Source: Chthoniobacterales bacterium (GTDB lineage Bacteria; Verrucomicrobiota; Verrucomicrobiia; Chthoniobacterales; JACTMZ01). Taken from it: a stretch of 34,186 bases of DNA. Shown piece after piece: positions 1 through 34,186 of this stretch. Both the position numbers and the translations under genes were made by a program. The stretch is from the NCBI GenBank assembly GCA_014879535.1, contig JACSRX010000005.1, forward strand, positions 1-34,186. The letters run 5' to 3'. Positions within the stretch are counted from its first letter, which is position 1. The number at the start of each line of letters is the position of its first letter. The notes below the pieces were generated by a model that searched no databases, was not told where the DNA came from, and saw only the letters and a list, made by a program, of their open reading frames with translations.

Positions 1-152
1 CCGACCTCCATGTGGTCGCCCAGGTGGCGGGCGATCAGCGTGGTCAATTCGCGGGCGTTTCCGACGTGGTGGCAGAAGGCGGCGAGAGCCTTTTCGTTGC
101 TGGTTTGGCGGGTGTTTTTGGCGGGTGCGATTGGTGTTTTCATCGTCGCCAT
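1..152 (-). CDS. Unknown protein, N-terminal part only
   Basis: This is the 5' end of a minus-strand gene that runs off the left edge of the window; about 50 residues are visible. The ATG at 152 begins MATMKTPIAPAK, and an in-frame ATG at 143 (MKTPIAPAK) is an equally possible start. The visible part has a basic, low-complexity leader followed by a helical-looking stretch (ALAAFCHHVGNARELTTLI). No family is recognised. It lies 41 bases after the stop of the RuvC-like gene on the same strand, so the two may be co-transcribed. No Shine-Dalgarno-like sequence is visible before either start. The composition looks coding and there are no stops to the edge, but the function is unknown. Confidence 0.5.
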   Translation of the reverse strand, partial: MATMKTPIAPAKNTRQTSNEKALAAFCHHVGNARELTTLIARHLGDHMEV

Positions 153-193
153 GTGATTGCTCTGAGGGCCGAACACCCCAAGGGAAATCGTCA

Positions 194-748
194 TCATTTT
201 TGAAGATTTATTTCCGGGCAAAAACCGCCGTATTGGCGACATTGGCACAGATGCTGCGAGGGGCGTTTTTGGGCCTCCCACCAGCTCAAAATCAGGACCG
301 CGTCAGCCTCATTGTCGTCGGCCACGACACGGCCCCACGGCGGCGGCAGGTTGGCCACTGCGGCCACCATCGCCTCCTTGCGGGCATTGCCCGCGCCCGT
401 GGCAAACTTTTTGAGCGTTCCGGTGTGGACGCACGCCACATGCAGAGATCGAGCGGCCATCCAGACCGCCGCACGCAGTGACGCCCACAACTGGCTCTGC
501 GCCTGGCTGGAAAGAAAAAGCACGTCCTCAAAAGCGACGCTCTCAATAGAGTGTTGGCGGATCGAATCCTCGATGCGTTCGCGCAGCCGGAAGAACCGTA
601 TGTCGCCGGTTCGCTCTCTGCCGACCTTTCGTTGCTGTCGCAATTCCTTCGGCGTCGCGAGCACCCAGCTTCCCGAGAGAACCTCACCGGGTTTGCGGAT
701 TGCCCATCCCGTTGTCGTGCCGATGTCGAGTGCCAGTGCGTTGCCCAT
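194..748 (-). CDS. RuvC-like Holliday junction resolvase / phage-type RNase H-fold nuclease
   Basis: A 184-residue protein with the signature of RuvC-type resolvases of the RNase H fold. The first strand carries LALDIGTTTGWA with Asp8. A second acidic residue, Glu74, lies in VAFEDVLFLSS. Near the C-terminus DDNEADAVLI supplies Asp145, Glu147 and Asp149. These fit the metal-binding acidic cluster of the family, which cleaves branched DNA such as Holliday junctions. The length is close to that of bacterial RuvC, but the divergence and the neighbouring ParB-domain gene suggest a phage or mobile-element version rather than the housekeeping ruvC; no ruvA or ruvB is nearby. The frame stays open upstream, but ATG 748 is chosen because family similarity begins there. 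The C-terminal Cys-rich tail (HLCQCRQYGGFC) looks non-homologous. No clear Shine-Dalgarno sequence is seen. Confidence 0.7.
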   Translation of the reverse strand: MGNALALDIGTTTGWAIRKPGEVLSGSWVLATPKELRQQRKVGRERTGDIRFFRLRERIEDSIRQHSIESVAFEDVLFLSSQAQSQLWASLRAAVWMAARSLHVACVHTGTLKKFATGAGNARKEAMVAAVANLPPPWGRVVADDNEADAVLILSWWEAQKRPSQHLCQCRQYGGFCPEINLQK

Positions 749-762
749 CGGCAAGGGCCGCT

Positions 763-785
763 GTGTCAAACCTCTGCGTTGACAC
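763..785. promoter_or_regulatory. Inverted repeat between the divergent RuvC-like and ParB-like genes
   Basis: The 51-base divergent gap contains GTGTCAA (763-769), nine bases, then TTGACAC (779-785): perfect 7-base arms. Each arm contains a TTGACA -35-like hexamer, one per strand. No convincing -10 hexamer lies at the right distance on the minus side because the ATG at 748 is too close. It could be an operator for a dimeric regulator. It is followed by a run of nine C's. Confidence 0.35.
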
Positions 786-799
786 CCCCCCCCGTCGGC

Positions 800-1282
800 A
801 TGCCCGACCAACCCGCCGAAATCAAACCCAAGGCCCTCGCCGGAGGCATCGAAGTCTGGTGCGCCTTCGACCAACTCGTCCCCATCGAGGAACTCCGCCC
901 CAATCCGCGCAATTCCAACAAGCACCCCGATGGCCAAATCGACCTTCTGGCAAAGGCCATCAAATATTTCGGCTGGCGGCACACGATCCTGGTTTCCAAA
1001 CGCAGCGGGTTGATCGTCGCCGGTCACGGTCGTCTGCTTGCCGCACAGAAACTCGGGCTCCCACTCGTGCCCGTGGATTACCAGGACTTCGCTTCCGATG
1101 CGGACGAAATGGGCTGGTTGTGGAAGCAGGAGGCGGGCGACGAAACGAGCGAATCGATCAAATGCCGACCCCTGCTGTCTGCGGGCTACGCCCCATGCCA
1201 AACTCCGCGACGGGTTCGCGGCCTTGCAGCCACTCGGCCATGTTCAGCACGAGGTAATTCCAGTTCTGGAATCCGGGATTGA
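800..1282 (+). pseudogene. ParB/Spo0J N-terminal-domain protein, 3' part replaced (truncated)
   Basis: The first ~103 of 160 residues are a ParB-like nuclease/CTPase-fold domain of the sort found in phage DNA methylases and ParB-domain proteins: IEELRPNPRNSNKH, then QIDLLAKAIKYFGW, then LIVAGHGRLLAAQKLG, which corresponds to the GERR-type box. In the family this is followed by DADE-type sequence leading to a helical or methylase domain. Here, similarity stops at about DADE (position 1108). The rest is low-complexity, Arg/Ser-rich sequence, and its last 125 bases are simply the antisense of the GH63-like gene 3' end. I read it as a gene broken by a rearrangement or assembly join between 1108 and about 1200. 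The start ATG 800 has no visible Shine-Dalgarno sequence. It could still be expressed as a short ParB-domain protein. Confidence 0.6.
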
Positions 1283-2450
1283 GAATGGGTTCGCCGTTCT
1301 CGGGTTGATAGTATTCGTGCAGGACGCCGAAGCGCTCAAGGTCGTGCCCGAAGAGCCGGACCGTCTTTTCCGCAAGTTCCGTGGCTTCGGAGGAGAACCC
1401 GTAGTTCACCAGGCCGCGCCAGACCATGTAGTTGGCGATGCCCCAGACCGGACCGAGCCACGAGGAAGGGTTTCCCGTGCCGCGCAGGTTGTACATTTTT
1501 TCCATGCGCGAGAGCGTGCGGATGCCGAAGGGGGCGTTGAAGGTTTTCGGATTGTGAAAATGTTCGGCCACGATGCGCGCCGCCTGCTCGGGCGTGGCGA
1601 TGCCGGCCCACAGCGCGAGAAACCCCGACCAAACCCCGATGCGCTGAATGAGACACGGCCAGTCGCGCGGCATTCCCTGATGCAGGCCGAAATCCGAACG
1701 CGCCTCGACGGGCAGCAGGTTGAGGTCCACGCTGTAATAAAACCCGTCCCGCTCGTCCCAGCAGTGCTCGCGCACCGCCGCCAGCAGCGCGCGCGCGTCG
1801 GCCGCATAATGCCGTCCGACCTCCTCAAGGCCGAGTTTTTCGCAGAGAAATTCCATCGCCCGCAACTCGACGAGCATGAGGCAATTCAGATAAATGGACC
1901 CCGAACTGCGCTTCGGGCGGTAATACGTGCAGGGATCGTTGTCCACGCCGATGGCGCGGTCGTTCTGCCAGAAATACAGGCCGCACGCGTGCCGGTGGTG
2001 GTTGCGGTAGTTGTTGAGGAAGCTCTGCAGATGATAAAACTTCGGGCGGAGCCACTCGGCGTCGCCGTCGGCCTGGACGAGAAACGCGGCATGCTGCGCA
2101 AGGCAGGGCTTGTGCATGTTTTCCTCGTAAATGTGCTCGGAACGAAACGGCCCGTCCCTGCCGACGATGAAGGGCACCCAGCCGTCCAGACCGCCGTATT
2201 CGAGAAAGTTCAGCACGCAGCCGCGTTCATACGGACGCGCCTGTTCCCGTTCGCCCGGACCGCCGGTCTTTATCAGGATCTGCCGCAACGCCACATCGCT
2301 GAACCAACTGTCCCAGTCCCACAGGATGTCCGCGTAGTTCTCGCTTCCGGGCGTCAGGAACGGATGCTTCAGCGCGCCACCCGGCTCGCGAAACATGCCC
2401 GCGTAGCCGCTACACAGCTTTTCTTCGATGAGGGACAAATGCGCGTTCAT
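1158..2450 (-). CDS. GH63-like (clan GH-G, MGH1/trehalase-fold) glycoside hydrolase
   Basis: A 430-residue (alpha/alpha)6-barrel hydrolase without signal peptide, so probably cytoplasmic. Family marks are the substrate-pocket strand DILWDWDSWF (41-50), IGVDNDP with Asp170 as the likely general acid, NPSSWLGPVWGIANYMVW (327-344), and HEYYQPENGEP (378-388) with the likely base Glu379. The length matches the compact mannosylglycerate-hydrolase/YgjK-type catalytic domain. It probably releases alpha-linked sugars from imported oligosaccharides; the exact substrate is unknown. The start ATG lies 18 bases after the GH3 stop, so it is the second gene of a two-gene operon. The natural C-terminus appears to be around REPVAEF (residues 411-417); the last 13 residues look foreign and coincide with the rearranged junction at 1108-1200. 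Confidence 0.8.
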   Translation of the reverse strand: MNAHLSLIEEKLCSGYAGMFREPGGALKHPFLTPGSENYADILWDWDSWFSDVALRQILIKTGGPGEREQARPYERGCVLNFLEYGGLDGWVPFIVGRDGPFRSEHIYEENMHKPCLAQHAAFLVQADGDAEWLRPKFYHLQSFLNNYRNHHRHACGLYFWQNDRAIGVDNDPCTYYRPKRSSGSIYLNCLMLVELRAMEFLCEKLGLEEVGRHYAADARALLAAVREHCWDERDGFYYSVDLNLLPVEARSDFGLHQGMPRDWPCLIQRIGVWSGFLALWAGIATPEQAARIVAEHFHNPKTFNAPFGIRTLSRMEKMYNLRGTGNPSSWLGPVWGIANYMVWRGLVNYGFSSEATELAEKTVRLFGHDLERFGVLHEYYQPENGEPILNPGFQNWNYLVLNMAEWLQGREPVAEFGMGRSPQTAGVGI

Positions 2451-2468
2451 TGCGGACGGACCGAACCC

Positions 2469-5147
2469 TCAGAGCACTTCCTCGAGCACCGCCGCCGCGC
2501 GGCGCGGCGCGCCCGGACGACGGACTCCGGGAACCGCCACGCGGAACGACGCCCGTAGCGGACCCTCCTGCCCGCCGCCCACGGCCACGCGATACTCCCC
2601 GGGCTCGACGACCCAGTTTCCCTCCCGGCTCCACAGCCGCATCTCGCGCGTTCCCACCGTGAAGCGGACGCGGCGGCTCTCGCCGGGCTGCAGGGTCACC
2701 CGCGCGCAGCCGGCCAGCCAATGGACCGGACGGGTGACACTGGCCACCGGGTCGGACAAATACAACTGCGTCACCTCGCCGCCCTCGCGCGCGCCGGTGT
2801 TGGTCACCACGCAGGACACCTCCAGCGCCTCGCCGGTGGAAAGGATGTCCGTCGAAAGCTCCAGGTCCGAATATTCAAACGTCGTGTAGCTGAGTCCGAA
2901 CCCGAACGGCCAGAGCGGCGTGCCGTCCATTTCCACATAGCGTCCGCGATGGGACGGCTTGCGGTCATACGTGAGCGGAAGCTGGCCGACATGGCGGGGA
3001 AACGTCACCGGCAGTTTTCCGCTGGGATTCACCCGCCCCACCAAGACCTCGGCAATCGCCTGACCGCCGAACTCCCCGGGGAACCACGCCTCCAGAACCG
3101 CCGGCACGCGGGCCGCAAGCTCCGACACCGCCAGCGGACGCCCGTTTTGCAAAACCACAATCGTCGGCGTGCCGGTGGCCAGCACCGCGCGCAGAAGTTC
3201 CATCTGACGGCCGGGCAATTCCAGATCGCACCGGTCAATGCCTTCGCCGCTCGTCTTGTCGCTCTCGCCGAGCATCAGGACGGCGACCTCGGACTCCCGC
3301 GCCGCCTCCACCGCGTATTCCATGCCGTTGAGTTTTTCGCCGATGCCGAGGAACACGACCGACCCGCAGCCGCGCTTCTGCCATTCGATGCGCAGCCCGA
3401 TGGTGGCGCCTTCCTTCCAGTCCACGGGAATGGCCAGCGTCGCCGGCGCCCCGTGCGTGCTGTCCCAGGCGTCGATGACCAGGTTGCCGTCCAGCCAGAC
3501 GCGGACGCGGTCGGAGGTGACAAAACCAAACGTGCCCTCGAAGTCCCGGTCGGGCACCACGCACCCGGTCCAACACACCGCAAACCCATCCGCCGGCAAT
3601 TCGGCCGCGGCAAGTGCCAGCGCCCAGTTGAAATCAATGAGCGTGTCGCGCCGCACCACATCCGGCTCGCCCTCGAAATACCCGGACGCAAAATAATGTC
3701 CGAGCAGTCCGAAGTTTCCCGCCGCATCCTGCAACCAGGACTCCGGCATCGCATGCAGGTCGCGGGAATCGATATCCACCCCCCGTTGGTACACGATCTG
3801 GGTGTCGGGAAGCATTTCCGGCAGGCAGTCCAGAACGCTCCGGCACTTCCCGTCGCCACTCCCCGCATAGTCGCCAAAGCGCGGCACATCCGCGCTCGGC
3901 CCCAGCAGGGCCAGTTTCCGGATTCCCGGGTCCAGCGGCAGAAGCCCCTGGTCGTTCTTCAACAATACGATGGACTTCTGCGCGGCCTCCAGGCTCAGCG
4001 CGAGATGCGCGGTGCTCCGGCACACCCGCGCGTTGAGCGACGGGTCCGTCTCCGGATCATCAAAAAGCCCCAGCCGAAACTTCAGCGCCAGCACACGGCC
4101 GACGGCCCGGTCCAGCACCGCCGTGTCCAGATCGCCGTCGCGGCAGGCGCCCACGATCTCGCGCATCCACGTGGCGTGATCAAAGTCGTAAAACTGCACG
4201 TCCACCCCGGCGCGCATGGCCTGACAGATGGCTTCCCGCGCCGTGGCGGCGACATGGTGTTTGTCGAGCAACTGGCGGATCGCGCCGAGATCGCTAATCA
4301 CGATGCCGCCAAAATCCCATTCGCCCCGCAATAGGTCGGTCAGCAACCCCTCATTGCCCGCACACGGAATGCCGTCGATCTCGTGATACGCACACATCGC
4401 CCCGAGTGCCCCGCCGTCCACAAACGCCGGCTCGAACGCCCGCAACATCACCTCGCGCAACTCCCGCTCGCCGTAATGCGCCGGAGCCTGATTCAGTCCA
4501 CCCTGCGGACTCCCGTGCCCCGCGAAATGCTTCGGCTCGGCCACCACGTTGAGCGGTCCCAGATCCCCCTGCATCCCCAACACGCACGTCCGGCCCATCT
4601 CGCCGGCCAGCCAGGGATCCTCGCCAAAGGTCTCCTCGCTGCGCCCCCACCGCGCGTCCCGCGCCAGACACAGCACGGGCGACAGCGCCAGATGCACGCC
4701 CACCGCCCGCATCTCCGCGGCAATCGCCGCCCCGATCCGCCCCACAAGCGGTGCGTCAAACGTCGCCCCCAGCCCGATGCATTGCGGAAAAACCGTGCTG
4801 TCCGGCCGCCCAAATCCATGCAGCGATTCCTCCACCATCAACACCGGAATTCCCAGCCGCGTGTGCTCCCGGAACCAACGCTGCACCTCGTTCGCCGCCC
4901 CCGCGTGCACCGGATACAAATCGTGAATCACCCCGCACCCCCGCTCCCCGATCGCCGCCGCCGCCTTCCCGGGGTCCAAGCGTCCATCCACCGCCATCTG
5001 CGTGTACGTCCGCATCCGATCCATCACGTCCGACCCCATGAACATGTCCAACTGACGCGCCTTTTCCTCCAGCGTCATGAGGGCCAGCAGGTCCGCGACG
5101 CGCTCGGCAACAGGAAGCTCAGGGTCTTGATACAAAGGACGATTCAT
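2469..5147 (-). CDS. Glycoside hydrolase family 3 with inserted PA14 domain
   Basis: A beta-glucosidase/beta-xylosidase-type enzyme of about 892 residues. The N-terminal TIM barrel shows SEETFGEDPWL (170-180), KHFAGHG (206-212) and the nucleophile motif VISDLGAI with Asp286. The second alpha/beta domain follows (KSIVLLKND near 390-400) and contains an inserted PA14 domain at about 478-603 (LLGHYFASGYFEG, FVTSDRVRVWLDG). The likely acid/base is the Glu in SGEGIDRCDLELPG (about 632-645). A fibronectin-III-like domain closes the protein. No signal peptide is visible, so it probably acts in the cytoplasm. ATG 5147 (MNRPLYQDPELPV) is chosen over an upstream TTG because family similarity starts there. 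It is first in an operon with the GH63-like gene and is preceded by a promoter at 5249-5276. Substrate specificity is not decidable from motifs; PA14 insertion is known in GH3 enzymes that act on oligosaccharides. Confidence 0.93.
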   Translation of the reverse strand: MNRPLYQDPELPVAERVADLLALMTLEEKARQLDMFMGSDVMDRMRTYTQMAVDGRLDPGKAAAAIGERGCGVIHDLYPVHAGAANEVQRWFREHTRLGIPVLMVEESLHGFGRPDSTVFPQCIGLGATFDAPLVGRIGAAIAAEMRAVGVHLALSPVLCLARDARWGRSEETFGEDPWLAGEMGRTCVLGMQGDLGPLNVVAEPKHFAGHGSPQGGLNQAPAHYGERELREVMLRAFEPAFVDGGALGAMCAYHEIDGIPCAGNEGLLTDLLRGEWDFGGIVISDLGAIRQLLDKHHVAATAREAICQAMRAGVDVQFYDFDHATWMREIVGACRDGDLDTAVLDRAVGRVLALKFRLGLFDDPETDPSLNARVCRSTAHLALSLEAAQKSIVLLKNDQGLLPLDPGIRKLALLGPSADVPRFGDYAGSGDGKCRSVLDCLPEMLPDTQIVYQRGVDIDSRDLHAMPESWLQDAAGNFGLLGHYFASGYFEGEPDVVRRDTLIDFNWALALAAAELPADGFAVCWTGCVVPDRDFEGTFGFVTSDRVRVWLDGNLVIDAWDSTHGAPATLAIPVDWKEGATIGLRIEWQKRGCGSVVFLGIGEKLNGMEYAVEAARESEVAVLMLGESDKTSGEGIDRCDLELPGRQMELLRAVLATGTPTIVVLQNGRPLAVSELAARVPAVLEAWFPGEFGGQAIAEVLVGRVNPSGKLPVTFPRHVGQLPLTYDRKPSHRGRYVEMDGTPLWPFGFGLSYTTFEYSDLELSTDILSTGEALEVSCVVTNTGAREGGEVTQLYLSDPVASVTRPVHWLAGCARVTLQPGESRRVRFTVGTREMRLWSREGNWVVEPGEYRVAVGGGQEGPLRASFRVAVPGVRRPGAPRRAAAVLEEVL

Positions 5148-5248
5148 AGTTTGGCCGGTGCCCCATGCGCACAACGATCTCTCGGATGACCCCGCCGTTT
5201 CTTCCGACGGATCGAACTCGGGGGACGAAACGCATTCACACTTTCCGA

Positions 5249-5276
5249 AGAATAGACCATTGAATCACATCGTCAA
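5249..5276 (-). promoter_or_regulatory. Sigma-70-type promoter for the GH3-GH63 operon
   Basis: Read on the minus strand: TTGACG, a 16-base spacer, then TATTCT. The -10 lies about 100 bases before the GH3 ATG, leaving a 5' leader in which no riboswitch or other structure is evident. Directly upstream of the -35 lie two ATGTT direct repeats. Confidence 0.6.
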
Positions 5277-5281
5277 CCAAA

Positions 5282-5297
5282 AACATACAATTAACAT
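5282..5297 (-). promoter_or_regulatory. ATGTT direct repeats upstream of the GH3 -35 box
   Basis: On the minus strand two ATGTT units (5297-5293 and 5286-5282) are spaced 11 bases apart, one helical turn, and end six bases before the -35. The position suits a tandem-binding activator such as an AraC-type protein. This is inference only; the motif is short. Confidence 0.25.
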
Positions 5298-5369
5298 CCA
5301 GAAAGTCCGAACCAACTCGAAAAACATCGTCTGTCCCGCAGTGACACAAGAACGATCCCCGCTGAACGC

Positions 5370-5515
5370 GTGCCAACGGCGCGAAATCCCATAGCCCAGG
5401 GCAACGCCCTGGGTTATGGGCGGGGAGGATTATGCGGCCTGAAGGGCCGCGATTCCGATCGGACCACCAAACCCGGACCATCGCCGAGGCTGTGGAATCA
5501 CCGCGCCTTCGGCGC
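5370..5515 (-). repeat. REP-like palindromic repeat cluster (locus 1)
   Basis: Three palindromes are strung together. CCCATAGCCCAGGGC and GCCCTGGGTTATGGG form a long stem around AAC (5388-5420). GCGGCC-TGAA-GGGCCGC lies at 5434-5450, and GCGCC-TTC-GGCGC at 5503-5515. The same modules occur in the opposite orientation at 8197-8425, so this is a dispersed intergenic element. The orientation given is relative to that second locus. Open frames across it (PGHRPGLWD-like peptides) are artefacts of the repeat. Confidence 0.75.
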
Positions 5516-5529
5516 TCGAGCCCTCTCCC

Positions 5530-5570
5530 CCAAAAACGCGCAACGCCTCGCCCGGAGAACCGGGCGAGGC
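5530..5570 (-). terminator. Intrinsic terminator of the PEP-CTERM gene
   Basis: A perfect 11-base-pair stem (GCCTCGCCCGG at 5545-5555, CCGGGCGAGGC at 5560-5570) with an AGAA loop starts 30 bases after the stop codon of the minus-strand PEP-CTERM gene. On that strand it is followed by GTTGCGCG and then five T's. The T tract is a few bases away from the stem, so efficiency is uncertain, but the stem is strong. Confidence 0.75.
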
Positions 5571-5600
5571 GGATGCGATTCGTTTACGTTTCGAAGCGAC

Positions 5601-7904
5601 TTAGGCGCGACGGTTGCGGCGGACGCCGAAGAGCGTCGTGGCCAGGCCGAGACCGATCAGAGCCACCACGGAGGGTTCCGGCACCGCGATCACGGAGAGG
5701 ACACCCGTATTGCTCAGGTCGAACTCGTACCCTGCTGCGGCTCCCGTGCCGGTGATCCAGGATTCCGATCCCGCACCCACTCCGTTCACCGTGGCACCGG
5801 AGAAGAAGATGCTGTCCTGTTTGTCGATCACGTCGAAGACCTGCCAGGAGTCGCCGACTCCGATAGTGTAGCCATCGAGCAGGCTGACCACGATCGTGCT
5901 GCCGAGGTCGAAGGTGAAGCCGGTCTTGCCGCCGGTTTCGTCCCACAGGCTGAGCTTGTCGAACTGAGTGTCGCTCTGGAGGCCGACATACAGGGTGGAT
6001 CCGCTGTTGAACTTCACGCCCTGGATGTTGTTTCCGAAGATCAACTGTCCGGCTTCCTGCACGCCGCCGGTCGGATCGCCGGGGCTGATGAAGGCGCCAT
6101 TGCCCACGGTCACCTGTTGGTTGGCCGCACCCGCCACCGAGGCGCCCACGTTGAACTGCCGGATGCCCTCGTCGCCGAGGCGGCCCACGCCAGAGAGACT
6201 CGAAACATTGATGTCCTGGGTGTATTGGAAGACGCCCCAGTCATTGCCGTCCTTGTCCTGGCGGTAGTTCACGCCGCTGCCGCCAGCCAGAATGAGGCTG
6301 GTGTTGGCATTGAGGATCGCGTTGGTTTCCACACGGAGAGAGCCCTGCACGACAACCGGACCGCTGAGCCCGTCATTACTGCTGTTGCTGTCGAACATCA
6401 CATTTCCGGAAGCGATCACCACCCCGCCACTGCCGCTGAGGCCCGTGCCGATGCGCACGTCGGCGCTGCTATTCTTGCCGGCCCAGATGTAGCCGGTATT
6501 CGCACCGAAGGCGATTGTGCCAGCGGCCCCGGTGAAGTTCGCCCTGGGGTCACCGCCGGTTCTGCCGACATTCATGATGCCGCCGCTCGTCACCGTGAGC
6601 GTGTTTGAGCCAAGAGCAATCGTCGCATCCCCGCTGTTGTTGTAGAAGAGGACCGAGTTCACCGTCTGATTGCCGGTGAGCGAATAGGTCCCGCCGCCGC
6701 TGTACTTGGCATTGGCATCCGAAGCCGCCCCGGAGATGTCCGCGTATTCCGTGGTGAGATTCAGCGCACGGAAACCGCCGGTGCTGTCATAGGTGAGGAA
6801 ACCGCCGGTCGTCGGGTTGTTCCGGACGACAGGCACGTAGGCGCCCTGATCCCGCTGCGAAGTCGCCGCCGCCCAGGGCAGGATGGCGAGGTTCGTGGTT
6901 CCAGGCGTCGTGCTTGTTCCGATCCTGCTGGCAAGGATGCCCGCATCATTGGTCACGTGCATCTCGAAGCCGCCGGTTCCGACCAGCACCGGAACATTGT
7001 CACCGCCGCCCAGCATCAAAGTGCCATTGTTCGAGCGACTGAAATCCGTGAAATGAACGGCCTTCGGTTGGCTATTGTGTCGGTCGATGAAGGCATTCCG
7101 GCCCCCGGTGAGGTTCAGGGAACCGGCCGTCAGCGCGTTGGCCTGAGTGCCGTTTTCGAACCAGATCGAGCCGCCATTCATGTTCAGCGCGGTGGTGCTG
7201 CTGTTGATCGGCGTCGGATTCGTGTCATTACGAATGATCAGAACACCGCCGGAGCCGTTCGCTCCAGAATATCCGAGATTCAGGTTGTCGGGAGCCCAAC
7301 CGGCGGACGCAGCCATTCCGAAAAGCTGCGTGCGGCCTTGCAGGATGGTGAAGTCGCCGCCGCTCAGATTGTTGGCCGTGTGCGTGCGCATTTCCAGATC
7401 GCCCTCGCCGAGCTTGATCAGACTGCCATTCGAAATGCTGCCCCGCATTTGACTAGTGGAGCGCTTGTCCCGGAAGCCAGGCTGAACCGTCAATTCGCGC
7501 GTTCCGCCATTCAGATTGATATTGAGCGGCTGACTGCTGCTGTCATTGCCCAGTTCGATGCCCTTATTGTTGTTGCCGGGGTCGAACGTGAGGTTCCCGT
7601 TGAGCGTGAGCACCGTGGGTGTTCCGAACGTCGAGTTCGGCGTGCGCAAGCGGAAGTTTTGATTGACCGTCGTGATGTTCAGGTCGCCGAGCGTGGTGTG
7701 GTTTCCGGTCAGGTTTACGTCATAAGGATCGCCGCCCCCCGCGAGATTAAATTGATCATTGATCACACCGCCATTCCAGTTGCCGGTGTTGAGGTAATCG
7801 CCTGTGCTGCTGCCGGTCCACTGGGCACTTGCCGAGGGAAGCCATGCAAGGGCGGCTACACTGATCGACGCTAATACGATATGGAGAGGAGGAGGATTTT
7901 TCAT
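5601..7904 (-). CDS. PEP-CTERM-anchored surface protein with autotransporter-type beta-strand repeats
   Basis: A secreted protein of 767 residues. The N-terminus MKNPPPLHIVLASISVAALAWLPSASAQ is a signal peptide. The body is Gly/Asn/Thr-rich beta-helix-like sequence with repeats of the autotransporter-associated type, for example LSGPVVVQGSLRV and TSLILAGGSG. The C-terminus is a classical PEP-CTERM sorting signal: VPEPSVVALIGLG, a hydrophobic stretch, then RRNRRA. In the known system such proteins are processed by exosortase at the inner membrane and exported to the cell surface or extracellular matrix; no exosortase gene is in this window. ATG 7904 is chosen because the signal peptide begins there; an upstream in-frame start would place ten polar residues before it. 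It has its own terminator and is separated by repeats from the genes on both sides. The molecular role is unknown, probably structural or adhesive. Confidence 0.9.
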   Translation of the reverse strand: MKNPPPLHIVLASISVAALAWLPSASAQWTGSSTGDYLNTGNWNGGVINDQFNLAGGGDPYDVNLTGNHTTLGDLNITTVNQNFRLRTPNSTFGTPTVLTLNGNLTFDPGNNNKGIELGNDSSSQPLNINLNGGTRELTVQPGFRDKRSTSQMRGSISNGSLIKLGEGDLEMRTHTANNLSGGDFTILQGRTQLFGMAASAGWAPDNLNLGYSGANGSGGVLIIRNDTNPTPINSSTTALNMNGGSIWFENGTQANALTAGSLNLTGGRNAFIDRHNSQPKAVHFTDFSRSNNGTLMLGGGDNVPVLVGTGGFEMHVTNDAGILASRIGTSTTPGTTNLAILPWAAATSQRDQGAYVPVVRNNPTTGGFLTYDSTGGFRALNLTTEYADISGAASDANAKYSGGGTYSLTGNQTVNSVLFYNNSGDATIALGSNTLTVTSGGIMNVGRTGGDPRANFTGAAGTIAFGANTGYIWAGKNSSADVRIGTGLSGSGGVVIASGNVMFDSNSSNDGLSGPVVVQGSLRVETNAILNANTSLILAGGSGVNYRQDKDGNDWGVFQYTQDINVSSLSGVGRLGDEGIRQFNVGASVAGAANQQVTVGNGAFISPGDPTGGVQEAGQLIFGNNIQGVKFNSGSTLYVGLQSDTQFDKLSLWDETGGKTGFTFDLGSTIVVSLLDGYTIGVGDSWQVFDVIDKQDSIFFSGATVNGVGAGSESWITGTGAAAGYEFDLSNTGVLSVIAVPEPSVVALIGLGLATTLFGVRRNRRA

Positions 7905-7914
7905 AGCAAGGTGG

Positions 7915-7944
7915 AGACTACACAGTTCAATCAATCAGTGTCAA
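7915..7944 (-). promoter_or_regulatory. Possible promoter of the PEP-CTERM gene
   Basis: On the minus strand: TTGACA, an 18-base spacer, then TAGTCT. The -35 is perfect but the -10 is weak and lies only ten bases before the ATG, so the transcript would be leaderless or nearly so. This agrees with the absence of any Shine-Dalgarno sequence before ATG 7904, but a promoter further upstream in the AT-rich stretch to 7990 is also possible. Confidence 0.35.
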
Positions 7945-8196
7945 CAAATAAAATACAATGGGAACAAAAGAAATTTTTCTCTCCTCAAAACCGGGTGCGC
8001 GTCAGGTCGGCGCGCGCGGGAAAGCGCGCGCCGAAAAAAGACTGTTTTCAAACAACCACGCCTCGAAAAACCATCGATCCGGGATGGGCGAACTTCAGAA
8101 ATGGGGAGCAGGCGTCCCGCGTGCAGCGGGAGGTTGGGCATCATCCGCACCAACGGTGCGGGCATCCAACGGCCTGGGTTCGGGGGTCCGACGAGG

Positions 8197-8425
8197 GGTC
8201 CGGCCTGAAAGGCCGGGATTCTCAATCCCACACCACGATTGCGGCATCCCGGCAGAGGGAATCGCGGCCCTTCAGGCCGCACAATTTCCCCCGGACCACA
8301 ACCCAGGCCGGTGGCCTGGGCTATGGGATGATGCGCCTTTGGCGCGGTCACGATTTCCCCTGGACCATAACCCAGGCCGGTGGCCTGGGCTATGGGATTG
8401 TGCGCCTTTGGCGCGGTCAACGTTT
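8197..8425 (+). repeat. REP-like repeat cluster (locus 2) with a 69-base tandem duplication
   Basis: This fills much of the 587-base gap between the PEP-CTERM gene and the small cassette-linked gene. It contains CCGGCC-TGAAA-GGCCGG (about 8200-8215) and, in reverse sense, GCGGCCC-TTC-AGGCCGC (8264-8280). Then come two copies, 8284-8352 and 8353-8421, of a 69-base unit. Each unit holds CCCAGGCC-GGT-GGCCTGGG followed by CTATGGGAT and GCGCC-TTT-GGCGC. The units differ at only a few bases. The rest of the gap (7945-8196) shows no feature I can name. Confidence 0.8.
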
Positions 8426-8491
8426 GCGTTTCCGACGAACCGTCCGGACCCCACGCGTTCCCATGCCCCGTCAAGGACCACCCGCCCGGCC

Positions 8492-9055
8492 CTACGAAGC
8501 GGGGGCGACGGGCGGGGGGACAGGGACGCGGGTGAGGGCGCCTTTCGCCTTCGGGAGCAGAAAACTCACGGATTGCGGGGGGACCTTGCCGGAAGCGTCG
8601 GGCAGGGCAGGCGGTGCCTGGAACTGGAGCGAGAGCATGCGGGACTTGCCGCCGGGCGCGAGGGTCACAAGCACCTCGGGGTAGGGATAGACGATGTGGG
8701 GCGGCGCCACGGGGGGCAACGCGGGGTATCGACTGCCCGTGGTCTCATCGATCATGGTGGTGGCGGCGATGGAGAACGGTTTGGGGTCGTAGCGCCCGGA
8801 GCGGATGTCATCGGGATTCGCGTTGGGAGGGATGGGGGTCGGCACGCCGACGAAGGTGCCCTTTGGCGCGGCCCCCTTGCCGGCGGCGATCTGAAACAAC
8901 ACAAGAAGGCGGTTCTCCGGAAGGCGTTCGATGCGCACCACTTCGTAGGACACACCGGGCCATTCGGTGGCCACGGCGGGAAGCTCGGGCGTCTGGGCCG
9001 TGAGGGACAAAGGCAGGAGGCCGAGGAGAAGGATCGAACACAGGCGGGCGGTCAT
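8492..9055 (-). CDS. Small secreted protein downstream of cassette protein A
   Basis: A 187-residue protein with signal peptide MTARLCSILLLGLLPLSLTAQ. The mature part is Pro-rich with alternating strands: VSYEVVRIERLPENRLLVLFQI, a Pro-rich linker (VGVPTPIPPNANP), HIVYPYPEVLVTLAPGGKS, and SVSFLLPKAK near the end. No known family is recognised. It begins 36 bases after the stop of cassette protein A on the same strand and is probably the last gene of that operon, so it may be a periplasmic or surface partner of the pilin-like complex. No Shine-Dalgarno sequence is visible before the ATG. Coding composition and the clean signal peptide make it a real gene; the function is unknown. Confidence 0.75.
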   Translation of the reverse strand: MTARLCSILLLGLLPLSLTAQTPELPAVATEWPGVSYEVVRIERLPENRLLVLFQIAAGKGAAPKGTFVGVPTPIPPNANPDDIRSGRYDPKPFSIAATTMIDETTGSRYPALPPVAPPHIVYPYPEVLVTLAPGGKSRMLSLQFQAPPALPDASGKVPPQSVSFLLPKAKGALTRVPVPPPVAPAS

Positions 9056-9091
9056 GGCGCGGATGGGTGGATGGAAGGGCTTCGGGAGGGA

Positions 9092-12000
9092 TCAGCGCAG
9101 CTCCTCGGAGGAGAGCACGCGGTAGAGGTAGCGGGGCTGGAAGGGGTGCGCATTGGCATCCATGGGGTCGTCGAAACTGCCCACCCGTCCGTCGGGGCCG
9201 GGGGCGGTGTTGTTGCCGTAGATGCCATCGGTTCCGGGATCGAGGTAGCGTTCCACGACATAGTGGACGCGGACCTCGGATTGCACAAGGTCGCCGGTTT
9301 CGAACGCGCCGTAATCGGTGTTGCGGGGGACTTTTTTCACCGCCTGGCCGACGGCCCAGACGGAGAAGACATTGCTCTGCGTGGTGAGGGCACCGATGGC
9401 GTCGCGCACGAGGTCGTTGCGGGTCGTGTTGGCGGGGGCGCGCAGGGCGGAGACGGCGGAGACGTTGCAAATCTCGCCGGGGATGCGCAGCGGGCCGTTG
9501 GCGCGGATGTGGGTTTCGATGGCGGCCGCGACGGCGTCGGCGTCCACAGTGCTGGTCGCCGGGCCGCTCAGGCGGGCGGTGGTTCCCGTTCCCAGAACCT
9601 GAAGATTGACGCGGAGTCCGCTCAGGACGGCCTGCAAGGGAAGGCGGCGGGAAATGGCGGGGTCCGGAGTGTCCACATCGGTGGTGTAGGCGACGACGCC
9701 ATTCGGGTTGATGCGCCCGGCCGTCGAACCACCAAAGGTGCCGAACTTCGCCAGACGGGCGACGGCGGTCTCCGCGGCGGCGGAGCCGGGGTTCACGGTC
9801 GAGGGATTGTAGGGACTGCCGTAGGGCGCGAGCGTCGAGGGCACGTAGAGCAGGTCCAGCATGGCCCAGTCGGGGTAATTTTGGCCGCCGGCCGTGGCCT
9901 GCGCGGAGTCGCCCGAAGGGGCATAGCTCAAGAGCCGGAACGGGGTGCCGTGCTGGTTCTCGTAGGCGACCAGATCGAGGGTTTTGTCGGGCATGATGCC
10001 GGTGCGGACGTATTGCAGGTAGCCGATGCTGGGGAAGCGGGCGCTGCGGGGAATGACGGTTCGGGTGCGCAGATCGCTCCACCGCGACACCGGGCAGTCC
10101 ATTTGCGGCATCCAGTACGAATCGGGGTCCGGGCCGTAGGCCGACGACGAGGTCGAGAAGGGATTCGTGGCGGATTGGTTGCCCTCAATCATCGTATTGG
10201 CGGCGCCCCCGGTGTTCATACCGGTCGGCGTGGTGGTGCCGGTCTTCCAATCGGCGGGAAATTTGTTCACCAGGGGATCCTCCACCCACGCTGAGGCGGT
10301 GTAGGAACTCCCCAACCCGCCATTGGGCTGGATGGGCACGGTGAGCGACACCGGAATCACGGCCTTGCGCACGCGGTCCTCCACCGTGTCGCCTCCGGTC
10401 CCGTAGTCGGCGGCGTTCTGATAGTCCTCGTAGTTGAGCGAGCTGTTGTGGGTCCAGGACGGACGGGTGGCGGAGGCGCTGTTGCGTCCGCCGCGCCAGG
10501 CTTCGAGGGGTGTGGGGTCGGGGTCGCTGTAATTGCCGAGCTTCATGGCGGCCAGGATCGCGAGGCCGCCCTCGATGTTGAGGGTTCCCCCGCCGTTGGC
10601 CGAGGTGGACATGGGGAGGCGGTTGATGCCGCCGCCCCAGCGATTGTGGGCGACGCGCAGTTTGCCATTGTCCCAATCCACAGAACCCGGGCTGGCCTCC
10701 TGGAATTTCGGCATGAAGAACGGGGTGCCGAAATTCTCCTCCTCGCCTCCGCCCCCCCAGAAGGATCCATAATACCTGCCGCCGGAGTACGTCATGGCGT
10801 CCACCGGCACCTGGTGGGGGTTCAGAAGGGCGGCCCAGTCCTGCCGCTTGTCCTCGATGAGATTGCCGTCGCGGCGGCGCAGGTTGGCCGCGAAGTCGAT
10901 GTGCTGGTTGTTGCGCAGCAGTTGGTTGCCCCAGTAGTTTCCGATGCTGTCCGCCGGCAAAGAGGCCAGCGTGGGGCCGCGTCCCGCTCCGCCGTCCGGG
11001 CTGACGTCCGCGATATTGACCGCGCTGAAATTGCGGCGGGAGAGGGCGATCTCGCCGGCGGAGATCGGGACGTTCTGCGAGCCGCGGAAGTATCCGGCGG
11101 GCAGCCAGTATTCCACCCAGATGTCGAGATCGAGTCCGGGCGGCACATAGCTGGTATTGGCTGCGGAGGGCGCGCCACCAGAGGCCGCCCAGGTGGTGGC
11201 GCGGACAAACAGCCGGGAAACCTTGGGCGAGCGGGCCATGCCGCTGACCCAGTCGCGGCTCAGCCAGCCGGTGTAGATGTAGGGTGCCATGGCGGTGTAG
11301 CGTCCCACATGTTCCTGGTAGCCGGAGGGGTTTTCGTCAAAATTGGAAAACGGATAGTCGTAGCTGATCGCCTTGGAGCCGAGGCTGGCGATCTGGGTGA
11401 CGATGCTGTCCATCTGGCGCGGAGTGTATTTGTCGGCGTATCCCGTCGCCGCAGTCGAGCCCGCAAAGGCCGGCCAGCGGATTGCCTGTCCGGCGGAGTT
11501 TCTTCCGTTGAGGTAGTGCGCCAGCAGGCTGCCGACGGTGTAGGGGTAGTTGTCGGCCCGGTAGAGCCAGTTGCCGTCCCAGGGTCCGCCCCCCTCGCCC
11601 ATCGTATAGACGCCCATCGCGCTGCGGAAGGCCAGCGGCCAGTTCACCCGGAGGTCGTTCGGATTCGAAATCACCGTGGGCGCGCCCGTGGTGTGGTCGC
11701 CGGAGAGATTCACGATCTGCGGCATCTGGTATTGCGGCAACTGCTCGGGCGTCGGATAAATTTCCCGCACCGGGAGCAGAGTGAGGCCGTTGGTGGTCAT
11801 GTCCGTGTCCCACGACCGCCCCAGAATGGGCATCATGGCCACGCGCGGCTGACCGAAGACATTGAGTTCCGGGCTGCGGCTTGCGGCGGTGAGATGGAAC
11901 ACATTGGCCGCGTAGGTGTTGGTGGTGGTTCCGGCCACGCGCAGAATTTCGGCCGGGGAGGCGAACCCCTGTTCGCGCGCGAATTTGACCATGTTCGTCG

Positions 12001-12709
12001 CGGTGCTGGTCGAGACGCCGAGCACGGTGAGCGCGATCTCACCGGGTGCCCCCACCCCGAGACCGTAGCGCTTCGTCGTCGAGGTGAGCGCAACCGAATC
12101 CGGATACTTTGGATCGGTTCCGCTGGCGACGTTGACATTGATCTTCGCGCTCTCGTCGTCGATCCAGAACGCATAGCGCCCGACGATGGAATTGCTGCTC
12201 GAGGCGGCGGCGGTTGGATCGCGCAGCACCTCGACATATTTCACCGAAAGCTCCGGCGCGCTCGCGCCGCCATTGGTCGAGCCGATGATGGGAAAGGTGC
12301 CGTCAAGCAGGCGGCGGTTGAGGTTCACCAGATTCGTGCCGGTCGCATTGGTGGAAAACAGGGGGATTTTGGCGCGCGGATTGGTCGAGGCATAATCCCA
12401 CTGCGTCAGCCGCCCCGGCGAAATTGACCAAAAGAACGTCGGGGGGGTGGTGGCAAAGTTCCGGTAGGGATCGTCCCAGGATTCCGCGCCGGTGCCGAGT
12501 CCCTCGCGCAGCCTGGCCACGGCGGCATCGACGCCCATCACAGCAAGATGACCGGCGCGCTGTTGGTGCAGAACGGACCCCGCCACCTTGGTTTCCAGCG
12601 TGACGCTGGAAAAATAGGCCACGACAATGACCGTGACGAGGACAACAAAAACGAGCGTGATCGTCAGCGCGGAACCCAGACGGCAACGGAGTTTCAGCAG
12701 GGCGTTCAT
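9092..12709 (-). CDS. Verru_Chthon cassette protein A (giant GspK-like pseudopilin)
   Basis: A 1205-residue protein matching in size, N-terminus and gene context the family known as Verru_Chthon cassette protein A. The N-terminus is one transmembrane helix after a short basic leader (LGSALTITLVFVVLVTVIVVAYF, positions 11-33, given here as two joined parts: LGSALTITLVFVV and LVTVIVVAYF), with no Glu at +5. An amphipathic helix LHQQRAGHLAVMGVDAAVARL follows. YAFWIDDESAKINVNVAS (179-196) and FASPAEILRVAG (249-260) closely resemble the conserved segments of the type II secretion minor pseudopilin GspK. The remaining ~900 residues are a large Gly/Asn/Trp-rich extracellular region with no family I can name. 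Its ATG overlaps the stop of protein C (ATGA), so the two are translationally coupled. The function of the family is not established; the GspK reading is mine. Confidence 0.88.
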   Translation of the reverse strand: MNALLKLRCRLGSALTITLVFVVLVTVIVVAYFSSVTLETKVAGSVLHQQRAGHLAVMGVDAAVARLREGLGTGAESWDDPYRNFATTPPTFFWSISPGRLTQWDYASTNPRAKIPLFSTNATGTNLVNLNRRLLDGTFPIIGSTNGGASAPELSVKYVEVLRDPTAAASSSNSIVGRYAFWIDDESAKINVNVASGTDPKYPDSVALTSTTKRYGLGVGAPGEIALTVLGVSTSTATNMVKFAREQGFASPAEILRVAGTTTNTYAANVFHLTAASRSPELNVFGQPRVAMMPILGRSWDTDMTTNGLTLLPVREIYPTPEQLPQYQMPQIVNLSGDHTTGAPTVISNPNDLRVNWPLAFRSAMGVYTMGEGGGPWDGNWLYRADNYPYTVGSLLAHYLNGRNSAGQAIRWPAFAGSTAATGYADKYTPRQMDSIVTQIASLGSKAISYDYPFSNFDENPSGYQEHVGRYTAMAPYIYTGWLSRDWVSGMARSPKVSRLFVRATTWAASGGAPSAANTSYVPPGLDLDIWVEYWLPAGYFRGSQNVPISAGEIALSRRNFSAVNIADVSPDGGAGRGPTLASLPADSIGNYWGNQLLRNNQHIDFAANLRRRDGNLIEDKRQDWAALLNPHQVPVDAMTYSGGRYYGSFWGGGGEEENFGTPFFMPKFQEASPGSVDWDNGKLRVAHNRWGGGINRLPMSTSANGGGTLNIEGGLAILAAMKLGNYSDPDPTPLEAWRGGRNSASATRPSWTHNSSLNYEDYQNAADYGTGGDTVEDRVRKAVIPVSLTVPIQPNGGLGSSYTASAWVEDPLVNKFPADWKTGTTTPTGMNTGGAANTMIEGNQSATNPFSTSSSAYGPDPDSYWMPQMDCPVSRWSDLRTRTVIPRSARFPSIGYLQYVRTGIMPDKTLDLVAYENQHGTPFRLLSYAPSGDSAQATAGGQNYPDWAMLDLLYVPSTLAPYGSPYNPSTVNPGSAAAETAVARLAKFGTFGGSTAGRINPNGVVAYTTDVDTPDPAISRRLPLQAVLSGLRVNLQVLGTGTTARLSGPATSTVDADAVAAAIETHIRANGPLRIPGEICNVSAVSALRAPANTTRNDLVRDAIGALTTQSNVFSVWAVGQAVKKVPRNTDYGAFETGDLVQSEVRVHYVVERYLDPGTDGIYGNNTAPGPDGRVGSFDDPMDANAHPFQPRYLYRVLSSEELR

Positions 12710-13608
12710 TGGGGAGCGTTGGCTTTGGGGGCGACTACCAGGGGAAACACCGTGCTGTAAATCTGCGCACCCTTTTTTATCGGAGCCGGGAGGCTGTTAT
12801 AAAAGGTGTGGATGTCACTCCAAAAGTCGTCGGTCGAAGTTTGCGGACGCTCGGCGGCGGCTCCCGTGAGCTTCTTCGCCGTGCGCGCATCAATCACCAC
12901 AATCGCCACTTCGATGCTTGAGGGCAACGCCCGTTGATAAGTAACGCCCTCGCTGGACCGATACCCCTCGCTCGAATCGAATGCGCCCGCAGGGAAGGCG
13001 GTGCCAGCGGCGTTGGTGCGGATCGTCTCGCCCACCTGGTCGAGCGGGCGCACCCAGAGGCCAAGGACATTCTCGGCGAGTTGTCCGGCGTAATTTCCCG
13101 CCTGGGAAGCCGGCGCGTTGGCATCCAGCACCGCGTCGGTGATCCAGTTCGCCGAGGCATCCGTCGCCGGATAGTTTGGAGCTCCGGGGTTCACCATCAC
13201 CCGGCACAGCTTGGGAATGGCAGGGGCTGTACCCTCGGCCACAGGGCGCACAAAGTAGCCTACCACCGCCTGGTCGCCATTCGTGCGCACCGTTGCCGAA
13301 GGTGCCAGCCAGAAAATGGCCTGGGGCATGACATGGGTGACACCGGGGGGATTGATAACAAAATCCAACCGCCCGCCATTGAAATCCGCGGGCAGGCTCG
13401 CGTTGCGCAGATCGCGGCCCATCTGCGCCAACATCACCATCGCCGCAGTTCGCCGGTCATTGTGCGCAATGCCCTGCTGCCAGATCGCGGAGGTCGAACT
13501 CGCGAAGGACGCCAGAACCACTGCCAGCAGAAAAAAGACCGCCGTCGCCACCAAAAGTTCCAGGATGGTGAATCCCGCAGAGGACTTCGTGCGTGCTCGC
13601 CTATTCAT
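12706..13608 (-). CDS. Verru_Chthon cassette protein C (GspJ-like prepilin)
   Basis: A 300-residue protein with a type IV prepilin N-terminus: a basic leader, then the cleavage/methylation motif GFTILELLVATAVFFLLAVV with Glu at +5, which prepilin peptidase would cut after Gly12. The globular part has GspJ-like features: a long N-terminal helix (SSTSAIWQQGIAHNDRRTA), then beta-rich sequence (RLDFVINPPG, VGYFVRPVAEG, ENVLGLWVRPLD) and SIEVAIVVIDARTAKKL. Gene order and length fit cassette protein C. Its start overlaps the 3' end of B by 8 bases and its stop overlaps the ATG of A, so B, C and A form one translationally coupled unit. The protein would sit in the inner membrane and assemble into a pseudopilus-like structure. 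Confidence 0.87.
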   Translation of the reverse strand: MNRRARTKSSAGFTILELLVATAVFFLLAVVLASFASSTSAIWQQGIAHNDRRTAAMVMLAQMGRDLRNASLPADFNGGRLDFVINPPGVTHVMPQAIFWLAPSATVRTNGDQAVVGYFVRPVAEGTAPAIPKLCRVMVNPGAPNYPATDASANWITDAVLDANAPASQAGNYAGQLAENVLGLWVRPLDQVGETIRTNAAGTAFPAGAFDSSEGYRSSEGVTYQRALPSSIEVAIVVIDARTAKKLTGAAAERPQTSTDDFWSDIHTFYNSLPAPIKKGAQIYSTVFPLVVAPKANAPQ

Positions 13609-14092
13609 AATTGGAAATGGAGAACACCGTCACGTTCGAGGAGGTGAACTGGGGATTCGGCCAGCGGATGTTTAATTGCAGCAAGGCTACGTAATTCAGC
13701 GGATAGTTCGCGTCCGCCGACGGAGTGACATTCGCCACATCACACCGGAAGTAGCCCGCCGCTGCATTGGTCTCCACCCCGGAAAAATCGAAATACATGG
13801 TCGCCGGCAGATTCGAGGCGGCGAGAGCATTCGAAAAACCCATCGATTGATACCGCGCCGCCAGCCGCGAAAAAAGCATCGCCTGTTGCTGGCAGATATC
13901 GGACTCCATCGTCCCCCGCAACGCCAACGTCAACAGCCCGAAAATCGAAACCAGAACAAATCCCGTGATACCAACCGCAACCACCACCTCGACAAGAGAA
14001 AACCCCCATGCCTCCCTCGAAAAAAATGCCCGCCTTCCTACGTCCGCAGGAACAGAACCAAGGACATCAGAGTGGGCACCGGGCGCTTTCAT
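13601..14092 (-). CDS. Verru_Chthon cassette protein B (GspI-like prepilin)
   Basis: A 163-residue protein. After a long leader of about 29 residues comes the prepilin motif GFSLVEVVVAVGITGFVLVS with Glu at +5 and a hydrophobic helix. The short globular part ends NIRWPNPQFTSSNVTVFSISNYE, reminiscent of the beta-sheet C-terminus of GspI. The leader is unusually long for a class III signal, but no other start lies closer, and ATG 14092 is the first in the frame after the AT-rich promoter region. It is the first gene of the minus-strand B-C-A unit. Length and order fit cassette protein B. Confidence 0.85.
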   Translation of the reverse strand: MKAPGAHSDVLGSVPADVGRRAFFSREAWGFSLVEVVVAVGITGFVLVSIFGLLTLALRGTMESDICQQQAMLFSRLAARYQSMGFSNALAASNLPATMYFDFSGVETNAAAGYFRCDVANVTPSADANYPLNYVALLQLNIRWPNPQFTSSNVTVFSISNYE

Positions 14093-14108
14093 CGTGAGAA
14101 GTGGGAAA

Positions 14109-14136
14109 AATCTATAAAGTTTTTTTACAATGTAAA
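14109..14136 (-). promoter_or_regulatory. Candidate promoter of the B-C-A unit with overlapping palindrome
   Basis: In the very AT-rich divergent gap between B and D (14093-14208), the minus strand reads TTTACA, 16 bases, TAGATT, a fair sigma-70 match. The -35 is part of a perfect 13-base palindrome, TTTACA-A-TGTAAA (14124-14136), which could be an operator controlling both directions. On the plus strand, TTGTGT (near 14144) with TTATTT 17 bases on is a weak candidate for D. The composition contrast with the flanking GC-rich genes is marked. Confidence 0.4.
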
Positions 14137-14208
14137 GACGAAATTGTGTTTTTTATATTGATTGTGTTATTTTTGTTTATATTGTCTTTCTCGAAACCTT
14201 CCTCCACG

Positions 14209-14868
14209 ATGAAACCCGCCATGAATTCTTCTTGTTCCCGGCAGTGCTATCATGCGGCGTTTTCTCTGGTTGAACTGCTTGCCACAGTGGCAGTCCTTTC
14301 ACTTCTTGCGACACTGGTCATTCCTTCGCTGGGCGGCACCAACAGCAACAAGATCACGAGCGGCGGCAATCAACTGGCGGAAACCCTCACCCTCGCGAGG
14401 CAAAATTCCCTTTCGCGCCGGACCTACACATCGCTGGTGGTGAAGGTGACCGGAGAAGGTGCGCGATCCGCCTACTGCCTCGTGGAATATGCCCGGGCGG
14501 ACGACGGTACATTCACGGCCGCGACGCCTCTGACGCCCTGGCGGCGGCTTCCGACCGGGATCTATTTCATGAACGCCGCGTCCAACAATTTCCTCGCCGC
14601 CGCCACCAGCCCGGTGGACGCGCCGCTCTCCGATCTCGTTTATCAGGGCCAGGCCCTTGATCCGGCCAACGACCTGATTGCGCAGACCTTTCAGCCCGAC
14701 GGCTTGCTGACGACCGGGCAGCTTCTGCGCCTGCGCGTAGCGGAAGGGGTGATCGACGGTTCCGGGACCGTAACGATGAAAAACCCAGGCTCTGACGATC
14801 AGCCGAAAAACTATTACGACATCGTCGTGTTGCGCGACACGGGGCTGACCAAGATCGAACGTTTGTAG
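14209..14868 (+). CDS. Verru_Chthon cassette protein D (GspH-like prepilin)
   Basis: A 219-residue prepilin-like protein. After a leader of about 16 residues comes FSLVELLATVAVLSLLATLV, with Glu at +5 of the prepilin motif; the residue before Phe is Ala rather than the usual Gly. A GspH-like continuation follows: QLAETLTLARQNSLSRRTY, the typical long helix after the N-terminal segment, then SLVVKVTG and a beta-rich domain ending YYDIVVLRDTGLTKIERL. ATG 14209 (MKPAMNSS) is chosen over the track-extending upstream ATG at 14101 because that would add a second hydrophobic segment and cover the promoter region; ATG 14221 is an alternative. D is transcribed away from B-C-A. It converges with the GntR/LacI gene 34 bases downstream, with no terminator visible between them. 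Confidence 0.85.
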   Translation: MKPAMNSSCSRQCYHAAFSLVELLATVAVLSLLATLVIPSLGGTNSNKITSGGNQLAETLTLARQNSLSRRTYTSLVVKVTGEGARSAYCLVEYARADDGTFTAATPLTPWRRLPTGIYFMNAASNNFLAAATSPVDAPLSDLVYQGQALDPANDLIAQTFQPDGLLTTGQLLRLRVAEGVIDGSGTVTMKNPGSDDQPKNYYDIVVLRDTGLTKIERL

Positions 14869-14902
14869 GACATCCCGCGCGACACCGGAGTGCCTGAGCC
14901 GG

Positions 14903-16192
14903 TCAGGATGTCTTGCGCTTCGAAACGTCACGGGGCAGTTTGGCGATGGGGAACGTCATCGGTGCGGACGCCGCGTCTCTGGGAAACGCCGATGGACGCA
15001 CCACGAGTTCCGGCATTACGACGCGTCGTTCGCCCTTGGCGAAGAGCTTTCCCTCGATGCGCTCAGCCAGCAAGTCCAGCAGATTCGCTCCGATCTCAAG
15101 ATTTCGCTTGTCGACGGTGGCGACCGGCCCGAGCGGCTCCCACTCCCGGACTTCCAAGTCATCCCACATATTGTCATAGCCGGCCAGGAGGACATCGTCA
15201 TTCACCTTGCGGCCATGCACGCGCAAAGCGGCGGAAAGATGGCCGATCATGCCATCACTCGGTGCTATGATCGCGTCCACTGGCTCGTTCCCCAGAAGGT
15301 GTTCGATCAAATAGCCGGCCATGATGCGGGCCCGGAACTCAAAATTCTCCTTTGTATTTCCAAAGTTGTGGTAACCGGGATCATACACCTCAAGAGCCGG
15401 TAGCGGTTCGAGACCGGCATCCTTCATGGCCCGCTCGTATCCGCGATCACGCTGGAGGAGCCAAAGTTCCTTCTCTTGAGGCCCGCGCATGTGCAGCTGC
15501 CAAAACCGAAGAATGCGGCGGCGCCCCTGTTTGATCAACCACTGTGTGAGCGCATAAGCACCCGCTTCGTGATCCGATACGACGGAATCCACTCCCTGCA
15601 GTGCACTCACCCCTGCTGCCAAACCCAAGTCTCCGTAAATCACAAAGGGCACGTTCCCCTCGTGCAATGCTTTTCCGATCCGCTGGCCTGATTCTTGCTG
15701 GAGCACCCGCGACAGCACAATCACCCCCCGCGGACGCTGCGCAATGATGCGTTGAATCATATCTCCTGCCACCCTGTCCGGATGGATGGTATACGCGTCA
15801 AAACCGGCGTTGCGAATCGCAGCCACCGCACCGGTATGCACAAAATCGATGTGCCAAGTGTGATGAATGTGATTGGAGTATTCCGCTTGGTCGGGCGGCT
15901 CCATGATCAGGGCAACCGCGTCGGACAGAAACCCCCGGGATGGCTTGACGTTCTCCCTGACGATCCAGCGCCTGCGATCCGATTGGATGATCTCTTGGCC
16001 AGCCAGATCAGAGAGTGCCAGACGGATCGTGGTGCGGGACACCTTGAGCTTGTTCGCCAACTGTAACTCCGAAGGAAGGCGCGAGCCGGCGGAAAGACGG
16101 CCATCCATGACCCATTCCAGTAAATGCCGAACGGTTCGTGCGCGTGGACTGTTGTCCACAATCCCCAAGGTGTTGGAGTTATCAAGTGCCAT
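14903..16192 (-). CDS. GntR-type DNA-binding / LacI-type sugar-sensing transcriptional regulator
   Basis: A 429-residue regulator of the AraR-like architecture. A GntR winged helix-turn-helix lies at about 15-77, with AGSRLPSELQLANKLKVSRT and TIRLALSDLAGQEII. A LacI/periplasmic-binding-protein-type effector domain runs from about 90 to 420, with RPRGVIVLSRVL, VDSVVSDHEAGAYALTQWL, VDAIIAPSDGMIGHLSAAL and DVLLAGYDNMWDD. Such proteins are usually repressors released by a sugar. It diverges from the LamG-lipoprotein-SBP-permease operon, with 173 bases between the starts, so it probably controls that operon and itself. The ligand is unknown. The start ATG 16192 gives the normal N-terminus of this family. 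No Shine-Dalgarno sequence is visible. Confidence 0.92.
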   Translation of the reverse strand: MALDNSNTLGIVDNSPRARTVRHLLEWVMDGRLSAGSRLPSELQLANKLKVSRTTIRLALSDLAGQEIIQSDRRRWIVRENVKPSRGFLSDAVALIMEPPDQAEYSNHIHHTWHIDFVHTGAVAAIRNAGFDAYTIHPDRVAGDMIQRIIAQRPRGVIVLSRVLQQESGQRIGKALHEGNVPFVIYGDLGLAAGVSALQGVDSVVSDHEAGAYALTQWLIKQGRRRILRFWQLHMRGPQEKELWLLQRDRGYERAMKDAGLEPLPALEVYDPGYHNFGNTKENFEFRARIMAGYLIEHLLGNEPVDAIIAPSDGMIGHLSAALRVHGRKVNDDVLLAGYDNMWDDLEVREWEPLGPVATVDKRNLEIGANLLDLLAERIEGKLFAKGERRVVMPELVVRPSAFPRDAASAPMTFPIAKLPRDVSKRKTS

Positions 16193-16365
16193 GCGCTGAG
16201 ATTTTCAGTCTCCGTCCGAGAGAATTCAATCCTATAGTTGTGCGTCTCCGCGCATTCCGGTTCTCTTGGAGTGAAACATATTGAATCGAAGCTAAAAAAC
16301 ACAGCAGAAATGTTAAAAAAAATGTTTTCATTGCATTAAAATTGATTTTTGATCTCCATTCTCTC
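16193..16365. promoter_or_regulatory. Divergent control region of the regulator and the transport operon
   Basis: The region is AT-rich between about 16270 and 16360. For the rightward operon, TTAAAA (16313-16318), 18 bases, TAAAAT (16337-16342) is a plausible promoter. Two ATGTT direct repeats (near 16310 and 16322, 12 bases apart) precede or overlap the -35, like those before the GH3 promoter. An imperfect palindrome TTTTCATTGCATTAAAA (about 16325-16341) overlaps the -10 and is a candidate operator for the GntR/LacI-type regulator. None of this can be proven from one sequence. Confidence 0.35.
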
Positions 16366-17370
16366 ATGAGACACTGTCTTTTCCTTCTTCTTGGTTCCGT
16401 TACATGGATATCAATGGCCGTGGCGGAGGAACCGGTTTTGGATCTGACCTTTGACGACCCCGATGTCGTTTTGGGAGCCTATTCGGAAGGGGCGTCGCGG
16501 ACAGAGTATCAAGCGGATCCCAAATTGGAGCGGCTGCCGGTTTCGTCGGGATCGGGTGGGGAGGCATTTCTTCGGGAGGATACTTCGAATTGGGACGCCG
16601 AGACGGTGCTGCCGCCACGAATTTTTCAGGTGGTCACTGATCCTGTGGTGTGGGCGAAGCCGTTTGTGCGGCTGACGAGTCACCGGCTCCAGAGGGAAGA
16701 CGACGAGTCCCCGGGCACCGGTGGCAGATTGGAAATCGTGCCTGAGGGGCAGGAGACCTCCTTCGCCGGATTTGCGGAGGTGAAGGACGGCAAGATTTTC
16801 CTGAACGGGGCGTTTGACGTGTTTTTTCGGTATGAGGAAAAACGGGCGGTGGCGTCCGTTCCGGTGCCGCACCTGATCAGCCTCATTGGCGACGGGCGGC
16901 TTCGGATGTTTGTGGAGTCCGATTCCGAAGGGCTGATGGCGGCGCGGATTCTCGCGGAAAAGGCGCATGAGGACGACGACAATGTGGTGTTTGACACCGA
17001 CCTCGACGGTGAGGCCGATGAGGCCCGCGCGGAAACCACCCTGGTGAACGCGGTGCCCATTGGCACCGACCCGTACCACCTTGCGGTCACCTTTCAGACG
17101 GATGATGAGGGCACTGTCACCGTCCGCGTCTATGTCAAGCAGGGGAGCGGAGAGATTCACACGGAAAGCGAGGACAACCTCGCGTCCGAGGGCAGGTTTC
17201 GCATCCTCTCGAAGGACGAGGGCCTGAAGTTCACGGAAAAATTCAAGCTGGGTCCGCAGTCGCGTCAGCGGGCCGACGAGATCGTCCTGGACCTTGCTGC
17301 GTTCCGAATTTTCGATACCACGCCGAAGGTGTTCCCCGCGCTTCCGGGAGCTCCTACGAAAAAACGCTGA
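16366..17370 (+). CDS. Secreted LamG/concanavalin-like protein
   Basis: A 334-residue protein with signal peptide MRHCLFLLLGSVTWISMAVA and a mature start at EEPVLDLTFDD. The opening LDLTFDD pattern, internal beta strands (KIFLNGAFDVFFRYEEKR, PYHLAVTFQTDDEGTVTVRVYVK) and the closing DEIVLDLAAFRIFDTTP are typical of LamG-like jelly-roll domains, which bind carbohydrates or proteins. An acidic insert (EDDDNVVFDTDLDGEADEARAE, quoted in part as FDTDLDGEADEARAE) resembles a calcium-binding loop. It is first in the operon with the lipoprotein, SBP and permease (17 bases to the next start), so it probably helps capture or sense the transported glycan at the cell surface. ATG 16366 is chosen because the signal peptide begins there. 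Confidence 0.75.
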   Translation: MRHCLFLLLGSVTWISMAVAEEPVLDLTFDDPDVVLGAYSEGASRTEYQADPKLERLPVSSGSGGEAFLREDTSNWDAETVLPPRIFQVVTDPVVWAKPFVRLTSHRLQREDDESPGTGGRLEIVPEGQETSFAGFAEVKDGKIFLNGAFDVFFRYEEKRAVASVPVPHLISLIGDGRLRMFVESDSEGLMAARILAEKAHEDDDNVVFDTDLDGEADEARAETTLVNAVPIGTDPYHLAVTFQTDDEGTVTVRVYVKQGSGEIHTESEDNLASEGRFRILSKDEGLKFTEKFKLGPQSRQRADEIVLDLAAFRIFDTTPKVFPALPGAPTKKR

Positions 17371-17387
17371 CGCCCGCCCGGAGATTC

Positions 17388-18338
17388 ATGCGTTTTCGAC
17401 ACGATCCGCCGAATGTTCACGCCTCCATTTCCCGGAGTGTCCCGGAGGCACTCCGGCGGGTCGCGGGACTGATCGGCGCGCTGGTCCTTGGCGCCTGTGC
17501 GCCCGGGGGCAGACCGCCGGACGCCCTCCTTCGTCAGGCCTGGGAGGACTATCGGAACAGCGAGTTCGCGCTTGCGACGCAAACCTTCCGCGCTCTCCAG
17601 GCGAGCCAGCCCGCAGGGGCGGAGATTGCCGTGGAGGCGCTCTACGGGGAGGCGTCGTGCTGGAACCACCGGCGTTCGGGCCGCAACATTGCCAAAGCCG
17701 TCGCCCTCTACGACGCGCTTTTGGACCAGCACCCCGACAGTCCGCTCGCGCCCTGGGCGGCGTTGGACCGGGTGCGCACGCGCCACCTGGCACCGGCGGA
17801 TCAGGACATCGACTTTCCGCAACTGATCCAGGACTACGCCGCGCTGGAACGCCGCTATCCGGGAACCCCCGCCGCGGCGGACGCCTTTCTGTATCGCATC
17901 CGCTTGGCCGTCTCGCTGGCCGACGCCGCGCAGGCCGCTGTCCTTGCGACGGAGATCGAAGCCCATCTTGCCGCCCATCCGGAGGAGCCCTACCGCTCGC
18001 CCCTGCTCAAGATTCTGGCCGAGGCGCACCACAAACGGGGCGCGGAGGATCGCCGCCTGGCCAGCCTGGTCGGGGCGCTGGAAAGCCGGGAAGACGATCC
18101 CTCGACGCCGTTTTTCGAGCGTTCCACCGCCTACTGGGAGATCGCCTACGCGGCGGAGTTCGACGCCGGGGATTTTGCCCTGGCCCGCAAATTCCACCGC
18201 CTCCTGCTGGAGGAATTCCCCAACGACGACCGCGCCTTCGCCGCCGAAAAGGCACTGGCCCGTATGGACCGCGTGGAGGCCGACGTCCGCGCGGGCCGGA
18301 TGCCTCCCGCCGACCGGATCGCCCCGTCGCCGCAATGA
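17388..18338 (+). CDS. TPR-like outer-membrane lipoprotein
   Basis: A 316-residue protein with a lipoprotein signal: a basic leader, then VAGLIGALVLGAC with lipobox LGAC and Cys37 as the lipidated residue. The n-region is longer than usual (about 25 residues) and no nearer ATG exists. The mature part is all-helical with tetratricopeptide-like repeats: LRQAWEDYRNSEFALATQTF, KAVALYDALLDQHPDSPLAP, YAALERRYPGTPAAADAF, ALARKFHRLLLEEFPNDDRA. This resembles the BamD/YbgF class of scaffold lipoproteins. Its stop overlaps the start of the SBP gene (ATGA), which ties it to the transporter. It may organise the surface part of the uptake system; no partner can be named from sequence. Confidence 0.8.
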   Translation: MRFRHDPPNVHASISRSVPEALRRVAGLIGALVLGACAPGGRPPDALLRQAWEDYRNSEFALATQTFRALQASQPAGAEIAVEALYGEASCWNHRRSGRNIAKAVALYDALLDQHPDSPLAPWAALDRVRTRHLAPADQDIDFPQLIQDYAALERRYPGTPAAADAFLYRIRLAVSLADAAQAAVLATEIEAHLAAHPEEPYRSPLLKILAEAHHKRGAEDRRLASLVGALESREDDPSTPFFERSTAYWEIAYAAEFDAGDFALARKFHRLLLEEFPNDDRAFAAEKALARMDRVEADVRAGRMPPADRIAPSPQ

Positions 18339-20020
18339 AAGCCGTTTTCTCCGCCCTTTCCTCCCGCCTCCCGTGGATCGTCATCGGGCTGTTGTTCCTC
18401 TGGGCGGCGGCGGCGGTCGCCCGGCGGCACGGCCAAAAAGAAGCCGACGGCGGGATCGTGATTCGTCTCGCCCACTGGCAGCTTGAAGCCGGCGTGCGCG
18501 AGGGCTTCGCGGAAGCCGCCGCCGCCTATGCGAAGCTGCACCCCCATGTGCGCATCGTCCAGGAGGCCATCCCGGAGAGCACGTATGGCCAATGGCTGAG
18601 CACCCAGCTCATGGGCGGCACCGCCCCCGACATCATCGAAGCCGGCATGGTCGAGCCGCCGCTCATGACCGCCTTTTACAATCGCTACCTCCTGCCGATC
18701 TCGCCCTACATCACGCAGCCCAATCCCTACAACGCCGGCACACCGCTCGCAAATGTCCCGCTCCACCGCACGTTCAAGGACGGTCTCATCCGCTCCTTCG
18801 TGCCCGAGGTCCAGGAGTTCATGGTCCTCCCCCTCGCCATGTCGAGCCTCCGGCTCTACTACAACCGCTCCCTGCTCCACCAACTCACCGGACTGGAGGA
18901 GCCGCCCACGGAATTCCGGGCCTTCATGAAGATGGTGGACACCATCCAGTCCCAAAATACGCCCCACGGCGAACCCTACCGCGCCTTCACCGGATCGAAA
19001 TTTCACTTCGTGCGCATGGAGGACGCCATGGCCAAACCGCTGACCTATGGCGCCCTGCGCAAGATCGACTTCAACCGCGACGGGCGCTTCAGCATCGACG
19101 AAATGTTCCTGGGCTTCGCCACCGAAAAAATCGGCTTCGACGATCCCGCCTACCGCGCCTTCTTCCGAATGGTCGGGGAACTCACCCGCGTGCTGCCCCC
19201 CGGCTGGGCCGGTCTCGCGCGCGACGAAGCCCTTTTTCAATTCGCCCAGCAGCGAGCCGTCTTCACCGCCGCCGGCATCTACGAGGCCGCCGGCATCCAG
19301 GACCAGGCCCGCGGCAAATTCGAGCTCGGCGTGATGGATTTTCCCGTGCCCCTCCCCACCGACCCGGAGTTCGGTGCCGTTCTCGAAGGTCCGCGCTACG
19401 AAAAGCCCGACGGCAACATGCCCATGGCGATCACACGGACCTCCAAGCATCCCGAGATCGCCGCCGACTTCCTGCTCTTCCTGACCAGCCTCCGTCAGAA
19501 CGAAATCTTCAACGCCCGCCTGAAGTGGATTCCCATCATCACCGGCGCGCGGGGCGATCCGTCCGTCCGGGTCTTCGAGCCCAACCTCCGGGGCGTCTTC
19601 CCGGCCTTCGATCCCAACATCTTCGGCAACACCTTCATCAAGTGGAACCAGCTCTACACCCTCCACCAGATCGGCCAGCTTTCCTACGAGGACCTCGCCC
19701 ATCAGTTCACGGCCTACTACACCACCCAGGGACGCGAGGATTTTCGCGAGTTCCTGCGCAACCGCCGCCGCGCGCAGTTGCAGGACGAACAACTCCTCGT
19801 GGGCCTCCGCCAATCCGCCCGCGCCCAAACCGGAACCGCCTCGGACTGGATCAAATACCGCACCATCGTCGCCACGCGTCAGGCCGACGGCGACAAGACC
19901 CTCCTCCAACAGAACCGCGTCTTCACCGAACCCGAAGCCCTGGCGCGGGAAACCTTCTATCAATACAGCCCCGCCGCGCTGGAAAACATCGCCCGTCAGG
20001 CCGCTCCGTCCACGCCATGA
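18335..20020 (+). CDS. ABC transporter extracellular solute-binding protein (family 1) with EF-hand loop
   Basis: A 561-residue sugar-type solute-binding protein, longer than the usual ~420. An N-terminal hydrophobic segment (LPWIVIGLLFLWAAAAVA, 12-29) acts as a signal peptide or membrane anchor; there is no lipobox Cys. The family fold begins at IVIRLAHWQ, with GTAPDIIEAGMVEPP (95-109), LPLAMSSLRLYYNRSLLHQL (165-184), FNARLKWIPIITG and PEIAADFLLFLTSL. Residues 245-256, DFNRDGRFSIDE, form a complete EF-hand calcium loop inside the binding domain. A C-terminal extension of about 100 residues is helical and Arg/Gln-rich. It overlaps the lipoprotein gene upstream and the permease gene downstream by ATGA, so it is clearly the binding protein of the fused permease. 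It probably delivers an oligosaccharide. Confidence 0.9.
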   Translation: MKAVFSALSSRLPWIVIGLLFLWAAAAVARRHGQKEADGGIVIRLAHWQLEAGVREGFAEAAAAYAKLHPHVRIVQEAIPESTYGQWLSTQLMGGTAPDIIEAGMVEPPLMTAFYNRYLLPISPYITQPNPYNAGTPLANVPLHRTFKDGLIRSFVPEVQEFMVLPLAMSSLRLYYNRSLLHQLTGLEEPPTEFRAFMKMVDTIQSQNTPHGEPYRAFTGSKFHFVRMEDAMAKPLTYGALRKIDFNRDGRFSIDEMFLGFATEKIGFDDPAYRAFFRMVGELTRVLPPGWAGLARDEALFQFAQQRAVFTAAGIYEAAGIQDQARGKFELGVMDFPVPLPTDPEFGAVLEGPRYEKPDGNMPMAITRTSKHPEIAADFLLFLTSLRQNEIFNARLKWIPIITGARGDPSVRVFEPNLRGVFPAFDPNIFGNTFIKWNQLYTLHQIGQLSYEDLAHQFTAYYTTQGREDFREFLRNRRRAQLQDEQLLVGLRQSARAQTGTASDWIKYRTIVATRQADGDKTLLQQNRVFTEPEALARETFYQYSPAALENIARQAAPSTP

Positions 20021-22008
20021 GCGCAAAAAAAGTCCGCTGGAACCAGGTCCGGCACCATTGGGAAATCTATCTCTTCATCCTGCCGGTGATCGCGCTCGTC
20101 GCGCTTTTCCAGTATTATCCGGCGGCCAGCGGCATCTTCCACAGCTTCTACCGGTGGAACGGCGCGGATGTCTCGGAATGGGTCGGCTTCAAAAACTACA
20201 CCGACCTCCTCGGCTCGCCGGAGTTCTGGCAATCGTTCCGCGTCGCCTTCCTGCTGGGTGTCTGGAACGTCGTGAAGATGCTTCCCGCCATCGCGGTGGC
20301 CGTGTGGATTCACCGCTGCCGCAGCGAGCGCATGCAGTTTCTCTACCGCCTGCTCTTCGTCGTGCCGATGGTCGTGCCCATGCTGGTCGTCGCGCTCATT
20401 TGGCGCACCTTCTTCTTCGAGGCGACCCAGGGGTATCTGAATTGGTTCCTCGACCACAGCGGCCTCTTCCCCCTGCTGTGTCGGCTCGACCAATGGCTGC
20501 ACTGGGGCGGTATTTTCGTCGAAGGAACGCGTCCCGCCTGGCTGGGCGACCCCCGCCTCATTCTCGTGGCCTGCGTCGTCTGGGGCTTCCCGTGGGTCGG
20601 ATCCTTCGCCGTGCTCACGCACCTCGCGAAACTGCAAAACATCCCCCGGGAAATCTACGAGGCGGCGGACATCGACGGCGCGGGCTGGTGGACGAAATTC
20701 ACCCGCATCGAGGCGCCGCTCATCATGAGTTCCATCCACCTGATGCTCGTCTTCGTGATCATCGGCACCATCAAGGACGCCGGCATGATCATCGCGCTCA
20801 CCGGCGGCATGGAGGGCGGCCCGGGCGGCCTCGCCACCGTGCCCGCCCTCTTCATGCTGCGCAAGGCCTTCGTCAACCAGGAAATGGGTGCCGCCTGCGC
20901 CGTCGGCATCGTGCTGACCCTCGTGGTCATGGCCCTTCAGAAACTCAGCACCCTGCTTCTCGACGACACCCAGGGCGTCGGATGGCTGAGACGCGCCGCC
21001 CGCCCCGCCGGGCTGCTTCTCGGTGTCCTGCTGTGGTTCTTCGCCCCGGGCTGGGGCACCATCGCGGTGTTCCTCCTGCTGGCCGCCTTCCCCTATGGCG
21101 CGGTGTTGGCACTGGCGCGCCGCCTGGTCCCCGCGCGGGACGCCGCGCCGCACCGCCCGCGGTCTCCCATCCCCCCCGCCCTCGCGCGCCTGGGTTCCGG
21201 CTTCCTGCGGTGCGCCAAGCACGCGGGCATCTTGGGCGTGCTCCTGATCGCGTTTTTGCCTGTGATCCTCATGCTCATCGTGAGCCTGAAAACCAACCAG
21301 CAGTTCTACGAAGCGCCCGGTCGGCTCACCCCGCCCTTCCAGTGGAACAACTGGTCCGACGCCTGGAGCCTCATCGCCCCCAGCGTCGCCAACAGCCTCA
21401 CCGTCTGCACCCTCAGCACCGCCCTCACCCTCGCGCTCGCGCTCGGAGGTTCGTATTTCTTCGCCCGCCTGCGGGTGCCGCTCTCCGGCTTCCTTTGGAA
21501 CGCGCTGCTCGTCCTGTTGATGATGCCTACCGTCGCAAACCTGGTGCCGCTCTTCCGCCTGCTGGGCGACCTCAACCTGCTCAACACCCTGTCCGCCCTC
21601 ATCCTCGTCGGCGCGTCCGCCGGGCAGGTCTTTGCCATCTTCGTGCTGCGCAACTTCGTCGCCGAAATTCCCTTCGACCTTTTCGAGGCCGCCGAGATCG
21701 ACGGTGCCAACCATTTCCAGCAAATGGCCACCATCGTGCTGCCCCTGTGCGGCCCCATCCTCGGCACGGTCGGCGTGATGCATTTCATCACCGAGTGGAA
21801 CGAATTCGTCCTGCCCCTCATCGTCATTCGCGACGCGGACCTGCTGCCCGTCATGGTCCAGCTTCAGCGGCTGGCGGGCGAATACATCAAATTCTTCGGC
21901 CCCCTCATGGCGGGCTACGCGCTGGCCAGCCTGCCCATCATCGTGCTCTTTCTCTTCTCGATGCGCCTGTTCACACGCGGCCTCACCGAGGGCGGCACGA
22001 AGGGATAA
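20017..22008 (+). CDS. Fused ABC sugar transporter permease (MalF-like + MalG-like in one chain)
   Basis: A 663-residue inner-membrane protein that joins the two permeases normally encoded separately in CUT1 sugar transporters. The N-terminal half (about 15-312) has the MalF-type start WEIYLFILPVIALVALFQYY and the EAA loop EIYEAADIDGAGWWTKFTRI (213-232). The C-terminal half (about 403-660) has the MalG-type start and a second EAA loop DLFEAAEIDGANHFQQMATI (554-573). Each EAA loop contacts an ATPase subunit. Two further hydrophobic segments (about 331-347 and 349-368) and a Pro/Arg linker join the halves. No ATPase gene is in the window, so a shared MsmK/UgpC-type ATPase is likely. Its start overlaps the SBP stop (ATGA). 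I see no frameshift; the fusion appears genuine. Confidence 0.93.
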   Translation: MSAKKVRWNQVRHHWEIYLFILPVIALVALFQYYPAASGIFHSFYRWNGADVSEWVGFKNYTDLLGSPEFWQSFRVAFLLGVWNVVKMLPAIAVAVWIHRCRSERMQFLYRLLFVVPMVVPMLVVALIWRTFFFEATQGYLNWFLDHSGLFPLLCRLDQWLHWGGIFVEGTRPAWLGDPRLILVACVVWGFPWVGSFAVLTHLAKLQNIPREIYEAADIDGAGWWTKFTRIEAPLIMSSIHLMLVFVIIGTIKDAGMIIALTGGMEGGPGGLATVPALFMLRKAFVNQEMGAACAVGIVLTLVVMALQKLSTLLLDDTQGVGWLRRAARPAGLLLGVLLWFFAPGWGTIAVFLLLAAFPYGAVLALARRLVPARDAAPHRPRSPIPPALARLGSGFLRCAKHAGILGVLLIAFLPVILMLIVSLKTNQQFYEAPGRLTPPFQWNNWSDAWSLIAPSVANSLTVCTLSTALTLALALGGSYFFARLRVPLSGFLWNALLVLLMMPTVANLVPLFRLLGDLNLLNTLSALILVGASAGQVFAIFVLRNFVAEIPFDLFEAAEIDGANHFQQMATIVLPLCGPILGTVGVMHFITEWNEFVLPLIVIRDADLLPVMVQLQRLAGEYIKFFGPLMAGYALASLPIIVLFLFSMRLFTRGLTEGGTKG

Positions 22009-22071
22009 CATGCATTGCAATTTGCCCACCATCGAACAGATCGAGCGGAAATTGGAAGGGAGGGTTTCACG

Positions 22072-22170
22072 ATGGATGATGCCCGCATCAAAAAGCTGGG
22101 TGACGGCAACTACTGGAAGGGATCGTGGAAGCGTATCCGTTCCAGAAAAAGCACCTTACGGAAAGTCTGA
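22072..22170 (+). CDS. Small ORF, 32 residues, with good ribosome-binding site
   Basis: It lies in the 243-base gap after the permease gene. The ATG is preceded by GGAAGGGAGGG with a 7-base spacer, the best Shine-Dalgarno-like sequence in the window. The product begins MDDARIKKLGDGNYWKGSWK and ends basic (RIRSRKSTLRKV). No family is recognised. A second frame from ATG 22010 reads MHCNLPTIEQIERKLEGRVS just upstream, so the pair could also be the two halves of one frameshifted or decayed gene. It could be a real small protein, a regulatory leader, or a remnant. Confidence 0.35.
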   Translation: MDDARIKKLGDGNYWKGSWKRIRSRKSTLRKV

Positions 22171-22178
22171 AAAATGGT

Positions 22179-22219
22179 TTGATTGTTTGAAAAATGTATG
22201 CCTAATGAATGTGTTCATT
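22179..22219 (+). promoter_or_regulatory. Weak promoter and inverted repeat upstream of the TIM-barrel hydrolase
   Basis: AATGAA-TGTG-TTCATT (22204-22219) is a perfect inverted repeat with 6-base arms in an AT-rich leader, 32 bases before the ATG at 22252. A poor promoter match, TTGATT (22179-22184), 18 bases, TAATGA (22203-22208), overlaps it. The repeat could be an operator that gives the three downstream secreted genes their own control. Confidence 0.35.
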
Positions 22220-22251
22220 TTATGCTTCCGCAAAGGGAGCGTTCTTCTCAC

Positions 22252-25230
22252 ATGAAATTCCTCAAATTTTCCTCCTTGCGGTGGGTGCTGCCGCTCTCCG
22301 TCGTTCTTTGGCTGCCGGGTCGGGCTGCGGCCGACGAGAACATCATGATTCAGCCCGACAACATGAAGGAGTTGAACTGTGCGATGCCGGATGAGCAGTT
22401 TCGGTTTGCGGGCAGCAGCGCGCCGGGGCAGTTGTTTTTTACCGGGGATCCGGTGGATCTGCGCTTTGTGTTTCGGAAAGGGAGTCTTTCGGGCCGGGTG
22501 CCTTTCACGTTGGAGATTCAGGAGGTGGGCACGCGCACGCCGGGGAAGGTGTCCGGCGGCATGGCGGGGTGGACCGACACGACCGGGAAGGCGCCGCTTT
22601 TTGATCGCCTTGGGGCTCCGGTGACGCGGGAGTTCACGGTGGATTTTTCGCGGGACGAAGTGCCTGTGGAAATCAAGGGGGCGCCGGTGCCGGCGCATTA
22701 TGGCACGTATGCGCTGATTCTCCGGCATGGCGGGGAGCGGCGGTTTCTGGGGACGGTGGCGCGGGTGCCGCGGCCCGATCCCAACGGAACCATCGACAAC
22801 GTGCCCATTTTTGGGGAGGGCAATTTCATCAAGACGCCCGGCCGGGCCGCTGTCTATGCCCGGATGGGGGTGCGCGGCTGGCGCACCGAAGGCAGTTGGA
22901 ATCAGAAGAAGGACGGCACTTTCGACTGGGCGCATTACGACGAGATCTTCAAGGCGGCGAAGGATGCGGGCTGTCAGGTGATGTCCACGCCCGGTGCCAC
23001 GCCGGATTGGACGTGGCCGTTTGCGCCGCACCAGACGCCGGCGGCGGTCGGGCCGGACTGGGACGGGGCACCCTACGGCGGGCAGGCCGACTGGGTGTGC
23101 GATCCGAAATACTACCCCGCCTATGAAAAGTGGATGAAGGAATTTGTAGGGCGCTACGGCAGCAAGGGCCTCGGGGTGCTTTGGGGGGTGGAGAACTACA
23201 ACGAGCCGTGGGAGGGCGGCGGGATCTCGGGCTGGGCGCGCGACATGGTGCAGTATCGCGAGATTCAAAAACTGATCGCGCGGGCGGTGAAGGCGGTCGA
23301 TCCCGGCGTGAAGGTGCTGGCCGCTTCGTCGATCATGAACACGGAAGACAAGCTCTTTCCGGACGGCTCGGATGAGTTCGATCAGTATGTGGACATCTTC
23401 ACCGATCACTACGTGGCGCCGCGCGGGTGTTACGGCCCGATGGTCGCGCGGGCGAAGGGCAAGCACTCGATGGAAACCGAAACGTGGTTCGTCGGCACGG
23501 AATACCAGCTGCCCCAGGGCGTGGCGCAGTTTCTCGCCTCGGGACAAAAACATATTTCCCCATGGCATCCGCGCGCGCTGTATGAAAACCTTCCCGGCGG
23601 CAACGAGGATTCCATCATTCCGAGTCCGGTCGTCACCGCGACCGCAGCCTTCAATCATTTTGTCACCGGCCGTCCGTTCGAGAAGATCGTCTTCAAGGAC
23701 CATCTTCCGTGGGTGTTTCAGTTCGGCGGGGACGCGGACAAGGACGCGTTGCTGGTGGTGTTCGGGCAGCTTGTGCCCATCGGTTCGAGCGATCCGCGCG
23801 ACCTGCTCTGGGCCCAGGTGAACGCCGCGGAGGGCGGCGAGATCACCATCGACAACGCGGACGGGCTGCTGCAGTTCTTCGACCTGAGCGGCAATCCGGC
23901 CCATGTCGGCGAGAAATCGGTGACCCTGCCGCTGACCATTTTCCCGACCTATATTCGCAGCGCGCAGGGGCCGCAGGCCGCGGCGGCGCGCCTCGCGGCG
24001 GCAAAGATCTCCGGCAAGCGTCCGGTGGAAATCCTGCCGCGCGATTTCACCACGCTCCTGACCCGCCCCGACGCCATGCTGCAGGTGGGGGTGCACAACT
24101 GCCTGAACCGTCCGATCCAGGGACGGCTCGCGGTCAAGGCTCCGGACGGGTTCGCGCTCAAGGAGGCGGCGTTGGACGTCGCGCTGGCCGCCGGGGAAAC
24201 CAAGGTGCTCGATTTTCCAGTCACCTCGGCCCAACCGAACGCGGAAAACGCCTATCCCTTTGCGTTCGCCTTCACCTCCGACGCCGGGGACGCCGGTTAT
24301 GAGGAGGTGATGCATGTGGCCGCCGCCCCCAAGGCCGCGATCACCGTCGATGGCGACCTTGGCGAGTGGAAGGATATTCCCGGAGTGGCGATTTTTGGCG
24401 GCGACGAAAAGGTGGACACCGCCGAGCTGCTGCGGCGTCCGTGGCTGGCCCTGCAAAAGGAACACCCCGGCATGGTCTCCGGACGGCTGAAGATGGCGTG
24501 GGATGACGAGCACCTCTACCTCTGCGCCGAGGTCAACGATCCGACTGACCAAAAGAACACGACGCCCATGGCGGGCCGCGACGAGAACAAATACTTTCAC
24601 AGCGCTGCCTCCGACACGCGCGAACCCTTCAAACGCTGGCTGGCGAAACACGCGCCCGGACGCAGCTTTGCCGAGGTGCCCTACGTGTATGCGGACAGCC
24701 CGGAAACCCCGCGCCAGTCCGACCTGCCCTGGCTGCCCTTCCGGCGCGACCGCCTGCAGTTCGCCCTCGATGTCACCGAAGGCTGGCACGACATGGCGGG
24801 CGACGCGGACCGCGTGCCGTATGGATTCCATGCCGTGCCGGACACCGATTACGAATACAGCCTCTATGCCTGCGACGGCGGCACCAGCGAGTTGTGGCGT
24901 CACCTCGCGCCCGGCGTGCCCCGCATCCACGACATGCCCCGCCAGCCGCATGGGGCACGGACGACGGGATTGGTGGGCGGTGCCACCCATGTCGTCCAGC
25001 GCGACGGCGCGACGTATCGCTACGAACTCGCCATTCCGAAATCCGAACTCGCCGATCTGAAACTGGAGCCGGGCACCGATTTCGGCTTCCTGTTCAAGAT
25101 CGGCAATGGCGACGGCCCGAGCGTGGAGTCCGGCACGGACAAGGCCGTGACGAAAACCAACAGCCTCAGTCTGCATCCGTATTGGAACCCGCACGTGAAC
25201 TGCGGCGTGCGGTGGACCTTGCGCGAATGA
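22252..25230 (+). CDS. Secreted TIM-barrel glycoside hydrolase (clan GH-A-like) with CBM9-like domain
   Basis: A 992-residue protein with a signal peptide (WVLPLSVVLWLPGRAAADE, cut near residue 28). An N-terminal beta domain (about 60-170) precedes a TIM barrel (about 180-480). The barrel carries GVLWGVENYNEPWEGGG with likely acid/base Glu318 in the NEP motif, and MVARAKGKHSMETETWFVGT with likely nucleophile Glu408 or Glu410. Beta-rich accessory domains follow. From about residue 690, PKAAITVDGDLGEWKDIPGV and GRLKMAWDDEHLYLCAEVND mark a CBM9-like carbohydrate-binding domain up to the C-terminus. It resembles GH39/GH5-type secreted hydrolases, but I cannot name the family or substrate. ATG 22252 is chosen because the signal peptide begins there; a GGGAG lies 12 bases upstream. 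Its stop overlaps the start of the next gene (ATGA). Confidence 0.82.
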   Translation: MKFLKFSSLRWVLPLSVVLWLPGRAAADENIMIQPDNMKELNCAMPDEQFRFAGSSAPGQLFFTGDPVDLRFVFRKGSLSGRVPFTLEIQEVGTRTPGKVSGGMAGWTDTTGKAPLFDRLGAPVTREFTVDFSRDEVPVEIKGAPVPAHYGTYALILRHGGERRFLGTVARVPRPDPNGTIDNVPIFGEGNFIKTPGRAAVYARMGVRGWRTEGSWNQKKDGTFDWAHYDEIFKAAKDAGCQVMSTPGATPDWTWPFAPHQTPAAVGPDWDGAPYGGQADWVCDPKYYPAYEKWMKEFVGRYGSKGLGVLWGVENYNEPWEGGGISGWARDMVQYREIQKLIARAVKAVDPGVKVLAASSIMNTEDKLFPDGSDEFDQYVDIFTDHYVAPRGCYGPMVARAKGKHSMETETWFVGTEYQLPQGVAQFLASGQKHISPWHPRALYENLPGGNEDSIIPSPVVTATAAFNHFVTGRPFEKIVFKDHLPWVFQFGGDADKDALLVVFGQLVPIGSSDPRDLLWAQVNAAEGGEITIDNADGLLQFFDLSGNPAHVGEKSVTLPLTIFPTYIRSAQGPQAAAARLAAAKISGKRPVEILPRDFTTLLTRPDAMLQVGVHNCLNRPIQGRLAVKAPDGFALKEAALDVALAAGETKVLDFPVTSAQPNAENAYPFAFAFTSDAGDAGYEEVMHVAAAPKAAITVDGDLGEWKDIPGVAIFGGDEKVDTAELLRRPWLALQKEHPGMVSGRLKMAWDDEHLYLCAEVNDPTDQKNTTPMAGRDENKYFHSAASDTREPFKRWLAKHAPGRSFAEVPYVYADSPETPRQSDLPWLPFRRDRLQFALDVTEGWHDMAGDADRVPYGFHAVPDTDYEYSLYACDGGTSELWRHLAPGVPRIHDMPRQPHGARTTGLVGGATHVVQRDGATYRYELAIPKSELADLKLEPGTDFGFLFKIGNGDGPSVESGTDKAVTKTNSLSLHPYWNPHVNCGVRWTLRE

Positions 25231-27602
25231 ATGCTCTCTCCGGCCTGCGCCGCGGCGTGGCGGTGTTGATCCTTGCGGCGGCTGTTCCGACTTTTGCCGC
25301 GGACACAGACGGGGACGCCGCCCGCTCCGAGGAAGTCGTCGTGGATCTCGCGTCGGACGGACAGGTCACCACGCAGATTCTCGACACGGAGGGAAAAATC
25401 CTCCGCACCATCCGCGCGGCCCGGTCCATGAAGGCGGGGCCGTATCGGTTCCGGTGGGACGGTCGGGATGATCGTGGCGAGGCGCTGCCGCCCGGTCGTT
25501 ATGTCGCCCGGGTGCTCGTGAATCGGGCGACCTACACCACCGCCGGGGCGCTTGGCAACACGGCCCAGCCGCCCACACTGAATCAAAACCCCGCTGACAT
25601 CGTGTCCGTCGCCGTGGACGCGGACGGCCACATTTACACCGCGAACTTCTGGGAGGAGGCCGCGCAGGATTTTCGCAAGGTGGATCGCGACACGGGCAAC
25701 CATGTGTACAATTCCCGCGCCAGCATCCGCAACGGCTCGCCGAATGCCCTGCCTTATGCCATCGCCGTGGATGACACCTACCTCTACTGCTCCACGCGCT
25801 CGCACACCGCCCGCTGGCAGCAACACCTGCGCCGCTTCCAGGTGTCCGACGGACGCCCCGCCCCCTGGCCCGCCCGCTCGGCGACCGACGGCCACATTCT
25901 CCTGCACGAGGATCCGGAAAAGGAAATCGCCCCCGACGCGTCCGACGCGGTGCGCGAGCTTCAGAAGCTGCCCCTGCGCGCGCTGGCGGCGGCGGACGGT
26001 CGGCTTCTTGTCGCTGATGCGCTTGCGGGCCGGGTCCGTGTGTTTGACCGCGAAACCGGCGCGGAGACCGGCGGGTTCGACGTCGCCCTGCCGCACGCCC
26101 TTGCCCTCGACTCCGCCGGACGGATTTGGGTCGGCCATGCCCACGGCCGAATCTCCGTCTTCGACCGGAACGGCACCAAGCTCGGCGAACCCGTTACCGA
26201 CCTTGGCCAGATCGCCTCGCTCGCCTTCGGACCCGGCGACACGCTCCATGTCGCGGACAGCGCCGTGCGCAAAATTTTCCGCTATCAAACCCACCCAAAA
26301 ACGGCGTCCGTTGGCGAACGGCGTGAGTTCGGCGGACCGGCCGGGCCCGGCGACGCGGACCCCGCGCGGTTCTATCGTCTCAAGGGTGCCGCCGTGGACC
26401 GGCAGGGCCGTCTCACCGTCGCGCAGGGTTTCCCGACCATGGGCTCGCGGCTGGCCCACTTTTCCCCCGAAGGCGCGCTCCTCTGGGACCAGTTGGGAAC
26501 CGAGTTCTGCACCACCGGCAACATGGCCGAGGAACGGCCCGACGAAGTGATCTCGCACTATTTCCACCGCTACGAGGTGGACAAAACGACGGGCGCCTGG
26601 ACGTTTCGCGGCAACGTGCTCGCCGGGGATCCGAAATACATCCAGCACCACCATGGCCCCATGCGGCGCCTGAAACTCCGCGGCGTCGAATTCGTCTTCC
26701 AGTCCTACGGCGACGGGCTGCAGGTCTATCGCCGCGCGGACGACGGAACCTACCGGCTCTCCGCGATGTTCGGCCGCAACAACCCCTTTCCCGACGGACG
26801 CTTCCGCGACCTCATTCCCGAGGACGAACGCCCGGAGGAAATTCTGCCCTGGGCGTGGCACGACGCCAACGGGGACGGCACGGTGAACGAGGAGGAAATC
26901 ACTCGCATGGCCGCCCTGCCGCCCGATTTCAATTTCTTCAACTTCGGCGTCACGGTGGACCGCTCCGGCAACGCCCTCATGTGCAACGACGCCATCACGG
27001 AGATCCCGCTCACCGACTTCGACGCCCACGGCAATCCGATCTACGACCTCTCCCGCATGCGCGTCCTCATGCGGCGGGATCCGTCGGACACCGCCGTCAT
27101 TCATCAGCCCACCATGGCGGTGCGCGCCGACGACGGCACCATCTACGCCCTCGCCAAAAGCCGGGCTTTCCCCAAGCCTCCCGAGGCCAATTTTGGCTGG
27201 ATGACCGGCTGGGTGCTGGCCCGCTTCACCAAGGACGGCGAAAGGCTCTGGGCCGTGCCGCTGCGGGAGGCCTGTCCCGGCATCGACGTCATCCCCGGTC
27301 CCGACGGCGGGGTCATGGTGGTCGGCATCAAATGGAGGGATCGCGTCGGAAGCACCCTCTATCATTATGCCTCCGACGGCTCACTCGTCGGAACCACGTC
27401 GCCCTCGAAAAAATTCCTCGGCTACGGCGGCATCCCGGACAACACCGCGTCGCTCGCCATCAGCCGCGACCCCCGCGATGGCATCCTCGATGTGTTCGTC
27501 GAGGACTGCGTCGGCAATCGCTTCCTTTGGTACCGCGTGGACGACCGGCAGAAACCGGAGGTTCTCCTGCGCGATGTTGTTCTCCGCGAGTTGGCACCCT
27601 AA
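25227..27602 (+). CDS. Secreted beta-propeller protein with FlgD-like Ig domain and EF-hand
   Basis: A 791-residue protein with signal peptide (GVAVLILAAAVPTFAAD). Residues about 30-98 are a FlgD-type Ig-like domain: VTTQILDTEGKILRTIRAAR, then PYRFRWDGRDDRGEALPPGR and YVARVLV. An NHL/SMP-30-like beta-propeller follows, with repeated blade patterns such as IVSVAVDADGHIYTAN, PLRALAAADGRLLVADALAG, HALALDSAGRIWVGHAHG and IASLAFGPGDTLHVADS. Residues 546-557, DANGDGTVNEEE, are a complete EF-hand calcium loop. No catalytic motif is evident, so it may bind glycan or act as a lyase or lactonase of unknown type. It overlaps the preceding hydrolase gene by ATGA and is 15 bases before the next gene, so the three form one transcription unit. 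Similar modules recur in the following protein. Confidence 0.8.
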   Translation: MNALSGLRRGVAVLILAAAVPTFAADTDGDAARSEEVVVDLASDGQVTTQILDTEGKILRTIRAARSMKAGPYRFRWDGRDDRGEALPPGRYVARVLVNRATYTTAGALGNTAQPPTLNQNPADIVSVAVDADGHIYTANFWEEAAQDFRKVDRDTGNHVYNSRASIRNGSPNALPYAIAVDDTYLYCSTRSHTARWQQHLRRFQVSDGRPAPWPARSATDGHILLHEDPEKEIAPDASDAVRELQKLPLRALAAADGRLLVADALAGRVRVFDRETGAETGGFDVALPHALALDSAGRIWVGHAHGRISVFDRNGTKLGEPVTDLGQIASLAFGPGDTLHVADSAVRKIFRYQTHPKTASVGERREFGGPAGPGDADPARFYRLKGAAVDRQGRLTVAQGFPTMGSRLAHFSPEGALLWDQLGTEFCTTGNMAEERPDEVISHYFHRYEVDKTTGAWTFRGNVLAGDPKYIQHHHGPMRRLKLRGVEFVFQSYGDGLQVYRRADDGTYRLSAMFGRNNPFPDGRFRDLIPEDERPEEILPWAWHDANGDGTVNEEEITRMAALPPDFNFFNFGVTVDRSGNALMCNDAITEIPLTDFDAHGNPIYDLSRMRVLMRRDPSDTAVIHQPTMAVRADDGTIYALAKSRAFPKPPEANFGWMTGWVLARFTKDGERLWAVPLREACPGIDVIPGPDGGVMVVGIKWRDRVGSTLYHYASDGSLVGTTSPSKKFLGYGGIPDNTASLAISRDPRDGILDVFVEDCVGNRFLWYRVDDRQKPEVLLRDVVLRELAP

Positions 27603-27617
27603 TATCATTCCTACTTT

Positions 27618-30600
27618 ATGAAACCCTTGGTCCGCATTTGTTCCCTTTGGATGGTTCTCCCCGTGCTTGCGCAGGCGGCTCCCGTGTTGTCGGATGTGCG
27701 CTTCGAGCAAAAGATTCTCAAGGAGGAGGGGCTCTATGAGGCGTCTCCGGCGGCGAGCCTTTCCTTCACTCTCGCGCAGCCCGAGGAGGTGACGGTGACG
27801 GTGGGGCGTCACCTGGCCGGCTACCGCGAGCACCAATGGCCGTGGTTGGAGAATCCGTTTCCGGTGCGCACGTTCCGACTCGGAAAGCTGGCGGCGGGAA
27901 CGCACACGGTGGAGTGGGATGGCTTGGACGAGAAGGGACGCCCGGTGGTGGAGGTGCGCAACACCCGCCCGGATGAACTGGAGCGCCTCGAAACCAAGCC
28001 GCCGACGCCGGAGCAACTGACCACGACGACGCCTGTCGAGCGGTTTCAGGTCCGGGTGGAGGCCGGCAGGGAGCGACAGCATGTCAATCTGGAACGCGCG
28101 ACGGGCACGTTGCGCCCGGATCGCAAAAGTTTTCCCTTTCGCTCGGCCGTGGTGGACAAGCAGGGGCGGTTCTATGTGAGCCATTTTGGCGGCGGTCAGG
28201 TGGTCCGCTATTCCCCCGACTGGATTCCCGAGGCGGTCTGGCCGCGGCATCGCAAGGGACAGGGTTATGACCCCGACGAAACCGTCGATGTCGGCATCGA
28301 CAGCAAGGGGAATGTTTTTGCCATGACCACCAGCGGCGTCTATCGCCACGGCGCGGACGCGGAGGGGGATCCCTCGCCGTGGCCGCATCGCGAGGACTAC
28401 ATGCGCGACCAACCCTTCGGCCACAAGCTGGGCGTCAAGACGGATGACCCGGAATTGGGAAAAATGCCCGGATTCGGCAGACAGTTCAGCGGCTTTGCCA
28501 TTGACGACCGGGATCAGATTTATCTGGGGCGTCGCGAACCGGCTCCGGCGATCATGGTGTTTGACAACGACGGACGTCACTTGCGCGACCTCGTGCTGCC
28601 GGAGGACCGGTTTCCCGCCAAGATCCGCTGGCTGGGGGAGAACACGCTGGCGGTGACCGGCGTCGGACGCGACCCGGAGGGGATATTGTTTTTCCTTGAT
28701 GCGCAGACCGGGGCGGTGCGCAAGCGCATCGATGAGAATAATCCGATCGAGTTGTGGGCCGGTCCCGACGGCAGCGTGCTGGCGGGGCATGGAGCCAGCG
28801 ACGTGCGCCGCTACGACCGCAAGGGAGATCCGCTTCCGTTTACGTCCGGCCTGCCCCACCTCAAGGGCAATGAAATCCGGCTGTATGCGCACGAGGTCGG
28901 CCTGCCGAAGGGCGCCCCCGGATTCCCGCGGCAGGCGCGGGCGTATGCCATCGCGCCGGACGGATCGTTCGTGGTGTCCGAGGATCCTGCCTCCAACGAC
29001 CGCACGCTCCAGGGTGAGATCACCCGCTACGAGGCGGACGGCGCCCACGCGCCCGAGGAAGTGACCGTTGAGCCCGGACACCACAAGCCGGGCAATGTGT
29101 ATTTCGACGACGAGCCCGCTGTTTTTGAGATCTTTGCAAACAATCTTTCGGAGACCGACCAGCCGCTTGAGGTGAAGTGGACGGTGACGGATTTTGACGG
29201 CAAGGAAACGCGGGGAACCTCGCGGGTGACGGCGCGGCCGCTGGCGCGTCAGAGCCTGCTCTTCCCGGTGGACGCGTCGGCGCTCGGCCACTACACGCTC
29301 GAGGCGGATGTGTTGCGGGAAGGTCGCCGCATCGGACACCTGGAAACGCAGTTCGGGCGCATCGCCGCGCGGGAGACCGGTGAGAATCGCTGGTCGCCCT
29401 TTGCCATGTGCGGCACGGGCGAGAGCGCGTTGATGGCGCAGGTCGGCGTGAAGAGCTTCCGCGGCGACTCGGCGTCCTGGGGGCGCATGTTTGAACCCTT
29501 TTCCGGACTCTTCTATCAGGAACATCCCGAGGCCGTGCAATACGGTCACAGCGGTCCCGACAGCCTGCGCCAATGGGCCCGCGCACACGGGATCCTTCCG
29601 CTCAACGGCATCAACTACGGCGAGAACTGGCTCGGCGGCGACTGGGAGGGAAGCCCGCGCCATTTCCTCTACGACTATGACCGCTTCTACGACTACGCGG
29701 TGAAGGTGCTCGATCTCTTTGGCGGCAAGGGCGAGGCGTTTTACCAATTCTGGAACGAGCCGAATTTTTTCTGGCATCCGCGCGACAAGCCGTTCGGCCG
29801 CGAGCATTTTGTGGTTTGTCAGAAGCAGATCTGGAGCCTCGTCAAGGCGCGCGACAAGGACGCGCTCATCATAGCAGACGGGGACGCCGGGCAGGTCAAA
29901 ATGATGGAGGAATTCGCCGAACTCGGCGGTGCCGATTGGAATGACACGGTGCAGATCCACTATCCCGCGACCCAGGCCTTTGCCTGGAACGACATGAAAT
30001 TTCCGGACCTGCCGGAGGCCAAGGTGCCCGTGGTCGAGCAGCTCGTCGCCATTCGCGACCGGGACTTCCCCGGCAAGGAAATCTGGAACACCGAGGAAGG
30101 CATCCCCACCAATCCGCCGTCCGCGAAAACCTCCGCCATCAATCTCCCCCGCGTCTATATCCCGCAAATGGCGGCGGGGATGGATAAAATCTACTGGTTC
30201 CGCTGCGAGCAGGACGTGACCGGTGCCTTCGACGTGCATGGACATGTCTTTCCGAGCTATGTCGCCTATGCGGCGATGAGTCGGGTTCTGGAAGGGGCGG
30301 TTTTCGCCGGAAAGATGGATCTCGGCGAAGGTGCCCACGGCTATCTTTTTGCGGGCGGAAAGGACTTTGTCTTTGCGGGAAACACCATCTCCGGAACGAA
30401 GGACATCACTCTTCAGGCCGGTGCGCCGCAGGTGGCCGTGTTCGATCTGCTGGGACGCAAACGGGATGTGGTCACCACGGCGGGAAACCTGAAGCTCACG
30501 CTCTCGCCCCACATTCAATACGCCATCCTGCCCCGCACCAGCCCCGGCGCGCTCGCCATCGCAAAGGACGAATTGCAAAAGCGCCTGAAAGCTCTGGGCC

Positions 30601-31340
30601 TGTCCAACGCGACGGACATTCCCGGTGCCCTCGCAGACGCGGCGAAAGCCGTCGCCACCGACAAGGCGGCGCTGACCCGGTTGTTCTATCTCGTCAAGGC
30701 CGCCGAGATCGCGGGCTTCGCTGGTCAGGCCCCCGCATCCCCGTCGGGAAATCCCGCACAGGAAGCCCGTGCCGCCGTGGAAAAGAAGGAAGGGGCCGAC
30801 GGTTATCTGCGCGCGACGCGGCTAGTGCTCGATTGGACGGAGCGGCTCGCGAGCCGGGCGCAAAACGATCCCTCCGCCGCCTGGGCGCTCGCGCTGGCCG
30901 CGCGGGCCACGGAACACCTCGCCGCGGCGGAAGCCCCGATGTTTCCCGGTGTGGCCGTCAGCGTCTTCATCGGGGAGCCAGGCGAAATCGCCAAAGTCCG
31001 CTCCATCGAGCCCGTGAAGGACAAGCGGGAAACTTCGATCGACGACCACTTCCGCTTCCAGATCGACCGCAAGGCCGGCGAGTCCTTCGAGGCCGAACTC
31101 ACGGTCACGAATTATTACAAACACAAGATCGAGGGCAAAGTGGCGCCCCGTCTGCCGGAGGGATGGACCGCGCAGGAAGGGGCGCAACCCTATGCGCTCG
31201 AACCCGGCCAGCGCGCGCGCTTTGTGTTCACGGTGGACATTCCCAAGGGAGCAAAGCGGGGCGTGCATGCCGTGGGCGGCGCGACCGAATATAACGACCG
31301 CTCTGTGCAGGAAATCCACCCTTCCCGCGTGAAATTGTAG
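27618..31340 (+). CDS. Secreted multidomain protein: FlgD-like Ig, beta-propeller and TIM-barrel glycoside hydrolase
   Basis: A 1240-residue protein with signal peptide (MKPLVRICSLWMVLPVLAQA). Residues about 25-115 are a FlgD-like Ig domain (FRLGKLAAGTHTVEWDGLDE). A beta-propeller follows (about 150-485; FRSAVVDKQGRFYVSHFGGG, FSGFAIDDRDQIYLGRREPA). Then comes a beta-sandwich and a clan-GH-A-like barrel (about 590-960), with YQFWNEPNFFWHP carrying likely acid/base Glu714 and EIWNTEEGIP carrying likely nucleophile Glu826. A helical Ala-rich segment (about 975-1100) and a C-terminal NEW3-like beta domain (ELTVTNYYKHKIEGKVAPRL, about 1150-1240) complete it. It has the modules of its two upstream neighbours in one chain. 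The hydrolase family and substrate cannot be fixed by eye. There is no Shine-Dalgarno sequence before ATG 27618. It converges with the AraC-type gene, three bases between the stops. Confidence 0.82.
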   Translation: MKPLVRICSLWMVLPVLAQAAPVLSDVRFEQKILKEEGLYEASPAASLSFTLAQPEEVTVTVGRHLAGYREHQWPWLENPFPVRTFRLGKLAAGTHTVEWDGLDEKGRPVVEVRNTRPDELERLETKPPTPEQLTTTTPVERFQVRVEAGRERQHVNLERATGTLRPDRKSFPFRSAVVDKQGRFYVSHFGGGQVVRYSPDWIPEAVWPRHRKGQGYDPDETVDVGIDSKGNVFAMTTSGVYRHGADAEGDPSPWPHREDYMRDQPFGHKLGVKTDDPELGKMPGFGRQFSGFAIDDRDQIYLGRREPAPAIMVFDNDGRHLRDLVLPEDRFPAKIRWLGENTLAVTGVGRDPEGILFFLDAQTGAVRKRIDENNPIELWAGPDGSVLAGHGASDVRRYDRKGDPLPFTSGLPHLKGNEIRLYAHEVGLPKGAPGFPRQARAYAIAPDGSFVVSEDPASNDRTLQGEITRYEADGAHAPEEVTVEPGHHKPGNVYFDDEPAVFEIFANNLSETDQPLEVKWTVTDFDGKETRGTSRVTARPLARQSLLFPVDASALGHYTLEADVLREGRRIGHLETQFGRIAARETGENRWSPFAMCGTGESALMAQVGVKSFRGDSASWGRMFEPFSGLFYQEHPEAVQYGHSGPDSLRQWARAHGILPLNGINYGENWLGGDWEGSPRHFLYDYDRFYDYAVKVLDLFGGKGEAFYQFWNEPNFFWHPRDKPFGREHFVVCQKQIWSLVKARDKDALIIADGDAGQVKMMEEFAELGGADWNDTVQIHYPATQAFAWNDMKFPDLPEAKVPVVEQLVAIRDRDFPGKEIWNTEEGIPTNPPSAKTSAINLPRVYIPQMAAGMDKIYWFRCEQDVTGAFDVHGHVFPSYVAYAAMSRVLEGAVFAGKMDLGEGAHGYLFAGGKDFVFAGNTISGTKDITLQAGAPQVAVFDLLGRKRDVVTTAGNLKLTLSPHIQYAILPRTSPGALAIAKDELQKRLKALGLSNATDIPGALADAAKAVATDKAALTRLFYLVKAAEIAGFAGQAPASPSGNPAQEARAAVEKKEGADGYLRATRLVLDWTERLASRAQNDPSAAWALALAARATEHLAAAEAPMFPGVAVSVFIGEPGEIAKVRSIEPVKDKRETSIDDHFRFQIDRKAGESFEAELTVTNYYKHKIEGKVAPRLPEGWTAQEGAQPYALEPGQRARFVFTVDIPKGAKRGVHAVGGATEYNDRSVQEIHPSRVKL

Positions 31341-31343
31341 GCG

Positions 31344-32246
31344 TCAGCAGGAATCCGGCCGGGGCGGTGCCACGGGATGCCGCCGCCACGCGCCGGGCGG
31401 CACGCCGAAGTGCCGGCGGAAGAGGCGGCAAAAGTGGCTGACATTGGGAAACCCCGCCGTCGCAGCGACCTCTTTCACGGAAAGCCGTCCCTCGCGCAGC
31501 AGGCGGGCCGCCTCGTCCAGGCGCAGGCCGCGGAGAACCTCCGCCGGCGCGGCGCCCGTCGTGCGCTGAAAATGGTGTGCGAAGTTCGACCGGCTCATGC
31601 CGAAGGCGTCGGCCAGCGCGTCGATGCGCAGCGGTTCGTCGAGTCGCTCGAGCAGCATGCGCCGCACGGTGTCGAGCAGCCGTTGGCGCGGCTCGGGCGG
31701 ATGCATCCGCGCGAAGGCCCGGCGTTCCATCCCGATCATCCAGTCAAACAACGCCGCCTCCACGTCAAAATCCTCGCGTTTGAAATGCGCCGCCTCCAGC
31801 ACCGCCGCCGCCTGGCGGGCCACCTCCGCCGTTTCCCCGGGCGGAATCACCACGTTGCGCAGATTGCGATGGCGCGCCAGCCGCGCGTCCACTTCCGGCT
31901 GCTCGATCAACATCCAGAAAAATTCCCACTCCGGACAGTCCGCCGCTGCGTGGTAGCGGTGCGCCGAGGGCAGCCGCACCAGAAACGCGGCCTCCGCAGG
32001 CACGCGCAGGACCGCGCCCCGCGTCTCCAGCACGCCCCAGCCCCGCAGCGTGTACTGGAAAAGCCAGGCCGGTCGCTTTGGGTCCGCGCCGCGCCGCAGG
32101 CCGTCCCAATCATAGGCGCGCTCCGGACGCACCGTCTCACGACCCGCGACGAGGGCGCCGCCGCCGAACAACTCCGCCCGCGCGGCAAAATCCCGTCCCG
32201 GCTTCCCGAGGCGGTCCAGCAGACGATTCACATTTGGAACATGCAT
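31344..32246 (-). CDS. AraC-family transcriptional regulator
   Basis: A 300-residue regulator. The N-terminal half is a cupin-like sensing domain (AWLFQYTLRGWGVLETRGAV, then VPAEAAFLVRLPSAHRYHAA). The C-terminal ~100 residues are the double helix-turn-helix of the AraC/XylS family: EPLRIDALADAFGMSRSNFA (about 204-223) and LSVKEVAATAGFPNVSHFCR (about 255-274), followed by the conserved LFRRHFGVPPGAWRR. Such proteins usually activate sugar-use genes when bound to a sugar. It diverges from the GH4 gene with 77 bases between the starts, which suggests it controls that gene, and possibly others in the cluster. The start ATG 32246 gives MHVPNVNRLLDRLG; a few downstream starts cannot be excluded. 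Confidence 0.93.
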   Translation of the reverse strand: MHVPNVNRLLDRLGKPGRDFAARAELFGGGALVAGRETVRPERAYDWDGLRRGADPKRPAWLFQYTLRGWGVLETRGAVLRVPAEAAFLVRLPSAHRYHAAADCPEWEFFWMLIEQPEVDARLARHRNLRNVVIPPGETAEVARQAAAVLEAAHFKREDFDVEAALFDWMIGMERRAFARMHPPEPRQRLLDTVRRMLLERLDEPLRIDALADAFGMSRSNFAHHFQRTTGAAPAEVLRGLRLDEAARLLREGRLSVKEVAATAGFPNVSHFCRLFRRHFGVPPGAWRRHPVAPPRPDSC

Positions 32247-32323
32247 AGCAGGAATTGAGCATTCAAAGGAATGGGAGGATCAGTCTGCGGCGATTATTTT
32301 CAACATTCCAACACGTTTTTCCC
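32247..32323. promoter_or_regulatory. Divergent AraC/GH4 control region
   Basis: This 77-base gap contains CATTC-AAAG-GAATG (32260-32273), a perfect inverted repeat with 5-base arms, 14 bases from the AraC start. A further CATTCC lies near 32304. No convincing -35/-10 pair was found for either direction; TATTTT near 32295 is the best -10 candidate for GH4. Confidence 0.3.
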
Positions 32324-33877
32324 ATGCCTCTCAAAATTGCGATGATCGGTGCCGGCTCGGTCGGCTTCACCCGCGGACTCGTCAAGGACATCGTTGCGGT
32401 GCCCGAACTGGCGGATGCCGCATTTTCCTTCACGGACATTTCCGCCAAGAATCTCGAAATGGTCGCCACGCTCTGTCGGCGGGACATCGCAGAGAACGGG
32501 CTGCCCGCGCAGGTGCGGGCATCGGGCGATCGCCGGGAGGCGCTGGAGGGGGCGGACTACGTGTTTTGCACGATCCGCCAGGGTGGGCTGGAGGCGTTTC
32601 AGACCGACATCGACATTCCGCTGCAATACGGGGTGGACCAGTGTGTCGGAGACACGCTTTGTCCCGGCGGATTGATGTATGCCCAGCGCACGATTCCCGC
32701 GCTGCTGGAGATGTGCCGGGACATGCGCGAACTGGCGCGTCCGGGCGCGTTGTTGCTCAACTATGCGAACCCGATGGCGATGAACACGTGGGCCTGCAAC
32801 ACCTTCGGCGGCGTTCCCACGATCGGTCTTTGTCACGGCGTGCAGGGTGCCCACCAACAGATCGTCGAATGCACCGAGGGGTGGGCCAAACGGCACGGGC
32901 ACCTCGCGCCGGAGGCCGCTCTCACGAAGAAGGACGTGGAGGTTGTCTTTGCCGGAATCAATCACCAGACCTGGTGCATCCAGGCGCGGTGGGGCGCGTT
33001 CGACATGATCCCGCACCTGCTGGAGGCGTTCGAGGCGCATCCGCGCTGGAGCCGCGTGGAAAAGGTCCGCATCGACGTGCTGCGCCGCTTCGGGTACTAC
33101 AGCACCGAATCGAACGGCCACCTGAGCGAGTATCTGCCCTGGTATCGCAAACGCCCCGAGGAAATCCCCCGCTGGATCGACCTCGACTCCTGGATTCATG
33201 GCGAAACCGGCGGCTACCTGCGCGTCTGCACGGAGGGCCGGAATTGGTTCGAAACCGATTTTCCGAACTGGCTCAACGAACCCGCGCCGAAAATCACCCC
33301 GGGAAGCCGCAGCGAGGAACATGGATCCTACATCATCGAGGCGCTCGAGACCGGGCGGGTGTATCGGGGGCATTTCAATGTGATCAACCGCGGGCATCTC
33401 ACGAACCTGCCCGACGGGTGCGTGATCGAGATCCCCGGCTATGTGGACCGCACCGGCATTCACATGCCGGTGGTGGGTGCTCTGCCGCTGGCCTGCGCGG
33501 CAACCTGTTCCGCCTCCGTTCGCGTCCAGGAAATGGGCACGGAAGCCGCCGTGCGCGGCGACGTGACCCTCTTGAAGCAGGCGATGCTGCACGATCCGCT
33601 CACCGGCGCCGTGTGCAACCCCGAGGAGGTCTGGCAGATGGCCGACGAGATGCTCGTCGCGCAGGCCCAATGGCTGCCGCAATACCGCGACGCCCTTCCG
33701 GCGGCCGCGCAACGCCTCGCCGCGCATGAGGCGGCCGGCACACGCGTGAAACTTGCCCAAACCCCAGGCGCCGCCCGCCTGCGCACGCGCACCGTCGAGG
33801 AAATGGCCGGGGATGCCTCCGCCGCCCGCGACAACGCCGGCGCCGCCGACAAGGCCGGAATGACCCGGGCGGGGTGA
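32324..33877 (+). CDS. Glycoside hydrolase family 4, alpha-galactosidase-like
   Basis: A 517-residue NAD- and metal-dependent glycosidase. The Rossmann motif MIGAGSVGFTRGLVKDI is at residues 7-23. Family-4 marks follow: GGL near 115, LLNYANPMAMNTWACN (144-159), GLCHGVQ (168-174) with Cys170 as likely metal ligand, and AGINHQTW (210-217) with His214 as the second ligand. FGYYSTESNGHLSEYLPW is typical of the MelA-like alpha-galactosidase subgroup, although 6-phospho-glycosidases and glucuronidases share the fold. The enzyme is cytoplasmic and uses a redox-elimination mechanism known for the family. ATG 32324 is chosen because the Rossmann strand starts three residues later; an upstream in-frame start would add 23 residues. 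The last ~60 residues are Ala-rich and look longer than the family norm. It probably acts on the imported sugar. Confidence 0.92.
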   Translation: MPLKIAMIGAGSVGFTRGLVKDIVAVPELADAAFSFTDISAKNLEMVATLCRRDIAENGLPAQVRASGDRREALEGADYVFCTIRQGGLEAFQTDIDIPLQYGVDQCVGDTLCPGGLMYAQRTIPALLEMCRDMRELARPGALLLNYANPMAMNTWACNTFGGVPTIGLCHGVQGAHQQIVECTEGWAKRHGHLAPEAALTKKDVEVVFAGINHQTWCIQARWGAFDMIPHLLEAFEAHPRWSRVEKVRIDVLRRFGYYSTESNGHLSEYLPWYRKRPEEIPRWIDLDSWIHGETGGYLRVCTEGRNWFETDFPNWLNEPAPKITPGSRSEEHGSYIIEALETGRVYRGHFNVINRGHLTNLPDGCVIEIPGYVDRTGIHMPVVGALPLACAATCSASVRVQEMGTEAAVRGDVTLLKQAMLHDPLTGAVCNPEEVWQMADEMLVAQAQWLPQYRDALPAAAQRLAAHEAAGTRVKLAQTPGAARLRTRTVEEMAGDASAARDNAGAADKAGMTRAG

Positions 33878-34186
33878 CGGGCTTCCGGGCGGAACACGCC
33901 CTCTCCCGGCTCCGGCCTTCGCTGGGCGAGCAAATGTTTTCGCCCGTGGATCCCTCCACCGGATTGAGCCGCGACCAAGCGACCTTGCAAAGGCGCGACA
34001 AGAAGATTGTTCGGACCGGACAGGCGAACAATGGCCCGGTCGGATTCAGGATTTTCCAACGATCCGGCGCGGAGCTTTGAGATGAGGCGGGTCGGAAAAC
34101 CCCAGAAAGGCTTCGCTGGATTTCCAATCACCCAAAGCGTAAGTGCGTTTATTCCTCAAGGTACTTACACCTTCATGCCATGCTTT
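33878..34186. other. Structured intergenic stretch without a confident gene
   Basis: No gene is assured in this 309-base end region. It holds several hairpins: GGGCG-GAACA-CGCCC (33887-33901), GGGCGA and TCGCCC around a 10-base loop (33924-33945), and ATTGTTCG and CGAACAAT around an 11-base loop (34006-34032). At the right end an imperfect repeat, GTAAGTGC and GTACTTAC (34139-34168), occurs. A 48-residue frame, 33934-34080, begins MFSPVDPSTGLSRDQATLQR but has only a weak ribosome-binding site (GGCGAG), and two other frames are equally open. It may be a noncoding RNA or a dispersed element. It is too short at the window edge to decide. Confidence 0.4.

Follow-up and report, generated by a model that had tools for sequence, protein, structure and literature searches.

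A Verru_Chthon gene cassette from a Chthoniobacterales bacterium resembles a GspH-I-J-K minor-pseudopilin set with a predicted split GspK

Introduction

The tip of the type II secretion system (T2SS) pseudopilus is formed by the minor pseudopilins GspH, GspI, GspJ, and GspK (structures 3ci0 and 6utu), the first three of which carry Glu5 while GspK does not. The way in which the T2SS recognizes cargo has long been an open question, with GspK at the tip as a proposed contact point (PMC7541494). Among related machines, Myxococcus xanthus has three clusters of minor pilins and PilY1 (clusters 1 to 3) that share one assembly machine, and tips for different substrates have been proposed for them (PMC7541494). 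Modular pilins, e.g., PilB of Streptococcus sanguinis, bear a large functional module on the pilin, where it is expected to lie at the tip (PMC8179133).

Four bacterial protein families named Verru_Chthon A to D are found clustered, with a family A protein of 1,000 to 1,500 aa and prepilin-type N termini in B, C, and D. Our literature search found no paper naming Verru_Chthon or TIGR02600, the model of the A family. Here, we analyze a Verru_Chthon locus that shares these features and compare it with the T2SS tip, the M. xanthus clusters, and the modular pilins.

Results

Cassette layout and family assignment

The window, i.e., the entire 34,186-nucleotide stretch analyzed, is a complete contig of a 3.17-Mb genome assembly (97 contigs, 96% complete). 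It contains a genuine cassette of four contiguous open reading frames, A to D, at positions 9092 to 14868, where the sequence-only reading had placed them. Three are on the minus strand, namely, those for protein A (9092 to 12709; 1,205 aa), protein C (12706 to 13608; 300 aa), and protein B (13601 to 14092; 163 aa), with overlaps of 8 bases between B and C and 4 bases between C and A. The overlapping B-C-A arrangement in the I-J-K order is therefore as originally described, but protein D is encoded divergently on the plus strand (14101 to 14868), whereas in the D-B-C-A relatives inspected it shares the strand of the other three genes. The start codon of D is probably an ATG at 14209 or 14221 rather than the listed GTG at 14101.

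For each of the four proteins, the best NCBIfam match was to a Verru_Chthon family, with E-values between 2e-38 and 1e-6 and every score under its curated cutoff: A matched TIGR02600 (E = 2.1e-38; 132 bits against a cutoff of 332), C matched TIGR02599 (E = 4.5e-13), B matched TIGR02598 (E = 5.6e-11), and D matched TIGR02596 (E = 1.3e-6). We take the family signal in these sequences to be real but remote. The gene order also differs from that of the copies in which A scores above the TIGR02600 cutoff, which read A-B-C-D or B-C-A-D.

The prepilin N termini claimed for B, C, and D, each with Glu at position +5, can be read directly in the sequences (...REAWG/FSLVEVV, ...KSSAG/FTILELL, and ...CYHAA/FSLVELL, respectively, the slash marking the cut), D having Ala instead of Gly before the cut. 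The head of A, CRLG/SALTITLV, is without Glu5, as had been noted, and both segments reported for this protein, YAFWIDDESAKINVNVAS and FASPAEILRVAG, are present in it.

Predicted fold of protein A

The AF2 model of A (1,194 aa) has a mean pLDDT of 59.8 and a pTM of 0.66, with more than 500 residues below pLDDT 50. It consists of a helix (residues 2 to 60), strands (residues 81 to 174), and closing strands at the extreme C terminus (residues 1103 to 1193). When superposed at full length on solved GspK chains with VIA-align, the model gave Z-scores of 15 to 16 over 220 to 254 residues at 2.4 to 3.1 Å, i.e., 15.8 for GspK 3ci0_K (244 of 280 residues, 2.9 Å), 15.3 for XcpX 6utu_C (220 of 261 residues, 2.4 Å), and 15.1 for 9a1f_T. 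These superpositions extended up to residue 1193 or 1194 of the model, and the first unrelated row after the GspK chains had a Z-score of 7.5. The high values come from VIA-align realignment of candidates supplied by Foldseek, which itself returned nothing at E = 0.001 and ranked GspK at E = 3.4. A search of PDB sequences with the A profile gave no match, and no Pfam family covers the protein beyond chance. Against the GspK model NF037980, A scored 21 bits for a cutoff of 130; the genome's own T2SS GspK, with 81 bits, is also below it. On the basis of a model with a mean pLDDT of 60, A is predicted to have the GspK fold, that is, a pilin domain with an inserted alpha-domain.

Profile comparison by hhalign of 30 A sequences with 16 verrucomicrobial GspK sequences (numbering refers to the mature protein) located the likeness at the two ends of the protein. 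Residues 1 to 63 aligned with GspK with a probability of 96.6 and an E-value of 4.7e-10, in agreement with the proposed GspK-type helix. With the helix removed, residues 860 to 1194 were collinear with the GspK alpha-domain plus the last strands (probability, 74.6; E = 2.7e-5). The score of this C-terminal comparison was 30.4 with one alternative alignment and 41.9 with three, both above all 60 shuffles, for which the maximum was 24.6. Residues 300 to 860 gave no GspK signal, and for residues 70 to 300 without the helix the profile signal was not significant, being reached by 3 of 60 shuffles. The GspK likeness initially ascribed to the N-terminal part of A is hence upheld by the fold of the full-length model and by the profile of residues 1 to 63, but not by the profile of residues 70 to 300.

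Four segments can be drawn in A from these data, all on the minus strand. The N-terminal half of the GspK-like core (mature residues 1 to 190; positions 12107 to 12676) comprises the pilin helix, the strands, and the motif GRYAFWIDDESAKINVN, and residues R167, W171, and E175 are invariant in the 30 relatives. It is followed by a helix-hairpin-helix-like unit (residues 175 to 264; positions 11885 to 12154) that contains FASPAEILRVAG and superposes on the ComEA-related structure 2duy with a Z-score of 7.5 over 60 residues (VIA-align); its likeness to GspK is not significant by profile alone. Then comes the variable insert (residues 276 to 990; positions 9707 to 11851), which is partly beta-rich, and finally the C-terminal region predicted to close the GspK-like fold (residues 860 to 1194; positions 9095 to 10099), which overlaps the drawn end of the insert.

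Since the middle of A is without a match while both ends match GspK, the approximately 700 extra residues would constitute an insert within a split fold. By model and profile, A thus appears to be a GspK fold split internally and not a GspK to which a domain was added afterwards. This revises the initial description of about 900 extra residues following a GspK part: the last ~330 residues match GspK again, and the extra segment is internal. Taken as the residues lying between two conserved elements of A, GxPRI and GRIN, the insert ranges from 385 to 962 residues in 29 relatives, with a length coefficient of variation of 0.21, compared to 0.09 for the N-terminal flank and 0.17 for the C-terminal flank. 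Folded separately with AF2, it gave a poor model (pLDDT 36) from which no fold is claimed. An internal duplication in A (residues 165 to 300 versus 960 to 1160) was also considered and was not supported, 5 of 60 shuffles reaching the score.

Companion proteins and gene order

The likening of D, B, and C to GspH, GspI, and GspJ fared unequally. The C family matched GspJ over 183 columns (E = 1.5e-12), compared to 48 columns for GspI, and retained an E-value of 0.0012 against GspJ without the N-terminal helix; C, accordingly annotated as a GspJ-like minor pseudopilin, appears closest to GspJ. The B family matched GspI with an E-value of 1.1e-9 (GspJ, 3.5e-8) and of 0.015 without the helix, and its resemblance to GspI looks weak at this level. 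For D, a candidate GspH-like minor pseudopilin, the likeness consists of a match to the GspH model TIGR01708 with an E-value of 0.003 over the N-terminal part only.

D-B-C-A is the order in many relatives of the cassette, and three prepilins lie upstream of A in 27 independently fetched loci. A second cassette in the same genome is preceded by a GspG-like pilin, giving G-D-B-C-A, i.e., the gsp order G-H-I-J-K. Taken together, a GspH-I-J-K reading of D-B-C-A is supported in predicted fold, gene order, and sequence, and it matches the T2SS tip in the distribution of Glu5 (present in H, I, and J and absent from K). The relatives retrieved by sequence are mostly from Verrucomicrobia, many of them labeled Chthoniobacterales or Spartobacteria. 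At L152, L158, L161, and further loci, at least one extra GspG/H-like pilin was seen upstream of D.

We also recognized a small protein of 187 aa with a signal-peptide-like start, E, encoded on the minus strand 36 bases after A (8492 to 9055). It has no NCBIfam or Pfam match, and a protein that can be aligned with it is encoded immediately after A in five related loci. E, which is newly seen here, would by these alignments be a fifth gene of the cassette, coding for a small secreted protein after A in the closest relatives.

Cassette copies and core machines

Neither an ATPase, a platform protein, a secretin, nor a major pseudopilin is encoded in the 34-kb contig, as the sequence-only reading had observed for the locus. 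The genome has one separate T2SS-like cluster with pilins, a canonical GspK, a secretin, and an ATPase, located on another contig (C6), and in addition to the cassette under study it contains the second full cassette and an orphan A. The tally is thus two cassettes plus an orphan A to one canonical GspK, along with four T2SSE-type ATPases at E = 1e-60; two adjacent secretin genes (contig C61) and tandem ATPase genes (contig C62) were also found.

Across 42 genomes, A had 0 to 40 matches, the ATPases 0 to 7, and canonical GspK 0 to 3; these genomes were partly chosen for carrying A, such that the ranges are informative but the averages are no census, and split matches of A are counted twice. 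Distinct frames were therefore counted for two genomes. G323 (3 contigs) had 22 A-like frames, of which 16 carry the WxDDES motif, along with 5 assembly ATPases and 1 canonical GspK; in G078 (single contig), the numbers were 11 (8 with the motif), 3, and 1, respectively. Cassette copies hence far outnumber T2SS cores in some relatives, which, together with the absence of a core from the cassette, fits the use of a borrowed core with swapped tips. None of the 42 genomes had A without an assembly ATPase, and a correlation of the A count was seen with the number of ATPases (rho = 0.49) but not with that of canonical GspK. In 10 of the 42, A was present and canonical GspK absent at E = 1e-10, implying that in these genomes A might serve as the ordinary tip and not as an extra one.

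Other large proteins came to light in these searches. The orphan A paralogue of the genome (L109, contig C89; 6430 to 9888, plus strand) is ~1,150 aa long, begins with a signal-peptide-like stretch instead of the pilin helix, and is without pilin neighbors. An oversized pilin of 855 aa with a prepilin head (L022, contig C54; 11012 to 13579, minus strand) adjoins a secretin gene. Another kind of protein, of 1,000 to 1,500 aa and with the same GspK-like N-terminal helix, was found at L059 to L065 and L075 to L078; it is without WxDDES, and B, C, and D were not detected nearby.

Carbohydrate-use genes around the cassettes

Next to D, the window encodes a GntR-type regulator with a LacI-type sugar-binding domain (14903 to 16192, minus strand; Pfam GntR, E = 1.8e-13; Peripla_BP_3, E = 3.9e-11). 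Beyond E are genes for a secreted protein with a PEP-CTERM sorting motif (5601 to 7934, minus strand; PF07589 above its cutoff, TIGR02595) and for a glycoside hydrolase of family 3 with PA14 (2469 to 5174, minus strand; Pfam), and the window also has GH63/trehalase-like and GH4 genes. A frame with an ABC-transporter permease domain and blurred gene boundaries (18592 to 22008, plus strand) is probably a transporter belonging to the same carbohydrate locus.

Twenty cassette copies were compared with 20 control stretches from the same three genomes, with gene calls based on a simple codon score. Regulators of the LacI or GntR type were present in 12 of the 20 cassette stretches and in 1 of the 20 controls (P = 0.0004), bearing in mind that copies of one genome are not independent and that some of the members had been cut to 800 residues. 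Among the neighbors of the cassettes (97 proteins from 19 cassettes), the leading families were sugar regulators, carbohydrate-binding modules, cellulase, carbohydrate esterase, GH38, GH130, GH28, and alginate lyase, whereas the 25 most frequent families of the control set included no glycoside hydrolase, carbohydrate-binding, or LacI/GntR family. Many cassette copies in these three genomes are therefore surrounded by carbohydrate-use loci, an association that is newly seen here. In the set of loci closest to the A of the window, such a regulator was found in 4 of 46, indicating that the link is not universal.

Discussion

The cassette departs from each of the systems that it resembles. Relative to the T2SS tip, A is about four times the length of GspK through its insert, and the cassette is set apart from the core and exists in many copies. 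M. xanthus likewise has several minor-pilin sets on one machine, but there are three clusters there, compared to up to about 16 to 22 A genes here, and the bulky component, PilY1, is a protein of its own instead of an insert within the pilin; the shared core is, in our case, something that we infer. In PilB-type modular pilins, the module comes after a small pilin, to which a loop connects it, while here it would split the GspK-type fold.

We consider it reasonably probable that D, B, C, and A are a dedicated minor-pseudopilin set with a split GspK, which would serve as an exchangeable, locus-specific tip on a shared core. According to this proposal, D, B, C, and A would assemble, as H-, I-, J-, and K-like components, respectively, into a pseudopilus-priming tip, to be used on a core (ATPase, platform, secretin, and major pseudopilin) encoded elsewhere, probably the T2SS. 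The extreme tip would be occupied by A, whose exposed insert would engage either enzymes to be secreted or polysaccharide; depending on the sugar signal, one core could carry different tips. With cassette copies exceeding cores and sugar regulators and polysaccharide-degrading enzymes frequently nearby, a locus-specific tip is the most likely use. We infer the assembly of the four proteins, the shared core, and recognition by the insert from copy number, neighborhood, and the precedents set by M. xanthus (PMC7541494) and the modular pilins (PMC8179133); exposure of the insert, control by the neighboring regulator, and a role in carbohydrate use are likewise put forward as plausible parts of the proposal.

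PilX is a small pilin that is not known to have a GspK-type alpha-domain. This bears on a less probable explanation, to which we give only a modest chance, that the structure primed by the cassette is a type IV pilus with A as an adhesive tip, either as a modular pilin or in a PilX/PilY1-like role, holding the cell on polysaccharide. Such a pilus would be in keeping with the adjacent secretin pair and the tandem ATPases found besides the T2SS-like cluster, with the absence of Glu5 from PilX as from GspK and the single pilus machine serving three minor-pilin/PilY1 clusters in M. xanthus (PMC7541494), and with the widespread occurrence of modular pilins with binding modules (PMC8179133). However, the match of A to GspK takes in the alpha-domain and the closing strands of the latter, and one of the genome's own cassettes follows the gsp order with a GspG-like pilin at its head.

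That A is simply the GspK of this lineage, each cassette being part of an ordinary T2SS with no swapping of tips, would explain the 10 genomes with A and no canonical GspK at the cutoff, but the genome studied and most relatives have both proteins, the genome's own canonical GspK lies in a T2SS-like operon, and A copies reach 16 to 22 alongside 5 ATPases, making this improbable. Least probable of all, to the point of being hard to credit, is that the pilin-headed proteins no longer polymerize and that A is an inner-membrane-anchored periplasmic protein for carbohydrate capture or sensing. The signal-peptide-like start of the orphan A does imply that the body of A can exist without a pilin head; against this, the pilin helix of A and three companion prepilins are kept across the phylum.

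The exchangeable-tip proposal may be carried a step further, to a repertoire of sugar-regulated tips in Verrucomicrobia, each with its own recognition insert in a split GspK and all working on one or a few cores, which would amount to a modular system of specificity in polysaccharide use with a role comparable to that of the SusC/D pairs in Bacteroidetes; we offer this extension tentatively, as conceivable but doubtful. Under this reading of the cassette, four protein families so far known by name only acquire a function that can be tested. A phylum with multiplied tip sets, a variable GspK insert, and frequent carbohydrate-use loci around them would provide natural variants for matching tip and cargo.
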